Assembly (NCBI GenBank): GCA_903850425.1 | Contig: CAINLR010000133.1 | Location: forward strand, 1 to 64,000 | Origin: an uncultured Verrucomicrobia subdivision 3 bacterium | GTDB lineage: Bacteria > Verrucomicrobiota > Verrucomicrobiia > Limisphaerales > UBA11358 | Length of the DNA: 64,000 bases | Reading direction: 5' to 3' | Shown here: in pieces, positions 1-64,000 of the stretch | Layout: each line of letters opens with the position of its first letter | Numbering within the stretch: the stretch's first letter is position 1 | Notes under the pieces: generated by a model | What the model saw: only the letters and a program-made list of their open reading frames with translations | Databases searched by the model: none | What the model was told of the DNA's origin: nothing | Position numbers and translations under genes: made by a program

Positions 1-251
1 GCACGTTGAAAAACAACGGGGGTTGGGGGCACTGTGTTCAAAGTTAGAAAAAACCGCCGTTTCGACCACGCTCCGCCAAAAATCTCAGTATTCTCAGCCG
101 AAAACTTCACACGCTCACCAGTGTGAAAGCATCGGGCTAAAACGAATTTTTGCAAGTTCGATCGGACTGGCCTCACCGCTTTCAACTTTCGTCGGTGGTT
201 GATCGCCGGAGCGAGCGGGGAGAATCGAGTCAGTGAGTTTTCCCCGGCTGC

Positions 252-1472
252 TTAATGCAACTCTGCGGCGGACGGCAACTGATCAAACTGGCGGTTCACC
301 CCAAGTTGGCGCAGGTGCTGGTCGGAAAAATCGAGGATCGCCTGCCAGTCGGCGGGTGCCAACTGATGTCCGCCGGGACGGAAGTTGATGCCCAAATGTG
401 TCGGCGCACCGAGCAACGCATAAACTGGCTTGGCGGCGAGATAGGCTTGAATCAACGCATTGTCGTTGGCAGCGGGGTCGCTCAGGCCATCCGCCGCAAT
501 GAAGAGTCTCGGCGCAACCAGCGCCAGAAACCAATGCTGGTCGAATGGCAGTTTCTCGACCTGACCGGCGAACGCCGGCAGGCGCGGACCAAACCATTGG
601 GGAAATCGTTTGGCCGCGTCTTCCAAGCCTTCTTTGCCGCCACGACCTTGGCCATTGAAACGATAGGCGCCGGTGCCCCCGCAACCGGAACCGGCCGGGG
701 CTGTCAAAGCAAACCGTTCGTCAAAGGCCCCGGCAACCAAGGCGGCTTTGCCCAAACGCGAATGCCCAACGGCGATGATTTTGGCCTGGTCCGCGAACGG
801 CTGGGTTTGCAGATAGTCCACGCAGCGCGACATGGCCCAGGCCCAGGCGGCGAGATCGCCCCAGTCGTAGCCGGGATACGCGGGAAAGAAACCGGACTGA
901 CGGAAATCCGGCTGGTCCAGCCCGCATTGCTGGTAGTAAAAAGCCACGACCGCATAGCCGCGCCGGAGCGGCTCCGCGAATTGACTCGCCGCTTTTTCCC
1001 AGGCGTTGGTGGTCAGTGCGTTCGTGCCCAGGACATGAGTAAAGGTGGGTTGCACGATGGTAGGGAATGGAGCCTTGAGGGTGGCGGTTTCCGACGGAAT
1101 CAAGATCACCACGTCGAATCCCAATTTACTTTCCGGGCCAAAGGTCAAATGCACGAGGCGGCCCGTCACCTTCCCGTCCACCATGATTTGCGCCGCGCGT
1201 TCATGGCCGGTCACATTGCCGGGCGGCGGGGGCGCATGGCCGATCGCGTAATGTTCCAGGATCTGCTTGATCTGTTCCCGTCGCGCTGGCCACTGGGTGC
1301 TGGCGGTGATTTTTTGTCCGTCGTCCGTGACGAGTGGATCTGGCAGTGCGGCACGAACGGGCAGCGCGCTGACTTCAGGCAGGGCGGGGGTGGCATCCGC
1401 CGCCCGTGACCAGACAGCCGTGAATGATAGGCTCATGGCCAGCAGCCGCATGGCCTGACGTTTGGAATTCAT
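252..1472 (-). CDS. CE15-like glucuronoyl esterase, secreted
   Basis: This 406-residue protein starts with a basic stretch and a hydrophobic segment ending near an A-A-D site, so it is probably exported. It is an alpha/beta hydrolase. The nucleophile elbow GHSRLGKAAL lies near residue 238 and matches the G-x-S-R-x-G-K signature of carbohydrate esterase family 15. A downstream SGCGGTGAYRF stretch, an APRLFIAADG strand and a late GGHQLAP histidine motif also fit that family. CE15 enzymes cleave esters between glucuronoxylan and lignin. That role would suit a genome that also has the GH10 and GH3 xylan enzymes further along, but the substrate is inferred. It sits alone, converging on nothing upstream, about 250 bp from the permease gene. 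Confidence 0.8.
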   Translation of the reverse strand: MNSKRQAMRLLAMSLSFTAVWSRAADATPALPEVSALPVRAALPDPLVTDDGQKITASTQWPARREQIKQILEHYAIGHAPPPPGNVTGHERAAQIMVDGKVTGRLVHLTFGPESKLGFDVVILIPSETATLKAPFPTIVQPTFTHVLGTNALTTNAWEKAASQFAEPLRRGYAVVAFYYQQCGLDQPDFRQSGFFPAYPGYDWGDLAAWAWAMSRCVDYLQTQPFADQAKIIAVGHSRLGKAALVAGAFDERFALTAPAGSGCGGTGAYRFNGQGRGGKEGLEDAAKRFPQWFGPRLPAFAGQVEKLPFDQHWFLALVAPRLFIAADGLSDPAANDNALIQAYLAAKPVYALLGAPTHLGINFRPGGHQLAPADWQAILDFSDQHLRQLGVNRQFDQLPSAAELH

Positions 1473-1722
1473 GGCATGAAATTACGCTTAATTTCAGTTT
1501 TGGCGACTGCGTTTCGCGCCGGCATCAGGCACACCTATCGGAACAACTGGTTCGCCGCGGCTGTGGCCATTGGGATTGCCATGTTAAGCGCCCGCCGTTC
1601 TCTGAAGTATTCGTGGGGAGGTTGACCCAGGGGTTGTGTCGTGGATACTTTCGGGCTTAGCCTGCGAAAACCCCGCCTATTTCCATCACCGCATCCCGCA
1701 TCCTCCAGATAGAGCCAATCTA

Positions 1723-2694
1723 TTATTCCTGCCGCGCACCCAGCTTGTCCGCCGCGACCGCCGCGAGAATCACAAGGCCTTTCACCACCTGTTGCCAGAA
1801 AGGCGAGACGTCGAGCAGAAACAGTCCGTTGTTCAGCACGCCGATGATGAGGCAGCCGAGCACCGTGCCGAGAATCGAGCCGCGTCCGCCGCTCAATGAC
1901 GTGCCGCCGATGACCACCGCTGCGATGGAATCGAGTTCGTAGCCGAGGCCGGCCTTGGGATCGGCGGCGTCGAGCCGCGCGGTGACGATCAGGCCCGCCA
2001 CCGCCGCGAGCGCGCCGCCGAGCGCATAGACCCAGAATTTGACGCGGTTCACGTTGATGCCGGAAAACGCCGCGGCTTTTTCGCTGCCACCCACGGCGTA
2101 GATGTAGCGACCCAACACGGTGCGTCGGGAAATGAAATAGAAAATCACGACGAGCACGGCAGAAATCCACACCGCCATCGGCACGCTGAGAAGAACTCCC
2201 GCGCCAATGAAACCGAATTTCGGCCCGAGATCCGTCACCGGAAAACCGCCCGTCCAGAGCATCGTCAGCCCGCGCGCGATGCTCAACATGCCGAGTGTGG
2301 CGACGAACGGTGGCAGTTTGAATTTCGTGATTGCGAGGCCGTTAAAACCGCCGAGCGCCAGGCCGACGAGAATGCCCGCGACTACGGCGCCGAATGGTGT
2401 GAATTGCAGCACCACGCCAAAGGCTTTCAACACGAATCCGCTTTTCAACAAGCCTGCCGCCACCGCGCCCGCCAGCCCGAGCATCGCGCCGACGGACAGA
2501 TCAATGCCGCCCGTGAGAATAATGAGCGTCATGCCGATGGAGAGGCACAGGTTCACCGAAATTTGCAGCAGGATGTTCCGTTGATTTGCGAACGTGAGGA
2601 ACTTGTCCGAGAGCAGCGCGAGCGCGATGACCATCACGGCGAGCGCGATCAGCGGCTGTAATTTCTTGAACAATTCTCTGGCGTTCGCGTTCAT
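1723..2694 (-). CDS. Ribose-type ABC transporter permease (RbsC family)
   Basis: The product has 323 residues and about eight to ten hydrophobic segments. It shows the RbsC-family signature around residues 55-75, where LTGGIDLSVGAMLGLAGAVA appears, followed by the GFNGLAITKFKLPPFVATLG region and LSGGRGSILGT near residue 267. It is the membrane channel of a sugar uptake system of the ribose/xylose class (CUT2). Its ATG overlaps the stop of the DUF2291 gene by 4 bp, so it is translationally coupled. It is the last gene of the minus-strand sugar operon. The expected RbsA-type ATPase gene is not beside it and not in the window. Confidence 0.93.
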   Translation of the reverse strand: MNANARELFKKLQPLIALAVMVIALALLSDKFLTFANQRNILLQISVNLCLSIGMTLIILTGGIDLSVGAMLGLAGAVAAGLLKSGFVLKAFGVVLQFTPFGAVVAGILVGLALGGFNGLAITKFKLPPFVATLGMLSIARGLTMLWTGGFPVTDLGPKFGFIGAGVLLSVPMAVWISAVLVVIFYFISRRTVLGRYIYAVGGSEKAAAFSGINVNRVKFWVYALGGALAAVAGLIVTARLDAADPKAGLGYELDSIAAVVIGGTSLSGGRGSILGTVLGCLIIGVLNNGLFLLDVSPFWQQVVKGLVILAAVAADKLGARQE

Positions 2695-3323
2695 TCGGCC
2701 TCCGTCTGAATCGGCACGACTTTTAACGGTTTCAAATCGGCGGATTCGTCATCTACTTCCGTGCAACCAACAAATGAAATGTTCGCGCCGACTTTCGCCT
2801 GCCCGCGCAACTTTGGCAGCACACGCGTTTCAACGATGTGGTTCAGCGCCGCTGCGATGTCATTGAAATCCTGTGAATTTGGATAGTCGCTCGCGTTCAA
2901 TAAACCCGTGCCGTCACGGAGCGTGTTGCCGAAGATGAGTCCGGTCTGCAGCGAGACTTCCGCGTTGGTGCTGCCAGCCGTCACCGCGAGCGAAATCTCG
3001 TCATCCAAAACGGCCACCACGCGACCGGTGCCGGAGACAAAATAAAAATAGCCTTCGCTCAAGCCGACGCTGCGGGAGAAGTTCCTTTTCGCCGTCGCCA
3101 CGTCGCTTTGGATTGCAGACAGCAGCACAGCGGCCTTCACCGTTTTGTCGAGCGAGGCGGGCAGTTGTTTCGTCCAGAATGTTTCCGCGAACTGCCTGGC
3201 GTTGAAAGTTGTCGCCGCGTTTTCCGCCGTCGCTGTTTTCCTGGTCACGACATGGAACAGCGGAAAGCGCCAGCATACGCCGGCGGTGATAACCAAGGCT
3301 ATGATCCCGCGGGTGAAACGCAT
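2691..3323 (-). CDS. DUF2291 periplasmic protein of a sugar ABC system
   Basis: This is a 210-residue protein with one N-terminal membrane segment (residues about 7-22), consistent with an anchor facing the periplasm. The middle carries the conserved DUF2291 stretch around QTGLIFGNTLRDGTGLLNASDYPNSQDF, described here as residues about 127-155, and a C-terminal V-G-x-x-I-x-F-V-G-C-T-E motif. DUF2291 proteins are almost always encoded with ribose-type ABC transporters, between or beside the binding protein and permease. Their biochemical role is unknown. The gene lies 3 bp after the binding-protein stop and overlaps the permease start by 4 bp. Confidence 0.85.
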   Translation of the reverse strand: MRFTRGIIALVITAGVCWRFPLFHVVTRKTATAENAATTFNARQFAETFWTKQLPASLDKTVKAAVLLSAIQSDVATAKRNFSRSVGLSEGYFYFVSGTGRVVAVLDDEISLAVTAGSTNAEVSLQTGLIFGNTLRDGTGLLNASDYPNSQDFNDIAAALNHIVETRVLPKLRGQAKVGANISFVGCTEVDDESADLKPLKVVPIQTEAE

Positions 3324-3326
3324 GGA

Positions 3327-4280
3327 CTATTTCTTGCCGTAGTCCCCGTATTTGCTGACGTTTTCCTTCGTGACGATTTCCACCGGCACGGGAATTTTTT
3401 GCGCAAAGTCGCGTTTGCCTTTGATGTATTGGTCGGCGAATTCGGCCGATTGTTGCGCCATCTTTTTCGGGAACTGCATGCCGGTCGCCACGATTTTGCC
3501 ATCCGCGATGGATTTCACCACGTCGTCCGCGCCGTCGAAGCCGAACACTTTCACCACGTCGGCCTTGCCCGCCGTGACGAGCGCCTGATAAGCACCCATG
3601 GCCATCGAGTCATTGCCGCAGAAGACGCCCTTGATGTTCGGGTGCGCCTGCAAAATGGATTCCATCACCTCAAGCCCCTTCGCGCGGTCAAACTCGCCGC
3701 TCTGCTGCGCGACCATCTTCAAGCCGGGAAAACGGTCCACGACGCTGTGGAAACCTTTCGAGCGATTCCAAGTGTTGTTGTCGCCGACGAGGCCGAGCAG
3801 TTCGGCATATTCACCGTCTTTGCCAACGGTCTTCACGAAAAGCTGCCCGAGCTTTACGCAGCCGGAATAACTGTCGGACAACATCTGCGCCGTGGCGGCA
3901 TTGGTGGAATTGATCTCGCGATCAATGCAAAAAACGGGAATGCCTGCGGCCTTGGCCTTCTGCACATTGGCGATGGAACCGTTGGCGTCGGTCGGATTGA
4001 ATAGCACCGCCTTGTAGCCGCCGGCGATGAGATTTTCAAAATGCGCGGCTTCCTTCGCCGTGTCGTTTTGCGAATCAAAAATCGTCGCGTCGTAGCCCAG
4101 TTCAATGGCGCGCGCCTTGGCCGTCTCGCCGAGCACGACGAACCACGGATTATTCATCGTGGAAATGACGACGGCGATTTTTTGTTTGGCCGCAGCTTGC
4201 GCGGTGGCGGTTTCGGTGAATCGCAGCGCCGCCATCGCGAGCACGGCCGCGAACGCGAGTTTGAGCCAGTTGATTTTCAT
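3327..4280 (-). CDS. Ribose-type periplasmic sugar-binding protein (RbsB family)
   Basis: The 317-residue product has a clean signal peptide (residues 1-28, ending in ATAQA). The mature part is a type I periplasmic binding fold: it begins [19 protein letters not shown], then [16 protein letters not shown] and [11 protein letters not shown], and later [12 protein letters not shown] and [11 protein letters not shown], all typical of RbsB/XylF-like sugar binders. It presents a pentose or similar sugar to the adjacent permease. It starts 29 bp after the kinase gene, in the same operon. Specificity cannot be read from the sequence. The isomerase-kinase-transketolase context suggests a pentose or branched pentose. 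Confidence 0.92.
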
Positions 4281-4309
4281 AGTTTTTTTGTTGGTGGTTG
4301 GTTCAAAAA

Positions 4310-5788
4310 TTAGAGAACGCGTTGCACCGCCTGCTTCCAGCCCTCATGAAGTTTATTGGCAGCGGCGGCTTTCATGTGCGGACCAAAAAGTTTTTGTTTG
4401 CGCGGCAGCCTCGTCAGTTCATTCAGCGATTTGTAATCACCGAGACCAAGCATTCCCTGCATGGCGGCACCCAGCGCGGAACTTTCGGCAACGTCGGAGA
4501 CTTTTAGTTCAGTCTGCGTCATATCGGCGGTGAACTGCATCAGAAAATCATTTTTGGTCGGGCCGCCGTCGCAATGCAACGTCTTCAAACGAACTTTTGC
4601 GTCCGCCCGCATCATGTCGAGCACATCGCGAATCTGGTAGGCGATGGCTTCCTGCGCGGCGCGAACAATGTGTTCGCGCGTCGTGAAACCGGACATCCCG
4701 ACAATCGCCGCCCGCGCATCCGGTGCCCAATACGGCGCGCTCAATCCCGCGAATGCCGGGATGAGATAGACACCGCCGTTGTCCTTCACGCTCCGCGCAA
4801 GCTTCTCCACTTCGCCCGCATGTTTGATGATGCCGAGTTGAGTGCGCAGCCATTCAATCGTGGCGGCGGAAAAATTGATGATGCCCTCGAACGCGTAAGT
4901 CGGCTTGCCGCGCCAGACCCATGCCAGCGCCGTGACCGCGCCGTTTTTGGACGGCTGGAATTTTTCACCGATGTTCAACAGCACCGACGTTCCCGTGCCG
5001 AAGGTGGCTTTCGCCGAACCGACTTGAAAGCAATGTTGCGCGAAAAGCGAGGCCTGCGAATCGCCCATGACGCCGATGATGGGAATAGGTTTGGGCAAAA
5101 TTCCTGCCGCAGCGGTCTCGCCAAAATGCGCAGAACTTTCGCGCGCTTCCGGCAACGCACGCATCGGCACGTCAAACAGGCGGCAGAGTTTTTCATCCCA
5201 GCGCAGCTTGCCGATGTCGAACAGCAGCGTGCGGCTGGCATTGGTGAAATCCGTGGCAAAAACTTTTCCGCCCGTGAGCCGGTGGATCAAATACGTGTCA
5301 ATCGTGCCAATGACGGCTTCGCCGCTGCGGAGTTTTGCGGCGACGGCGGGTTTTTCGGCAACGAGCCATTTCAGCTTTGAAGCAGAGAAGTAGGTGTCCA
5401 CCATGAGGCCGGTTTTCTGGCGGACAAAATGTTTGTGACCTTGGGCTTCAAGCTTCCGGCAGATTTCCGCGCCGCGCCGGCATTGCCAGACAATCGCATT
5501 GTGCAGCGGCTTGCCGGTCTGACGATCAAACACCACCACAGTTTCACGCTGATTGGAAAGGCTCAATCCAGCGAGCCTGGCAATTTTTTTTGGATTGCGC
5601 GTGATGATTTCGCCGATGACGGCCAGAACATTTTTCCAGATTTCTTCAACATCATGTTCCACCCAGCCCGGCTGCGGATAAATCTGGCGATGCGTCTTGG
5701 ACGATTTGTCCAAAACTTTGCCGCGCGCGTCGAAGATCACCGCCTTGGTCGCGGATGTGCTTTGGTCAATGGCGAGAATGTAATTCAC
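4310..5788 (-). CDS. FGGY-family kinase, glycerol-kinase-like
   Basis: This 492-residue sugar or polyol kinase begins [20 protein letters not shown], the phosphate-binding entry of the FGGY fold. Other family blocks are [18 protein letters not shown] (residues about 75-92), [39 protein letters not shown] and [15 protein letters not shown]. They are closest to glycerol kinase. However, the usual glycerol kinase stretch YFSGTK reads YFSASKLKW, and the gene sits in an isomerase/transketolase/ABC operon without glycerol genes. A ketose kinase, for example for D-apulose, is therefore a real alternative. It overlaps the transketolase stop by 4 bp. Family assignment is secure and substrate is not. 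Confidence 0.9.
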
Positions 5789-7218
5789 GGCAAAAGTGCG
5801 GGCGGAGATTTTTTGCTCTGCGGAAATGGGGCGCGATCAGGCGCAACGAAATTCGTCTTCGCTTCCTCCGTGGTGAAAACTGTCGAGTAAAAAAACCGCA
5901 GGTTTTTTTTGCCCCAAAGTTCCGGATGCTGTTCGTAAAAGGCATCGGCGGATTCCGCCGCACCGCCTTCACAAAGCGCAAAATATACCAAGTGCATCCA
6001 CGCCTGCGTCATGCTTTCGTGATAGCCGCCGGTCAGGGATTCGGGAACTTTTTTCGCGGCGTTGAAGGCTTTAATTGCTTCACGGATGCGCGCCTGGGCC
6101 TGCGCGAACGGATATTTGCGCAGATACAAATACGCGACCTTGAGGTGTTGCCGGTGATGCCATTTTCCCAGCGGCCAAGTCGTGGCTTCAAACTGTGCGA
6201 GAAAATCCTCGTCAGAAATCGGGCACAATAACTTCAACGCCGTCTCTGACAAACCTTCCATCGAAATACCGTAATGCCGGAAGATGTCTGCCTGCGCGCC
6301 GGGCACGGTCGCTTCATCAGGAATGCCGACGATTTTGAATGGAATGTTTCTTCCCGCCTGCATCAAAACTGATGCGCACGCTTCGCCGAGTCCGCCGTGA
6401 ACCATGTGCTCTTCGACGGTGACGACGGCGCGGCATTCATGACCGGCTTTCAAGATGACGTCCGTGTCGAGCGGTTTGATGCTGTGCATCGAGATCACGC
6501 GGCAGTTCAAACCTTGCTCGGCGAGTTTTCCGGCGGCGAGCAACGCGTGAACGACCGCCTCGCCCGTGGCGATGAAAGCGACGTCATTGCCATCGCGCAA
6601 CCGCATCGCTTTGCCGGCTTCAAATTTTGTTTCCGGCTGGTGCAAGTTGAACATCGCCGCTTTGCCGAAGCGCACGAACACGGGCTTCTTTGCTTGTGCG
6701 GCAAAGAGAATCGCGTGGCGCGATTCAAAATTATCCGCCGGCACGATGATGGTAAGGTTGTTGATGGCGCGCAGCACGGCAAGGTCGTGGAGCGAATGAT
6801 GCGTCGTGCCGAGCGCGCCATAGCTCACGCCGGAACTGATGCCGATGAGCACCGCTGGAACATCTGAGTAACAAATGTCGTTCTTGATCTGCTCCAGCGA
6901 CCGCGCAGTGAGGAAACAACCCGGTGAAACGCCGAACGATTTTTTCCCGCACGCAGCCAATCCGGCGGTGATGCCAACCAAATTTTGCTCCGCGATACCG
7001 ACTTCGACGAGTTGCTTTGGCAAACTTTTCCCGAATGGCGCAAGTTTTCCAGACCCGCGAGAATCGCTGGTGACGGCGATGATGTTTGGATTCGCCTTGG
7101 CGAGTTCCTCAAGCGTCATGGCAAATTCGTCAAGATTGGCGCGGCCCATTTTGAGGCCGAGCTTTTCCGCCATCGCCTTCGCAGCGGGCGTGAACATGGA
7201 GGGGGCGGGCGCGCTCAT
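5785..7218 (-). CDS. Transketolase C-terminal subunit with extra C-terminal domain
   Basis: The start chosen is the ATG at 7218, which overlaps the stop of the N-terminal subunit (ATGA). Residues 1-332 form the pyrimidine-binding and C-terminal transketolase domains: VEVGIAEQNLVGITAGLA with the catalytic Glu near residue 77, GLGTTHHSLHDLA-like ALGTTHHSLHDLAVLR at 136-150, and VTVEEHMVHGGLG at 267-278. A normal split subunit ends near residue 310-330. This protein continues to 477 residues with a separate helical unit (about 335-450) marked by FLAQFEATTWPLGKWHHR and GGYHESMTQAWMHL. That unit resembles a widespread stand-alone family of about 150 residues with W-x-H-x-x-H-x-x-V-A and Y-H-E-x-x-T motifs. 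The gene overlaps the kinase start by 4 bp. Confidence 0.92.
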   Translation of the reverse strand: MSAPAPSMFTPAAKAMAEKLGLKMGRANLDEFAMTLEELAKANPNIIAVTSDSRGSGKLAPFGKSLPKQLVEVGIAEQNLVGITAGLAACGKKSFGVSPGCFLTARSLEQIKNDICYSDVPAVLIGISSGVSYGALGTTHHSLHDLAVLRAINNLTIIVPADNFESRHAILFAAQAKKPVFVRFGKAAMFNLHQPETKFEAGKAMRLRDGNDVAFIATGEAVVHALLAAGKLAEQGLNCRVISMHSIKPLDTDVILKAGHECRAVVTVEEHMVHGGLGEACASVLMQAGRNIPFKIVGIPDEATVPGAQADIFRHYGISMEGLSETALKLLCPISDEDFLAQFEATTWPLGKWHHRQHLKVAYLYLRKYPFAQAQARIREAIKAFNAAKKVPESLTGGYHESMTQAWMHLVYFALCEGGAAESADAFYEQHPELWGKKNLRFFYSTVFTTEEAKTNFVAPDRAPFPQSKKSPPALLP

Positions 7219-8048
7219 TTGGTCTCTTTCAGTTTGGCTTCCGCCGCGTCGAGTTCGGCTAGCGCCTGTTTCAATTCTGCGTCGCTCGGCACGCCGTGAT
7301 GCCATTTGGCGACGTTTTCCATGAAGCTCACGCCTTTGCCTTTGACTGTATTGGCTATGATAAACGTGGGTTTTCCCGGCTCTGGCGGATCGGTCAGCGC
7401 CTTGGTGAGCGCCGCATAATCGTGGCCGTCCACGGCGCGGACGGTCCAGCCGAAGGCGCGCCATTTTTCATCGAGCGGTTCGTTGCTCATCACGTCGCGG
7501 GTATGACCGGAAATCTGGAGCGTGTTGTGGTCAAGAATCGCAGTTATGTTATCCAGCTTATAATGTGCCGCAGCCAAGCCGCCTTCCCAGTTCGAGCCTT
7601 CAGCGAGTTCGCCGTCGCCAAGCAACGTGAAGACGCGATGTTTTGCGCCGTCCATTTTCCCGGCAATCGCCATGCCAACGGAAATCGGCAGGCCGTGGCC
7701 GAGCGCGCCGGTGTTCATCTCCACGCCGGGGATGTGCCGCGTGGGATGGCCAACGTAGTGCGATTGATAATGGCAAACGGTCTCCAAATCCGACGCGGGA
7801 AAAAATCCGCAGTCAGCGAGCACGGCGTAAAGTGCCTCGACACAATGGCCCTTGCTCTGCACGTAACGGTCGCGCGTCGGGTTGGTGAATGTCTGCGGCG
7901 AGACCTTGAGCACGCGGTTGTAGAGGACGTTCAAGATGTCCAGGCAGGACAATCCGCCGCCGGTGTGACCCGCGCCGGCATTGACGATGAGCCGCAACAT
8001 CGCGCGGCGTAGCGCGACGGCTTTGAGTTGAAGTTCGTGGTCGGTCAT
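7215..8048 (-). CDS. Transketolase N-terminal subunit
   Basis: This 277-residue thiamine-diphosphate subunit has the GHTGG loop at residues 28-32, GALGHGLPISVGMA at about 113-126, and the ThDP/metal motif GDGELAEGSNWE with the downstream N. It pairs with the next gene to make a split transketolase, which moves a two-carbon ketol unit between sugar phosphates in the cytoplasm. The start is the ATG at 8048, overlapping the stop of the DUF1593 gene. An alternative GTG lies 21 bp upstream. Its first 88 bp occur twice more upstream as imperfect copies, a sign of past tandem duplication. Confidence 0.94.
   Translation of the reverse strand: MTDHELQLKAVALRRAMLRLIVNAGAGHTGGGLSCLDILNVLYNRVLKVSPQTFTNPTRDRYVQSKGHCVEALYAVLADCGFFPASDLETVCHYQSHYVGHPTRHIPGVEMNTGALGHGLPISVGMAIAGKMDGAKHRVFTLLGDGELAEGSNWEGGLAAAHYKLDNITAILDHNTLQISGHTRDVMSNEPLDEKWRAFGWTVRAVDGHDYAALTKALTDPPEPGKPTFIIANTVKGKGVSFMENVAKWHHGVPSDAELKQALAELDAAEAKLKETK
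7961..8048 (-). repeat. Transketolase 5'-end repeat, parent copy
   Basis: These 88 bases are the first 29 codons of the intact transketolase N-subunit gene. Two degenerate copies of the same length and direction lie at 9136-9223 and about 9733-9826. Counting by eye, the parent differs from the first at about 17 positions and from the second at about 16. All three begin at an ATG that overlaps the stop codon of the gene before it. Confidence 0.9.
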
Positions 8049-9223
8049 TTGAGATTGTTGGTGACGCACCAGTTCATGCGCGCAGCGAAATCGTTTTGCA
8101 CATCAGCGCGCCATTTGGAAACGGTTTGCGTGCCGGCAGGATCATCGAACCAATGATTCTTGCTCGCATCGGGACGGACGAACTTTCCGCCCCAGCTTTC
8201 TTGATTGGGCTTTTCCGGATCATTGAGTCCGCGCACAGCGCTGACGAGATACAGAAACGACGGCGTGTCGCCCTCCTGCGTGCCGTGATATTTCGGATCC
8301 CATCCCGTCGGCGGATAAATCGCTCCAAGAGGTCCGTGACCATGCCGCGCATTTGCATCGAGCCACGCCAAGTCAGAAAGCTTGGGATCGGATTTGACCA
8401 TGTTGTAGAACATGCCCATGTAATTTTTCTCCGAGAGAATCACGAAGAGATTCGGAAAATTCTCCAGCAACCAATCCGTGGTGCTGTCCTGCTTAGCAAC
8501 CAAATAAATCCTCAACTTGCCGAGAAACTTCAGGAGTTCTGCCGGGCTGCGCGTCTTCTGCACCTTCCAAATGGCCTGTGCGACTTCGCGCGAACCGCCC
8601 CAGACGCAAACCCACACCGGGCGCGGATCGCGTTGATCCGCAATTCGGATGATCGCATCAGAGGCTTCCGAGTCTTTGTCTGCGCCGAGAATTTGATCGA
8701 GCGGCTTGGCGGTGGTGCCGACTTTTGGCGTGCCCCACGCGCCATCGCGTCCCTGCCAGGTGATGGAACGCAGCTTTGCCGCTGTGGGAAATCTCGCGTC
8801 GTGCTGAACCAAGTTCGGATAAACCTGCTTGTAGAGGTCCAGCATGTTGAGAATGTTAGTTTTGTTCGCCACATTCGCAAACGTGCCTGCCGACGCGATC
8901 AATCCCTCGACGTCGAACTCATTCGCATAAACCAGAAAGCGGACCATGGATTGAACATCATCAGGGTCGCTGCAACGCTCGGGGCGGTCGCCTTTGGCGG
9001 CGGCCTTGACCGGGATGACGTTCGTCGGAGGAAAATCTGTCGAGATGATCACCCGGGGACGAAATTTTGGTTCGCCCGCAATTGAAGCTGGCGGGAATCC
9101 CACCAACGCAACAAGCAACAGCAGACCGCAAACGACCGTGTGGCCCGCGCCGGCGTTGACGATGAGCCGCAACATCGCGCGGCGCAAAATAAAGAACCTG
9201 AGTTGGAATTCGTGGTCAGTCAT
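8045..9223 (-). CDS. DUF1593 nucleoside-hydrolase-like secreted protein with chimeric N-terminus
   Basis: The 392-residue product carries a DUF1593 domain (residues about 50-340): RPRVIISTDF, then RCSDPDDVQSMVRFLVYANE with the acidic DPDD metal-binding cluster, EGLIASAGTF, and VWVCVWGGSREVAQAI. The family resembles nucleoside hydrolases and is often found with polysaccharide genes. Residues 30-50 form a signal-peptide core ending in SIAG. The first 29 codons are a copy of the transketolase N-subunit start (MTDHEFQL... then LRLIVNAGAGHT), fused in frame to that core. The true start could be the ATG at 9223 or the internal ATG at 9175. The stop overlaps the transketolase start. Confidence 0.85.
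   Translation of the reverse strand: MTDHEFQLRFFILRRAMLRLIVNAGAGHTVVCGLLLLVALVGFPPASIAGEPKFRPRVIISTDFPPTNVIPVKAAAKGDRPERCSDPDDVQSMVRFLVYANEFDVEGLIASAGTFANVANKTNILNMLDLYKQVYPNLVQHDARFPTAAKLRSITWQGRDGAWGTPKVGTTAKPLDQILGADKDSEASDAIIRIADQRDPRPVWVCVWGGSREVAQAIWKVQKTRSPAELLKFLGKLRIYLVAKQDSTTDWLLENFPNLFVILSEKNYMGMFYNMVKSDPKLSDLAWLDANARHGHGPLGAIYPPTGWDPKYHGTQEGDTPSFLYLVSAVRGLNDPEKPNQESWGGKFVRPDASKNHWFDDPAGTQTVSKWRADVQNDFAARMNWCVTNNLK
9136..9223 (-). repeat. Transketolase 5'-end repeat, second copy
   Basis: This direct copy of the transketolase start is joined in frame to the signal peptide of the DUF1593 gene. The half nearest the junction (codons 14-29) is almost unchanged, while codons 8-13 are heavily altered. 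Its ATG overlaps the stop codon of the small gene upstream. Confidence 0.9.
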
Positions 9224-9668
9224 TTTTCAATGATTCACGATGCTTTTGGAAATAGTCCACCGTTTTGCGGCAAAGCCGTTCCGTGGTTTCGAGGTCAACG
9301 TAATCGGTAAAATCAAATTCACGCGCGTTAATTTTATTTTCAGTTTCTTCATCGGACGAGACATATTCCACCTCGGGATCAAACGGATCGCGCCCAATCT
9401 TTTTGCCATATTCCCGGGAGATGGCGATGCACGCCCACAATTCTTTGGCGAACGCCGGTTCGTCAATCGCGTCCATCAATTCGGCCGCCGGCACGATGGA
9501 CCAGCGTCCATTGCCGTCGAGAGTGAGAAAACCATTCGTCAGGCAATTGTCTATAAAATCTCCGAGCGACAGAACTCTCCGTTCCATCGGCAGCGCGGCG
9601 CGATGTTCGTCTTTCCAAATCGCGGCGCACAAAGCCCAGTAAGCATTTTCGGCATTTTCCATTTTCAA
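9216..9668 (-). CDS. Unknown acidic protein, paralogue of next gene, start codon lost
   Basis: The 150-residue reading frame is about 70 percent alike by eye to the neighbour at 9819-10301. Shared blocks are RVLSLGDFIDNCLTNGF, RWSIVPAAELMDAIDEP and YGKKIGRDPFDPEVEYVS. The neighbour starts MKNEYCIDDFLK. Here the frame is open upstream through IDDFLK, but about 53 bp covering the original ATG are deleted. Translation must therefore use the TTG at 9668 or the ATG at 9662, or the gene is dying. The reading frame is intact to its stop, which overlaps the second transketolase-end copy. I cannot name the family. The D-N-x-x-x-N-G-F element is faintly like DUF4375/DMP19-type proteins. Confidence 0.65.
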   Translation of the reverse strand: MKMENAENAYWALCAAIWKDEHRAALPMERRVLSLGDFIDNCLTNGFLTLDGNGRWSIVPAAELMDAIDEPAFAKELWACIAISREYGKKIGRDPFDPEVEYVSSDEETENKINAREFDFTDYVDLETTERLCRKTVDYFQKHRESLKND

Positions 9669-9688
9669 AAAATCGTCAATCGTGATGG

Positions 9689-9733
9689 TAAACCTCCCAC
9701 CCGAATTAACTCCTGGACGCTTCCGCCGGAATC
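9689..9733 (-). repeat. Remnant of isomerase 3' end
   Basis: These 45 bases match 10345-10389, the last codons of the fucose-isomerase-like gene, at 35 of 45 positions by my count and without gaps. They are fused directly to the third transketolase-end copy. The encoded F-G-W-E-V block is still recognisable. This fixes the left edge of an old tandem duplication that ran from the isomerase end through the small gene into transketolase. Confidence 0.85.
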
Positions 9734-9826
9734 GCCGCCGGTGTGGTCCGCGCCGGCGTTGACGATGAGCTGCAACATTGCCCTTCGCAGCGCGACGGCC
9801 TTGAGTTGGGGTTCGTGGTTAAGCAT
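9733..9826 (-). repeat. Transketolase 5'-end repeat, third copy
   Basis: The strand reads MLNHEPQLKAVALRRAMLQL and then IVNAGADHTGG before leaving homology, so it copies the transketolase start with about 16 changes in 88 bases. It is not attached to a full gene. The frame closes about 53 codons after the ATG. The ATG overlaps the TAA of the upstream small gene. Confidence 0.88.
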
Positions 9827-10301
9827 GGGGCAACAAGTCTAGATTTTTTCTGGCATATTCTATCGTCTTGCGCCAAAGCCGTTCTGATATTTCGAGGTCA
9901 ACGTATTTCGTGAACTGAAACTCGCGCGCGTCAATTTTGTTTTCAGTTGCTTCATCGAACGAAACATATTCCACATCGGGATCAAACGGATCGCGCCCGA
10001 TCTTTTTGCCATATGCGCGACAGATGGCGATGCACGCCCATAATTCTTTGGCGAACGCCGGTTCATCGATCGCATCCATCAGTTCGGCGGCGGGAACAAT
10101 CGACCAACGTGCATTGCCATCGAAGGTGTTAAAGCCATTCGTCAGGCAATTGTCGATGAATTCACCGAGCGATAAAACTCTCCACTCAAAGGGCAGCATT
10201 TCTCGGCCTCCGACTTTCTGAATCGCGCCATACAAAGCCCAATATGCCTTTTCGGAATCTGTAATTTTCAGAAAATCATCAATGCAATATTCGTTTTTCA
10301 T
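9819..10301 (-). CDS. Unknown acidic protein in the sugar operon
   Basis: This 160-residue soluble protein has no signal peptide or membrane segment. It is rich in D and E and has conserved-looking blocks LGEFIDNCLTNGFNTFDGN (residues about 45-63), SIVPAAELMDAIDEPAFAKE and YGKKIGRDPFDPDVEYVSFDE. The paralogue downstream keeps these same blocks, so they are probably functional. It lies 30 bp after the isomerase stop and ends overlapping a transketolase-start copy, so it was probably once placed directly between isomerase and transketolase. Faint similarity to the DUF4375/DMP19 type is a guess only. The function is unknown. Confidence 0.75.
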   Translation of the reverse strand: MKNEYCIDDFLKITDSEKAYWALYGAIQKVGGREMLPFEWRVLSLGEFIDNCLTNGFNTFDGNARWSIVPAAELMDAIDEPAFAKELWACIAICRAYGKKIGRDPFDPDVEYVSFDEATENKIDAREFQFTKYVDLEISERLWRKTIEYARKNLDLLPHA

Positions 10302-10331
10302 GCTGATGCTTTGAAATTCACGATTCGAATT

Positions 10332-11753
10332 TCATCCGTGTTTATGAACTTCCCACCCAAAATAATTCCCAAACGCCTCCGCCAGAATCTCAGCCGAATG
10401 CGATTGCGTCATGACGACGTGATGTTCAAAACCTTTTTCGCAGACGTGGCGCAGGACTTTTTGCAGGTTCGGCACTTTGGCCACGGCGCGGTTGCCGAAG
10501 GTTTTGAGTTCGTCGTTCGTGAGTTCGCCTTCGCCGACGTAGCAACGGATTTTGCCCTCGGCATCGGCGGTGGTGATGCGACCGTAGGTCAGCGGGCCGG
10601 CGGGCGTGCGTCCATCGAGCGCGCCGTAGGTGTTTTCGATGCCGAGAATGCTGCCGAGGATCGGCGCGTTGGAAATTTTGATGTCGGGTAGAAAGCTCTT
10701 CGCCCAGTTGCCGCAGTGGAACAGCACGCACTTGTCGTCGTCGTCCGCATAATTATTGTTCCAGTCCACCAGCGCGGCGGGCGTGCCCCCGGCGAGTTGC
10801 ATGGCATACATCGTGAGCACGCCGGTGACGTCCACTTCGCAGGCGCTGGGCATGAATTTCTCGCTCATCATACTCATGAGCGTGCAGACGTTGCAGCCGT
10901 AGTTTTCCTGCACGCTCGTCCAGCATTGGATGGCCGTGGCGTCGAGATGGTTCGCGTCCATCCAGTCGGTGAGCACCACGCCCATCTTGGCCATCTGAAC
11001 GAGCTTGTCGTTCGGCACGCCGGGCGCGGGGGCGTAGCCGGTGACTTCGGCCAATTTATTTTTAACCGCCGCCGCATTCGCATCGAGCTGGTTGGCCTTG
11101 CCGATGATTTCGGAAAGGTCAACGGTCGTAACGCTGATGCCGTGGCGTTCAAGAATCTTTTCCGAATAACGAACCGTGTTGAACGCGCCCGGCCGCGCGC
11201 CGACGGCGCCGAGACGGACCCCGTGCACGCCGTTCACCACGCGGCAGACGCCGAGAAACTTCTGCAAATCAACCTCGAAACTCGGCGAGCTTGGGTGCGA
11301 GACGTGTTTGCTCGTAAGCGAAAACTTGATGCCGGCCTGCACCAGGTTGTTCGTCACGGAAATCTTCCCACAGAACGCATCGCGACGGCGCGCGGGGGAG
11401 AGCTGATTGAGGTCGTCGGGATAAGCCTGAATGAGCACGGGCACGTTGAGCTTCGCCAGCTTGAGCGTGTCAGCCACGCCCTTTTCGTCGCCGAAGTTCG
11501 GCAGACACACGAGCACGCCATCAATTTCATCCGCGTGCTGGCGGAACAATTCGGCGCACTTGCGGGCATCGTTATGGGTCTCGACGCCGCCGAGTTTGGA
11601 ATCCGCTTCGCCAAGCTGAATCGCCTTGATGCCGAACTTGGCAAACACTTTCGCCATGTCCGCGCGGGCTTCGGTGACGAGTTGGTCGGGGAAAAAATCG
11701 CGGTTGCCGTAAATGACACCCAGCGTCGGATTCGGGTTTTTGAGACTTTGCAT
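10332..11753 (-). CDS. L-fucose/L-arabinose isomerase-family protein
   Basis: The start chosen is the ATG at 11753, giving 473 residues that begin MQSLKNPNPTLGVIYGNRDF. The protein has the two-domain fucose/arabinose isomerase layout. The N-terminal half carries VLVCLPNFGDEKGVADTL and VPVLIQAYPDD. The C-terminal half carries TSVQENYGCNVCTLMS, SACEVDVTGVLTMYAMQLA (with the metal-binding Glu) and LVDWNNNYADDDDKCVLFHCGNW. It should convert an aldose into a ketose that the downstream kinase and transketolase use. It is the first gene of the minus-strand operon, divergent from the sialidase-like gene. Substrates other than fucose are likely because no fuculose aldolase is present. Confidence 0.88.
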   Translation of the reverse strand: MQSLKNPNPTLGVIYGNRDFFPDQLVTEARADMAKVFAKFGIKAIQLGEADSKLGGVETHNDARKCAELFRQHADEIDGVLVCLPNFGDEKGVADTLKLAKLNVPVLIQAYPDDLNQLSPARRRDAFCGKISVTNNLVQAGIKFSLTSKHVSHPSSPSFEVDLQKFLGVCRVVNGVHGVRLGAVGARPGAFNTVRYSEKILERHGISVTTVDLSEIIGKANQLDANAAAVKNKLAEVTGYAPAPGVPNDKLVQMAKMGVVLTDWMDANHLDATAIQCWTSVQENYGCNVCTLMSMMSEKFMPSACEVDVTGVLTMYAMQLAGGTPAALVDWNNNYADDDDKCVLFHCGNWAKSFLPDIKISNAPILGSILGIENTYGALDGRTPAGPLTYGRITTADAEGKIRCYVGEGELTNDELKTFGNRAVAKVPNLQKVLRHVCEKGFEHHVVMTQSHSAEILAEAFGNYFGWEVHKHG

Positions 11754-11829
11754 AATCGGGGATTTGGTTGGAACTAGAGAAATCCTTTGCGGGCGGGAGA
11801 AGCAAGCGGAATTTTTAACTGGCGGACCG

Positions 11830-11884
11830 TTTGGCATTATTCTCAAATGGTTTGGCGTTTCCAATATGACTCAAACGCGCCAAA
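11830..11884. promoter_or_regulatory. Putative operator array between two sugar operons
   Basis: The 163-bp divergent region between the isomerase start (11753) and the sialidase-like start (11917) contains TTTGGC at 11830-11835 and again at 11851-11856, exactly 21 bp apart, which is two helical turns. The inverted form GCCAAA is at 11879-11884. Such spacing would suit a dimeric regulator controlling both operons, perhaps the AraC-type protein encoded at 19712. This is a pattern only. Chance occurrence of six-base words is not excluded. Confidence 0.3.
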
Positions 11885-11916
11885 TGAGTTATTAGTAATT
11901 GTCTCAACCAAAATCC

Positions 11917-13752
11917 ATGCACTTGAATCTCGCCACCGCGCAATGGTCCCGGCTCATCGTCTTCGCGACGGTGCTGACGGGCGTGGGCGGCTTGGTTCAA
12001 CCGCCGGTGGCTGCGGGGGATGAAACCGTGGTGGTGCGCGCCACCGGTTTTGACCTGGGTGCGGAAAAGTCCGTTTCCGACGGAACGAATCGTTGGGAAC
12101 TGGCTCTGGACCGGTCGAACACCGTCGCGCTGCCGTTCAACCAAGCGGCCATCAGGCAGGGCACCGGGCCGGCGTTGCAAGGGCCGGATGCGGACCTGCC
12201 TTATTTCAACGTCCGCTTCGCCTTGCCGGTGCCGCCGGAGAACGACACCAATCTAACCGGCGTGCTCGCCGGCCTGGACGCGCAGGTGCTCGCGCACAAC
12301 CACTCGCCGGGATTCGAAATTCTGCCCAACGGCGATGCGCTCGCGGTTTGGTTCAGCGCCAAGGATGCGCGCGGCGCGAGTGAGAACACGAACACGACTT
12401 GTTTTGTGCAGGCGCGGCTGCGCTACGGTTCCGAGCAATGGGACTTGCCCGAAGTTTTTTTCGACTTTGAAAATCTGAACGACCAGTCCGGCCTGCTCTG
12501 GAACGACGGCGGCACCATCCGCTTCTTCGGCGGCGGTCGCGGCGTGACGCCGATGTTGCCCTTCAAAATGGCGGCTTCCACGAACAACGGCGCGACCTGG
12601 ACGCTGTCGCTGCCGCAACTGGACAAGCCAGCGGCGGATTTCACGCCGCAGCCGATCAACAGCGCGTTTCGCGGCGCGGACGGCGCGATGTATTTCGCCA
12701 TGGACGCCGGCACGGACGAAAGTTTTCTCTGGCGCAGTGCGGACGGCGGAACCCATTGGCACCAAATGGAAGGCCGCACCGGCGCGCGGCATTCGACCAT
12801 GATTCCTTTGGATGAACCCGGGAAATTGCTTTCCATCGGCGGCAAAAACAACGCGGTCAACGGCTGGTCGCCCGTGAATATTTCGACGAATTTCGGCGCG
12901 AGTTGGAGCGAGAGCAAAGCGTCGCCGTTCCCGCCGCTCGGCGGCAACCAGCGTCCGAGTTTGATCCGGCTGGCGAATGGCCATTGGTTTTACGCCAGCG
13001 ATTCTTACATCAAGAAATCCGGCAAATCGCCTGATGGTTGGGAATATGGGCAGGGAACATTTGTCGCCATCTCCACCAACAATGGCGCGGACTGGTATTT
13101 CAAAAATTTGCCGGTCGAGCTGCCGCACCATGAGGACAAGCACTTTGGCACGCTCGGTTACGTCACGGCGCGGCAGGCGCCCAACGGCACCATCCATCTG
13201 TTGACGACGATGACGCAGCCGTGCCTGCATTACGAGTTCAACGAACGCTGGGTTTTTTCGGGCCTCACCGACCCCATTCCCGAGACCGGCGGCGGCAGGA
13301 TTCAGTCGTATCGCGAAGAATATCCGAGCGGCAAGCTCCGCTCGCTCTGGAGCGCGCGGATTTGTCCGAACGGCCGCTATCTGCTTTACGGCCTGGAAAC
13401 CGATTATTACGAAAACGGCCGCAAGCAGCATGAAGTCGCCTATGTGAACGGCCGCAAGAACGGCGAAGAAAATTTCTGGGGACCGGATGAAACGAAACTC
13501 TGGAGCTGGCGTTTCGACGTGACCAAAGACACCGGCGTCTGGACGCAATACTGGCCAAACGGCCGCGAAAAAATCCAGTCCACTTGGAACACCCAGCCGA
13601 CGGCGCGGGATTTGCCGCGCAGTTTTTTTGGGCTCGTCGCCGACGGGCCGGTTTTTCAGTGGAATGAAAATGGCGTGCCGCAGCGGGCCTACAATTTTAC
13701 CAATGGGGTTTTGGCCGGCGCACTGCCCCGGCAGAAAGGCGGCGACAAATAA
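11917..13752 (+). CDS. Secreted sialidase-like BNR protein with MORN-like tail
   Basis: The preferred ATG at 11917 gives about 611 residues. A TTG 18 bp earlier is possible. Residues about 10-35 form a signal peptide. The body is a six-bladed sialidase/neuraminidase-type propeller with four Asp-box motifs of the S-x-D/N-x-G-x-x-W type: STNNGATW, SADGGTHW, STNFGASW and STNNGADW. Residues from about 470 to the end hold short repeats such as YREEYPSGKLRSLW, YYENGRKQHEVAYVNGRKNGE and YWPNGREKIQSTW, which resemble MORN_2 repeats. Family members hydrolyse or bind sialic-acid-like or other glycosides, so activity is uncertain. It is the first gene of a plus-strand operon, 3 bp before the symporter. 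Confidence 0.82.
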   Translation: MHLNLATAQWSRLIVFATVLTGVGGLVQPPVAAGDETVVVRATGFDLGAEKSVSDGTNRWELALDRSNTVALPFNQAAIRQGTGPALQGPDADLPYFNVRFALPVPPENDTNLTGVLAGLDAQVLAHNHSPGFEILPNGDALAVWFSAKDARGASENTNTTCFVQARLRYGSEQWDLPEVFFDFENLNDQSGLLWNDGGTIRFFGGGRGVTPMLPFKMAASTNNGATWTLSLPQLDKPAADFTPQPINSAFRGADGAMYFAMDAGTDESFLWRSADGGTHWHQMEGRTGARHSTMIPLDEPGKLLSIGGKNNAVNGWSPVNISTNFGASWSESKASPFPPLGGNQRPSLIRLANGHWFYASDSYIKKSGKSPDGWEYGQGTFVAISTNNGADWYFKNLPVELPHHEDKHFGTLGYVTARQAPNGTIHLLTTMTQPCLHYEFNERWVFSGLTDPIPETGGGRIQSYREEYPSGKLRSLWSARICPNGRYLLYGLETDYYENGRKQHEVAYVNGRKNGEENFWGPDETKLWSWRFDVTKDTGVWTQYWPNGREKIQSTWNTQPTARDLPRSFFGLVADGPVFQWNENGVPQRAYNFTNGVLAGALPRQKGGDK

Positions 13753-13755
13753 TCC

Positions 13756-15354
13756 ATGAGCTCCCTGCGCACATTGGATTTGATTGTCATCGCGCTCTAC
13801 TTCGCGGGCGTGGCGGCCATCGGCCTGCGTTTTGCGCGGCGACAAACCACGACCGAGGCGTATTTCGTGGCGTGCCGCTCCATTCCGCATTGGGCCATGG
13901 GCCTCTCCATTTTCGCGACCATCATCAGCAGCATCACCTTCATTGCGTATCCGGGCGCGGCTTACAAAGGCGACTGGAATCTGCTGGTGCCCGGCTTCAT
14001 GGCCGTCGGCATTTTGCTGCTGCTGGGCACGACGTTGATTTCCTTTTTTCGCCATGCCGTCGGCATGAGCGCGTATGAATATTTCGAAAAGCGTTTTGGC
14101 TACGGCGCGCGAGCTTACAGCGCGCTGGCCTTCGTGGCGGGCCATTTTTCCAAAATGGGTTTTGTGCTGTTCACCATCACGGCCGCGATCTGCGGCATGA
14201 CCGGCTGGGACCAATATCAAGTCATCATCAGCGTCGGTTGCGTGACGGTTTTTTACACGCTGATCGGCGGACTCGAAGCGGTCATCTGGACCGAGGTGTT
14301 GCAGGGAATTGTAAAACTCCTGGGCCTGGTCGTGGTCATTGGCGTGCTGCTCACCATCATGCCCGGCGGTGCGACGGCAGCGTTTCAACTTGCCTCAGAG
14401 AACCATAAAATGAACCTCGGCAGCTTTGATTTCAATTTCGCGCAGAACGGCAATTTCTGGGTGATGCTGCTCTACGGCTCGTTCTGGTATCTGCAAAAAT
14501 ACGCCGCCGACCAAACACTCGTGCAGCGCTATCTCGTCGCCAAAACCGACTGCGACGCGCTCAAAGGCGTGGCGCTTGGTGCGGCGCTGTGCGTGCCGGC
14601 GTGGACCGCGTTCATGCTCGTCGGCACCTTGCTGTGGGCGTATTACCAATTGTCCGGCGAAGGGTTTCCCGCACATCTGATGGATAAGAACGGCAAGGTC
14701 ATCGCCGACCAAGTCTTCCCATTTTTCCTCACCACTAAAATTCCCGCCGGCCTCGCGGGCATTTTCATGGCCGCACTTTTTTCTGCCGCCATGTCCACAA
14801 TGTCGTCCGACTTGAACTGCCTCTCTGCCGTCGGCGTGGAAGATTATTATCGTCGCCTGCGGCCAAACTCCACCGACAAGCAGCGTTTGTTCATCGGCAA
14901 AGTCATCGTCGCGGTCTGCGGCACCATTGCCGTCGGTATTGGCGCGTTCATTGCGCGCAAAGGCGACAGCGCGCTGGCGCTTTATTACGCCGCCACCGCC
15001 ATTGTTTCCGCCGGCCTCGCCGGCATGTTCCTGCTCGCGTTCTTTAGTCGCCGCGCGAACCGGCAGGGTCTGTGGATTGGCATTATCAACGCGCTCATTT
15101 TCACCGCGTGGGCCACGCTCACCGGCGGCAAATACAAGCTTCTCGACCTCGGTTGGAACTACACCTGGCCTGACGTGATGATCGGCGTCGGCGCGCATCT
15201 CATCGTGCTGGTTGTCGGCTACGGCGCGAGCTGGCTTTTCCCGGCGGACGCAAATCTTAAAACCGAATGGACCATCTGGGGCTGGCTGGCGCAGCGGAAA
15301 AATTTGGGCAGGCCTAAAATTATTTCGCCCGTGGTGCTGGAGGTGAACCCATGA
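13756..15354 (+). CDS. Sodium/solute symporter (SSS family)
   Basis: The 532-residue membrane protein has about 13 hydrophobic segments. It opens with TLDLIVIALYFAGVAAIGLRF and has the SSS-family FFVACRSIPHWAMGLSIFATI-like segment (residues about 35-58, with YFVACR), the SSITFIAYPGAAYKGDWN loop and AALFSAAMSTMSSDLN near residue 340. It imports a sugar, sialic acid or sugar acid with sodium. It is 3 bp after the sialidase-like gene and overlaps the alcohol dehydrogenase start by 4 bp, so it probably imports the substrate of this operon. Confidence 0.93.
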   Translation: MSSLRTLDLIVIALYFAGVAAIGLRFARRQTTTEAYFVACRSIPHWAMGLSIFATIISSITFIAYPGAAYKGDWNLLVPGFMAVGILLLLGTTLISFFRHAVGMSAYEYFEKRFGYGARAYSALAFVAGHFSKMGFVLFTITAAICGMTGWDQYQVIISVGCVTVFYTLIGGLEAVIWTEVLQGIVKLLGLVVVIGVLLTIMPGGATAAFQLASENHKMNLGSFDFNFAQNGNFWVMLLYGSFWYLQKYAADQTLVQRYLVAKTDCDALKGVALGAALCVPAWTAFMLVGTLLWAYYQLSGEGFPAHLMDKNGKVIADQVFPFFLTTKIPAGLAGIFMAALFSAAMSTMSSDLNCLSAVGVEDYYRRLRPNSTDKQRLFIGKVIVAVCGTIAVGIGAFIARKGDSALALYYAATAIVSAGLAGMFLLAFFSRRANRQGLWIGIINALIFTAWATLTGGKYKLLDLGWNYTWPDVMIGVGAHLIVLVVGYGASWLFPADANLKTEWTIWGWLAQRKNLGRPKIISPVVLEVNP

Positions 15355-16496
15355 ACATCGTCACATTGCTCCAACCGCCGCGCCTCGTTTTTGGCAACGG
15401 CTGCGCGCCGCAATGCGCCGAGTTTCTAGCGCAGCGCGGCTGTCGTCGCGTGCTGCTCGTTTCCAGCACGCCCGTTCTGCCGACGCTAGGCGCAGTGAAT
15501 AAAGCGTTGAAGAATTCTGGCATTGAGATCGTTCAAGCTCCGACGGTTGATAAAGAACCGACGTGCGCGCTATTTGAAACTTTTTTGGAATTCGCCCGCG
15601 TGGAAAAAATTGACGGCGTGCTGGCCATCGGCGGCGGCAGTTCGATTGACGTGGCCAAACTCGTGGCCGCGCTCGCTCGCGGCACCCAAACGGTAGCCGA
15701 AGTTTTCGGCATCAACTTGCTGCAAAGTCGCGCACTCACGCTGGTCTGTCTGCCGACGACCGCCGGCACCGGCGCGGAAGTTTCGCCCAATGCCATTCTG
15801 CTCGCTGAAGCCGATGAGCTGAAAAAGGGCGTTGTCAGCCCGCACCTCGTGCCGGATGCGGCCTTCGTTGATCCACTGCTGACGCTTTCCGTTCCGTCCG
15901 CCGTCACCGCTGCGACGGGGCTTGATGCGCTGACGCATTGCATCGAAGCCTACGCCAATAATTGTTCGCATCCGATCGTTGATACTTACGCGCGGCAAGG
16001 CATCCAGTTGATTTCCAGAAATCTCGTGCGCGCCGTGCGTAACGGCAGCGACCTCGAAGCCCGCGCGGCGCTCGCGCTCGGCAGTCTCTACGGCGGGCTG
16101 TGCCTCGGCCCGGTCAACACGGCGGCGGTTCACGCGCTGGCGTATCCGCTCGGCGGCCGGTTTCACATCGCGCACGGTGTTGCGAATGCGTTACTGCTGC
16201 CGCACGTTTTGCGGTTCAATTTTTCCGCCGCGCCGGAACGTTACGCCGAAATTTCCGTGGCCCTCGGAGTCGCGCGCAGTGGTTCCAGCCTCAGCACGGC
16301 GGAACGCGGGGTGGATTTTCTCTCGCGACTGTCGCGCGACTGCGGCGTGCCGCAAAAACTTTCCGAGTTGAACATCCCGCGCGACGCCATTCCCGGGATG
16401 GCCAAAGCGGCCATGTTGGTGACACGGTTGCTGAAAAACAATTTGCGTCCGCTCACCGAGGCGGATGCCGTGCAGATCTACGAGGCCGCTTACTAA
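15351..16496 (+). CDS. Iron-containing alcohol dehydrogenase
   Basis: The 381-residue NAD(P)-dependent enzyme of the group III (iron-containing) alcohol dehydrogenase family shows the nucleotide-binding GGGSSIDVAKLVAAL near residues 88-102, TTAGTGAEVSPNAIL, and the metal-ligand blocks TGLDALTHCIEAY and HALAYPLGGRFHIAHGVANA, with histidines positioned for the metal. It would oxidise a sugar alcohol or reduce a sugar aldehyde in the acid-sugar pathway. It overlaps the symporter stop by 4 bp, and the lyase gene starts one base after its stop. Confidence 0.92.
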   Translation: MNIVTLLQPPRLVFGNGCAPQCAEFLAQRGCRRVLLVSSTPVLPTLGAVNKALKNSGIEIVQAPTVDKEPTCALFETFLEFARVEKIDGVLAIGGGSSIDVAKLVAALARGTQTVAEVFGINLLQSRALTLVCLPTTAGTGAEVSPNAILLAEADELKKGVVSPHLVPDAAFVDPLLTLSVPSAVTAATGLDALTHCIEAYANNCSHPIVDTYARQGIQLISRNLVRAVRNGSDLEARAALALGSLYGGLCLGPVNTAAVHALAYPLGGRFHIAHGVANALLLPHVLRFNFSAAPERYAEISVALGVARSGSSLSTAERGVDFLSRLSRDCGVPQKLSELNIPRDAIPGMAKAAMLVTRLLKNNLRPLTEADAVQIYEAAY

Positions 16497-16497
16497 A

Positions 16498-17412
16498 ATG
16501 AGAAAAGCATTGAAATATCACGGCGCCGTGGTGCCACTGGTGACGCCGTTAACCACGCAAGGCTCGTTGGACGAGGCAGCGTTAAGGCGGCTGGTGGATT
16601 GGCAGATTGCAGGCGGCGTGGCGGGCATTTTTGTGCTGGGCACGACCGGCGAAGGCGCCCATGTGCCGGCGCAATTGCGCTGGCAGTTGGTCGCCCGCAC
16701 CGTCGCCCTCGTCAATAAGCAGGCCTTGGTTTACGCCGGATTGGGCGATATCCGGTCGGCGGATTTGGCGGAAGCCAACGAGTTTTTTCAAGTCGGTGCC
16801 GACGCGGTGGTGGTGCATCCGCCGCTCTCGGAAAAATTGGTGCCGGAAAAATTATTGGGCTGGTATGCAACCTTGCTCGATCAGGTCAAAGGCCCGCTGG
16901 TGCTCTACAACATGCCGTCCACCACCGGCGTTTCCATTCCGCTCGACGCGGTGGAACAACTGCTTGGGCATCCCCGGCTCGTCGGCATCAAAGATTCGGA
17001 AAACAATCCCCAGCGCCACGAGGAGTTGTTGCAACGCTTTGGCGGCAAAAAAGATTTTTCGGTGTTTATCGGAGTCGGCGCGTTGATGGAACCAGGATTG
17101 AAACTCGGCGCGGACGGCATTGTTCCGAGCGTGGGCAACCTGATTCCCGAGGTCTGCCAGCAACTGTGTGTCGCCGCGAACGAAGCCGACTGGAACACGG
17201 TGGCGCAACTGGCGGCCCGGATGAACACGGTGGCGCTGCTCTACCAAAAAGGGCGCAACTTGAACGAATCCCTCGCGGCCCTCAAAGCGGCGATGCATTG
17301 TCGCGGTCTGTGCGCGCCGCAGGTTTTACCGCCGCTGCGGAGGGTGTCGGACGCCGAACTGGAAAAAATCCGGCACCAGCTGGCGGAGCTGCATTTGCTG
17401 AACGTAAAATGA
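16498..17412 (+). CDS. DapA/NanA-family lyase or synthase
   Basis: The chosen ATG at 16498 gives 304 residues. It is a class I aldolase TIM barrel of the dihydrodipicolinate synthase/N-acetylneuraminate lyase family. Visible signatures are LGTTGEGAHV near residue 46, the Tyr in LVLYNMPSTTGVSIP near 145, and the Schiff-base Lys in LVGIKDSENNPQRH near 172. Genuine DapA for lysine synthesis is unlikely because the gene is embedded in a catabolic operon. It more likely cleaves a 2-keto-3-deoxy acid to pyruvate and an aldehyde. Its stop overlaps the pdxA-type start by 4 bp. Confidence 0.92.
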   Translation: MRKALKYHGAVVPLVTPLTTQGSLDEAALRRLVDWQIAGGVAGIFVLGTTGEGAHVPAQLRWQLVARTVALVNKQALVYAGLGDIRSADLAEANEFFQVGADAVVVHPPLSEKLVPEKLLGWYATLLDQVKGPLVLYNMPSTTGVSIPLDAVEQLLGHPRLVGIKDSENNPQRHEELLQRFGGKKDFSVFIGVGALMEPGLKLGADGIVPSVGNLIPEVCQQLCVAANEADWNTVAQLAARMNTVALLYQKGRNLNESLAALKAAMHCRGLCAPQVLPPLRRVSDAELEKIRHQLAELHLLNVK

Positions 17413-18539
17413 AAAGCGCGCTGCCAGTGCTTGGTTTGACGATGGGCGATCCCGCCGGCATCGGGCCGGAAATCTGTCTGCGCGCGCTGGCTGAACCGTC
17501 GGTGCGCCAACGCTGTGTGCCGGTTTTGTTTGGCGATTTGGAAGTATTGCGCCGCGTGGCGGCGGCAGTTGACGAAAACGCCGCACGCAACGGACGCGAA
17601 GGGGAATATTCTTTGCGGTCTTTGGGTCCTTTGCGTGAGGCCGTCTCCCTCGCTGAATTCGCAGAAGCCACGGCCTCGCTGGAGCCGCTCATCGTTGACT
17701 GCGCCACCATTGATGCGGCGAGCATCAAGCCGGGAACCATTTCTGCCGCGTGTGGTCGCGCTGGTTATATTTACATCGAGCAAGCGATTCGGGCGGCGCT
17801 GGCGGGGACAATTCAAGGCGTGGTCACCGCGCCGATTCACAAGGAAGCGCTGAATCTGGCGGGCGTAAAATTTCCCGGCCATACAGAGATTTTTACCGCG
17901 CTCACCAGTGCGAAGCGCAGTTGCATGATGTTGTATTCAGACCAGCTCACGGTGAGCATGGTCACGACGCACATCGGCTACCACGAAGTGCCAGGGAAAC
18001 TTTCCGTCGAGCGCATTCTTAACGTCATCGAACTCACGGCGGAGACGATGCGCTGGATGCTCCGCCGCGAGCCGCGCCTCGGCATCTGCGGCTTGAATCC
18101 ACACGCCGGGGAACATGGTTTGTTTGGCGATCATGAAGAGGAAATTTTTGTCGCGCCGGCGGTGCAACTGGCGCGCGAGCGCGGCATCCAGATCGAAGGT
18201 CCGCTGGTGCCGGACGCCGTTTTCACCACCGGGCAAAGGAAAAATTTCGACGCCATCGTCACGCTCTATCATGACCAGGGCCACATTCCGTTCAAGATGC
18301 TGGCCTTTGACACCGGCGTAAACATCACCCTGGGTTTGCCCATCATCCGCACGTCGGTGGATCACGGCACGGCCTTCGATATTGCGTGGCAAGGCAAGGC
18401 GGACCCAACGAGTTTATTTTCCGCGATCCAGGTTGCCGCTAATCTGGCCGGTGCTCGCAAAACCGAAATAACCGCAAAGAACGCAAAGATTTTCCCCTCT
18501 GCGCTCTTTGCGGTTAATCAACTTATGAGTTTCCTATGA
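17409..18539 (+). CDS. pdxA2: PdxA2-type 4-phospho-acid dehydrogenase
   Basis: The product has 376 residues from the ATG at 17409. LTMGDPAGIGPEI opens the PdxA fold. Metal ligands sit in TTHIGYHEVPGK and in TLYHDQGHIPFKM, and HPHAGEHG-like NPHAGEHGLFGDHE lies between. PdxA proteins encoded next to a DUF1537 kinase have been shown to oxidise and decarboxylate D-threonate or D-erythronate 4-phosphate to dihydroxyacetone phosphate, so this is probably PdxA2 rather than the vitamin B6 enzyme. Two oddities: residues about 58-78 and the last 25 residues are encoded by sequence that looks like a dispersed repeat (CTTTGCGG and GCAAAG blocks), extending the protein past the normal end. Confidence 0.88.
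   Translation: MKSALPVLGLTMGDPAGIGPEICLRALAEPSVRQRCVPVLFGDLEVLRRVAAAVDENAARNGREGEYSLRSLGPLREAVSLAEFAEATASLEPLIVDCATIDAASIKPGTISAACGRAGYIYIEQAIRAALAGTIQGVVTAPIHKEALNLAGVKFPGHTEIFTALTSAKRSCMMLYSDQLTVSMVTTHIGYHEVPGKLSVERILNVIELTAETMRWMLRREPRLGICGLNPHAGEHGLFGDHEEEIFVAPAVQLARERGIQIEGPLVPDAVFTTGQRKNFDAIVTLYHDQGHIPFKMLAFDTGVNITLGLPIIRTSVDHGTAFDIAWQGKADPTSLFSAIQVAANLAGARKTEITAKNAKIFPSALFAVNQLMSFL
18470..18525. repeat. Dispersed inverted repeat inside the pdxA 3' end
   Basis: AACCGCAAAGAACGCAAAG on the left faces CTCTTTGCGGTTAA on the right, so the region can form a hairpin. The same word family (CTTTGCGG, CTTTGCGT) recurs inside the gene at about 17612-17636. The reading frame runs through both, adding a tail of repeat-derived residues before the stop at 18539, which overlaps the next start. 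Confidence 0.65.
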
Positions 18540-19702
18540 TCGGCGTGATTGCAGACGATTTGACCGGCGCGGCGGAACTCGGCGCGGTGGGCTTGCGTCA
18601 CGGCTTGCGTGCGGAAATTGTGCGACGGGGCGATCCCAGCGGACGCGCCGACCTGGTTTGCGTGGACACCGATTCGCGCTCCTGCGAGCCGGCGGCGGCG
18701 GCGAAACGCGCGGCGACGGCGGCAAAGATGTTGCGCGCGGCCGGAGCAAAATGGATTTACAAAAAAGTGGATTCGGTGTTGCGCGGGCAGGTGACGGCGG
18801 AAGTGGAAGCGGTGATGAAGCAGCTCAAGGTGGAGCGCGCCTTGTTGCTGCCGGCCAATCCGTCGCTCGGCCGGACCATCCGCGACGGCCAGTATTTCGT
18901 GCATGACCAGTTGATTCACAAAACGGAATTTGCGCACGACCCGGAATATCCCCGGCGTTCGTCACAGGTGGTGCGGCTGCTGGCGGCGCCGGAGAATTTT
19001 TTGCTGCGCGTGGTGAATGGCGAGCGTTCGCTGGCGGCGGGCACGATTGTCATCGGCGAAGTTTCGACCGCAGCGGATGTGCAGAGCTGGACCGGCTATT
19101 GCAACGCGGAGATGCTGCCGGCCGGCGGCTCGGAATTTTTCAACGCGTTGCTGGCCGGCGAAACCAGCGCGCCGCCCACGGTGGCGCCTTTTTCCCAGGT
19201 GACGGGTGGACGTGAATTTTTCATCAGCGGCACTTCCACCCAGCGGGCCCGCCAATTTGTGCAGGCGGAGAAGCGGCGCAAAATTCCGGTGTTTTCCCTG
19301 CCGCAGGAACTGGCGTGGGGCGCGGAATTCACGCCGGCCGCGATCGAGGCGGTGACGCAACGAGTGGTGGCAGGCTTCCTGGAAAATCCGCGTGTTATCC
19401 TGGCGGTGGGCCTGCCGTCGGTGCGGGACGTGGCCATTGCGCGGAAATTATCCAGGAGCGTCGTGCAGGTGGCCGAACAAGTGATGCGGCGGGTGACGGT
19501 GGCGAGCGTGTTCGCCGAAGGCGGCGCGACCGCAGCGGAATTGGTGCGGCGCATGGGTTGGTCGCGTTTGACCGTGCTGCGCGAACTCGCACCCGGAGTC
19601 GCCACGCTGGCGGTTGAAGGTGACGAATCCATTTTACTGACCATCAAACCGGGAACGTATGCGTGGCCTGCGGAGTGGACATCCGCCCCGGCACTCTGCT
19701 AA
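18536..19702 (+). CDS. Four-carbon acid sugar kinase (DUF1537 family)
   Basis: The 388-residue protein starts MIGVIADDLTGAAELGAVGL. The A-D-D-L-T-G-A signature marks the acid-sugar-binding domain of the DUF1537 (DtnK/OtnK) kinases. The N-terminal domain continues with KKVDSVLRGQV and LLLPANPSLGRTI. The C-terminal nucleotide-binding domain ends near SVFAEGGATAAELVRRMGW. It phosphorylates a sugar acid such as D-threonate or D-erythronate with ATP in the cytoplasm. Overlap of 4 bp with the PdxA-type gene supports a two-step kinase then dehydrogenase route. The exact acid is not readable from sequence. Confidence 0.9.
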   Translation: MIGVIADDLTGAAELGAVGLRHGLRAEIVRRGDPSGRADLVCVDTDSRSCEPAAAAKRAATAAKMLRAAGAKWIYKKVDSVLRGQVTAEVEAVMKQLKVERALLLPANPSLGRTIRDGQYFVHDQLIHKTEFAHDPEYPRRSSQVVRLLAAPENFLLRVVNGERSLAAGTIVIGEVSTAADVQSWTGYCNAEMLPAGGSEFFNALLAGETSAPPTVAPFSQVTGGREFFISGTSTQRARQFVQAEKRRKIPVFSLPQELAWGAEFTPAAIEAVTQRVVAGFLENPRVILAVGLPSVRDVAIARKLSRSVVQVAEQVMRRVTVASVFAEGGATAAELVRRMGWSRLTVLRELAPGVATLAVEGDESILLTIKPGTYAWPAEWTSAPALC

Positions 19703-19711
19703 AAAACGGCC

Positions 19712-20563
19712 ATGCCTACGACCGACAACTCTGCGGAAAAGCTGACGTTTGTTGATCCCTCGCCCGTCGCGCGGCGCTTGTTGTGGCATTTGTTTTCCAT
19801 TGGCTCGCGGCGCGTGGAATCGGTGGAGCGCCACGAACGCTTTGAAAAACCCGGCGCGCATCTGTTCTGGGTGCAGTCGGGCGAAGGCGAATTGGAATAC
19901 AAATCCCGGCGCTTCCAGCTTCGGCGCGGCCATGAAGTCTGGCTGGTGGACATGGGCAAGCCGCGCACTTACCTGCCGGCGGCCCACCGGCACGTCACCA
20001 TCAACGGTTTTCGTTTCGGCGGTCCGGGCCTGGAATTCTGGCACGAGACGTTTCGCGACGAGGAGAACGCCGAATTTCCGCTGGAGGATTTGAAGCTGGT
20101 CGCGCGCTCGCAAAGCGAATTGCTCCGCCTGGTGCGCCGGCGTCCGACCGGCTGGGAATGGCAGATCCATGTCATCATTACGAATCTGCTCGGGAAACTG
20201 CTCGTCTCGCGCAATCTGCTCGACTCGCCGCAGGCCGAACTGCCCGTGCCGGTCGTCCGCGTGCTCAACGCCATCGCGGCCAATCCGCTGCGCGATTGGA
20301 AGGCCAAGGAACTCGCCGTCGTCGGCAAAATCAGCTATTCCGGCCTGCGCGCGGCGTTTCAGAAATCCGGCCAGGGCACGGTGCATGAACACATCCAACG
20401 GGCGCGGCTGGATCAGGCGCGGCTGCTGCTCGCCGACAAACGGCTGTCGGTCAAAGACGTTTCCGGCCAGCTCAGTTTTTCGAGCGAGTTTTATTTCAGC
20501 CACTTTTTCCGGCATCATACCGGCATGACCCCAACCGATTTCCGCAAACATTTGAAAGGATGA
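19712..20563 (+). CDS. AraC-family transcriptional regulator
   Basis: The protein has 283 residues. The N-terminal half is a cupin-like ligand domain (FWVQSGEGELEYKSRRFQL, RRGHEVWLVDMGKPRTY). The C-terminal 90 residues are the double helix-turn-helix of AraC/XylS proteins: WKAKELAVVGKISYSGLRAAF, RLDQARLLLADKRLSVKDV, and the signature FSSEFYFSHFFRHHTGMTP. It lies 9 bp after the acid-sugar kinase, in the same direction, so it is probably an operon-borne activator responding to the imported sugar. The promoter at 11754-11916 is a natural target. Confidence 0.93.
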   Translation: MPTTDNSAEKLTFVDPSPVARRLLWHLFSIGSRRVESVERHERFEKPGAHLFWVQSGEGELEYKSRRFQLRRGHEVWLVDMGKPRTYLPAAHRHVTINGFRFGGPGLEFWHETFRDEENAEFPLEDLKLVARSQSELLRLVRRRPTGWEWQIHVIITNLLGKLLVSRNLLDSPQAELPVPVVRVLNAIAANPLRDWKAKELAVVGKISYSGLRAAFQKSGQGTVHEHIQRARLDQARLLLADKRLSVKDVSGQLSFSSEFYFSHFFRHHTGMTPTDFRKHLKG

Positions 20564-20564
20564 A

Positions 20565-20650
20565 ATGAAAATGACGAAGGACGAATTTCCAAGGACGAAA
20601 CGGAACCATGACGCGAACTATTTTTTTCGTCATTCGAATTTCGTCCTTCG
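20565..20650. repeat. Dispersed inverted repeat before GH2 gene
   Basis: The block ATGACGAAGGACGAATTTCC with CAAGGACGAAACG on the left faces TTCGTCATTCGAATTTCGTC and CTTCGAATGG on the right. GACGAA and TTCGTC words recur in opposite orientation, the usual look of a mobile or REP-like repeat in this phylum. It fills the gap between the AraC gene and the enzyme signal peptide. The reading frame happens to stay open through it. Confidence 0.7.
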
Positions 20651-20651
20651 A

Positions 20652-23486
20652 ATGGTGATCCTCCTGGGCGCCATGGCGCGCGCGGCTATGGCCCAGCAAA
20701 CGGAAGTTCAATTTTTAAGCGGCCACGGCAAGGACGACGCCGTGCCGTGGAAATTTTTCTGCACCTCCGGCGCCCACTCGGGTTATTGGACCAACCTGCC
20801 CGTGCCGTCGCAATGGGACGCGCAGGGTTTTGGCACCTTGAATTATTTCCGAGACCTGACCAACGCGTGGGACGAACATGGTCTTTACGAACATGATTTT
20901 TCCGTGCCCGCTGACTGGTCGGGCCGGAGAATATTTCTCGTATTCGACGGCGTGATGACGGACACGGAGGCGAAGCTCAACGGCCAATCCGTCGGGCCGG
21001 TCCACCAAGGCAGCTTCTACCGTTTCAAATATGAAGTGACTTCTCAACTGAAGTTCGGCGCATCCAATCGCCTCGAAGTCGCGGTGGCCAAACACTCGGG
21101 CAACGCCTCGGTCAACCGCGCCGAGCGCAGCGGGGACTATTGGATGTTTGGCGGGATTTTCCGCCCGGTTTATCTCGAAGCCATGCCGTCGCAATTTATC
21201 GAGCGCGTCGCCCTTGACGCCCAGGCGGATGGCACTTTTTCGGCGGACGCTTTTTTGAATGGCGCGACCCAGGCCGAGGAAGTCGAAGCGCAGATCACCA
21301 CGCTCGACGGCCAGCCGGTTGGGGAAAAGTTTTCGTCCAAGCTGGTTCAAAACACGGATCGGCTGCTTGGCGCAAAAACCAACGAGGCGGCCAGCGGCCA
21401 GCCCGATCTGGGGCATTTCAAACTCACGACGCAAGTGGCCGCGCCAAAACTGTGGACAGCGGAAACACCCAATCTTTACCGAGTCGAAATCTGTCTCAAA
21501 CAAGCCGGCAACGTGGTTCACCAGATGCAGCAGCGGTTCGGCTTCCGCACGTTTGAAGTGCGCGCGGGCGACGGACTTTACCTCAACGGCCAGCGCGTCG
21601 TGCTCAAGGGCGCGTGCCGGCATTCCTTCTGGCCGGATTCCGGGCGCTGCCTGAGCGAGGCCGTGCATCGCCTCGACATTGCGACACTGAAAGACGCCAA
21701 TATGAACGCCGTCCGCATGTCGCATTATCCGCCCGATGAACAGTTCCTGGACCTCTGCGATGAACTTGGGCTTTATGTGCTGGACGAACTCGCCGGCTGG
21801 CAGAAGTTTTACGACACCGACATCGGTTCCAAACTCGCTCGTGAAATGGTGGTGCGCGATGTGAATCATCCGGCCATTTTATTTTGGGACAACGGCAACG
21901 AAGGCGGTTTCAACACGAATCTCGACCATATTTTCCGCGACCTCGATCCGCAGCAACGCGCCGTGCTGCATCCGTGGGCCACCTTCAGCGGCGTGAACAC
22001 CACGCATTATCTGGCCTACGACAAGGCCGAAATCGCCAGCACCGGCCGGCACACCTATTATTCCAAAGGCCAGGAACTCGTGGCGACCAACGACCCGGTG
22101 CATTACATCTACATGCCCACCGAATTCATCCACGGCCTCTACGACGGCGGTGCGGGTGCAGGGCTGGACGATTACTGGCGCATGATGAGCGCGGGCAAAT
22201 ATCACGGCGGCGGCTTCATCTGGGCGCTGTTGGATGAAGGCGTAAAGCGGCCCGACACGGGCGAGATTGATGTGGCGGGCAACCAGGCACCCGATGGCAT
22301 CGTCGGCCCGTATCGCCAGCGTGAAGGCAGCTTCTACGCGATCAAGGAAATCTGGTCGCCGATTCAGGTCACGCGCGAAACCAATGGTATTTTCACCGTG
22401 GAAAATCATTTCAGTTTCACCGATGCGCGCGCCTGCAAATTCTCCTGGCAACTCCGCAGATTTGCTTCCCCGCTGGAAACCAACACCGCTTTCAAGGTGG
22501 TCCGCGCCGGCGTTTTGGATTCGCCCGCGATTCCTCCCGGCGGCTCCGGGGTTTTGAATCTCGGCTCGCCGGCCGCCGATCGAAATGCCGATGTGCTTGC
22601 CGTGCGCGTGGAGGATCCGTCGGGCCGTGAATTGTGGACGTGGGTCTGGCCGCTGCGTCCGAATGACGCCTATCGGCTCACGCAGGAACCCGCCGAGCAT
22701 CACGCCATTCCGACCGAAACCAACGGCCTGATCCGGGTAAAGGCCGGCAACCTGACCGCCACCTTCAGCCAGCAAACCGGCCGGCTGCTCGGCGTCCAAC
22801 GTGGCGCGCAGAGTTTTTCCTTCACCAACGGCCCGCGCCTGGCCGTCGGCAGCGCGACGTTGCGCGAGCTGCATTTTGACGACGACGGTCCAGATGCTTT
22901 TGTTTCCGCGAAGTATGACGGCGACTTGAAATCCGTCCTCTGGCGCGTCAATGGCAACGGCTGGATCAACTGCGATTACACCTATACCGCCAGCGGCACA
23001 AATGATTTTCTCGGCGTGCTGTTCGACTACCCGGAGAAGCTCGTGACGCACAAACGCTGGGCCGGCGACGGGCCGTTCCGCGTCTGGCAGAACCGGCTGC
23101 GCGGCGTGACCGCCGGCGTCTGGGAAAATGATTACAACAACACGCTCACCGGGTATCGCGACTGGATTTATCCGGAGTTCAAAGGGTTTTTCGCGAACGT
23201 CCGCTGGTTGCAGCTCGCCACCACCGAAGGCCCGATCACGGTCCTCAATCGCAGCGCGGTGCCGTTCGTGCAGGTGTTGACGCCGGCGTTTGCGCCCGCC
23301 AATCTCACCGGCAAGGCGTTTGCGCCCGCGCCCGCGTGCGGCCTCGGCCTGCTGGACGTGATTCCGCCCGTCGGCAGCAAGTTCAAGGAAGCTCGCTTCG
23401 GCGGCCCGCAAGGCCAGCCGCATGTGGGGGCGGGCGAATACTCGGGCTCCGTAAGCTTTTACTTTGGGGAATTGCCGGGAAGGTGA
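20652..23486 (+). CDS. Glycoside hydrolase family 2, beta-galactosidase-like, secreted
   Basis: The chosen ATG at 20652 gives 944 residues and a signal peptide (MVILLGAMARAAMA, then QQTEVQF). The reading frame extends 29 codons further to 20565, but that part is a dispersed repeat. The domain order is GH2 jelly-roll (WTNLPVPSQWDAQGFGTLNY), immunoglobulin-like domain, then TIM barrel with GFRTFEVRAGDGLYLNGQRV and FLDLCDELGLYVLDE. The acid/base Glu lies in FWDNGNEGGF and the probable nucleophile in YMPTEFIHGLYDGG. A C-terminal carbohydrate-binding-like domain follows. It would release beta-linked sugars from plant polymers outside or in the periplasm. It may feed the operon that ends here. Confidence 0.9.
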   Translation: MVILLGAMARAAMAQQTEVQFLSGHGKDDAVPWKFFCTSGAHSGYWTNLPVPSQWDAQGFGTLNYFRDLTNAWDEHGLYEHDFSVPADWSGRRIFLVFDGVMTDTEAKLNGQSVGPVHQGSFYRFKYEVTSQLKFGASNRLEVAVAKHSGNASVNRAERSGDYWMFGGIFRPVYLEAMPSQFIERVALDAQADGTFSADAFLNGATQAEEVEAQITTLDGQPVGEKFSSKLVQNTDRLLGAKTNEAASGQPDLGHFKLTTQVAAPKLWTAETPNLYRVEICLKQAGNVVHQMQQRFGFRTFEVRAGDGLYLNGQRVVLKGACRHSFWPDSGRCLSEAVHRLDIATLKDANMNAVRMSHYPPDEQFLDLCDELGLYVLDELAGWQKFYDTDIGSKLAREMVVRDVNHPAILFWDNGNEGGFNTNLDHIFRDLDPQQRAVLHPWATFSGVNTTHYLAYDKAEIASTGRHTYYSKGQELVATNDPVHYIYMPTEFIHGLYDGGAGAGLDDYWRMMSAGKYHGGGFIWALLDEGVKRPDTGEIDVAGNQAPDGIVGPYRQREGSFYAIKEIWSPIQVTRETNGIFTVENHFSFTDARACKFSWQLRRFASPLETNTAFKVVRAGVLDSPAIPPGGSGVLNLGSPAADRNADVLAVRVEDPSGRELWTWVWPLRPNDAYRLTQEPAEHHAIPTETNGLIRVKAGNLTATFSQQTGRLLGVQRGAQSFSFTNGPRLAVGSATLRELHFDDDGPDAFVSAKYDGDLKSVLWRVNGNGWINCDYTYTASGTNDFLGVLFDYPEKLVTHKRWAGDGPFRVWQNRLRGVTAGVWENDYNNTLTGYRDWIYPEFKGFFANVRWLQLATTEGPITVLNRSAVPFVQVLTPAFAPANLTGKAFAPAPACGLGLLDVIPPVGSKFKEARFGGPQGQPHVGAGEYSGSVSFYFGELPGR

Positions 23487-23534
23487 CCGGCGCGCAATAA
23501 ACTCAAATCCAAACCACCCAGAAATAATAGCACT

Positions 23535-24194
23535 ATGAAAAAATCTACTCAGGCGTTTTACGCCATGTTCGCTGCCGCCGCTGTGTTTGCCTCGCCGGCG
23601 CTCGCTCAAATGAGCACTCCCGCCGCTTCCGAGGCGGAGAAGGAGGCGTTTTATGCCACCACAATTGAGAACCGGGTCGTGGACATTCTCAAATTGCTCA
23701 CCCTGTCCGACCCGGCCAAATCCAACGCCGTGCATGATATTCTGGTCGGCCAGTATCACGACTTGCGCGTGCGCGATGCGGCCATTGACACGCGACTCAA
23801 GGTGGATGGCAAGGAAGTAAATTACGCAAACCGGGCGGCGCAGTTGGCGGCGCAATCCAAGCCGTTGCACGACCAGTTTCTTGCCAAACTAGCCACCATC
23901 CTCACGCCGCAACAGGTCGAGCAGATCAAGGATTTGATGACCTACAATAAGGTCAAGGTGACCTATGAGGCCTATTGCGTGATCGTGCCCAACTTGACGG
24001 AGGTGGAGAAATCGAAGGTTTTGGAACTGCTCAAGCTGGCGCGCGAAGAGGCGATTGACGGCGGCAATGCGCCGGAAAAAACCGCGATCTTTCAGAAATA
24101 CAAGGATCAGGTCAATGCCTACCTCGACGCCCAAGGCCACGACACCGCCAAGGCTTTCAAGGCTTGGGCGGACAAGCAACCGGCGGCAAAATAA
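23535..24194 (+). CDS. DUF3826 secreted protein
   Basis: This 219-residue protein has a signal peptide (residues 1-24, ending FASPALA). The mature part is helical and carries the family blocks RVVDILKLLTLSD, MTYNKVKVTYEAYCVIVPNLT, LKLAREEAIDGGN and KYKDQVNAYLDAQGHD, which I recognise as DUF3826. The family occurs mostly in Bacteroidota and Verrucomicrobiota beside polysaccharide-use genes, and its role is unknown. It follows the GH2 gene by 48 bp in the same direction. Confidence 0.85.
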   Translation: MKKSTQAFYAMFAAAAVFASPALAQMSTPAASEAEKEAFYATTIENRVVDILKLLTLSDPAKSNAVHDILVGQYHDLRVRDAAIDTRLKVDGKEVNYANRAAQLAAQSKPLHDQFLAKLATILTPQQVEQIKDLMTYNKVKVTYEAYCVIVPNLTEVEKSKVLELLKLAREEAIDGGNAPEKTAIFQKYKDQVNAYLDAQGHDTAKAFKAWADKQPAAK

Positions 24195-24384
24195 ATTGGG
24201 TGAAGCTGGGAGGATATTTGCGGTGGTGAGTGACGCCTGAATACCATTCGTCCGTTTGAAAACGGTGTGCACACTGGACGGCCGGTTTCTCGGCGACGAC
24301 GTTAAGATTCTCGATTTCCTCCGCGCTGCCCACGTTGATTGGTTTAGGTTAGCGGCTCGTTACCTCGTCGCTTACGCAAACTTT

Positions 24385-24795
24385 CTAATCTACGTGGGCA
24401 TCGTGTCGCTCATCTGTTTGCTTCCTCGCCCGATAATTCCGGGTGGTCTTCCAGATCATCGCCAGCGAAATCGCCAGCATAAACGCGCCCCCCAAGGCAT
24501 ATCCAAAACCTGTATCGCGACCAATCAGAATCAGCAGCACGCCGGCGAGCGACATCATTCCAAAGAGCATCCAAACGCCCATGACGACAACTAGCTTTTG
24601 TGGACGCTCTGCGGCCGCACGATAAACACTGCCTTCCGCGAACAAGCTCTCGAATGGTCCGGTGGAGGCGTAGGAACTCAACGGCGCTCCACACTTGCGG
24701 CAAAAGTGCGTGGCGGGGTCGTTGAGGGCCAGGCAACTCACACACAATTGCTGCGCATTGGCTGCCGGTAATTCCTGCGGTGGCGCTGGGGTCAT
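24385..24795 (-). CDS. Zinc-ribbon membrane protein
   Basis: This 136-residue protein has one four-cysteine zinc ribbon near residues 18-35: C-x2-C in LCVSCLALN and C-x2-C in HFCRKCGAPL. Two hydrophobic segments follow, near VVVMGVWMLFGMMSLAGVLLI and YALGGAFMLAISLAMIW (residues about 70-115), then a basic tail. It is probably an inner-membrane protein with a cytoplasmic ribbon. No partner gene is evident. The 190-bp gap on its 3' side holds nothing I can name. Confidence 0.7.
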   Translation of the reverse strand: MTPAPPQELPAANAQQLCVSCLALNDPATHFCRKCGAPLSSYASTGPFESLFAEGSVYRAAAERPQKLVVVMGVWMLFGMMSLAGVLLILIGRDTGFGYALGGAFMLAISLAMIWKTTRNYRARKQTDERHDAHVD

Positions 24796-24914
24796 GGTGG
24801 TGTGATGGTGACTAACTCCAGTAATACGAGGGCTGGTTCATTTATCAAGACGTAATCGCTGGCCGTTATGGTCTTTAGCAACCGATGCGGTCGTCCCGCC
24901 ATCGGTGCGGACGG

Positions 24915-25967
24915 CTACGGAACTTTCTCGGTTTGAATCCGCGCCGGGTTGGCGATGCCGAGTTGGAGCAAGGCGGCGTTGGTGTAGATTTCAAAATTCG
25001 ATTTCACCGGCGGGATATCAAAACGGTTTCTTTCCCGCGCGAGTTCCTTCAAGGCCAGCGTGTCGAGCGCCACGGGATCGTGGCTGAACCAGAGCTGTTG
25101 GAGGACGGTGGAGTATTGCAGGTAGCTCGCGGGGCCGCCCTGAAACTGGCCGAGCAACGCGTCGGTGACGTAGAGCGTCGTGCGGTCGCCGATGGCGGGC
25201 AGCGCGATGATTTCCGGCAACGCCTTGGCTAGGCGGTCGCCGTCGCCTTCGAAGCGACGCGTGTTGTCCAGGCTGCCGAGGGCGAGGCTGAAAAAATGGC
25301 CGCAGACGCCGGCGTCGTTCTCGTTGATAAGCGGCGCGACGGAAATGAACTTGGTGATCTGCTGGCTGACGAGCCTGGCGGCAAAGGATTTTTTGCCGAC
25401 CGTAAAATCCGCATTCGTCCGGCCAAATTCCAGATCGCCCCAGACGAGCGCGCCGATGACGGGCGAGTCGGGCAGATAAAACGTATTGGTATCAAAACCG
25501 GATTCCATCGCGCCGGCGACGCGGACGCCGAGTGTCCGCCCCAACCGGAAAAAGCCGGCGGCCTGCAAATCCCGCGCGTGCTTGTCCCAGATGACAATGT
25601 GGTCGGGCGGCACTCCGGCCTCGACCAACCCGCGCGTGATGGCGGTGATGACGGCGGGTCGGGTGCCATTGAGCGGGCCGGGCTGGGAAAAAACCTTGAT
25701 GCCGACGGTGTCGTTCGTGGCGACCAGGCTGCGCCACGCGGCGGTGACGTTGGTGGTTTGCGTGAACTGGATCAGGCCGCGATTGAAGGCCCCGTCCACT
25801 TCGGCGTCATCGGCGAGGAAGGTGTTCAGCAGGTTTTCACCCTGCACGATGACGACGCGGGCCACGGCATTGGTCGTGGGCAGGGGCAAAGCATCCGCCG
25901 CGCCGGCCCGCGCCGCGAGGGCGAGCAGGGCGAACACGACCAATTGAAGCTGTGCGTTTCTTGACAC
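24915..25967 (-). CDS. DUF362 secreted protein
   Basis: The 350-residue product begins with a signal peptide (residues 1-23, ending AARAGAA). The rest matches DUF362: VGIKVFSQPGPLNGTRPAVITAITRGLVEAGVPPDHIVIWDKH is spread over residues about 87-130, with the H-D-P-V-A-L-D-T-L-A-L block (SHDPVALDTLA) near the end. Such exported DUF362 proteins are common in Verrucomicrobiota and lack the ferredoxin part of cytoplasmic members. Function is unknown. It is transcribed away from the TPR lipoprotein gene with only about 30 bp between starts, so their promoters overlap. Confidence 0.82.
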   Translation of the reverse strand: MSRNAQLQLVVFALLALAARAGAADALPLPTTNAVARVVIVQGENLLNTFLADDAEVDGAFNRGLIQFTQTTNVTAAWRSLVATNDTVGIKVFSQPGPLNGTRPAVITAITRGLVEAGVPPDHIVIWDKHARDLQAAGFFRLGRTLGVRVAGAMESGFDTNTFYLPDSPVIGALVWGDLEFGRTNADFTVGKKSFAARLVSQQITKFISVAPLINENDAGVCGHFFSLALGSLDNTRRFEGDGDRLAKALPEIIALPAIGDRTTLYVTDALLGQFQGGPASYLQYSTVLQQLWFSHDPVALDTLALKELARERNRFDIPPVKSNFEIYTNAALLQLGIANPARIQTEKVP

Positions 25968-25997
25968 TGGCAGGCGCGGATGATAACACCACCGACG

Positions 25998-27776
25998 ATG
26001 TTGGCCAAAATAATTTCAATCCGGCGCGGCGCGCTTTTAGTGGGCGCGCTGGCGCTCGTCCTTGCCGGTTGCACGCCGGCCGGGCCGCGGGCCTTGTTGA
26101 AGGGGAAAAAGCTGCTCGACCACGGCGAGAGCGCGGCGGCGGCGGCGGAGTTCAAGACGGCGACGGCGTTGCTGGTGACGAACGCGGCGGCGTGGAATTA
26201 CTACGGCGTGGCGCTGCAACGCGCCGGCCAGCCGGCCGACGCGGCGGCGGCCTATCAGAGTGCCCTGAAGTATGACCGGGATCTCGTGGAGGCGCATTTC
26301 AATCTCGGCACGCTCTGGCTCGAGCAGAACCGGCCGGACGTGGCCAAGACGGAATTTTCCGCCTACACTTTGCGCCGCAATAACGATCCGTCCGGCTGGC
26401 TCAGGCTCGGTTCCGCGCAGTTGAAACTTGGCGAAACGGGGCCGGCGGAAAAATGTTTCAGCACGGTGCTCGCGTTGAAACCGGCGGACGCCGAGGCTTA
26501 CAACGGCCTGGGCCTGGCGCGCATTCAGCGGGGCAAGCCGCGCGACGCCGCGCAATTTTTCGCCGCCGCCGCCCAGGCGCGGCCGGATTTTGCGCCCGCG
26601 ATCCTCAATCTGGCCACCACCGCGCAGCAGTATCTGCACGACAACAAGTCGGCGTTGGAAAATTACCGAGCCTATCTCGCGCTGTCGCCGCGGCCGGGGA
26701 ATTGGGAGGAAGTGAACGCGCTCGCCAGCAGCTTGGAACAATCGCTGACGCCCGTCGTGGTCGCCGCCGCCCAACCCGTCGCTCCGCCCATCGCCGTGCC
26801 CGTGGCGAAACCAACTCCGCCCGCGCCGGTGGTGGAACCGAAGCCGCAGCCGAAACCGGCCCCCGTCACCACGGTCGTCACCGCACATCCACCGCAGGTC
26901 GCCAAACCGGTCGTGACGAAAACGGCTAACGCCACGCCCCCACCCACGCCGCCGGCGACCACGGTGACGACTCAAGTGGTCAAGGTCCAGGCACCCGCGC
27001 CGATTGTCACCGCGCCTGCGCCCAAGCCGGCACCGGAAGTGGTGGCGGCGGAACCCGTCACGCCGGAATCCATTCAGTTGCCCATGCCGGAAGAACCCAA
27101 AAAGCGCGGCTTCTGGAAAAAGCTGTTTGGCCCGGCCAAAACGGAAACCGCGACCGAGCCAAAAAGCAGCGAGCCGGCCGTGACGCCCTTGCCCGTCGGC
27201 GGCGAACCGGAAGTCAAAGCCCCGGCGCGGCCGATCTACGCGGAGCCGGCCCCGGTGGTGTTTACGCGCTACGAATATCTTTCACCCCGCGCGCCGGCGG
27301 CGGGCGACCGGCGGGCGGCGCGCGGCGCGTTCACGCAGGCAAACGTGGCAGAGCAGGCCGAAAAATGGACGGAAGCCTTGCGCTGGTATCAGTCGGCGGC
27401 GGAGTTGGATCCGTCATGGTTCGAGGCGCAATACAACACCGGCGTGCTCGCGCACAAGCTGCGGAATTATCCGCTCGCGCTGCCGAGCTACGAAAACGCG
27501 CTGGCGATCCAGCCGGGTTCGACGGATGCGCGCTATAATTTCGCCCAAGCCTTGAAGGCCGCAGGCCACGCGCCGGACGCGGCGGACGAGCTGAAAAAAA
27601 TTCTCGCCGCGAAACCCGGCGAAGTGCGGGCGCACCTGGCGCTGGCCAATCTTTGCGCGCAGGCCTTGCACGACACGCCACAGGCGCGAACGCATTATCT
27701 GAAAGTGCTGGAGCTGGAGCCGACCAATTCGGAGGCTCCGGGCATCCGCTTCTGGCTCTCGGCCAATCCGAAGTGA
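25998..27776 (+). CDS. TPR lipoprotein with proline-rich linker
   Basis: The preferred ATG at 25998 gives 592 residues. A start 18 bp earlier is possible. VGALALVLAGC is a lipobox, so the mature protein is lipid-anchored. Residues about 20-230 contain tetratricopeptide repeats (for example WNYYGVALQRAGQPADAAAAY and VEAHFNLGTLW). Residues about 250-400 are a low-complexity linker rich in P, V, A and K, which would span the periplasm. Residues 430-590 hold a second TPR block (WFEAQYNTGVLAHKL, ARYNFAQALKAAGH). It may act as an envelope scaffold. No enzyme domain is seen. Confidence 0.85.
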   Translation: MLAKIISIRRGALLVGALALVLAGCTPAGPRALLKGKKLLDHGESAAAAAEFKTATALLVTNAAAWNYYGVALQRAGQPADAAAAYQSALKYDRDLVEAHFNLGTLWLEQNRPDVAKTEFSAYTLRRNNDPSGWLRLGSAQLKLGETGPAEKCFSTVLALKPADAEAYNGLGLARIQRGKPRDAAQFFAAAAQARPDFAPAILNLATTAQQYLHDNKSALENYRAYLALSPRPGNWEEVNALASSLEQSLTPVVVAAAQPVAPPIAVPVAKPTPPAPVVEPKPQPKPAPVTTVVTAHPPQVAKPVVTKTANATPPPTPPATTVTTQVVKVQAPAPIVTAPAPKPAPEVVAAEPVTPESIQLPMPEEPKKRGFWKKLFGPAKTETATEPKSSEPAVTPLPVGGEPEVKAPARPIYAEPAPVVFTRYEYLSPRAPAAGDRRAARGAFTQANVAEQAEKWTEALRWYQSAAELDPSWFEAQYNTGVLAHKLRNYPLALPSYENALAIQPGSTDARYNFAQALKAAGHAPDAADELKKILAAKPGEVRAHLALANLCAQALHDTPQARTHYLKVLELEPTNSEAPGIRFWLSANPK

Positions 27777-27930
27777 GCGGGGACGGCGGGGGCACGGTGA
27801 CCGCCGTGGCCCGCGCAGGGCTTTTGGTTGGTCAACTGCACGGCCCGGTATTCACCGCAAACCGCTTCGCGCTGGCGTTGGTGGCACGGATTTCGCTGGT
27901 ATTCGGACGGTGACAATTTATTTTTGACTC

Positions 27931-28623
27931 ATGTTTGCCGCCGCCATCACTCGGACGACCCCGTGGTATCAGCACCTCGCGTTCAACTCGTTTGACCTCG
28001 CGCTGGTGGGGTTGCTGGCGTTCGGCTTCTGGCGCGGGCGCAAGCGCGGCATGAGCCGGGAATGCCTGCCGCTGCTGTTCTGGCTGGGCGTGGTCCTCGC
28101 GGGCGGCTTTGGCTACGCGATCGTCGGCGATCAATTTCTCAATGGCAGCGCGATCAAGACCGTGTATGGCAAACATTTTACGAATCGCACGGCGGTGTTT
28201 GTCTGGAGCTACCTGCTGATCGCGCTGGTGGTTTACATCGTCTTTGCGGCGTTGAGCCGCGCGTTCAAGGCCAAGCTGGAGGGCAGCAATGCCTTTGGCG
28301 GCAGTGAATATTATCTGGGCATTATTGCGGGAATCCTGCGCTATGCCTGCATTTTGCTGGCGGTGCTGGCGCTACTGAATGCGCCGTTCTATTCCGCGCA
28401 GGAACTCGCCGCGAACAAGCTTTATAAATTAAACACCTATGCGGCGGGCGGCGTCAAAGGCATGGAAAACGACACCGGCGAATTCATTCCCGACCTACCG
28501 GAGATCCAGACCGGCGTTTTCAAAAATTCGCTACTCGGCCCGTTCATCAAGAACAACTTGGGATTTTTGTTGATTGATACCACGGCGCCCGGCAAAAAGC
28601 CCCACGCCACGGGCAGTTACTAA
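27931..28623 (+). CDS. CvpA-family membrane protein
   Basis: The protein has 230 residues with four hydrophobic segments. The first, SFDLALVGLLAFGFWRGRKRG, has the typical CvpA D-x-x-x-x-G-x-x-x-x-G-x-x-R-G-R-K-R-G pattern, followed by segments near residues 48-62, 88-108 and 128-150. CvpA proteins are inner-membrane proteins linked to colicin V export and cell-envelope upkeep. The soluble C-terminal tail (residues 150-230) is longer than in the minimal family. The gene lies 15 bp before the primase gene in the same direction. Confidence 0.8.
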   Translation: MFAAAITRTTPWYQHLAFNSFDLALVGLLAFGFWRGRKRGMSRECLPLLFWLGVVLAGGFGYAIVGDQFLNGSAIKTVYGKHFTNRTAVFVWSYLLIALVVYIVFAALSRAFKAKLEGSNAFGGSEYYLGIIAGILRYACILLAVLALLNAPFYSAQELAANKLYKLNTYAAGGVKGMENDTGEFIPDLPEIQTGVFKNSLLGPFIKNNLGFLLIDTTAPGKKPHATGSY

Positions 28624-28638
28624 CCACGGGTTTGCCTC

Positions 28639-30444
28639 ATGGCCGGCTTCCTCTCCCCCGCCACGCGCGAACAAATCCGCGCCGCCAGCGACATCGTGGA
28701 CATCATCGGCTCGTATCTGCCGCTGAAACGTAATGGCGCGAATTTCACGGCGCTCTGTCCGTTTCACAAGGAGAAGTCCCCGAGCTTCAACGTCACGCCG
28801 CGCACGCAAACTTTCCATTGCTTCGGCTGTCACAAGGGCGGCGATGTCTTTGCGTTCGTTCAAGATTACGAAGCTATTGGCTTCATGGACGCGGTGCGCC
28901 GGCTGGCTGAGCGCGCCAAAATCCCGCTCGAATTTGACCAGCAGCCGGGCGCGCCAGAGTCGCGGCATCTCAAAGATCAACTGCTGCAAATCCACGATCA
29001 AATCGCGACGCGCTGGCAAAACTGTCTCGCCAACGAAGCCGCCGGCCAGCGCGCGCGCGACTATCTGGCCAAGCGCGGCGTCGCGGCCGACGCGATCAAA
29101 TTATTCCGCATCGGGGCCGCGCCCGAACTGTGGGACGACACCGTCAACTGGGCGAAGAGCAAAAATTTCGATTTGGAGGTCGTCGGGAAAGCCGGGCTCA
29201 TCATTCGCAAAGAAGAGACGGGAAATTACTACGACCGCTTTCGCGGCCGCCTGATGTTTCCGATCTGCGACGAGCAGGGCCGCGTGGTCGCCTTCAGCGG
29301 ACGGGTCCTGCCCGGCGACGAAAGCCCGGCAAAATATGTCAACTCGCCCGAGACGGCGATCTTTACCAAGAGCAAAATTTTCTACGGCCTCGACAAATCC
29401 AAGCGCGCGATTCTTGATGCGGGTTCCGCCATCATCTGCGAAGGACAGTTGGATTTGATTGCGTGCTTCATGAGCGGCGTGCAGAACATCGTCGCGCCGC
29501 AGGGCACGGCTTTCACCGACCAGCACGCGCGCATCATCAAGCGCTACGCCAACGAAGTCGTGCTGTGCTTCGACTCAGATAACGCCGGGCAGAACGCCAT
29601 CGTGCGATCGCTCGACCATCTGCTCGCGGCGGAACTCGCCGTGCGCGTCGTCGTCGTGCCGCCGCCGCACGATCCGGACAGCTTCATCAAAGAGTTTGGC
29701 GCGGATAAATTCCGCGAACTGATTGCGAACGCGGCGGGGTTTTTTGACTACCTGTTGAATCGCCTGTGCGCGACCAACGATGCCGCCACGGACAAAGGTC
29801 GGCTCGCCATTTTGCGCAGCATGGCCGAGGCGCTGCACAAGACCGGCAACCGCGTGCTGCTCGACACGCACGCGCAGAAAACCGCGCTGCGACTGGGCGT
29901 GCCGCCGGAGGCCGTCCGCGCGGAATTTAGAAAGGCGACGCCGGAAAAATACGTTGCCGCTGAAAATGAACTTGAACCGGAGGTTCCCGCCGACCTCGAA
30001 ACGCCGCCGCCGTCGCCGCTGGAATTTTATCTGCTCAAATTAATTTTTCTGCACGACGAACTGGTCGCCTGGGCCGCCGCGCATCTCGACGTGAACTGGA
30101 TTGCGCATCTCGCCACGCGGCAGACGATTGAGCAGCGGTTCGTGGCCCACGAGCATGAGACCTGGCAGAATCTCGGCGCGTTTCTGGACGGCTGCGAGTC
30201 GCCAGAACTGCGCAGCCTGATCACGGAAGCCGTCGCCGAGGAACGCAAAATTCCAAATCCCGAAACGCAACTCGCCGACCTGGTGCTGAAACTACGCAAC
30301 CAATTTCTTGACCGGCAGATTGCATCTTCAATCATGCTCGCCAGCCAACCGCAGATCAGCGACGCGGGGAAAAACGAACTGCTGCACGCGCAGCAGGAAT
30401 TCCGACGGTTGCGGCGCGAACCGTTGTCGCCATTGGAAAAGTAG
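28639..30444 (+). CDS. dnaG: DNA primase
   Basis: The 601-residue protein has the CHC2 zinc ribbon with C40, H43, C61 and C64 (ALCPFHKEKSPSF then FHCFGCHKGGD). The primase core follows, with RLMFPICDEQGRVVAFSGR, and the TOPRIM motifs IICEGQLDLIA and VVLCFDSDNAGQNA. It synthesises RNA primers for replication with the replicative helicase, which would bind the C-terminal helical domain (residues about 470-600). The length matches the family. It follows CvpA, and the next gene is on the opposite strand. Confidence 0.97.
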   Translation: MAGFLSPATREQIRAASDIVDIIGSYLPLKRNGANFTALCPFHKEKSPSFNVTPRTQTFHCFGCHKGGDVFAFVQDYEAIGFMDAVRRLAERAKIPLEFDQQPGAPESRHLKDQLLQIHDQIATRWQNCLANEAAGQRARDYLAKRGVAADAIKLFRIGAAPELWDDTVNWAKSKNFDLEVVGKAGLIIRKEETGNYYDRFRGRLMFPICDEQGRVVAFSGRVLPGDESPAKYVNSPETAIFTKSKIFYGLDKSKRAILDAGSAIICEGQLDLIACFMSGVQNIVAPQGTAFTDQHARIIKRYANEVVLCFDSDNAGQNAIVRSLDHLLAAELAVRVVVVPPPHDPDSFIKEFGADKFRELIANAAGFFDYLLNRLCATNDAATDKGRLAILRSMAEALHKTGNRVLLDTHAQKTALRLGVPPEAVRAEFRKATPEKYVAAENELEPEVPADLETPPPSPLEFYLLKLIFLHDELVAWAAAHLDVNWIAHLATRQTIEQRFVAHEHETWQNLGAFLDGCESPELRSLITEAVAEERKIPNPETQLADLVLKLRNQFLDRQIASSIMLASQPQISDAGKNELLHAQQEFRRLRREPLSPLEK

Positions 30445-30448
30445 TGGG

Positions 30449-30546
30449 ACCGGCAGCTTGCCGGGAGAGTTTCACGTCCGGTTTGAAAAAAAAATCAGCC
30501 GCACCGCCAAACCGCAACTGGACCGGCAAGATGCCGGTCTCCCTAC
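30449..30546. repeat. Dispersed palindromic repeat after dnaG
   Basis: GGGACCGGCAGCTTGCCGGG at the left and GGACCGGCAAGATGCCGGTC at the right are each near-palindromic and are partners of each other. They frame about 55 bp including an A-tract. This is a typical dispersed intergenic element and not a gene. Confidence 0.7.
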
Positions 30547-30552
30547 AACAAG

Positions 30553-30580
30553 AGGCGCAGTCCGGTTGTGGACTGCGCCT
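30553..30580. terminator. Convergent hairpin terminator
   Basis: AGGCGCAGTCC pairs perfectly with GGACTGCGCCT across a six-base loop. It lies between the convergent primase and cytochrome genes. T-runs are weak, so termination strength is uncertain. Confidence 0.6.
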
Positions 30581-30597
30581 TTGGTTGGAGTAAAAAA

Positions 30598-31008
30598 TTA
30601 TTTCGCGCCCTGATTGATCCACGCGAGCATGAGGCCGATTTCCTCCGGCGTCAGTGTTTTCGCGCCCGCGCGGTTGGGCATCGGCGGCATCCAGCCATCC
30701 TTGTCCTTAAGCTGATGGGCGACCGCTTTCACAATCAGACTGTTCGCGCCATCGCCGGCCGTGAGAATGGCGCCCTGCTTCGTGCCCTTGAGAATGCCTT
30801 CCAGCGTATCCATGCGCAGGCGGGCTTTGGGCTTGTCGCCGCTGTGACATCTCACGCAGTTGGCGTCAAAAATCGGCTTGAGGTCGGTGGCGTAAGTGAC
30901 GCCGGTTTTGGTGGCGGCCGGCGGCAGCTTGGCGTCCTGGGCAGACGCGGCGAGGGTAAAACTGAAGGCCGCCGCCAGCGCGGCAAACATGAATTTGGTC
31001 GGTTTCAT
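30598..31008 (-). CDS. Small secreted c-type cytochrome
   Basis: The start at 31008 gives 136 residues, with a signal peptide ending in AASAQDA. The heme site is C-V-R-C-H (ANCVRCHSGDKPKARLRMD) near residue 49. The sequence around it (TDLKPIFDANCVRCHSG) resembles the Planctomycete-type PSCyt1 cytochrome domain. A distal Met could be in WMPPMPNRAGAKTLT. The ending LTPEEIGLMLAWINQGAK is the usual last helix. It probably carries electrons in the periplasm. It is alone, without its usual partner PSD1/PSCyt2 proteins. Confidence 0.85.
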   Translation of the reverse strand: MKPTKFMFAALAAAFSFTLAASAQDAKLPPAATKTGVTYATDLKPIFDANCVRCHSGDKPKARLRMDTLEGILKGTKQGAILTAGDGANSLIVKAVAHQLKDKDGWMPPMPNRAGAKTLTPEEIGLMLAWINQGAK

Positions 31009-31212
31009 TATTATTCTATGGTCGGTATGAGGTTGGTTCGGTTTCGGTCGCAGGATAAGACGCCGGAAGATGGTCCAAGGTTCAATAATAATTTTCCGCC
31101 AGTTGTTGTCAGCAGCGAAACGCGAACGAGGCGGTCGCGGGTGAGATTTGGACGCAGGCGGCGGGGAAAGGCGCCGACGCACGCATCGCGGGTCGGTCGG
31201 TCCGGCGGCACC

Positions 31213-32640
31213 TCAGCTCTCGACGGATTCCGGCTCGTCTTCGGACTTCGGCGAGGTGCCGTTGTATTCGTGCAGTTTGTTGCGGAGCGTGCGGATGCTG
31301 ACGTTGAGAATTTTGGCGGCGTGCGTGCGGTTGCCGTGGCAACGCTCCAGCGCGGCGAGAATCTGCCGCTTCTCCATTTCGGCCAGCGTGGAAAATTCGC
31401 CGGCGGATTCGCCACTTGCGGCACTCGGGCCGGTGGTGGAGCCGGACGCGGAGGCTTTCGTGGCGGACGTTGAATTGACGGCCAGACCCAGATGTTCATT
31501 CTCCAACATGCCGCTGTCGCCACAGAGAATCACCGCCCGTTCGACGACGTTTTGCAGTTCGCGAATGTTGCCAGGCCAGTTGTGGTCCAGCAGCGTCTGC
31601 GCCGCGTTGTCGGTGAAACCTTTGATATGCACGCCGTGTTTGCGGGCGAAGCGGCGCATGAATTCGGCGGCCAGCACCGGAATATCCTCGGGGCGTTCGC
31701 GCAAGGCCGGCACGGGGATGGGCACGACGTTCAGGCGAAAATACAAATCCTGGCGGAATTCTTTTTTCTCGACGCTTTGCTGGAGGTCGCGATTGGTGGT
31801 GGCGATGACGCGGACATCCACCTTGATGGTGCGGTTGCCGCCGACGCGTTCGAGTTCGCGTTCCTGCAAAACGCGCAGGAGCTTGGCCTGCACGGCCGGG
31901 GAAATTTCGCTGATCTCATCGAGCAGAATGGTGCCGCCGTGCGCGAGTTCAAACCGGCCTTCGCGCTTGGTCAGCGCGCCGGTGAAGGAACCTTTTTCGT
32001 GGCCGAAGAATTCGCTTTCGATGAGATTTTCCGGCACGGCGGCGCAATTCACTTTGATGAATGGAGCGCCGGAGCGGGGGCTTTCGCGATAGAGCGCGCG
32101 GGCGACGAGTTCCTTGCCGGTGCCGCTCTCGCCCTGGATCAAAACCGTGGCTTGCGTGCGGGCGACTTTGCGGATGAGCGAGCGGAGATTTTCCATCGCC
32201 TGGCTGCGCCCGAGCAATTCGTGTTCGCCGTCGTCGGTGTCCTGGCTGAGGAAATGGTTGACCTTGAGCAGTTGATTAAATTCCTGCGCCTTGCGCAGCG
32301 TGACCTCGATCTGCTCGCTGGAAAACGGCTTGATGAGATAATCAAACGCGCCGTTTTTCATGCAGTCCACGGCCGACTCGACGGAGCCAAACCCGGTCAT
32401 CACCACGGCGAGGGGCCGTTGCGGCCGGGTCTGGAGCTGTTTCAGCAATTCGATGCTTTCGCCGTCCGGCAACCGCATGTCCATGAAGATGAGATCGAAA
32501 TTATCCTTGCTCAGATATTCCCGCGCGGAAGCCAGCGTGGGCGCGGAAGCCACATCATACCGCTGCCGCCGGAGAAAATTCTCCAGGTTCGTGCGGATGA
32601 TGGCGTCGTCTTCGAGGACGATGACTTTTTCAATGGACAT
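31213..32640 (-). CDS. NtrC-family sigma-54 response regulator
   Basis: This 475-residue activator has a receiver domain (residues 1-120; acidic pair D11/D12, phosphorylation site D54, Lys in LIKPF). The AAA+ domain (about 145-380) has Walker A GESGTGKE, GTILLDEISE as Walker B, and FGHEKGSFTGALTKREG. The sigma-54 contact loop thus reads GSFTGA instead of the common GAFTGA. A Fis-type helix-turn-helix ends the protein (GNRTHAAKILNVSIRTLRNKL). It should switch on sigma-54 promoters when phosphorylated. It is cotranscribed with the three genes upstream. The kinase gene is not in view. Confidence 0.95.
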   Translation of the reverse strand: MSIEKVIVLEDDAIIRTNLENFLRRQRYDVASAPTLASAREYLSKDNFDLIFMDMRLPDGESIELLKQLQTRPQRPLAVVMTGFGSVESAVDCMKNGAFDYLIKPFSSEQIEVTLRKAQEFNQLLKVNHFLSQDTDDGEHELLGRSQAMENLRSLIRKVARTQATVLIQGESGTGKELVARALYRESPRSGAPFIKVNCAAVPENLIESEFFGHEKGSFTGALTKREGRFELAHGGTILLDEISEISPAVQAKLLRVLQERELERVGGNRTIKVDVRVIATTNRDLQQSVEKKEFRQDLYFRLNVVPIPVPALRERPEDIPVLAAEFMRRFARKHGVHIKGFTDNAAQTLLDHNWPGNIRELQNVVERAVILCGDSGMLENEHLGLAVNSTSATKASASGSTTGPSAASGESAGEFSTLAEMEKRQILAALERCHGNRTHAAKILNVSIRTLRNKLHEYNGTSPKSEDEPESVES

Positions 32641-32643
32641 AGT

Positions 32644-33081
32644 TCAGCCCGCAGTATGCCGTTGATACAAATTGGCGACAAAATGGGGCCGCGACCCGGC
32701 CACCGACGGCAAGTGGGAGGCGGGGAGCAGGCCGCGTCGCAACATCTCCTGCTGATTCTCGCGGTCGAGCAGAAAAATCCGGGGCAACAAATTTTGTATG
32801 TCCCGGAGCAACAATCCGGCTTCCCCGCAGCGCGCACGTTCTTCCGGCGGTGCCTGCGACCAAACCTGGCGGCAACTGCGAAGCTTGATTAGCACCGATT
32901 CCAATTTTGGAAGCAAGTGCTTTCTTTGCCCGTCAAACGCCCCGGCGGACCAGGGTGCGGGACTGCGCAAAGCTTGGTTTTCCTCGGTGACCAGCGCGAG
33001 AAAGCGGCGGCAGAGGTCGTGATGCTCGCGCAAGTCGGCGATGAAGTCGGCGATGAAATTTTGCGGCACGTCCGGGTTCAT
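32644..33081 (-). CDS. Hypothetical helical protein, FlgN-like
   Basis: The product has 145 residues from the ATG at 33081, without signal or membrane segments. It is helical, with heptad-like LLPKLESVLIKLRS and LLLRDIQNLLPRIFLLDRENQQEML. The final L-x-D-R-E-N-Q-x-x-x-x-x block recalls FlgN-type flagellar export chaperones, but no flagellar gene is seen in the window. It overlaps the TPR gene by 4 bp and lies 3 bp before the NtrC-type regulator, so the three are cotranscribed. FlgN-like is a weak guess. Confidence 0.6.
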   Translation of the reverse strand: MNPDVPQNFIADFIADLREHHDLCRRFLALVTEENQALRSPAPWSAGAFDGQRKHLLPKLESVLIKLRSCRQVWSQAPPEERARCGEAGLLLRDIQNLLPRIFLLDRENQQEMLRRGLLPASHLPSVAGSRPHFVANLYQRHTAG

Positions 33082-34343
33082 TTTTGCGAGAGGGAGAGGT
33101 TGGTGTTGGAATTGAAAATGGTTTTGCCGGCGGGCTGGGTAAAATTTTCCGCCCGGTTCTGCCATTCCAGGAAATTCAGCCGCCAGCGCGCCATGGCGAC
33201 GACCGACTGGAGGCCCGGCGACACATTGGTGCCAAGCTGGGGCGCGGCGTTGGTGATGGCGCGGTAAGCCGCGACGGCCGCCTGCGGCTGGAGCAATTTT
33301 TCGTAAGTCATGCCCACCTGATACCGCACCGGCAACTGCCACGGCAAGGTTTCGTCCAGTTTGACGATCGTCTGATACACTTCCAGCGCCTTCACAAAAT
33401 CGCCTTCCTGGTAAAGTTCATTGGCGATCTCATTGCCCACGCGCTGCTGCCAATAGGTCCAGACTTCGGGATGTTCCAGGGTCTGGGCGTGTTCTTCCTT
33501 GAGAAACACGAGCACCTGTTGCAAGGCTTCGGCGTTGCGCCCAAGCCCCTTGTAGGATTGGGCGAGGTCATAACGCACTTCTGGCGCTTCCGCTGACGCC
33601 GCGTGGCGCGTTAGAAAATCCTGCGCCTGCGTGGCGGCTTCATCAAATTGCTTCACGCCCACCAGCGACCGGATCAGCCGGAACTGGATTTGCGCCGCGT
33701 CCAGCGCGGGATCGTTTTGCTTGAGCAAGCGCGCATAGTAATCCGCCGCATCCTTGTATTTGCCCATGAGATAATGCGTCTCGGCAATCTCCACCTTCGC
33801 CTGCAACACCAGTCGTTTGTAAACGGGAAGCTGGTCATTCTTCAAGGTGAGCCCGGCGGACATCACCGCGTAAAACTTCGTCAGCGCCAGATCGTTCAGG
33901 CCCATCTCCCGGAAAATCTGGCCTTGATGCAAATAGATATCCGGGATGCGCGCGTCGTTGGGCCAGCGCTGGACATACTGCGTGAAAATGGATTGTGCCC
34001 GGGTCTGTTGGTTCTGCACCTGCACCATCAGCGCGAGTTCATACAGCGCCGTCCGCTGAAACTCCTCCGGCACATCATCCGCCAGCAGCTTGACAAAATT
34101 CGCCTCGGCCGGGATAAAATCCCGCGTGGTGGCACCAAACCGGGCGGTGGACAAAAGATAATTAAACCGGTCAATCCGGCTGGCCACAGCTTCATTGGTC
34201 GCCGTCTCCACCACCGGCTCGGCCATCGGCTCGGTCACCGGCACAACCTCGGGCGATTCAGACGGCTCCGCCGGCACGCGGGTGACGCCAGCCAAGGACG
34301 TCGCCAGCACAACGGCGCACCATAGTTTCTTCAATCGGCTCAT
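33078..34343 (-). CDS. Exported TPR protein
   Basis: The 421-residue protein starts with a signal peptide (VVLATSLAGVTRVPAEP). The rest is a chain of tetratricopeptide-like repeats, for example LYELALMVQVQNQQTRAQSIF, VRYDLAQSYKGLGRNAEALQQ and ANELYQEGDFVKALEVYQTIV. It would be a periplasmic protein-protein scaffold. It overlaps both neighbours by 4 bp (upstream hypothetical, downstream FlgN-like), so it belongs to the regulator cluster. Nothing shows its partner. Confidence 0.8.
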   Translation of the reverse strand: MSRLKKLWCAVVLATSLAGVTRVPAEPSESPEVVPVTEPMAEPVVETATNEAVASRIDRFNYLLSTARFGATTRDFIPAEANFVKLLADDVPEEFQRTALYELALMVQVQNQQTRAQSIFTQYVQRWPNDARIPDIYLHQGQIFREMGLNDLALTKFYAVMSAGLTLKNDQLPVYKRLVLQAKVEIAETHYLMGKYKDAADYYARLLKQNDPALDAAQIQFRLIRSLVGVKQFDEAATQAQDFLTRHAASAEAPEVRYDLAQSYKGLGRNAEALQQVLVFLKEEHAQTLEHPEVWTYWQQRVGNEIANELYQEGDFVKALEVYQTIVKLDETLPWQLPVRYQVGMTYEKLLQPQAAVAAYRAITNAAPQLGTNVSPGLQSVVAMARWRLNFLEWQNRAENFTQPAGKTIFNSNTNLSLSQK

Positions 34344-34855
34344 TTGACGATGTAATCTGCGCGACTAGCGGGCCGGGCCCGCGTCTGGGGCGGGGCGAAA
34401 ATGACCGGCACAGGCACAACCACTGCGGCAGCAACGTTCGTGCCGCGCACGACCGGATGGAAATAAGCCGCGAGCATCTGGGGCGTGACATTCAACAAAT
34501 CCGGAGCGGCCAGCCCGAAAATCGAAGTCCCAAACGGATCCGCTGACCCCGTGTCCATACCTGCTCCAATCGGCAGCAATTCCGCCGTCGAGTTGGTCTG
34601 GCCAGCCGACGACACGCTGTTGGTTGCCAGCCATTTTTCCGCCTCGAGCGCCGCCAGCGTGTTCGTGAGGGTGGTATCGGCGGATAAATTGAGTTGCGCC
34701 CCTTCTGTCGGCGGGCTGGTGGTTGCCAGAAACCGCAAGGGTGGCGGGCCAACCTGCGGCAAGTAGCCCAAGCCGGCGTGCGCCGCGGCCCCCAGGGTCA
34801 CGGCCATAACCAACGCTTTCCACAAGGCCTTTTCGGCCAAGCCACGATTATTCAT
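34340..34855 (-). CDS. Hypothetical exported protein
   Basis: This 171-residue protein has a hydrophobic N-terminal segment (ALVMAVTLGAAAHAGLGYL) that may be a signal peptide or anchor. The rest is rich in T, S, A and P, with a proline-rich end (VVPVPVIFAPPQTRARP). No domain is recognised. It is the first gene of the minus-strand cluster that ends in the NtrC-type regulator, and overlaps the TPR gene start by 4 bp. The 178 bp between it and the divergent HDOD gene must hold both promoters, though I see no strong match. Confidence 0.6.
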   Translation of the reverse strand: MNNRGLAEKALWKALVMAVTLGAAAHAGLGYLPQVGPPPLRFLATTSPPTEGAQLNLSADTTLTNTLAALEAEKWLATNSVSSAGQTNSTAELLPIGAGMDTGSADPFGTSIFGLAAPDLLNVTPQMLAAYFHPVVRGTNVAAAVVVPVPVIFAPPQTRARPASRADYIVK

Positions 34856-35033
34856 GATGAGTGATGAGGCTGAGTCATCAGTTCTCTCATCGGAAAAATT
34901 TGCCGGGGCTTAAGAACTATTTCTTGGTTTTGCGCCCCGCCCCGCCAGGAATTCTCACCGGATTTCGCCAAATCCACTCAAGTCGCAGTGCATTCCGCCG
35001 ATACATGCGCACCGGATAATTTGTATTTTCATC

Positions 35034-35945
35034 ATGGTTCAAACCCCAACCAGCCACCAACTTGCTCCGCTGAACGCCAGCGAGATTCAGAACCAGCTTG
35101 CACGTTGTCCCTCCCTGCCCTCGCTGGGCAGCATCAACAAGGCGTTGCAAGGCCTGCTCGTGAACGAACAGCGTTACACCGCGCAAATCGCCGAGATCAT
35201 CCGGCGCGACCCCAGTCTCACCTCGCGCCTCCTGCGGCTGGTGAACTCGGTTTATTTTGGGCTGACCTCGCCGGTGAACAGCATTGAGGAGGCGGTTTTT
35301 TATCTCGGCGTCCGGCAGATCCGCCAGCTCGCGATGGTCACGCCGGTCATCGAAGATTTTCAGCGGCTCACCCGGCAGTGCAGTTTTCCCTGGCGCGAAT
35401 TCTGGCAACATTGCATCGGCTCGGCGATTCTCACCCGCGAAATCACCACCAACGTGCCCGGCCCCTCGGAAGATTCCGATTACGTCGCGGGCCTGGTGCA
35501 TGACGTCGGCAAAATCGTCATGGCCTGGAGTTTTCCGGATCACTTCGCGGAAATCCACCGGCAAGCTTTGCCGGGCACGCGCGGGCTTTCGGAAATTGAG
35601 GCCGAGGTGCTGGGCGTGGACCATTCCGAGCTCGGCGCGTTGTATCTCGAACGCCATCGCCTGCCGGAACTGATGATCCATTCCGCGCGCCACCATCATT
35701 GCCCGGAAAAAGCGCCGCAGTTCAACCACGTCATCGCCGCCGTGCAACTCGCCGACCTGTTGCTGCGCAGCGAACAAATCGGGCGCAGCGGCAATTATGT
35801 GCCGGTGACACGCGAAGAATGTTTCGCCGCGCCCGTCTGGAATCTGTTGCTGGCCAAAACGCCGGAAGCCGAACAGGCGCTGGTCAAGGCCGCCATCTCC
35901 CGAACGCTGGAACAAATCCCCAGCATGTTGGAAGGCATGGTTTAG
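35034..35945 (+). CDS. HDOD-domain signalling protein
   Basis: The 303-residue protein has an HDOD domain over residues about 20-230: LPSLPSLGSINKALQGLL, SLTSRLLRLVNSVYFGLTS, EEAVFYLGVRQIRQLAM and the degenerate HD site YVAGLVHDVGKIVMAWSFPDH. HDOD proteins lack full phosphodiesterase activity and often bind signalling partners or cyclic dinucleotides. It faces the minus-strand chemosensory-like cluster and is followed at once by a strong shared terminator. Confidence 0.9.
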   Translation: MVQTPTSHQLAPLNASEIQNQLARCPSLPSLGSINKALQGLLVNEQRYTAQIAEIIRRDPSLTSRLLRLVNSVYFGLTSPVNSIEEAVFYLGVRQIRQLAMVTPVIEDFQRLTRQCSFPWREFWQHCIGSAILTREITTNVPGPSEDSDYVAGLVHDVGKIVMAWSFPDHFAEIHRQALPGTRGLSEIEAEVLGVDHSELGALYLERHRLPELMIHSARHHHCPEKAPQFNHVIAAVQLADLLLRSEQIGRSGNYVPVTREECFAAPVWNLLLAKTPEAEQALVKAAISRTLEQIPSMLEGMV

Positions 35946-35972
35946 AAATGTTTCCCGCTTGTTTTGAAAACA

Positions 35973-36005
35973 AAAAAGGCGTCTGAATCAATCAGACGCC
36001 TTTTT
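35973..36005. terminator. Bidirectional rho-independent terminator
   Basis: AAAAAGGCGTCTGA pairs perfectly with TCAGACGCCTTTTT over a five-base loop. It has T-runs on both strands and sits between the convergent HDOD gene and the HDOD-CheX gene. It is a textbook two-way terminator. Confidence 0.92.
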
Positions 36006-36018
36006 CAATTCGCAAATG

Positions 36019-36768
36019 TTATTCGTTCCAGGGATTGGCCGTGACTTCCACAAAGATGAGGAGGTCGCCGGCGCGGAAGGCGAGCCGTTCAATGCCGCCG
36101 CCCGGCTCGACGGGCGTGCTGTAATCTTCGGACAGGCCGACTTTCGGCGGCTGCAATTTGCAGTCCAAGCCGGCGTCGCACAGGTTGGACTTGAAGTTGC
36201 CAGTCATGATGTTGGAGAGCTCGCCAATCACATCGCTGAGCTCGTCGTTGCCGCCGACTTCGTCGGGTGCGATTCCCAGAATCCCCGCCGCGACGGTTTT
36301 GGCCGCCGGGATACTCATGCGCAGGTAAACGTGGCCGACCACTTTGCCGACGAAACCGATGGAGCCGCGCATGTGCAGGCCGGTGAGGACGTCGAACTGG
36401 TTCCGGTCCACGGCTTCCAATTTCAACGACAACATGGTCTGAAAGGTCTTGATCAGCGCGAGCGAGAGCGGCGTGCCCATGGCCAGCAGCAGCGCGCAGC
36501 CAATGCCGTTGCGCATGAGCGCGGCTTCCACCGAATCCACGGAGTAATCGGCCTCGTTCTCGGCGTGCGGGTTGGCCACCCGCAACAGCCGGGCGCTCAA
36601 GCCGGGGTCTTTTTCAATGACGCGGACGATTTCGTCCACATCGGAATCCTGGCGGGCCACTAGCTGGGTCAGCCGCGAAACGCTTTCGGGCGTGGAGCCC
36701 AGACCGTAGCGGCGGGCGAGTTCTTTATATTGATTAATGTCGGGTGGCGGTGTCATCAAATGGTTCAC
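36019..36768 (-). CDS. HDOD-like / CheX-like fusion protein
   Basis: The product has 249 residues. Residues 1-105 read like the first half of an HDOD domain (YKELARRYGLGSTPESVSRL, VIEKDPGLSARLLRVANP, VEAALMRNGIGCALLLA) but stop before any HD-type site. Residues 106-249 read like a CheX/CheC phosphatase domain, with GFVGKVVGHVYLRM and the E-x2-N active motif in DVIGELSNIMTGNFKSNL. It may dephosphorylate the CheY-like protein encoded just before it. It overlaps the cheY-type gene by 4 bp. Confidence 0.8.
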   Translation of the reverse strand: MNHLMTPPPDINQYKELARRYGLGSTPESVSRLTQLVARQDSDVDEIVRVIEKDPGLSARLLRVANPHAENEADYSVDSVEAALMRNGIGCALLLAMGTPLSLALIKTFQTMLSLKLEAVDRNQFDVLTGLHMRGSIGFVGKVVGHVYLRMSIPAAKTVAAGILGIAPDEVGGNDELSDVIGELSNIMTGNFKSNLCDAGLDCKLQPPKVGLSEDYSTPVEPGGGIERLAFRAGDLLIFVEVTANPWNE

Positions 36769-37178
36769 GTGGCTGGCGCTACCGGAGCAGCCGGAGCGGC
36801 GGCACGTTTGACCAGAGTAACACAGCGACCGGCCTTTTCAAGGAGTTGATCTTCTTTGAAGGGTTTGACGAGATAATCGCGCACGCCCAAGCGGGCAATC
36901 TGCAATACATTTTCGCGGCCGGACTCCGCCGTGAGCATGATGACGGGGATGGTCTTGAGTTCGGCGTCCTCCTTCAACTTGGTCAGCATGGTCACGCCGT
37001 CCATCACCGGCATGGTGACGTCCAGGATGATGAGGTCCGGTTTCTCGCGCGCAGCCACGACGAGGCCTTCCTCGCCGTTGCCGGCCTCCAGCATGGTGCA
37101 TTCGTAAGGTTTAAAGGCCTTACCCACGATCAGCCGGATGGTGCGGCTATCGTCAACGCTCAAAATTTTAATTGCCAT
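36765..37178 (-). CDS. CheY-like response regulator
   Basis: The ATG at 37178 gives 137 residues. It is a single receiver domain: KILSVDDSRTIRLIV (D9/D10), phosphorylation site D53 in LIILDVTMPVMDG, Thr in VIMLTAES, and Lys in YLVKPFKED. A short A/P tail (APAAPVAPAT) is unusual. There is no output domain, so it signals by protein contact. It lies between two CheX-type phosphatase genes, which would reset it. The gene spacing (31 bp from cheX, 4-bp overlap after) supports one operon. Confidence 0.92.
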   Translation of the reverse strand: MAIKILSVDDSRTIRLIVGKAFKPYECTMLEAGNGEEGLVVAAREKPDLIILDVTMPVMDGVTMLTKLKEDAELKTIPVIMLTAESGRENVLQIARLGVRDYLVKPFKEDQLLEKAGRCVTLVKRAAAPAAPVAPAT

Positions 37179-37209
37179 AAATTCGTCTCCGTGATTTGCC
37201 GCTGATGGT

Positions 37210-37692
37210 TTAACTGAGTTTGATGTGAATTTCAACCACCATGCGATTGTTTCCGCAATCGAATAGCAGACACTCGCGCTCCACTTCGGGCATCGGTTCG
37301 ATGGCAAACGCGGTGCCGCGAATGATCGCCGGCGTGCTGACGGCGCAATCCGCGCCCTGATCGCACAACCAGGATTTGAGGCCGCCAGTGATCATATTGG
37401 TGGCCTCGCCGACCACGTCATTGACTTCGTTCTCGGCGGAAATTTCTTCGGGCGTGATGCCCAGCATGGCCGCGGCCACCTGGCTGGCAAACGGCGCGGA
37501 GAGGTGCAGATAAACGGCACCGGTGACGTGTTCGCCGGCAAAACCCACCGACCCGGTGACCCGGCCATCAAAGTGCGGCAACGCGGCGCCCGGCGCCCGC
37601 ACGGCCTTCATCGAAAGCATGGTTTCAAAAACATCCACCAAATGGCGCGTCATGAATTCGCTGACCGCTGGCAGTTGAATAGTATGGCTCAT
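37210..37692 (-). CDS. cheX: CheX-family chemotaxis phosphatase
   Basis: The 160-residue cytoplasmic protein has the CheX fold: N-terminal VFETMLSMKAV, GSVGFAGEHVTGAVYLHLS, and the catalytic E-x2-N motif in DVVGEATNMITGGLKSWL (residues about 97-114). CheX removes phosphate from CheY. It is the partner of the CheY-like gene 31 bp downstream and a relative of the CheX half of the next gene. Confidence 0.9.
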   Translation of the reverse strand: MSHTIQLPAVSEFMTRHLVDVFETMLSMKAVRAPGAALPHFDGRVTGSVGFAGEHVTGAVYLHLSAPFASQVAAAMLGITPEEISAENEVNDVVGEATNMITGGLKSWLCDQGADCAVSTPAIIRGTAFAIEPMPEVERECLLFDCGNNRMVVEIHIKLS

Positions 37693-37702
37693 AATAATTG
37701 AC

Positions 37703-38785
37703 TCATTTGGTGGTAACCGCAGTTTCTGTTTTACCGGCAGAACGTTCGCGCAGCGCGTGCAAAATGGCGTGCGGCATCAGGTCCAAAGGCACGACGCGAT
37801 CCACCACGCCGAGATCCACGGCCGCTTTGGGCATGCCGTAAACCACGCAGGTCTCCTCATTTTGGGCCAGGTTGATGGCTCCCGCCGCCTTCAATTGTTG
37901 CATCCCCTGGGCACCATCGCGCCCCATCCCCGTGAGAATAACGCCCACCGCGTGCCGCCCGGCGCAGCGCGCGGCAGAATTAAACAGCATGTCCACCGCC
38001 GGCCGGGTGAAATGAATGGGCGGATCCTGCCGGAGCCGGACGCGATAGCTTTTCACGTCCCACTCCACCACCATGTGAAAATCTCCCGGCGCAATCAGCA
38101 CGGTGCCCGGCCGCACTTCATCGCCATGCGCGGCCTCGCGCACTTCCAGCTCGCAGCATTCGTTCAAACGCTCGGCGAACGTCTTGGAAAAAATCGGCGG
38201 GATGTGTTGCACGATGCAGATGCCGGGCAGCCCGGCCGGCAACCGCGTGAGCACATCTTTGATCGCCTCGGTGCCGCCGGTGGAGGCCCCAATGACCAGG
38301 AGTTGACGCGGTGAAAAATTAATGGCCGGGTCGTTGTTTTGCGTCCCGGCCGAGGTCGCGGGGGCCTTGAAATTCTTGATTCGCGCGCGGGCCGCGCCTT
38401 TGACCCGGTGCGCCAGTTGTTCCCGCAAGCTGCCGAGGTTCCAGGCGGAAGTCGGTTTGGCCAGCACATCCACCGCGCCATATTCGAGGGCGGTGAGCGC
38501 GGCGGTGGAACCGGCCTGCGTCAGCGAGCTGATGACCACCACGGGCATGGGGTGATGCTGCCCGAGGATTTTCAAGAACGTCAACCCGTCCATGCGCGGC
38601 ATCTCGATGTCCAGCGTGAGCACGTCCGGCTTGAGTTCGATGATTTTGTCGCGCGCAATGTAAGGATCACAGGCCGTGCCCACGACCTCGATGGCCGGGT
38701 CCAGCGCCAGCGCCTCGGAAATCATCCGGCGCACCACGGCGGAATCGTCCACGACCAGGACCCGGATTTTACGTTCGATGCTCAT
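37703..38785 (-). CDS. cheB: Chemotaxis methylesterase/deamidase CheB
   Basis: The start at 38785 gives 360 residues. The receiver domain has D13/D14 and phosphorylation site D59 (LTLDIEMPRMDGLTF). The catalytic domain has the triad S168 in GASTGGTEA, H194 in CIVQHIPPIFS and D290 in LTGMGRDGAQG. It removes methyl groups from chemoreceptors or a related target. No CheR, CheA or receptor gene is in the window. The start overlaps the HDOD stop by 4 bp and cheX begins 10 bp after the stop. Confidence 0.95.
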   Translation of the reverse strand: MSIERKIRVLVVDDSAVVRRMISEALALDPAIEVVGTACDPYIARDKIIELKPDVLTLDIEMPRMDGLTFLKILGQHHPMPVVVISSLTQAGSTAALTALEYGAVDVLAKPTSAWNLGSLREQLAHRVKGAARARIKNFKAPATSAGTQNNDPAINFSPRQLLVIGASTGGTEAIKDVLTRLPAGLPGICIVQHIPPIFSKTFAERLNECCELEVREAAHGDEVRPGTVLIAPGDFHMVVEWDVKSYRVRLRQDPPIHFTRPAVDMLFNSAARCAGRHAVGVILTGMGRDGAQGMQQLKAAGAINLAQNEETCVVYGMPKAAVDLGVVDRVVPLDLMPHAILHALRERSAGKTETAVTTK

Positions 38786-39633
38786 GACATGGACATAAAA
38801 GAATCCACGCGGTCGAAGGATGCGCGGACTTCCGCCACCAGTCCTTCGAGCCGGGCTTCGTTGATGTTGAGCGCGGCGACGGCTTGCGGATTCACGCGCA
38901 CGGCAAAACCGTCCCAGCCCGGCGCGGACCCGGCGAGATGCGCCAGGCAATTGGCCAGATGGGTGACGACGGAAAGTTTCGGGCGCGGTTCAAACACGGG
39001 ATTATGATGGTTGGCCGTGGCCTCTAAAATGTCTTCCGGCAGATTCCAGCCGCGCAACAAACACGCGCCGACTTCGCCATGATCCGTGCCGATGATTTGT
39101 CTCTCGGCCTCGGAACGGGATAACTTATCCGCTTCGATCAACTGCCGGACGGCCGCCTGAATCGCCGGCGTGAGCGCCTGGCCGAGCGCCAGTTTCCCGA
39201 TGTCGTGCAGCAATCCCACCGTGAAGGCCACTGGGGCCTCGACATTGATTCCGTTGGTTTCCGCCACGACGATTTCGGCGGCGGAAGCGGTGATGAGCGA
39301 GTGCCGCCAGAGTTCGTTCGCCTCGACCGCATAGCCCGGTAACGGCACGACCATGGCCGTGCCAAAGGCAACGGTGAGGACGATGTGCAGAATCTGCTGG
39401 TGCCCCAGCATCAACACGGATTGGTCCACGGACGAAACGGGTTCTTCCAAGCCAAAGTAGGGGGAATTGCACGCGCGCAGCAATTTTGCCGTGAGCACAT
39501 TGTCGCACTTGATGACCTGCACCACCTCCTCATTGCTCACCTCGGACGAATCGAGCAGGTTGACCAGCTTGAGGGCGGCCTGCGAGATGGGCGGCAGATT
39601 CTTGACTTGATTGACAATTTCTTGGGCGGTCAT
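38782..39633 (-). CDS. HDOD-domain signalling protein
   Basis: The product has 283 residues with a full HDOD layout: LPPISQAALKLVNLLDSSE, CDNVLTAKLLRACNSPYFGL, VDQSVLMLGHQQILHIVLTVAFG, and HD-like VGLLHDIGKLALGQ followed by GTDHGEVGACLLRGW. Residues 240-283 form a short helical tail. It overlaps both cheB and cheD by 4 bp, so it is a core member of this cluster and not a bystander. Such HDOD proteins may report a signal to CheB or CheD. Confidence 0.9.
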   Translation of the reverse strand: MTAQEIVNQVKNLPPISQAALKLVNLLDSSEVSNEEVVQVIKCDNVLTAKLLRACNSPYFGLEEPVSSVDQSVLMLGHQQILHIVLTVAFGTAMVVPLPGYAVEANELWRHSLITASAAEIVVAETNGINVEAPVAFTVGLLHDIGKLALGQALTPAIQAAVRQLIEADKLSRSEAERQIIGTDHGEVGACLLRGWNLPEDILEATANHHNPVFEPRPKLSVVTHLANCLAHLAGSAPGWDGFAVRVNPQAVAALNINEARLEGLVAEVRASFDRVDSFMSMS

Positions 39634-40148
39634 AACGGATAGGGTTTGGCAGCGGGAGTTTTGACGGAAACCTCGCCCGTGGTCAAATCCATCCGCACGG
39701 TGCGGGAGGAGAGCCCACCGGTGTCGGCGGCGTGGATTCGCAATCCGTTTTGCGCGATTAATTTTTCCAGCGCGGCGAGGTTGCGGATGCCGATGTTGAA
39801 AATCCCCTGCTGATCCAGCAGTTGCGCGCCACCGGCCACTTTGACCACCAGCCGGCTGCGATCCGCGCCCAAATTATAGGCGGCATGAAACAGGCGCGGC
39901 ACACCGGTATCTACAAACATGTAGGGCATGGTGTTGGCCTTGACCGCATCAATCGTGGAATCAGGGAGCATGAGATGGAGCATACCACCGACTTTTTTCA
40001 CCGGATCGTAAACCGTCACGCCCAGGCAGGAGCCGAGCGAATAGGTGACGATCTCGGCGCTGCCGTCGTTGCTGACAACCATGTCGGCCACCCCCACAAC
40101 CAAAGTTTTGCGAGGCGGCGCGATGACCCACTGGCGTGTCGGTAGCAT
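39630..40148 (-). CDS. cheD: Chemoreceptor glutamine deamidase CheD
   Basis: The 172-residue protein has the CheD active site with C41 in YSLGSCLGVTVYDP and H58 in GGMLHLMLPDS. The C-terminal part NIGIRNLAALEKLIAQNGLR and ADTGGLSSRTVRMDLTTGEV is typical. CheD deamidates glutamines on receptors and is stimulated by CheC/CheX-type partners in other bacteria. It is the first gene of the minus-strand cluster. Confidence 0.95.
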   Translation of the reverse strand: MLPTRQWVIAPPRKTLVVGVADMVVSNDGSAEIVTYSLGSCLGVTVYDPVKKVGGMLHLMLPDSTIDAVKANTMPYMFVDTGVPRLFHAAYNLGADRSRLVVKVAGGAQLLDQQGIFNIGIRNLAALEKLIAQNGLRIHAADTGGLSSRTVRMDLTTGEVSVKTPAAKPYPL

Positions 40149-40565
40149 ATATTAATTCAACCTCACCGCCCGGGGGGACGGATGCCGGCCTGGGCGTGGG
40201 CTGGTGATCGCCGCTCATGAAACATGATAAATAAACGTCGGGTGTTGGAACTTGGTGACTTGCAGGCTTCACCAAGCCCGGCCAGAATTACACGTCTGGC
40301 TGGCGTTGGTATCGGCGGCAAACCGCGCCGCTTGAGGAATATTTTGCCTGCCGGGTAGTGATGCTGCTCGCGGTTGCTGCGACCGGGACCGCCGGTCCCA
40401 GCGCCAACCTGAATTTCCAATACCAGTTTGCGGCCAAGTTGAAACATGCCGGAGCCGACGCTGACTACCTGTTCGGGTAGGAGACGCGCGCCGCCGGAAC
40501 TGCTAGAACTCTGCCGCGCCCAATTTGCCGCCCCACCTGATGTCGGGTCGCGGCGCACTGCTGCC
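40149..40565. other. 417-bp gap between cheD and GH3
   Basis: This gap separates divergent genes and must hold both promoters. It also holds an open stretch on the plus strand (40259-40480, 73 codons, only an internal ATG at 40361) that reads as a short hydrophobic start (MLLAVAATGTAGPSANLNF) and ends in TAG. It has no clear start at its beginning and no recognised family, so I do not call it a gene. Confidence 0.4.
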
Positions 40566-42866
40566 ATGTATAAAAATCCTAAATTGCCGCCGGCAAAACG
40601 CGTCCAAGCGTTGCTGGCACAGATGACCCTCGCAGAAAAAGCCGCGCAGATGCAATGTATCTGGCAGGACAAATCCACCAAGCTGCTGGACGCCGACGGC
40701 AACTTTGATTTTGCCAAAGCGAAAGCCGCTTTCAAACACGGCCACGGCATCGGGCAGGTCGGGCGTCCGAGCGACGCGGGCAGCAAACCGACGGATGCGG
40801 GCGTCGGCAAGTCACCGCGCGCCACGGCCGAGCTGACCAACGCGGTCCAGAAATTTTTCATCGAGCATTCGCGGCTTGGCATCCCGGTCATTTTTCACGA
40901 GGAATGTCTGCACGGCCACGCGGCCATCGGCGCGACGAGTTTTCCGCAGCCGATTGCGCTGGGCGGCACGTTTGATCCCACGCTCGTCGAGGCGCTCTAC
41001 GCGATGACGGCGGAAGAGACGCGCGTGCGCGGTGCGCATCAGGCACTCACGCCGGTGGTGGATGTGGCGCGCGATCCGCGTTGGGGGCGCGTGGAGGAAA
41101 CCTATGGCGAAGACCCGTTTCTCAACACGCAGCTCGGCATGGCGGCGGTGCGCGGCTTTCAGGGCGACCGGAAATTTCGCGGCAAAAAAAATCTCATCGC
41201 CACGCTGAAACATTTTGCTGCGCACGGCCAGCCGGAGTCCGGCATGAACTGCGCGCCGGTGAATGTCTCCGAGCGCGTGCTGCGCGAAACTTTTTTGCAG
41301 CCGTTCAAAGAGGCGATTCAAAAGACCGGCTGCATCAGCGTCATGGCCAGTTACAACGAGATTGACGGCGTGCCGTCGCACGCCAGCGAATGGCTGCTCC
41401 GCGATGTGCTGCGGAAGGAATGGGGCTTCAAAGGTTTTGTCGTTTCGGATTATTACTCGATCTGGGAACTGCATCATCGCCCCGATACGCACGGCCATTT
41501 CGTCGCCGCCGACAAGAAAGAAGCCTGTGCCCTGGCAGTGAAGGCGGGCGTGAACATCGAGTTGCCGGAACCGGATTGTTACCTGCACCTCGTCGAACTG
41601 GTCCGCAAAAAGGTTCTCAAAGAAGCGCAGCTCGACGAACTCATCGCACCGATGTTGTTGTGGAAATTCAAAATGGGTTTGTTCGACGATCCGTATGTTG
41701 ATCCCGCCGAAGCGGAGCGAATTGTCGGCTGCGCGAAAAATTCCGAGCTGGCGCTGCGCGCCGCACGCGAGGCGATCACGTTGCTGAAAAACGAAAACGA
41801 ATTGCTCCCGCTGAATCCGGCCAGGCTGAAAACCGTTGCGGTCATTGGGCCAAATGCGAATCGCGGGCTGCTCGGCGGATACAGCGGCGTGCCGCCGCGC
41901 AAGGTCTCGGTGCTTGATGGCATCCGCGCGCGGCTCGCGGGCAACCGCGTGAACGTGCTGCACGCCGAGGGCTGCCAGATCACGATCGGCGGCTCGTGGA
42001 ATCAGGATGTCGTCACGCCGGCTGATCCAGCCGAGGACGCGAAACAAATCGCTGAAGCGGTCGAGGTCGCCAAAAAATCCGATGTGGTCATTCTCGCCAT
42101 CGGCGATAACGAGCAGATTTCACGCGAAGCCTGGAGTCGCAGCCACATGGGCGACCGCACCAGTCTCGACTTGTTCGGGCGTCAGGACGATTTGCTCAAG
42201 GCGCTCCTCGCCACCGGCAAGCCCGTCGTCGTGGTGCTGTTCAATGGCCGTCCGATTTCCATCAACCACGCCGCGCAAAACGCACCGGCGATTCTGGAAT
42301 GCTGGTATCTCGGCCAGGAAGCCGGTCACGCCGTCGCGGAAGTGTTATTCGGCGACCACAATCCCGGCGGCAAGCTGCCGATTTCCATTCCGCGATCGGT
42401 CGGTCATCTGCCGGTGTTTTACAACCACAAACCTTCGGCGCGGCGCGGCTATTTGTTCGACGACGTGTCGCCGCTGTTCGCTTTCGGCTTCGGGTTGAGC
42501 TACACGAAATTCGCTTTCAAAAATCTGCGGCTGGCGAAAAAGAAAATCAAACGCAACGGCGCAACCAAGGTGCTGGTGGACGTGACCAACATCGGCAAGT
42601 GCGCAGGGACCGAAGTGGTCCAGCTTTACATCCGCGACTGCGTTAGCTCGGTTACGCGGCCAGTGAAGGAGCTGAAGGGTTTTCAGAAAATCCTGCTACA
42701 ACCGGGCGAAACCAAAACCGTCCCGCTTGAAATCACCCCGGAAGCGCTCGCCTGCTGGGATGTGCGGATGAAATACGTGGTGGAGCCGGGCGATTTTGAA
42801 ATCATGGTTGGCAGCTCGTCGCGCGACAGCGATTTGCAGAAGCTCACTTTGACCGTGACGAAATGA
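40566..42866 (+). CDS. Glycoside hydrolase family 3 (beta-xylosidase/glucosidase type)
   Basis: The ATG at 40566 gives 766 residues without a signal peptide, so it is probably cytoplasmic. The N-terminal barrel begins with RVQALLAQMTLAEKAAQMQC, and the nucleophile Asp is in GFVVSDYYSIWELH near residue 296. The second domain has GPNANRGLLGGYSG and the C-terminal fibronectin-type domain has GTEVVQLYIRD. GH3 enzymes remove single sugars from the non-reducing end. With the GPH transporter and GH10 xylanase directly downstream, xylo-oligosaccharides are the likely substrate. Confidence 0.93.
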   Translation: MYKNPKLPPAKRVQALLAQMTLAEKAAQMQCIWQDKSTKLLDADGNFDFAKAKAAFKHGHGIGQVGRPSDAGSKPTDAGVGKSPRATAELTNAVQKFFIEHSRLGIPVIFHEECLHGHAAIGATSFPQPIALGGTFDPTLVEALYAMTAEETRVRGAHQALTPVVDVARDPRWGRVEETYGEDPFLNTQLGMAAVRGFQGDRKFRGKKNLIATLKHFAAHGQPESGMNCAPVNVSERVLRETFLQPFKEAIQKTGCISVMASYNEIDGVPSHASEWLLRDVLRKEWGFKGFVVSDYYSIWELHHRPDTHGHFVAADKKEACALAVKAGVNIELPEPDCYLHLVELVRKKVLKEAQLDELIAPMLLWKFKMGLFDDPYVDPAEAERIVGCAKNSELALRAAREAITLLKNENELLPLNPARLKTVAVIGPNANRGLLGGYSGVPPRKVSVLDGIRARLAGNRVNVLHAEGCQITIGGSWNQDVVTPADPAEDAKQIAEAVEVAKKSDVVILAIGDNEQISREAWSRSHMGDRTSLDLFGRQDDLLKALLATGKPVVVVLFNGRPISINHAAQNAPAILECWYLGQEAGHAVAEVLFGDHNPGGKLPISIPRSVGHLPVFYNHKPSARRGYLFDDVSPLFAFGFGLSYTKFAFKNLRLAKKKIKRNGATKVLVDVTNIGKCAGTEVVQLYIRDCVSSVTRPVKELKGFQKILLQPGETKTVPLEITPEALACWDVRMKYVVEPGDFEIMVGSSSRDSDLQKLTLTVTK

Positions 42867-42867
42867 A

Positions 42868-43032
42868 TGCAACCACGGATTAACACGGATGGACACGGAT
42901 AGAAACCAAACGCAGAGACGCGGAGCCCGCAAAGAATCGCAGAGAAATTCTTCCTCTGGGTGTCTCCGCGTTCTCTGCGTCTCTGCGTTTTTCCCCATCC
43001 GTGCTCATCCGTATCCATCCGTGGTAAAAAAA
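42868..43032. repeat. Dispersed inverted repeat in xylan operon
   Basis: The left arm CAACCACGGATTAACACGGA with TGGACACGGAT faces the right arm ATCCGTGCTCATCCGT with ATCCATCCGTGG. Inside, a second nested pair (CGCAGAGACGCGGAG facing CTCCGCGTTCTCTGCGTC) is also inverted. The 170-bp gap between GH3 and the transporter gene is thus almost wholly a repeat of a kind widespread in this phylum. It could fold in mRNA and reduce downstream expression. Confidence 0.85.
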
Positions 43033-43036
43033 TAAA

Positions 43037-44545
43037 ATGACTACCCAAAAACTTTCGTTCTTCGAGAAAGCCGGTTACAGCGCCGCCGATGCGGCGGCGA
43101 ACTTCGTCTTCATGACGATGATTCTGTTCCAGCTCAACTTCTACACGGACACCTTCGGGCTCACCGCCAGCGCGGCCGCCGCCATCCTGTTGTGGCCGCG
43201 TTTGTGGGACGCCTTTTTTGACCCGATCATGGGCGTGCTCGCGGATCGCACCAAAACGCGCTGGGGCAGGTTCCGCCCGTGGATTCTGTGGACCGCCGTG
43301 CCGTGGGCCGTTGTGATGGTGCTCGCTTACACCACGCCCAAAGGCTGGAGCATGGGCATGTTGATCGCCTATGCCGGCATCACCAACACGATGCTGATGA
43401 CGCTCTACTCGATGAACAATATGCCGTATTCCGCGCTCGGCGGCGTCATGACCGCTGATCTGGACGAGCGAGCGCGATTGAACTCCTTTCGCTTCATCGC
43501 CGTCAACATCGCGCAATTCATCGTCGGCGGTTTCACGCTGCCGCTCGTTGCGAAGTTCGCCGTCGGCCACGATCGCGCGCACGGCTGGCAGGTGACAATG
43601 ACCATTTGGGCCGTGCTCTGCTTGGTTCTTTTCATGGTCACATTTTTAAGCACGCGCGAACGCATCCAGCCCGTCAATGAAACCAAGTCATCGCCGTGGC
43701 AAGATTTTGCCGATCTGATCAAGAACGGCCCGTGGAAGGTGATGGCGCTGATGACGCTGGTGCATTTTGCGATTCTCTCATTTCGCGGCGGCGCGCTTTA
43801 CAACTACTACCATCATTACGCCGACAAGGCGGCGATGTTCGACTTCGTGCAGCAGCTCGGGCTCACCGCGCCCGCGCTGGCCGAAGGTGCGGCCAAGCCC
43901 GGTGGTTTGCTGGAATGGCTTGGCTACATCGTTCACGGCACCCGTGATGGCCTGGCTACTTCCAATGTGGCTGACGTGTTCAACAGCGTCGTCAACATGG
44001 TGGGCACGCTGACGACCATCACCGTCATCCTGCTCTCGGCGTCGTTCGCGCACCGGTTTGGTAAGAAAGCCGTGGCCGTCGTGGGCTTCACGCTCTCGAC
44101 CGTCAATGCGTTTGCGTTTTATTTTCTTAAACCCGCAGACGTTTATGGCATGGTCGCGCTGACCATTATCGGCTCGATGGTTTATGCGCCGACGATTCCG
44201 CTCGTCTGGGCGATCTTTGCCGACGTGGCGGATTATTCCGAATGGAAAACGGGCCGCCGTTTCACCGGCATGGTGTTTGCGACGATTGGCTTCGCCCTGA
44301 AGGCCGGTCTCGCGCTCGGCTCCGCGTCGTTCCTCTGGCTCATGGCGGGCTTGTTCAAATACAACACGCAACAGCCGTCCGCGCCCGCAGCGGTGGCCGG
44401 CTATCACGCACTGACCGGCATCGCCGTCGGCATCATGTTCGCCATTTGCACCGTTTTGCTGATGACCTACAAACTCAACAAGCGCACGACTATTGAAATG
44501 GCGGATGAACTCGCTGAACGCAGGAAAAAAATCGCCACCGCATGA
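43037..44545 (+). CDS. GPH-family sugar transporter (MFS fold)
   Basis: The 502-residue protein has about 12 membrane segments. Residues 10-45 (GYSAADAAANFVFMTMILFQLNFYTD) and the cytoplasmic loop ADRTKTRWGRFRPWILWTAVPWA are typical of the glycoside-pentoside-hexuronide:cation symporters (XynB/MelB type). It has an insert of about 60 residues after segment 7 (residues 250-330), including FVQQLGLTAPALAEGAAKPGG. It would import xylosides or other small glycosides. The gene overlaps the GH10 start by 4 bp. Confidence 0.93.
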   Translation: MTTQKLSFFEKAGYSAADAAANFVFMTMILFQLNFYTDTFGLTASAAAAILLWPRLWDAFFDPIMGVLADRTKTRWGRFRPWILWTAVPWAVVMVLAYTTPKGWSMGMLIAYAGITNTMLMTLYSMNNMPYSALGGVMTADLDERARLNSFRFIAVNIAQFIVGGFTLPLVAKFAVGHDRAHGWQVTMTIWAVLCLVLFMVTFLSTRERIQPVNETKSSPWQDFADLIKNGPWKVMALMTLVHFAILSFRGGALYNYYHHYADKAAMFDFVQQLGLTAPALAEGAAKPGGLLEWLGYIVHGTRDGLATSNVADVFNSVVNMVGTLTTITVILLSASFAHRFGKKAVAVVGFTLSTVNAFAFYFLKPADVYGMVALTIIGSMVYAPTIPLVWAIFADVADYSEWKTGRRFTGMVFATIGFALKAGLALGSASFLWLMAGLFKYNTQQPSAPAAVAGYHALTGIAVGIMFAICTVLLMTYKLNKRTTIEMADELAERRKKIATA

Positions 44546-45681
44546 ACTCGATCATCAAAATAATCTGCATCGCGTCCAGTCTGACGCTGGCGACGGGCGT
44601 GGTCGCCGAGCCGGCGTTGAAGGACGTTTTTAAGAACGATTTTCTCGTTGGGGCGGCGCTCAACCCATCACAATTCGGCGAATCGAATGTCTCGGAAGCG
44701 GCCTTGGTGAAGCGGCAATTCAACACCATTACGCCGGAAAATGTGCTGAAGTGGGGTTTGGTCCATCCCGAACCCGGCCGGTTTGATTTCACGCCGGCCG
44801 ACCGCTATGTCGCCTTTGGCGAGACGAACCAGATGTTCATCATCGGCCATACACTGATCTGGCACCAACAGACGCCGGCTTGGGTTTTTCAGGATGAACA
44901 AGGGAAACCCGTCAGCCGCGAAGTTTTGTTGGCGCGGATGCGGGAACACATCTCATCGGTGATGGGCCGTTACCGGGGACGCATCAAGGGCTGGGACGTG
45001 GTGAACGAGGCGGTCGAGGAGAACGGTTCCCTCCGCAAATCGCCGTGGCTGAAAATCATCGGTGAGGATTTTCTGGTAACGGCGTATCAATTCGCCCACG
45101 AGGCCGATCCGCAGGCGCAGCTTTATTACAACGATTACGGGCTGGAAAATCCAACAAAACGCGCGGGGGCCATCGCGCTGGTCAAAAAATTGCAGGCCGC
45201 AGGCGTGACCCTCACCGGGGTCGGTTTGCAGGGGCACTACCGGCTGGACGCGAAGTTTCCGACCACGCAAGCGGTGGACGACACCATTGCTGACTTCACG
45301 AAACTGGGTTTGAAAGTGATGATCACCGAACTGGATGTGGACGTGCTGCCGCCGGCGAACATTTCTTTGAGCGCAGAAGTGAGCACCCAGTTCAAAGCTG
45401 AAACGCGGCTGAATCCGTTTATCCAAGGTTTGCCGGACGCGATTCAGCAACAGCTCGCGCAGCGTTATGCGGCATTGTTCGCGGTCTTCCTTAAACACCG
45501 TGACGCGGTGGCCCGGGTGACCTTTTGGGGCGTCACCGATGAAGCCTCGTGGCTCAACAACTGGCCGGTCAGAGGCCGCACTTCCTATCCGCTGGTGTTC
45601 GACCGGAATTGCCAGCCCAAGCCGGCGTTCCAAGCCATCATCGGCAGCGCGCAGCCGAAAACGCCCCGGGCGAGCGAATGA
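44542..45681 (+). CDS. Endo-beta-1,4-xylanase, glycoside hydrolase family 10
   Basis: The 379-residue protein has a signal peptide (residues 1-23, ending VVAEPA). The GH10 barrel shows TPENVLKWGLVHPEPGRFDF, FIIGHTLIWHQQTPAWVF, acid/base Glu in RIKGWDVVNEAVEENG and nucleophile Glu in KVMITELDVDVLPP. It cleaves internal beta-1,4 bonds of xylan outside the cytoplasm. It closes a three-gene xylan operon. Length is typical of a single catalytic domain without a binding module. Confidence 0.95.
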   Translation: MNSIIKIICIASSLTLATGVVAEPALKDVFKNDFLVGAALNPSQFGESNVSEAALVKRQFNTITPENVLKWGLVHPEPGRFDFTPADRYVAFGETNQMFIIGHTLIWHQQTPAWVFQDEQGKPVSREVLLARMREHISSVMGRYRGRIKGWDVVNEAVEENGSLRKSPWLKIIGEDFLVTAYQFAHEADPQAQLYYNDYGLENPTKRAGAIALVKKLQAAGVTLTGVGLQGHYRLDAKFPTTQAVDDTIADFTKLGLKVMITELDVDVLPPANISLSAEVSTQFKAETRLNPFIQGLPDAIQQQLAQRYAALFAVFLKHRDAVARVTFWGVTDEASWLNNWPVRGRTSYPLVFDRNCQPKPAFQAIIGSAQPKTPRASE

Positions 45682-45824
45682 ATTTGGCGGTAACGACAAA
45701 TTCCCCCCGGTTTTGAGCAAAAGCCGGTTATGTTTTTTGTTTTTCTTTCCGCCAGAATTTCCTATTATCCTAGGCTGTTGGAAAACAACGCCGGCTGTTC
45801 GGCCGGCAGAACCAGTTATCATTT

Positions 45825-46787
45825 ATGCCACTGACACATACTAAAGACCTGTTCGCCAAGGCGCTCAAAGGTAAATACGCCCTCGGCGCTTTCAACGTCA
45901 ACAACATGGAACTCATCCAGGCCATCGTCGAAGCCTGCGAAGAGGAAAAAGCCCCGTTGATTCTGCAAATTTCCAAAGGCGCCCGGCAATATGCCAACCC
46001 GGTTTACCTCAAGAAACTCATTGAAGCCGCCGTCAGCCTCTCGAACATCCCGATCGCGGTCCATCTCGACCACGGCGATACGTTCGAGCTGTGCAAAGAG
46101 TGCATTGACGAAGGCTTCACCAGCGTCATGATTGACGCCTCGCACGAAAACTTCGAGAAGAACGCCGCGATCACCCGCAAAGTCGTCGAATACGCCCACA
46201 AATATAACTGCTCCGTCGAATCCGAACTCGGCCACCTCGTCGGCGCGCAGTTTGACGAAGGTGAAGAAGGCGGCGCGCATTCCACCAGCGGCCATTACAC
46301 CGACCCGGCGGAAGCGGTCAAATTTGTCAAAGAAACCGGCTGCGATTCGCTCGCCGTCGCCATCGGCAACAGCCACGGCGCTTTCAAATTTAAAGGCGAA
46401 CAGCACCTTGACCTCGAACGCCTCAAGCTCATCAAGCAGGCGCTCATGGAAGCCAACCTCGGCGACTATCCGCTCGTGTTGCACGGTGCCTCCAGCGTGC
46501 CGAAGTATCTCGCCGACGAGATCAACAAATACGGCGGCAGCATGCCCGATTCCCAAGGCGTGCCGGAACCCGACATTGAAGTCGCCCGCCGCGTGGGTTG
46601 CACCAAGGTCAACATTGACACCGACCTCCGCATGGCCATGACCGCCGGCATCCGCAAGGTGTTCGCCACCAAGCCGGCTGAATTTGATCCGCGCAAATAC
46701 ATGGGCCCGGCCCGCACGATGGTCAAAGACCTCGTTCGCCACAAGGTCAAGAACGTGCTGTGCTGCGCCGGTCACGCCTTCGACTAA
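45825..46787 (+). CDS. Fructose-bisphosphate aldolase, class II
   Basis: The 320-residue zinc aldolase has KGKYALGAFNVNNMELIQAI, the zinc ligand histidines in IPIAVHLDHGDTFELC, catalytic Asp block SVMIDASHENFEKN, and GCDSLAVAIGNSHGAFKF with KVNIDTDLRMAMT. It cleaves or forms fructose 1,6-bisphosphate in central metabolism, in the cytoplasm. It has its own promoter region and a clear terminator 20 bp after the stop, so it is probably a single-gene unit. Confidence 0.95.
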   Translation: MPLTHTKDLFAKALKGKYALGAFNVNNMELIQAIVEACEEEKAPLILQISKGARQYANPVYLKKLIEAAVSLSNIPIAVHLDHGDTFELCKECIDEGFTSVMIDASHENFEKNAAITRKVVEYAHKYNCSVESELGHLVGAQFDEGEEGGAHSTSGHYTDPAEAVKFVKETGCDSLAVAIGNSHGAFKFKGEQHLDLERLKLIKQALMEANLGDYPLVLHGASSVPKYLADEINKYGGSMPDSQGVPEPDIEVARRVGCTKVNIDTDLRMAMTAGIRKVFATKPAEFDPRKYMGPARTMVKDLVRHKVKNVLCCAGHAFD

Positions 46788-46807
46788 GCTCCGATCCAAC
46801 ATGCTCC

Positions 46808-46839
46808 AAGCCCCGTGCGAATTTCGCGCGGGGCTTTTT
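46808..46839 (+). terminator. Rho-independent terminator of the aldolase gene
   Basis: AAGCCCCGTGCG pairs with CGCGCGGGGCTT (one mismatch) over a five-base loop AATTT and is followed by TTTTTGTTTT. It lies 21 bp after the stop codon. Confidence 0.9.
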
Positions 46840-46994
46840 GTTTTGCCGCGAAAGACACGCACGCCGCAAAAAAGCCGGCGGCGGAGGCGTGCCGTTCCTG
46901 CTTTTGGAAATGGCGCGTGGCTCGCGTGGTTCACGGTGTCACTGTTTTCTTCCGCAGATTCGCTGGACCAAGCGTGCCAACCGAGTCCGGCCAA

Positions 46995-47013
46995 TGGCAC
47001 AAGGGTTGTGCCA
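46995..47013. promoter_or_regulatory. Inverted repeat, possible operator, upstream of hsp20
   Basis: TGGCACAA-GGG-TTGTGCCA is a perfect 8-bp inverted repeat with a three-base centre, 156 bp before the hsp20 start. It could be a repressor operator. It also begins like a sigma-54 -24 element (TGGCAC) but the -12 element would read TTGTG instead of TTGC, so I favour an operator. Confidence 0.45.
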
Positions 47014-47168
47014 ATATTTTCCCACTGGCGCAGCCCGCCAGACCGTGCGGTGGCAAACACCCTTTGTTTTCAATGGTTTTACGCCGCCAGTCGGGTTGGC
47101 ATCGCTAAAGCTAAAGTAGAGGTGTTGGAACCGAAACAATAAACCAAATACAAACCAAAGGACATAAC

Positions 47169-47600
47169 ATGAAACTGATGCAATACGAAAATCCGGGACT
47201 GGCCTGGCCGACGTTCGGCCGGTTGGCGAACCTGCAAGACGAACTCGACCGGTTGTTTGAAACGCCGCTGCGCGCCTGGGCTCCGGCCCTGGATGTGCAT
47301 GAGGACAAAGATAGTTTCGTCATCCGCACGGAATTACCGGGAATGCGACGCGAAGACATTGACGTCTCGCTGCACGATGGCGCGGTGATTATCTCGGGCG
47401 AGCGCAAGGCCGAAGAAATGAAGGAGGGCGTGGAGGTGCATCGCCGGGAACGCTACTACGGCAAATTCCAACGCGCCCTGACGCTGCCGGCACCCGTCGC
47501 TGGCGACAAGGTGAAGGCGCAATACAAAGACGGCGTCCTGACTGTAACGCTGCCGAAAGTTGAGGAAGCCAAGCCGAAACAAATCACCGTCAGCGAATAA
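47169..47600 (+). CDS. Small heat shock protein Hsp20
   Basis: The 143-residue protein has a short N-terminal arm (ALQDELDRLF-like LQDELDRLFE) and an alpha-crystallin domain from about residue 38 (WAPALDVHEDKDSFVIRTEL) to about 133, with GMRREDIDVSLHDGAVIISGERK and YGKFQRALTLPAPV and the closing GVLTVTLPK. It holds unfolding proteins in the cytoplasm. It is monocistronic with a hairpin downstream. The closing I-x-V motif (ITVSE) is present. Confidence 0.95.
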   Translation: MKLMQYENPGLAWPTFGRLANLQDELDRLFETPLRAWAPALDVHEDKDSFVIRTELPGMRREDIDVSLHDGAVIISGERKAEEMKEGVEVHRRERYYGKFQRALTLPAPVAGDKVKAQYKDGVLTVTLPKVEEAKPKQITVSE

Positions 47601-47619
47601 ACCTCGCCGGATAATACGA

Positions 47620-47650
47620 GGACAGCAGGAACTCCCGGTTCCTGCTGTCC
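47620..47650 (+). terminator. Hairpin after hsp20
   Basis: GGACAGCAGGAAC pairs perfectly with GTTCCTGCTGTCC over a five-base loop. The following bases have only a short T-run (ACTTTTG), so this may be a terminator or an mRNA-stabilising stem. Confidence 0.75.
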
Positions 47651-47953
47651 ACTTTTGCCGCCGCGGTTTCTTGAGGAGGGTTTTCAAAAGCTCCGGGAAG
47701 AGGATTGCCGTTCAAGTCATTTCCTGTCCGGCAGCGCCATGGGCTTATCCGCAAAAACTTATTGCCGCGTTCCAGTTGGAAATTCCTTAAAAAACACACA
47801 CGCCCACAAAAAAGTCAGGAGAAGTATGCAGTAGCGGAAGTCGGGGGAGGGCACCAATCTTTCGCCACCAATCACCGCGCTGATTTGATTTTGGTAGGCA
47901 AAGTGCGCGCGGTATCAGCGACTCGGCTTGCGGCGACGTTTACATCATGCAAC

Positions 47954-47984
47954 AAAAACGGACGCACCGTGGCCAGTGCGTCCG
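47954..47984 (-). terminator. Rho-independent terminator of the kor operon
   Basis: On the minus strand CGGACGCAC pairs perfectly with GTGCGTCCG over eight bases and is followed by TTTTTGTT. It lies 23 bp after the beta-subunit stop. Confidence 0.88.
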
Positions 47985-48006
47985 CTGCATGGATCGGTCC
48001 GGAAAA

Positions 48007-48942
48007 TTACTTCATCCGGTCAAAGCTCTTCTTGAGAATCTGCCAGTCTTTCTGGCCGACAAATTTACTCTGCAACGAATGAACAATCTCGGCCTCCCGC
48101 GCGTTCTTGGTCGGCTTCTTGACCTGATAGAGCACGCCGAAGTTACCGGGGAAATCCGCGCTGGCGAGCTTGTAGGCGGCCATCTCGTCCGTGACATCGT
48201 GGCTCTTGGGAACTTCGTTGAACACGCCGCCCTTGCGGGGATTCGCAGAGTCGAAGGCACCTTCGTAAAACTCCACGCATTCGCTCAAGCAGTGGACGAA
48301 GCTGAAACCATCGTGATCCATCGCGGCTTCCATCGTGGCGAGGACGTGGTTCGGATTCGAAGCCGAGGTGCGCGCGACAAATGAAGCGCCCACGGCGATG
48401 GCCTGCTTGGCGGGATTGATCGGATAATCCACCGCGCCCCAGATGTCGGTCTTGCTCTTGAAGCCGAGCGGCGACGTGGGCGAAGTCTGTTTCTTCGTCA
48501 GGCCGTAAACCTGGTTGTCCATGACGACGAGCGTCATCTTGATGTTCTTGCGGGCCGTGTGAGTGAAATGGTTGCCGCCGATGGAAAACGCATCGCCGTC
48601 GCCGCTGAAGGCGAAGACGTGCAGGTCGGGACGCGAGAGTGAAACGCCGCTGGCGAACGGCAGCGCGCGGCCGTGGATGAAATGCGCGCCGTGCGCCTGC
48701 ACGAAATACGGAAACCGGCTGGAGCAGCCGATGCCGGAAATGGTGGTGATTTTTTCGTGCCACAGCTTGCGCTTTTCAATCAGCTTGAAATACAGCGCGA
48801 GGACGGAGAAATCGCCGCAGCCGGGACACCACGTCGGATGGTCGGCGACAATTTCTTTGCGCGTGAGGGCCTTGCGTTCGCCGGTGGCGGTTTCGGTCGT
48901 GGCAACGGGAACAACGGGTTTTTCGGTCAAAGTCTGGCTCAT
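48007..48942 (-). CDS. korB: 2-oxoacid:ferredoxin oxidoreductase, beta subunit
   Basis: The 311-residue ThDP subunit has the opening HPTWCPGCGDFSVLALYFK (cluster-ligand Cys-x2-Cys) and the ThDP motif in AFSGDGDAFSIGGNHFTHTARKN, followed by VYGLTKKQTSPTS. It oxidises a 2-oxoacid, probably 2-oxoglutarate, to acyl-CoA with ferredoxin as acceptor. It follows the alpha subunit by 18 bp. No separate delta (ferredoxin) subunit is encoded here, which fits the two-subunit KorAB type. Confidence 0.93.
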   Translation of the reverse strand: MSQTLTEKPVVPVATTETATGERKALTRKEIVADHPTWCPGCGDFSVLALYFKLIEKRKLWHEKITTISGIGCSSRFPYFVQAHGAHFIHGRALPFASGVSLSRPDLHVFAFSGDGDAFSIGGNHFTHTARKNIKMTLVVMDNQVYGLTKKQTSPTSPLGFKSKTDIWGAVDYPINPAKQAIAVGASFVARTSASNPNHVLATMEAAMDHDGFSFVHCLSECVEFYEGAFDSANPRKGGVFNEVPKSHDVTDEMAAYKLASADFPGNFGVLYQVKKPTKNAREAEIVHSLQSKFVGQKDWQILKKSFDRMK

Positions 48943-48960
48943 ATTATTTGGCGGTTGAAA

Positions 48961-50769
48961 TTATTTGCGGCCTTTGCTTTTCACCATTTCGATGATTTCC
49001 TTCACCTTCCAAGTGAGGCCGTCGGTTTTGTTGATGCCTTGAATTTTCGGGTCGCAATAGCGGGCGCGCAAGACCGCGCCGAGCTGGCCGTAACCGTAGA
49101 GTCCTTCGTCGTTCATCTCCACGACGAGCACCTGATTGAAGCCGGAGAAAATGTTCTCCAAGCCGTTCGGGAGCGGATTGACATGGCGCAGATGAATTGC
49201 GGAAACGCTGTCGCCAGCGGCGCGGAAACGATCCACGGCCTCGCGGATCGGACCTTCGGTGGAACCCCAGCCAACCAAGAGCACATTGCCTTCCGGCGGC
49301 CCGTAAATTTTCGGCACCGGCAGCGTCGCTCCGAGGGCCTGCAATTTGATTCGGCGCTTGGCGTTCTGTAGCATGTGGACTTTCGGCGAACCGCTTGGAT
49401 GGCCGTATTCGTCATGTTCCAGGCCGGTGGCAATAGGATATTTGCCGTCGAGAATGCGCGTGCCGGGCTTGACGTGATGGGTGACACCATCCTTCGCCGT
49501 GAGGTCGTAAGGTTTGTGGGTGGCGACCGGCGTGAAATCCGGCGTGATGTCCTGGCAGACTTTTTCCAAGTCGGGTTCGGCGAACGCCTCGATGCGCGTG
49601 GCAATGCCCTGATCCGTCAGGAAAAACACCGGCACGCTGTATTTGCGGGCGAGGTTGACCGCTTCGATGGCCATGTAAAAGCAATCTTCGACGTTCGCGG
49701 GTGCGAGCACCACGCGCGGCGAGTCGCCGTGGCCGCCGTTGATGGCGATGTTCAAGTCAGACTGCTCAATATTCGTCGGCATGCCGGTGGAAGGCCCGCC
49801 GCGCTGCACGTTGATGACCACGAGCGGCATTTCCGCCATGACCGCCCAACCAATGGCCTCGGTCTTGAGCGCGATGCCGGGTCCGCTGGAACCGGTCACA
49901 GCGACGCGACCCGCGAAACTTGCGCCCAGCGCCATCGCAACCGAAGCGATCTCATCCTCGCACTGGATGAATGAGCCGCCATATTTCGGCAGTTCGCGGC
50001 GCAGAATTTCCATGATATCCGTCCAGGGCGTGATCGGATACGCCGCGCCGAAACGCACGCCCGCAGCGATGATGCCGTAAGCAATGGCTTCATTGCCGTT
50101 CATCACGACTTGCTGAACGCCCTTCTTCTGGCTGTCGGTGATCTGGAAGGTTTCCACCACATTGCTGGGGGAATTGGCGTAGCCGGCGTGAAAGGCGGCC
50201 AGCGCGTTGTTCAGAATACTCGGGTCTTTGCCGGTGAAACGCTCGCCGAGCAGTTTTTCCAGCTTCGGCACATTCAGGTCAAACATTTTGGCAATGAGAC
50301 CGAGGGAATAAATATTTTTGCCTTTGTCCTTGGCGGTGCCGCCGATGGCCTCGACTGTCAGCGAAGAAATCGGAATGCCGACGTGGTGATACTCTGTTTC
50401 CCATTCCGGCTTGGGCACCACATGGTCGCTGTCGTAAAGCACGATGCCTTTTTTCTTGAGCGAATTAATGTGGCCTTCGTAGCTGTGTTGGTAGAAGCAC
50501 AGCAATACGTCGGCGTCGTCGCCGGGGGTCAGCACTTCGCCGCTGCCAATACGCACTTGGAAAATGGATGGTCCGCCGGAGATCGTCGAGGGGATGGTCA
50601 TGAACGTCATGACTTCCTGCTCGCTGCGACCGGCGAGTCGCGCGAGAAATCCGCCGATGGCCTGAATGCCATCCTGCGAATTGCCGGCGATGCGGATCAC
50701 CACTTCGTTGATCTGCGAAACTTTCTGGGCACCACCCGACGACGGAGCCTTTTCAATTGTATCACTCAT
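48961..50769 (-). CDS. korA: 2-oxoacid:ferredoxin oxidoreductase, fused gamma-alpha subunit
   Basis: The protein has 602 residues. Residues about 20-200 are the gamma domain (RIAGNSQDGIQAIGGFLARLA, VRIGSGEVLTPGDDADVL). Residues 215-600 are the alpha domain (GNEAIAYGIIAAGVRFGAAYPITPWTDI, SSGPGIALKTEAIG, NVQRGGPSTGMPT). The gamma-alpha fusion is standard for two-subunit KorAB enzymes. It acts with the beta subunit in the cytoplasm. The 277 bp upstream, divergent from the TPR gene, hold its promoter. Confidence 0.94.
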   Translation of the reverse strand: MSDTIEKAPSSGGAQKVSQINEVVIRIAGNSQDGIQAIGGFLARLAGRSEQEVMTFMTIPSTISGGPSIFQVRIGSGEVLTPGDDADVLLCFYQHSYEGHINSLKKKGIVLYDSDHVVPKPEWETEYHHVGIPISSLTVEAIGGTAKDKGKNIYSLGLIAKMFDLNVPKLEKLLGERFTGKDPSILNNALAAFHAGYANSPSNVVETFQITDSQKKGVQQVVMNGNEAIAYGIIAAGVRFGAAYPITPWTDIMEILRRELPKYGGSFIQCEDEIASVAMALGASFAGRVAVTGSSGPGIALKTEAIGWAVMAEMPLVVINVQRGGPSTGMPTNIEQSDLNIAINGGHGDSPRVVLAPANVEDCFYMAIEAVNLARKYSVPVFFLTDQGIATRIEAFAEPDLEKVCQDITPDFTPVATHKPYDLTAKDGVTHHVKPGTRILDGKYPIATGLEHDEYGHPSGSPKVHMLQNAKRRIKLQALGATLPVPKIYGPPEGNVLLVGWGSTEGPIREAVDRFRAAGDSVSAIHLRHVNPLPNGLENIFSGFNQVLVVEMNDEGLYGYGQLGAVLRARYCDPKIQGINKTDGLTWKVKEIIEMVKSKGRK

Positions 50770-51046
50770 GGAACCTCGAATTAAAAGATTGACTGACGTG
50801 CAAAGGAGATTTTGACGACTGAAGACAAATCAGTGCGACACCGATGCCATGACACGGTAAGTGAATTGTAGCGAACGTGTCAAATTCTAATCCAATGTAT
50901 ATCTCGCTGGTTTGCATGTTGTTATGCAATGCGCCCTGCCAGCGCCGCGCGGATGAAACTTTATGATTAGGTGTATTAACTAATGCCTCGATCAAAATCA
51001 GGCGCTTGCGTCCGACCGGCCTCGTGCGTTAGCGTGCGGCCAGCCG

Positions 51047-51514
51047 ATGACCGCACAGGAACAATTTGACGACGGGATGTTTGATTTCAGCCAGGGCGAA
51101 TTCGCCCGGGCGGCGGCCAAAATGAAAACCGTCCTGGCCACCAACCCGGACCATTTCGACGCCCAGCTCGCGCTCGGCATGGCGCTGTATCGGCTGGGCG
51201 ATTTTGCCGGCGCGATTGCCGAAGGGCACAAGGCCGAAAAACTGCGTCCCAAAGAACAACTCGTCCACACGAACCTCTCGCTGTTCTACATGAAATCCGG
51301 CGACAAGGTGACCGCTGAACATCACGGCTTGCAGGCGCGCATCGCCGGCTGGCGCGCGGAAAATCAAGCGGCGCAAGCCAACTCGCCCGGTGCAAACACC
51401 GAGAGCGATCCGGAATTGCAATTGGCCAAGCCACCGCTGCCAACGGTCAAAGTCATCCGCCTGCCCGACAAATTTCCCGAACAACCGTGGAAAAAGAAAC
51501 ACGTTGGAAGCTGA
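51047..51514 (+). CDS. Small TPR-like protein
   Basis: The 155-residue soluble protein has about three tetratricopeptide-like repeats over residues 1-95 (FDFSQGEFARAAAKMKTVLA, FDAQLALGMALYRLGDFAGAI, VHTNLSLFYMKSGDKVTAEHH). A low-complexity linker and a basic end (FPEQPWKKKHVGS) follow. It has no signal peptide and no clear partner. It lies 55 bp before the small coiled-coil gene in the same direction. Confidence 0.8.
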   Translation: MTAQEQFDDGMFDFSQGEFARAAAKMKTVLATNPDHFDAQLALGMALYRLGDFAGAIAEGHKAEKLRPKEQLVHTNLSLFYMKSGDKVTAEHHGLQARIAGWRAENQAAQANSPGANTESDPELQLAKPPLPTVKVIRLPDKFPEQPWKKKHVGS

Positions 51515-51569
51515 TCAAAGTGGCCATTGCACCGATACAAGAATAACATTTTAGCCCAAAGATTTTCCC

Positions 51570-51854
51570 ATGAAATCATCCTACGAACTCGCATTGGAAC
51601 GCCTCAACAAAACCTCGCCCACCGTCAAACTCTCCGCCGCGCAGAAAAAGCAACTGGCCGAACTGGATTCCAAATACACGGCCAAAATCGCCGAACGGGA
51701 AATCGCTGTGAAAGGCGAAATGGCCCAAGCCACCGCTGCAGGCGATTTGGAAAAGGTGGAAATGCTCCGGCAGCAGTTGAGCCGCGACCGCAATAAAATC
51801 CAAGCCGAACGGGAAGACAAAAAAGAAACCGTTCGGCAAGCCGCCACAAAATAA
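51570..51854 (+). CDS. Small coiled-coil protein
   Basis: The 94-residue protein is charged and almost wholly helical (LSAAQKKQLAELDSKYTAKIA, GDLEKVEMLRQQLSRDRNKI), and rich in K, E, A and Q. A coiled coil is likely. It has an ordinary start. I recognise no family. It shares direction with the TPR-like gene and may be cotranscribed with it. Confidence 0.7.
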   Translation: MKSSYELALERLNKTSPTVKLSAAQKKQLAELDSKYTAKIAEREIAVKGEMAQATAAGDLEKVEMLRQQLSRDRNKIQAEREDKKETVRQAATK

Positions 51855-52086
51855 TCCGCGCCCGGTTGATGGATCGGGTCGCGGTCTGCCCCCCCGGGCG
51901 GACAGCGAAGCCGTGGCCAGGTTTTGAAGCGCGAAAGATGCCGCACCTGACGCGGTGCCCGGCGATGACCCCGGTCACAGCGCGACCGCGTTCACGTCGG
52001 TTGGCCGGCCTGGCCGCCGCGCGCACGGACGTAGATTCTCGGAAAAGCGGTTTGCTCTTTCCCGCGCCTTCGCGCATAAGTTCCCG

Positions 52087-53613
52087 ATGCTTGCACGGGT
52101 TTTTTCTGCGGCGGTCAATGGCATTGACGCTTATCTGGTCGAAGTCGAGGTCAACTGCGGCTTCGGCGACACCTTCATCGCGCTCGTCGGCCTGCCCGAC
52201 ACCGCCGTCAAAGAATCGAAGGATCGCGTCTCCACGGCGCTGGCCAATTCCGGCTACAAGTTTCCGATGGGCAAGACGACCATCAACCTCGCGCCCGCCG
52301 ATGTAAAAAAAGAGGGGCCGAGTTTTGACCTGCCCATCGCGCTGGGCATGCTGGCAGCAAGCGAGCAGATCGAAACGGACCAGTTGGAAAATTTTGCGGC
52401 CGTCGGCGAACTCGCCCTCACCGGCGCGGTGCGGTCGTGCAAAGGCGTTTTGCCGATTGCGCTGCGCGCGAAGGCCGAAGGCAAAACCGGCGTGCTGGTG
52501 CCGGCGGAAAATGCGGCCGAAGCGGCGGTGGTGGACGGGTTGCAAGTCATCCCGGTCCAGAATTTGCGCGAGGCGGCGCAGTTTCTCGAAGGAGAAATTA
52601 GAATCGCGCCGCTCAGGGTGGACATTGCCAAGCTCTTCGAACATGTGGATTTGGAGGATGCGGATTTTGCCGAAGTCAAAGGCCAGGAATCGGTGAAACG
52701 CGCGTTGGAAATCGCGGCGGCTGGAGGACATAACGCGCTGTTGATTGGCCCTCCCGGCACGGGCAAATCCATGCTGGCAAAACGACTCGCGACCATTCTG
52801 CCGCCGCTCACGCTGGCCGAGGCGCTGGAGACGACGAAAATTCACAGCATCGTGGGCTTGCTCAAATCCGGCCAGGCGCTCGTGACCCAGCGCCCGTTTC
52901 GCGCGCCGCATCACACGGCGAGCGACGCCGGCTTGCTGGGCGGCAACATCAATCCGACGCCCGGCGAAATTTCGCTCGCGCACAACGGCGTGCTGTTCCT
53001 CGATGAACTGCCGGAGTTCAAGCGCAGCGTGCTGGAGACGATGCGCCAGCCGCTCGAAGAAGGGAGCGTGACGATTTCACGCGCGGCGGGAACCATGACG
53101 TTCCCCGCGCAATTCATGCTGGTGGCCGCCATGAATCCGACGCCGGATGGAAAAACTCTGGCGGATTCCCGGAGCTCGCCCCGCGAAATCCAGAGCTATC
53201 TCGGCCGGATTTCCGGGCCGCTGCTCGACCGCATTGACCTGCATGTGGAAGTGCCGGCGGTGCCCTTCCGCGAAATCTCCGGCGATAAAACCGGCGAGAC
53301 CTCGGCGGAAATCCGCGCGCGGGTCATCGCGGCGCGGCAACGCCAGCAAGCCCGGTTCGCGCCCAAGCCCCAAATCACCTGCAACGCGCGAATGGGGCCG
53401 AAGGAGTTGAAGGCATTTTGCGCGCTCGACAATGGCCCGAAGGAATTGCTGAAGATGGCGATGACGGAATTAAATTTCAGCGCGCGGGCTTACGACCGGA
53501 TTGTGAAGGTGGCACGGACCATCGCCGACCTCGCGGGCGCGGAACGGATTTCGGGCGATCATATTTCGGAGGCGATTCAATACCGCTCATTGGACCGCCA
53601 GTTGTGGACGTGA
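52087..53613 (+). CDS. comM: YifB/ComM-family Mg-chelatase-like AAA+ ATPase
   Basis: The chosen ATG at 52087 gives 508 residues. The N-terminal ChlI-like domain reads VFSAAVNGIDAYLVEVEVNC and FIALVGLPDTAVKESKDRV. The AAA+ core has Walker A GPPGTGKSMLAKR near residue 221, Walker B VLFLDELPEFKRSVLE, and FRAPHHTASDAGLLGG. The end carries the C-terminal ChlI domain (ELNFSARAYDRIVKVARTIADLAG). ComM helps branch migration during natural transformation in other bacteria. The frame is open 132 bp further upstream, but the family-typical start is here. Confidence 0.93.
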   Translation: MLARVFSAAVNGIDAYLVEVEVNCGFGDTFIALVGLPDTAVKESKDRVSTALANSGYKFPMGKTTINLAPADVKKEGPSFDLPIALGMLAASEQIETDQLENFAAVGELALTGAVRSCKGVLPIALRAKAEGKTGVLVPAENAAEAAVVDGLQVIPVQNLREAAQFLEGEIRIAPLRVDIAKLFEHVDLEDADFAEVKGQESVKRALEIAAAGGHNALLIGPPGTGKSMLAKRLATILPPLTLAEALETTKIHSIVGLLKSGQALVTQRPFRAPHHTASDAGLLGGNINPTPGEISLAHNGVLFLDELPEFKRSVLETMRQPLEEGSVTISRAAGTMTFPAQFMLVAAMNPTPDGKTLADSRSSPREIQSYLGRISGPLLDRIDLHVEVPAVPFREISGDKTGETSAEIRARVIAARQRQQARFAPKPQITCNARMGPKELKAFCALDNGPKELLKMAMTELNFSARAYDRIVKVARTIADLAGAERISGDHISEAIQYRSLDRQLWT

Positions 53614-53637
53614 GCCGGACGCCAAGTTCATTTTTGA

Positions 53638-56427
53638 GTGGCGGCGGCGGCGCAGCCGTCCGGGCCGGTGGTGGTTCGTCTTGAAATTTCGCTGCATTCC
53701 GGCCAAGGTTTCCCCGTGCGTTTCAATCCCGGATTCTGGCGTGGCTGCCGCATCGGTCTGCGCTGGCTGCGTTTTGCCGTTTGGGCCGTCGTGCTGGCGG
53801 CGCTGCTCGCCTTCGCGTGGTTCAATCTGGTCGGCCTGCCGGCGTTTCTGAAAACCCGGCTGGTGGCCACACTGCGGGAGCGCAACCTGCAACTGGAATT
53901 CACCCGGATGCGCCTGCGCTTCGTCCACGGCTTCGTCGCGGAAAACGTCCGGCTGGGCCTGCTCGCGGACGCCGCTGACCGCTCCGGCCAGCCCGCGCTC
54001 ACGGCTGGCGAAGTGCAGTTACAACTCAATTTTGCCGCCCTCCTGCGCGCGCGTTTCCAGCTCGACGGCCTCGTCCTGCGTGAAGGAAAGCTCACGCTGC
54101 CGCTCTCGCCGACCAATTCACTGGCACTGCGAAACTTGCAGACCGACCTGCGTTTCCAGGCGCAGGACACCTGGTCGCTCGACAATTTTCACGCGGATTT
54201 TGCCGGCGTCAAAATCTCGCTCGCCGGCGAAATCGCCCACGCGCCGGAAATACGGGATTGGAAAATGTTCACGGGCGCGAAAATCAGCGCGCCCACCCCC
54301 GGCGGACGCGGCGTGGCGCAACCGTTGCTGCAACAAATTTCCGACACGCTGGAACAAATTCATTTCACCGGGTCGCCGCAGTTGAGCCTCACCGTGAACG
54401 GCGACGCGCGGGCGGTGCACTCGTTCATCGTGCAGTTGCAGGCGACTGCGCCCGCCGTGCAGACGCCGTGGTTCGCGGCGGGCAACGTGCAGTTCGGGGC
54501 CAGGCTCACTGCGCCCGCCGACGCGCCGACGAATGCCGAGCCCGCCCTCGGGTGGTGGTCCAATCTGCAACCCATCCAGCTCACCTGGACGGCGCGGGCG
54601 GAAGGCATGATCACGGAGAAGGTCAAGGCCGACGCGGTGGAAATCAGCGGCTTCTGGCACGCGCCGGAACTGGCGGTGTCGAAATGTTCCGCGCGGCTCG
54701 GCGGCGGCAGTCTGGATTTTGGCGCGACGCTGGACGTGGCGACGCGCGCACTGGTCTTCACCAACGACGCCCAGTTTGACCCGCACGCGGTCACGGCGAT
54801 CCTCCCGGAAAACGCGCGGAAATGGCTGGCGGAAATGACGTGGGCGCAGTCGCCGGTAGTGCGCGCCAGCGGTTCGCTGACGCTGCCGGCATGGACGAAC
54901 CGGACACCGGACTGGAGCCAGGAACTGGCCACCACGGCGAAGGTGCGCGGCGAACTGGCGCTGACCAATACGGTGGCGATGGGCGTGATGGTGGAGGGTT
55001 TGCAGACCCATTTCACTTACGCGAACCAGGTTTTGAAACTCGCGGATTTTTCTTTGGCCCAAGGGCGCACCCGGCTGGCGCTGGACGGCGAACATGATTT
55101 CACGTCGAAGAATTTTGCCTTTCACGTGCGCGGCCGGATCGCGGCGGAGAGCGCGACGCCGTGGTGGCCCAATGACGCGCGGCGCGGGCTGGATCTGCTG
55201 CGCTTCACCGAGCCGCTGGCACTGGACCTGACCGGCAAGGGAAACCTCGGCGAGTTCAGCCGCTTCAACGCCGCCGGACAATTGGCCCTGACGAACTTCG
55301 CGGTGCGGGCGCAGATGATTGAGAGCGTCGCCACCGACGTAACCTACACCAATTTGACGGTGACTTTTTTGCAGCCGCATATTCTCCGCGCAAGCGGCAA
55401 ACAAATGATGACGGCGGATGCGGTCGTGCTGGACCTGGCGGGCGAACATCTCTATGTCACGAATGGCTTCAGCACCGTGGAGCCGATGGTGGTGGGCCGG
55501 GCCATCGGGCCGAAAACGGCACTGGGGATGGAGCCTTATCAATTTCTATCCCCGCCGGCGGCGCGGGTGAACGGCTGCATTCCGCTGCACAACAATGAGC
55601 ATGACGACCTGGTGCTGGACGACGCGGATTTGCGCGTGGACATCGTGGGCGACGTGCCGTTCCGCTGGCGGCGGTTTGAAACGCCCCGCATCACGGGCAC
55701 GGTTCATTGGCTGGCCAATTATCTGATCGTGACCAATGCCGCGGCCGTGGCTTACGGCGGCCCGGCGCGCGGCTGGGGCAGTTTCAATCTGCTCACGCCG
55801 GGGCCGGGCACGGATTTCAAATATTATGTGAGCGGCACGAACGTGGATTTTCATGCGATGGCCACCGCGTTGTGGGCGCCGACGAACACGCTGGAAGGCG
55901 CGCTGTCCGGCTGGATGGAAGTGACGCACGCCAACTCGGAGGACTGGCGCACCTGGAACGGTTTGGGCGCGGCGCAACTGCACGACGGACTGTTGTGGGA
56001 CATTCCAACTTTCAGCCTGCTGTCACCGGTGTTGAACGCGTTTTTGCCGGGACTGGGCAACAGCCGCGCGACCGAAGCGACGGCGCAGGCCACCCTGACC
56101 AACGGCATCATTTATTCCGACTCGATGGTGATTCGTTCGTTGATGATGCGGCTGCAATACGTCGGCACGGTGGACTTGCAGGAGAACGTGAATGCGAAAG
56201 TGACGGCGCAACTGCTGCGCAACACCTGGGGCGTGGGGCCGTTGATGAGCGCGGTGCTGTGGCCGGTAAGCAAAATCTTTGAATGTCAGGTGACCGGCAC
56301 GCTCGGCGATCCCAAGGCGAAACCGGTGCTGTTGCTGCCGCGCATTCTCATGGTGCCGCTGCACCCCATCCGCACCGTGGAAGAATTATTCACCGCGCCC
56401 GCCACGAATGCTCCAGCCGGGAGGTAA
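53638..56427 (+). CDS. Large AsmA-like membrane-anchored protein
   Basis: The 929-residue protein uses GTG at 53638. A GTG at 53716, preceded by AAGG, is a good alternative. One membrane segment lies at residues about 47-68 (FAVWAVVLAALLAFAWFNLV). The rest is long beta-rich sequence of the AsmA/TamB kind, with ALTAGEVQLQLNFAALLRA and a C-terminal AsmA_2-like end (VTAQLLRNTWGVGPLMSAVL and IFECQVTGTLGDPKAKPVLL). Such proteins span the periplasm and may move lipids to the outer membrane. It follows comM by 24 bp. The family call is moderately sure. Confidence 0.75.
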   Translation: MAAAAQPSGPVVVRLEISLHSGQGFPVRFNPGFWRGCRIGLRWLRFAVWAVVLAALLAFAWFNLVGLPAFLKTRLVATLRERNLQLEFTRMRLRFVHGFVAENVRLGLLADAADRSGQPALTAGEVQLQLNFAALLRARFQLDGLVLREGKLTLPLSPTNSLALRNLQTDLRFQAQDTWSLDNFHADFAGVKISLAGEIAHAPEIRDWKMFTGAKISAPTPGGRGVAQPLLQQISDTLEQIHFTGSPQLSLTVNGDARAVHSFIVQLQATAPAVQTPWFAAGNVQFGARLTAPADAPTNAEPALGWWSNLQPIQLTWTARAEGMITEKVKADAVEISGFWHAPELAVSKCSARLGGGSLDFGATLDVATRALVFTNDAQFDPHAVTAILPENARKWLAEMTWAQSPVVRASGSLTLPAWTNRTPDWSQELATTAKVRGELALTNTVAMGVMVEGLQTHFTYANQVLKLADFSLAQGRTRLALDGEHDFTSKNFAFHVRGRIAAESATPWWPNDARRGLDLLRFTEPLALDLTGKGNLGEFSRFNAAGQLALTNFAVRAQMIESVATDVTYTNLTVTFLQPHILRASGKQMMTADAVVLDLAGEHLYVTNGFSTVEPMVVGRAIGPKTALGMEPYQFLSPPAARVNGCIPLHNNEHDDLVLDDADLRVDIVGDVPFRWRRFETPRITGTVHWLANYLIVTNAAAVAYGGPARGWGSFNLLTPGPGTDFKYYVSGTNVDFHAMATALWAPTNTLEGALSGWMEVTHANSEDWRTWNGLGAAQLHDGLLWDIPTFSLLSPVLNAFLPGLGNSRATEATAQATLTNGIIYSDSMVIRSLMMRLQYVGTVDLQENVNAKVTAQLLRNTWGVGPLMSAVLWPVSKIFECQVTGTLGDPKAKPVLLLPRILMVPLHPIRTVEELFTAPATNAPAGR

Positions 56428-56429
56428 GC

Positions 56430-56786
56430 CTACGGGGATTTGGGCCAGAACGTGAACGCCACCGCCGCGAGGATGCAGACGAACGCGGCGATGTAATTCC
56501 ACCGGATTTTTTCGCCGAGAAAAACCATCGCGAACCCACAGAAGACCGTGAGCGTGATGACCTCCTGCAGGATCTTAAGCTGGGTGACGGAATACAGGGA
56601 GCTGCCCCAGCGGTTGGCCGGCACCATCAGCAGATATTCGAAGAACGCGATGCCCCAGCTCGCAAGGATCACCAGCCAGAGCGGCGAGTTCTTATATTTC
56701 AAATGGCCATACCACGCGAACGTCATAAAGATGTTCGAGCAGGTCAGCAGCACGATGGGCAGCCAGCGGGAGGAGGTAAAATCCAT
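56430..56786 (-). CDS. DUF486 (DMT-fold) membrane protein
   Basis: The start at 56786 gives 118 residues with four hydrophobic segments. WLPIVLLTCSNIFMTFAWYGHLK, SWGIAFFEYLLMVPANRWG, QLKILQEVITLTVFCGFAMV and YIAAFVCILAAVAFTFW match the DUF486 family of small drug/metabolite-transporter-like proteins. Function is unknown. It converges on the AsmA-like gene, with its stop 2 bp away. Confidence 0.9.
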   Translation of the reverse strand: MDFTSSRWLPIVLLTCSNIFMTFAWYGHLKYKNSPLWLVILASWGIAFFEYLLMVPANRWGSSLYSVTQLKILQEVITLTVFCGFAMVFLGEKIRWNYIAAFVCILAAVAFTFWPKSP

Positions 56787-57029
56787 GCCGCAGAAAATGA
56801 ATTCGCCGGCCGGCGGAGTCAAATGGGAATCCCGCATTTTCCGCCCCGCAGCAATCCGGTGCTCGGCGGCGAAGCGGTGGCGAACCGCGCGGAAATCGGC
56901 CCGGCCGAAAAAATGGCCGACGGCCATTTGGTGAGGGGCCGCGAAACTGAGGCCGACGGCAAACAGCGGAACGGGAGCCGCAGACAAGTCCGCGCTCGAC
57001 AGCCGTTGGCACTCGGAATAAGGTCGCGC

Positions 57030-57887
57030 ATGAAACTGACCTCCTGGTTCCACCGGCGTTCCTTTTTCCCTTTCGCGTCGAGGCTCCGTGCTTGGATGAT
57101 GCTCGGCGGCACGACCACTCTGTTCATCCTGACCGCCAATGGCGTGGACGCCAAGGACTGGCAATTGGTTTGGGCGGATGAATTCAACTATCAAGGGCAG
57201 CCGGACCCTGCTAAATGGAGCTATGAGGAGGGATTTGTCCGCAATCACGAAAGCCAGTATTACACCCGGTCGCGCTTGGAAAACGCCCGCGTTGAAAATG
57301 GCAATCTCGTCATCGAATGCCGGAAGGAACCCTTCACGCCGCCGAACCATGCCCCGGTGGCATACACCGCCGCCAGCCTCACCACGCAGAACCAGGCGAA
57401 CTGGCAATACGGACGCATCGAAGTCCGCGCCCAACTTCCCCAAGGCCAAGGCGTCTGGCCGGCTATCTGGATGCTCGGCACGAATATCACCAAGGTCGGC
57501 TGGCCCGCCTGCGGGGAGATTGACATCATGGAATTTGTCGGCAAAGAACCCAGGGGCATCCACGGAACCCTGCATTACGCGGTGGCCGGCAAGCATGACT
57601 CCGATGGCGGCGCGCTCCAAACCAACCAGCCGTTTGCGGCTTTTCATACTTATGCCTTGGAGTGGACGCCGGAACGAATTGATTTCTTTTTCGACGCCCT
57701 AAAATATCACAGCGTCGCCCTGGCCAAGGCGGACCAAGGCGCGGGCAATCCCTTCCGCGCGCCCCACTACTTGATTCTCAATTTCGCCCTGGGCGGGGCT
57801 TGGGGCGGACCGATTGATGATGCCGTTCTCCCCCAGAAATTCCTGATTGATTACGTGCGCGTTTATCGGGCGGCGGACCTCAAATGA
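57030..57887 (+). CDS. Glycoside hydrolase family 16, secreted
   Basis: The ATG at 57030 gives 285 residues with a signal peptide ending GVDA. The jelly-roll GH16 domain shows WQLVWADEFNYQGQPDPAKW at its start, YGRIEVRAQLPQGQGVWPAIWML in the middle, and the catalytic E-x-D-x-x-E in CGEIDIMEFVGKEP near residue 170, with IHGTLHY and ALEWTPERIDFFFD after. It probably cuts beta-1,3/1,4-glucan or laminarin. The signature belongs to the laminarinase-type subgroup by eye. Confidence 0.94.
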   Translation: MKLTSWFHRRSFFPFASRLRAWMMLGGTTTLFILTANGVDAKDWQLVWADEFNYQGQPDPAKWSYEEGFVRNHESQYYTRSRLENARVENGNLVIECRKEPFTPPNHAPVAYTAASLTTQNQANWQYGRIEVRAQLPQGQGVWPAIWMLGTNITKVGWPACGEIDIMEFVGKEPRGIHGTLHYAVAGKHDSDGGALQTNQPFAAFHTYALEWTPERIDFFFDALKYHSVALAKADQGAGNPFRAPHYLILNFALGGAWGGPIDDAVLPQKFLIDYVRVYRAADLK

Positions 57888-57989
57888 GGCGCGCGGACGC
57901 AATCAGATCCGGTTTCTAGTCGGCCGGTGCAATCGGGCCCGGCTCACTTCCCGTTCGACAACCCGGCGGCGCGTTGTCAAAATGCCGTT

Positions 57990-59486
57990 ATGTCAAATGC
58001 GCTCCCCGCCTACCGGAAACTGCTCAAACGCACCCGCGAAATCGCGCTCCTCGATAGTGCGAACAGTCTGCTGTCGTGGGACAAGGAAACCTACATGCCG
58101 CCGCGGGCGCTGGATCATCGCGCCGGGCAGATGGCGTATTTCAGCGGCCAAGCCCATCGGCTGTTTACCGCCCGGAAGGTCGGGGAATGGATTTCCGATT
58201 GCGAACAGCACGGCTTTGCGCCCGGTTCCGACGAGGCGGCGAACGTGCGCGAATGGCGCCGCAGCTATGATCACAAAACGAAAATTCCGGCGCGGCTGGT
58301 GGAAAAATTCCAGCGCCTGTGCGCCCATGCCCGCGAGGCCTGGGGCGAGGCCCGCCAGGCATCCAACTTCAAACGCTTCCGGCCGCATCTTCAAAAGCTG
58401 ATGGAGATGCACCTGCAGTTCGCCGAATTGTGGGGCTACACCGGTTCGCCTTACAACGCGCATCTCGACCAATTTGAACCGGGCGCGCGTGCCGAAGATT
58501 TGCGCGAACTGTTCGCCCAACTGCGGCCGGAGATCGTCTCCATTCTCGGCCCGGCGCGGGAACGCTCCGCCGCCACGCCGCGCTCGGTCTTGCACGGGCA
58601 TTATCCCGTCGCTGCGCAACAGGCGTTCAACCGCGAGGTGGCACAGGCGCTGGGATTTGATTTCGCGGCGGGCCGGATTGACACCACCACGCATCCGTTT
58701 TGCAGCGGGCTGGGGCCGAAGGATTGCCGCCTCACCACGCGCTACAACGAAGCCGATTTCACGCAGTCCCTTTATGGCATCATGCACGAGGCCGGTCACG
58801 GGCTTTACGATCAGGGCCTGCCCGCAGAGCATTACGGCACGCCGCTAAGCAACGCCGTTTCACTCGGCCTTCATGAATCGCAGTCGCGCCTGTGGGAAAA
58901 CCATGTGGGCCGCAGCGAGACTTTCTGGCAGCACTGGCATCCCATCGCGTGCCGACATTTTCCCGAACTGGCCCGGCTCACGCCCGCGCAGGTCACGGCG
59001 GCGGTCAATCATGTGGAGCCGTCCTTCATCCGCGTCGAAGCGGACCAGGTCACTTACGATCTGCACATCATTTTGCGTTTCGAGATCGAGCTGAAATTGA
59101 TCGAGCGCCAGCTCGCCGTGGCCGATGTGCCGGCGTATTGGAACGAACAGTTCGAAAAATCCTTCGGCCTGAAGATCGCGAAGGATGCCGACGGCTGCCT
59201 GCAAGACGTGCATTGGAGCATTGGCACGATGGGCTATTTTCCCACCTATTCGCTGGGCAACCTCAACGCCGCGCAGCTCATGCAGCGGGCGCAAACGGAT
59301 TGCCCGGCGCTCGAAACGGAACTGGCGCGCGGCGAATACGCGACGCTGCTCGGCTGGCTGCGCGAGAAAATTCATCGCCACGGGATGAAGCATCCGCCCC
59401 AGGAACTCATGCGCCTCGCCACCGGCGCCGGCACCAATCCAGCCGCACACCTGGCGGCGTTGCGGAAAAAATACGCGGTGACATAA
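57990..59486 (+). CDS. Carboxypeptidase Taq family (M32) metallopeptidase
   Basis: The ATG at 57990 gives 498 residues. The zinc site is HEAGHGLYDQG (H-E-x-x-H) near residue 267, with the downstream HESQSRLWENHVGRS holding the third ligand, as in the M32 family. Other typical blocks are DTTTHPFCSGLGPKDCRLTTRY and SFIRVEADQVTYDLHIILRFEIE, and WSIGTMGYFPTYSLGNL near the end. It trims C-terminal residues from peptides in the cytoplasm. The 197 bp after it include a short dispersed repeat near 59530-59565. Confidence 0.95.
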   Translation: MSNALPAYRKLLKRTREIALLDSANSLLSWDKETYMPPRALDHRAGQMAYFSGQAHRLFTARKVGEWISDCEQHGFAPGSDEAANVREWRRSYDHKTKIPARLVEKFQRLCAHAREAWGEARQASNFKRFRPHLQKLMEMHLQFAELWGYTGSPYNAHLDQFEPGARAEDLRELFAQLRPEIVSILGPARERSAATPRSVLHGHYPVAAQQAFNREVAQALGFDFAAGRIDTTTHPFCSGLGPKDCRLTTRYNEADFTQSLYGIMHEAGHGLYDQGLPAEHYGTPLSNAVSLGLHESQSRLWENHVGRSETFWQHWHPIACRHFPELARLTPAQVTAAVNHVEPSFIRVEADQVTYDLHIILRFEIELKLIERQLAVADVPAYWNEQFEKSFGLKIAKDADGCLQDVHWSIGTMGYFPTYSLGNLNAAQLMQRAQTDCPALETELARGEYATLLGWLREKIHRHGMKHPPQELMRLATGAGTNPAAHLAALRKKYAVT

Positions 59487-59683
59487 TTCTAATTCGCGAT
59501 CAAGCAGCGACACACCGCTGTTATTGCATTAGCCCCGAGCTTTAGCCCGGTGTTAATGAATGGTTGCAGGAAAGTGCGCCACCCATCCAAGCCGCCAATT
59601 ATTTTTCGCGGTTGGCCCACGGCGGTTTCTTTTCTGAAACTTGGTGGATTGTGCCGCCCGTCCTTTTGATTTAATCTGCCCGG

Positions 59684-61027
59684 ATGTTCGATTCGCTCAG
59701 CAGCAAGCTTCAGAATGCCTTCAAGAATTTGCGTGGGCTCGGAAAGATTTCCGAGGCCAACGCCGGTGATGCCTTGCGCGAGGTGCGCATGGCGCTGCTC
59801 GAAGCCGATGTTAATTTCAAGGTCGCCCGCGATTTCATCGAGCGCGTCAAAACCAAGGCGCTCGGCGCGGAGGTCATTGCCAGCGTCCAACCCGGCCAGC
59901 AGATCATCAAGATCATTTCAGACGAACTCGTCGAGCTGCTCGGCTCGGCCAACGCGGCGCTGAAGCTCGAGGGCAATCCAAGCTGCCTCATGCTGGTGGG
60001 CTTGCATGGCGCGGGCAAAACGACTTCCGCCGGCAAACTCGCCAAACTCCTGCTGAAACAAGGCCGCGCGCCCATGCTCGTGGCGGCCGATGTCTATCGG
60101 CCGGCGGCGATGGACCAGCTCGAAACGCTCGGCAAACAGGTGGACGTCCCCGTTTTTCTCAAGCGCGGCGAGACGGACGTTTTGAAGATTGCCCGCGAGG
60201 CGCTGGAATTCGCGAAGGCGAATAATCGCGCCACGATTATTTTCGACACGGCTGGCCGCCTCCAGATTGACGAACCGCTGGTGCAGGAACTCGTCCGCCT
60301 GCGCGATCTCGTGAAGCCGACGGAAATCCTCCTCGTGCTCGACGCCGCGACCGGGCAAGAAGCCGTGAATGTCGCCACGCATTTCGATTCCGCGCTGAAC
60401 ATCACCGGTGCCATCCTCACCAAGCTCGACGGCGATGCGCGCGGCGGCGCGGCCTTGAGCCTGAAGGCCGTCACCGGCAAGCCGATCAAGTTCATGGGCG
60501 TCGGCGAAAAGCTGGACGAGTTCGAGCCGTTTCATCCCGAGCGCATGGCGTCGCGGATTCTCGGCATGGGCGACGTGGTCAGCCTCGTGGAACGCGCCGC
60601 TGATGCCGTCAACGAAGAAGACGCCAAGCGCATGGAAGAAAAGATGCGCAAGGGCGAATTCACGCTGGAGGATTTTCTCGAGCAGTTGCGCGCGATGAAG
60701 AAGCTCGGTTCGCTGGAAAACATTCTCAAAATGCTGCCCGGCGGCGGCGATGCGCTGAAGCAGATTGACATCGGCAAGCAGGAAAAAGAATTCAAGCGCA
60801 TGGAAGGCATGGTCTGCGCCATGACGAAAAAAGAGCGGCTGAATCCCGTCATTCTCAACGCGAGCCGCCGTCGCCGCATCGCCGCCGGCAGCGGCGTGAC
60901 CGTGACGGAGTTGAACACGATGCTCAACAAGTTTTTCCAGATGCAGACCATGATGAAGAAGATGGGCAAGATGTCCAAGATGATGGGCAAAATGGGCGGC
61001 GCGCTGCCGGGCATGATGCGGCGGTAA
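59684..61027 (+). CDS. ffh: Signal recognition particle protein Ffh
   Basis: The 447-residue GTPase has an N domain with SKLQNAFKNLRGLGKISEAN, and a G domain with P-loop GLHGAGKTTSAGKLAKLLLK, DTAGRLQIDEPLVQEL and TKLDGDARGGAALS. The M domain (residues about 300-447) is methionine-rich and ends in MQTMMKKMGKMSKMMGKMG. With 4.5S RNA it targets membrane proteins to the translocon. Normal length. The gene is followed by a long repeat region. I see no 4.5S RNA gene nearby. Confidence 0.97.
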   Translation: MFDSLSSKLQNAFKNLRGLGKISEANAGDALREVRMALLEADVNFKVARDFIERVKTKALGAEVIASVQPGQQIIKIISDELVELLGSANAALKLEGNPSCLMLVGLHGAGKTTSAGKLAKLLLKQGRAPMLVAADVYRPAAMDQLETLGKQVDVPVFLKRGETDVLKIAREALEFAKANNRATIIFDTAGRLQIDEPLVQELVRLRDLVKPTEILLVLDAATGQEAVNVATHFDSALNITGAILTKLDGDARGGAALSLKAVTGKPIKFMGVGEKLDEFEPFHPERMASRILGMGDVVSLVERAADAVNEEDAKRMEEKMRKGEFTLEDFLEQLRAMKKLGSLENILKMLPGGGDALKQIDIGKQEKEFKRMEGMVCAMTKKERLNPVILNASRRRRIAAGSGVTVTELNTMLNKFFQMQTMMKKMGKMSKMMGKMGGALPGMMRR

Positions 61028-61039
61028 CGGTTCCAACCG

Positions 61040-61395
61040 CCCGCGACGCCCGGCCGCCCAGTCGCGACGGCTTTCCGGCAGCCGGCGACGCCCCTCCGAC
61101 CGACCGCGACGGGGTGTTTTCGGGCTGCGACGCCCGTTCGGAGGCTTGCGGCGGCCTCCCGTCACTCCCCAACCCCTGTCCGGCAGCCGGCGACGCCGAT
61201 TTTCCGGCTGCGACACCTTTCCGACCGGTTGCGACGGGCTGCCGCCGCCTCGCGACGCCCCTCCAACCGGCTGCGACGCCTTGCCGACCGGTTGCGACGG
61301 GCTGTTTTCGGGCTGCGACGCCCGTTCGGAGGGTTGCGACGCGCTTCCGTCGCTCCCCAACGCCTGTCCGCCGGCTTGCGACGGCCTAAAACCCA
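61040..61395. repeat. 21-bp GC-rich tandem repeat, about 17 units
   Basis: Units begin GCGACG and run for 21 bases, for example GCGACGCCCCTCCAACCGGC plus one. I segment about 17 units, with one of 20 bases and two places where a unit lost its GCGACG. A higher-order copy of nine units (188 bp) is visible: the block GCGACGGGGTGTTTTCGGG at 61106 recurs as GCGACGGGCTGTTTTCGGG at 61294 and the next units follow in the same order. The period is seven codons, so both strands read as heptapeptide repeats such as A-S-Q-P-V-G-K on the minus strand. Confidence 0.92.
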
Positions 61396-61436
61396 TTTGC
61401 GCAGCTATTTATGCCGCCAATTCTGCGGCGGCGGTT

Positions 61437-61584
61437 GGGGAGCACGCCCGCCCCGGGCGTCGGTGGACGCGCCCTCGCGTCCGCCGGTGGCGCGTGACCC
61501 TCCCCGGAACGCTGGCAACGTCTCGGTGCGCCCGGATTTTCCGCGAGGGCGCGGAAAATGGCACCCGGGGCGGGCGCGCTCCCC
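61437..61584. repeat. Large palindromic dispersed element
   Basis: The left arm GGGGAGCACGCCCGCCCCGG and the right arm CCGGGGCGGGCGCGCTCCCC are inverted copies with one mismatch, about 100 bp apart. The inside contains more inverted words (GGACGCGCC facing GGTGGCGCGT; CCGCGAGGGCGCGGAAAAT). The ending GGGGAGC/GCTCCCC arms match a dispersed element seen in Verrucomicrobiota genomes as I recall it, so this is a copy and not a unique structure. Confidence 0.75.
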
Positions 61585-61698
61585 ACGCCCCTTAAGTTTT
61601 CCTTAAAAAAATGTTGCGCTGGCCAGCGGTCGGCACATACTCGCCGCCAAGCCTTCGCTTGTTCAGGAAGGGGAAACCAGCATGAAACCAGGAATGTT

Positions 61699-62385
61699 AT
61701 GAAGCACAAAATCACCAGCCTCCTCGCCACCTTCAAAACCGCTGACGCCTATGGCCTCAAATACGCCGCCGATTATCCGCTCACGAGCCTCGGCGGCCAG
61801 CAGTTTGCCCTCATTCACGCCGCCGTGCCGCAAGAGGGCGCGCTCGGTGCCGCGCAGGATTCCGGCTCCGAACAGATTGACAGCAGCGTCCTCGCCAAAG
61901 TCGCCGGCCGCTTCCAACTGCGCACGGACATGCTCGGCATCACCGACGCCGTGCATTCCCTCGTCCTGCTCGGCCATACCGAGCTCGGCGGCAAATTCCT
62001 CATGCCCCACAGCAATGGCGACCAAGCCCTGCTCAACCGCGCCCGCGCCTTTGCCACCGATGCCGTGGCGTTCCAGGCGTTGTTCGTCAGCGTCGGTCTG
62101 GCCGCCGATTTCATCACCCATCTCAAGGCCGACACCGATGCGTTTGAAACGGCCATCACCGCCAAAGGCACCGGCACCGGCGATCAGGTCAAAGCCACCA
62201 GCGGCCTGGAAGACACCGCGCACAAGGCGAGCATCGCCCTGCATGTGCTGAACACCATCGTCCGGAACGCGAACAAGAATAATCCCGCCAAACTCGCCGA
62301 ATGGGCCACCGCCAGCCATGTGGAAAAACACACGCCCGTCCCGCAGGCCAAAAAACCGGCGGCCACCACGCCCCCGGCGAAATAA
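61699..62385 (+). CDS. Protein of unknown function
   Basis: The ATG at 61699 gives 228 residues, without signal peptide. It is rich in A, D, H and T, with an even helical pattern (VHSLVLLGHTELGGKFLMPH, ALLNRARAFATDAVAFQALF) and a low-complexity tail rich in P, A and K from about residue 205. I recognise no domain. Upstream is a plausible ribosome-binding site (GGAAGGGGAAA then ATG 30 bases on, and a closer GGAATG). The gene stands alone between the repeat region and the RCC1-type gene. Confidence 0.7.
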   Translation: MKHKITSLLATFKTADAYGLKYAADYPLTSLGGQQFALIHAAVPQEGALGAAQDSGSEQIDSSVLAKVAGRFQLRTDMLGITDAVHSLVLLGHTELGGKFLMPHSNGDQALLNRARAFATDAVAFQALFVSVGLAADFITHLKADTDAFETAITAKGTGTGDQVKATSGLEDTAHKASIALHVLNTIVRNANKNNPAKLAEWATASHVEKHTPVPQAKKPAATTPPAK

Positions 62386-62398
62386 ATCGAAGCTCCCG

Positions 62399-62440
62399 TA
62401 GGAGCGGCATCGAGTGGCCGTGCGGAATATGCCGCTCCTA
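62399..62440. repeat. Inverted repeat after the unknown gene
   Basis: TAGGAGCGGCAT and ATGCCGCTCCTA are perfect 12-bp inverted arms, about 18 bases apart, directly after the stop. It may act as a terminator stem, but there is no T-run, so a dispersed repeat is as likely. Confidence 0.7.
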
Positions 62441-62502
62441 ACGGGGTTGGATGCCCGCCGCATCAGGCTTGATAACAAATTTGGTGGGAGCATAATTCAG
62501 CG

Positions 62503-63846
62503 GTGAAATCCATTCTTAAATACGGATTGGTTCTGTTGCTCTGGCAAGCCGGGGAGATTAAAGCGGCAATCACAATAACCAATATCGCGGTTGGTTACGG
62601 TCACAGTTTCTTTCTCAAATCCGACGGCGCGCTTTGGGGCATGGGGCGGAACACTCTCGGCGAACTTGGTGATGGCACATCAATTTCAACCAACCGACCC
62701 AAGCAACTCGTCTCCAGTAACGTGGTCGCCATGGCTTGCGGCTCGGACCACAGTTTGTTTCTCAAATCCGACGGTAGCCTTTGGGTGTGCGGATATAATC
62801 AATACGGCCAGCTTGGTGACGGAACATTCAACATGACCAATCGGCTGGAACAAATCGTCCCTGCCGGAGTCGTGGCGATTAACGCTGGCAACGCTCACAG
62901 TCTGTTTCTCAAATCCGGCGGTAGTCTTTGGGGTATGGGTTTGAATTCGGACGGAGAACTAGGCGATGGCACCTTCAACAACACCAATCGCCCGGAGCAA
63001 CTCGTTGCCAGTGGCGTCACGGCCTTTTCAGGCGGCAGTTTTCACACGCTGTTTCTTAAATCAGACGGCAGCCTCTGGGGCATGGGAGCTAATGCCTACG
63101 GACAGCTTGGTGATGGCACGCTAGCTGCCACTAACTACCCGGAACAGATTGTTCCCAGCAACGTAGTCGCAGTTGCCTGTGGTAGTGCCCACAGTCTTTT
63201 TTTGAAAACGAATGGCAGTTTGTGGGCAATGGGAGACAATGAAAACGGTCAACTTGGTGATGGCACGCTGACCAATGCAAGCGTGCCGGAGCAAATTGTC
63301 GCCAGTAACGTCGTAGCTATTGCTGCTGGTTTCAGCCATAGCTTGTTTCTAAAGTCCGACGGTAGCCTTTGGGTGATGGGGTTCAATGGTTCCAGTCAAT
63401 TGGGCGATGGAACGGCCGTCGAAAGCCATACTCCGAAGCAAATTATCGCCAAAGAAGTCACCGCCGTTGTCAGTCAAACCAGCCACAATCTTTTGCTCAA
63501 ATCGGATGGCTCCCTTTGGGGAATGGGTTATAATGTTGACGGTCAGCTTGGTGATGGATTTCCGAATTATAACTCCATGATTCCCGAGCAAATACTTCCC
63601 TCACCACGACCTGTGTTGACAAACACCATTTCCTTCAAGACCAATCTACAATTCAGCACAGTCTGCCGGTTCGGCGGGACATTTAATTTGTTGGCTAGCA
63701 CAAATCTCACCCAACCATTGAGCCAGTGGCTTTCTGTCGCCACCAACATTATCAATAACCGAACCAATAATCTTTTCTCCGCCACCCTCACCAATGCGGC
63801 CAATGCCAGTGCCAGCCAGAAGTTTTACATTCTCAGATCACAATAA
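62503..63846 (+). CDS. Secreted RCC1-repeat protein
   Basis: The 447-residue product starts at GTG (62503) and has a signal peptide ending EIKA. Seven RCC1-type propeller repeats of about 50 residues follow, each with G-x-x-H-S/T-L-F-L-K-S-D-G-S-L-W and G-Q/E-L-G-D-G-T. Residues about 370-447 are a separate beta-rich C-terminal region. Repeat-to-repeat DNA similarity is high, which favours expansion and contraction. Such bacterial RCC1 proteins are surface or secreted binding proteins of unknown partners. Confidence 0.9.
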   Translation: MKSILKYGLVLLLWQAGEIKAAITITNIAVGYGHSFFLKSDGALWGMGRNTLGELGDGTSISTNRPKQLVSSNVVAMACGSDHSLFLKSDGSLWVCGYNQYGQLGDGTFNMTNRLEQIVPAGVVAINAGNAHSLFLKSGGSLWGMGLNSDGELGDGTFNNTNRPEQLVASGVTAFSGGSFHTLFLKSDGSLWGMGANAYGQLGDGTLAATNYPEQIVPSNVVAVACGSAHSLFLKTNGSLWAMGDNENGQLGDGTLTNASVPEQIVASNVVAIAAGFSHSLFLKSDGSLWVMGFNGSSQLGDGTAVESHTPKQIIAKEVTAVVSQTSHNLLLKSDGSLWGMGYNVDGQLGDGFPNYNSMIPEQILPSPRPVLTNTISFKTNLQFSTVCRFGGTFNLLASTNLTQPLSQWLSVATNIINNRTNNLFSATLTNAANASASQKFYILRSQ

Positions 63847-63872
63847 GGCATCAGAAGACACGTTTAATTCTT

Positions 63873-64000
63873 TCACCAATCCGTCGCGCGGTAGTCCTTC
63901 AGAAATTTTCCCCAAAGGTGCGTGCCGGTGTTGAAGCCAGCGATGGTCGGGTCCTCGCCGCTCGGAGTTACACTTATTGAAAATCCCAAAGGGATTCCAT
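63873..64000 (-). CDS. Possible gene end, cut by the window edge
   Basis: Reading the minus strand from the edge, an open frame ends with [20 protein letters not shown] then TGA at 63873-63875. The final residues look coding. The first part of this frame overlaps a palindromic repeat (AATCCCAAAGGGATT, 63982-63996), so only about 30 codons carry a signal. No family can be named. Confidence 0.4.
63982..63996. repeat. Palindrome AATCCCAAAGGGATT at window edge
   Basis: AATCCCAAAGGGATT is a perfect 15-base palindrome around a central A and is preceded by ACTTATTGAA. It looks like the start of a dispersed intergenic repeat that continues outside the window. Confidence 0.6.

Follow-up and report, generated by a model that had tools for sequence, protein, structure and literature searches.

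Among described systems, the parC site of ParMRC plasmid partition is a row of direct repeats near a promoter, with repeats of 17 bp on pCW3 and 20 bp for pSK41, and the repeat sequence diverges between co-resident families (PMC9426499). By analogy, parC and its ParR are the best comparison for the repeat array described here, which lies in a 64,000-nucleotide window (the whole stretch of DNA that was analysed). This array and its relatives are likewise rows of direct repeats near a candidate promoter, with a core sequence that differs between families, but they are chromosomal, number many per genome, and mostly lack a gene. The window locus showed no RHH protein, and neither an actin-like ParM nor a second gene common to the six gene-linked loci was seen in the ORF listing (neighbours partly scanned against Pfam). 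An RHH-type ParR was rejected as the protein encoded beside the array: there is no Pfam or NCBIfam match, and the predicted model has long helices without a beta ribbon.

REP/REPIN elements and their RAYT transposase (PMC3116915) are likewise short repeats scattered through intergenic regions, some of them accompanied by one gene; they differ in being palindrome pairs, whereas the present arrays are long and ordered, nearly every one with its own core. The Y1 (TnpA-REP) transposase is not matched by the partner proteins. Type III toxin–antitoxin systems (ToxIN; PMC8860590, PMC5086642) likewise pair a single protein gene with an adjacent tandem repeat array, but the layout here is divergent, pseudoknot-free folding gives no RNA structure signal, and no toxin family is matched; a ToxN/CptN/TenpN-type ribonuclease was rejected as the partner, with no match in Pfam, NCBIfam, or PADLOC. 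Bacterial minisatellites (VNTRs) share the tandem, partly duplicated units, but not the fixed period over unrelated sequences or the conserved core with free filler. The first-pass annotation had set aside a CRISPR, correctly: identical repeats of ~25–45 bp with unique spacers are absent, and the units are contiguous, 21 bp long, and share a core of only ~12 bp. Literature searches (open-licence papers) found no published description of such arrays.

The window array and its partner gene

The locus comprises the following features:

59684–61027, plus strand: ffh, the convergent neighbour, whose stop codon abuts the array
61028–61383, minus strand: repeat array with 17 units, all of 21 bp except for one of 20 bp; the minus-strand unit is CGTCGCA-RSYSG plus about nine variable bases
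61216–61383, minus strand: array-strand units 1–8, apparent first copy of a higher-order block
61028–61195, minus strand: array-strand units 10–17, apparent second copy of the block, offset by 188 bp
61384–61404, minus strand: short border TGCGCAAATGGGTTTTAGGC immediately before unit 1, also found at two orphan arrays on contigs C45 and C27 of this genome
61614–61641, plus strand: candidate promoter of the partner gene, TTGCGC-N16-CATACT, seen by eye
61699–62385, plus strand: partner gene, divergent from the array, for a 228-aa uncharacterised all-helical protein with a Pro-rich tail (family 1)

The last array unit touches the ffh stop codon (61025–61027), and ffh is not thought to belong to the element. 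GCGACG-like starts recur at 61043, 61064, and onward to 61378, with a spacing of nearly always 21 bp; the exceptions are two 42-bp slots with a degenerate unit and one 20-bp unit. The first-pass annotation had described about 17 imperfect 21-bp units starting with GCGACG, and these are real: 17 were counted, one of them of 20 bp. It had the right place, although its limits of 61040–61395 are about 12 bp off, and its 188-bp higher-order copy is confirmed, units 1–8 recurring as units 10–17. Self-identity of the array peaks at 72.7% at offset 188 and is at most 55% at all other offsets tested, and from their sequence units 1–8 and 10–17 look like two copies of one block. TRF reports arrays of period 21/42, and our periodicity detector found this array alone in the 64-kb window and none in locally shuffled sequence.

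Between the duplicated blocks, the seven-base core carries 5 mismatches in 49 sites compared with 27 of 96 at the remaining sites (p = 0.019); for a six-base core, picked afterwards, the figures are 1 of 42 vs. 31 of 103 for the other columns (p = 0.0001). A large, GC-rich inverted repeat (GGGGAGCACGCCCGCCCCGGGCG ... GGGGCGGGCGCGCTCCCC) occupies 61439–61585, between the array and the partner gene, and a similar copy adjoins the array of contig C45 (L189). At L190, L191, L196, and L200, a convergent gene has its stop codon ~1–10 bp from the distal end of the array.

The predicted model of the partner protein is a low-confidence bundle of six helices (pLDDT 72, pTM 0.43). No recognisable DNA-binding domain or PDB relative was found; a fold search returned generic helical bundles and no close fold, and sequence searches of Pfam, NCBIfam, PHROGs, PADLOC, and PDB gave nothing above noise. 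Plasmid, phage, and viral collections hold no relatives of the protein, and viral contigs match the array pattern with unrelated repeats only. Other copies of the gene have a similar pair, TTGCNN and CATAATCGCC, at the candidate promoter.

One 21-bp period, many cores, and two gene families

A unit profile was built in the minus-strand reading from 173 units of 19 arrays of the GTCGCA type, 157 of which are exactly 21 bp long; 16 units measure 20 bp, and 22-bp units occur too. The consensus is C-G-T-C-G-C-A-R-S-Y-S-G, in which positions 1–7 each carry 1.5–1.9 bits; nearly free positions 13–18 follow (<0.1 bits at positions 13 and 15), and then GG. This profile is partly biased, because most of its arrays were found through the core. 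Among gene-anchored arrays, which were chosen without the core, contiguous conserved columns exceed expectation, 9 of 29 at p < 0.05. The window unit recurs in the same genome on contigs C3, C45, and C27, with a weak array on C126, and, with other fillers, in the congeners G015, G019, G021, G023, and G063 (a short array in G010). The window array (contig C133) and those of C45 and C27 look like copies of each other, since the border TGCGCAAATGGNNTTTAGGC before unit 1 is common to them. A leader motif, CAACTGTCNCTTTTTGACC, is present at some arrays only.

Six array loci stand back to back with one gene family, of which 61699–62385 is the window member. A protein-based search found 12 full-length family-1 copies in the genus and further ones in the order. 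The 12 of the genus and the three nearest outside it make up the 15 close family-1 genes; every one of them has an array of 20–21 bp units upstream, divergent and within about 0.5 kb, and the cores differ among these arrays (GTCGCA, GTCGTG, GCACGR, CGCGCA, CCGCAA, and TGCACA). Chains of at least six units were detected at 19 of the 20 members listed as array-bearing vs. 1 of 167 background windows, the single positive being another array. Distant family-1 members have an array in 6 of 18 cases, with unrelated cores; the other 12 have none. Counted by genome within the genus, the exact GTCGCA pattern occurs in 6 of the 8 genomes that carry the gene and in 1 of the remaining 41 (p about 1e-5 in a hypergeometric calculation by hand), a count in which G010, with its short array, is not scored as positive. 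Gene-linked arrays are narrow in size, mostly 9–12 units, independent of the core, and core type does not cluster on the protein tree (103 of 500 shuffles were as clustered).

One array of G019 precedes a different, probably helical protein (P0002; family 2). Relatives of P0002 found by sequence have a chain of at least five 21-bp units upstream in 6 of 8 independent copies with enough upstream DNA, and a chain of four units in the remaining two; the cores again differ. The two helical families are apparently unrelated by sequence, with no detectable homology (hhalign probability 5.5%).

A scan that uses no core, covering periods of 10–45 bp in eight congeners (about 1.65 Mb, excluding the window), detected 28 arrays, 23 with a period of 21 bp and 3 with one of 42 bp; the remaining 2 had a different period. 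Most have their own core. Locally shuffled congener DNA gave no arrays, and the same detector reports other periods in other phyla. Array density is highest in G019, at 4.35 per 100 kb, and the sampled parts of G001 and G055, two congeners that lack both gene families, contain no array; these densities and the extrapolated ~150 arrays per G019 genome are rough, because the stretches sampled from G019 and G000 came partly from contigs known to bear an array (though not the array's own place). Many assemblies are fragmented. In G021 the gene is present but the sampled part yielded no array, and in G017 arrays occur but no gene was found. Orphan arrays sit between ordinary genes, and in G019, the richest genome, most arrays lack an adjoining gene of either family. 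Two-fold symmetric units were found in half of the orphan arrays tested and not in gene-linked arrays. The 21-bp arrays at L286, L287, L292, L294, L295, and L296 have significantly two-fold symmetric units, and some of these arrays alternate two unit types at a 42-bp period. On these sequence comparisons, the window repeat belongs to a dispersed class of arrays of about ten units, with a 21-base ruler and mostly locus-specific cores, which occurs in some Verrucomicrobia-type genomes, in part just upstream of the gene for either helical protein.

A row of protein-binding sites and its rivals

The array looks neither coding nor like a folded RNA, because stops and folding are both near control level. 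All six frames of the relatives contain stops (5–15 seen vs. 10–19 expected from column-permuted arrays; about half of expectation in two or three frames). In folding energy, neither strand is more structured than its column-permuted controls (mean z of −0.41 and +0.12; pseudoknot-free folding), Rfam has no match for the array, and the strong covariation signals inside units join neighbouring filler bases, not base pairs. The first-pass annotation had suggested heptapeptide repeats or a very young coding sequence, 21 bp being seven codons and both strands free of stops. Some frames of the window array are open, but no open frame is kept among the relatives, in which stops are about as frequent as in the controls or somewhat rarer, and the 20-bp units (16 of 173) shift the frame; the array is probably non-coding, and we consider a coding repeat or young gene highly improbable. 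It is also distinctly unlikely that transcription of the array yields a repeat RNA to which the helical protein binds, as in a type III toxin–antitoxin-like or RNA-sponge module: such a module would account for one gene with one array as a compact unit, for orphan arrays elsewhere, and for the directional unit of gene-linked arrays, but array and gene are divergent and not one transcript, neither strand is structured above its controls in pseudoknot-free folding, and Rfam, Pfam, NCBIfam, and PADLOC have no match.

"Variable non-coding minisatellite," another of the annotation's suggestions, serves as a description, and copy number does vary, a block is duplicated within the window array, and the orphan arrays of G000 share borders, as expected of simple copies. 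Simple slippage is insufficient as the cause, because the 21-bp ruler is fixed across unrelated sequences and the core has diverged less than the rest between the duplicated blocks. Slippage has no preference for 21 bp, yet the detector, which does find other periods in other bacteria, reported hardly any here (2 of 28 arrays), and the linkage to genes also argues against a functionless minisatellite, which seems quite unlikely. The main rival to protein sites is an array-making process, in which an enzyme or replication-repair, active in a subset of these genomes, copies 21 bp of any sequence in tandem and the arrays then decay. It would explain one period across unrelated sequences, the near-perfect, young-looking arrays that adjoin decayed ones (L297, L275, L259, and L324), the alternation of two unit types at 42 bp in several arrays, and the mostly orphan arrays of G019. 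Functionless decay, however, should strike all columns equally, yet cores stay while fillers drift; the same GTCGCA core is seen again in further families within the order; and the process does not predict tight linkage to two gene families. We regard this process as somewhat unlikely.

Among the readings of the first-pass annotation, a protein-binding array appears to fit best, and we give a probability of about 0.45 to the arrays being rows of protein-binding sites, one per two helix turns. This is favoured by phasing near two helix turns, to which the 20- and 22-bp units are better suited than to codons, by the division of the unit into about one turn of conserved and one turn of free sequence, and by the steady 9–12 units. 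Further support comes from the near-exclusive period of 21 (and 42) bp while the core changes between arrays, a core that has diverged less than the remaining sites between the two window blocks, the symmetric units of half of the tested orphan arrays, which resemble dimer operators, and the divergent array at 15 of 15 close family-1 genes, with the second family likewise. The array would then consist of directional DNA sites of ~12 bp, one per 21 bp, all on the same side of the helix, and proteins occupying about ten sites side by side could form an ordered nucleoprotein stretch of ~210 bp, for which iteron arrays and plasmid centromeres are parallels. The adjoining divergent helical protein would be the likeliest specific partner or co-factor, and, as for purpose, the array may serve self-regulation, the organisation of DNA, or the maintenance of a mobile element. 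The protein-site reading is weakened by the low-confidence partner model, which has no recognisable DNA-binding domain or PDB relative, and by the 12 of 18 distant family-1 members without an array. A strict scheme in which each neighbour binds its array is weakened by the many orphan cores and by the disagreement of core type with the protein tree; one core for one neighbour is not the whole story, because most G019 arrays are gene-free and G017 has arrays with no detected gene.

One period over unrelated sequences calls for some molecular ruler, be it a protein lattice with sites every two helix turns or a duplication of DNA in 21-bp steps. On this scale either would, to our knowledge, be new for bacterial chromosomes, and either, if true, would give a testable role to two protein families without annotation. 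A more speculative reading, to which we give less than even odds, is that the arrays are an undescribed bacterial element: about ten 21-bp units of ruler-fixed length and mostly locus-private sequence, dispersed in intergenic DNA, and tied to dedicated helical-protein families that would build or read them.

GTCGCA arrays in other settings

The GTCGCA core was found again in other families of the order, and the named records in which such an array occurs are metagenome assemblies labelled "Verrucomicrobia subdivision 3" or Limisphaerales. When all genomes were scanned for the exact pattern, other phyla yielded many tandem repeats that are unrelated; a GTCGCA match therefore does not by itself indicate kinship. 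Distant bacteria with GTCGCA arrays of ~20–21 bp and differing fillers include Gracilibacillus oryzae (L089, L093, and L097), Paenisporosarcina indica (L051 and L079), and Albibacillus kandeliae (L045); the partner gene family is absent nearby in all three.

At L202:1058–1460 (contig C241 of G015), a GTCGCA array without its own ORF is flanked by integron attC-like sites (GCCTAAC...GTTAGGC; read by eye), as if it had been captured as a gene cassette, and GTTAGGC/GCCTAAC words also lie near arrays at L203, L221, and L223. Arrays of ~22-bp units with a palindromic core, CTGTCSGACAG, directly abut GTCGCA arrays at L189:1–115 and L192:60–128. Two core types also adjoin at L206:13302–13800, where a GTCGCA array passes straight into one with a GCACGG core.
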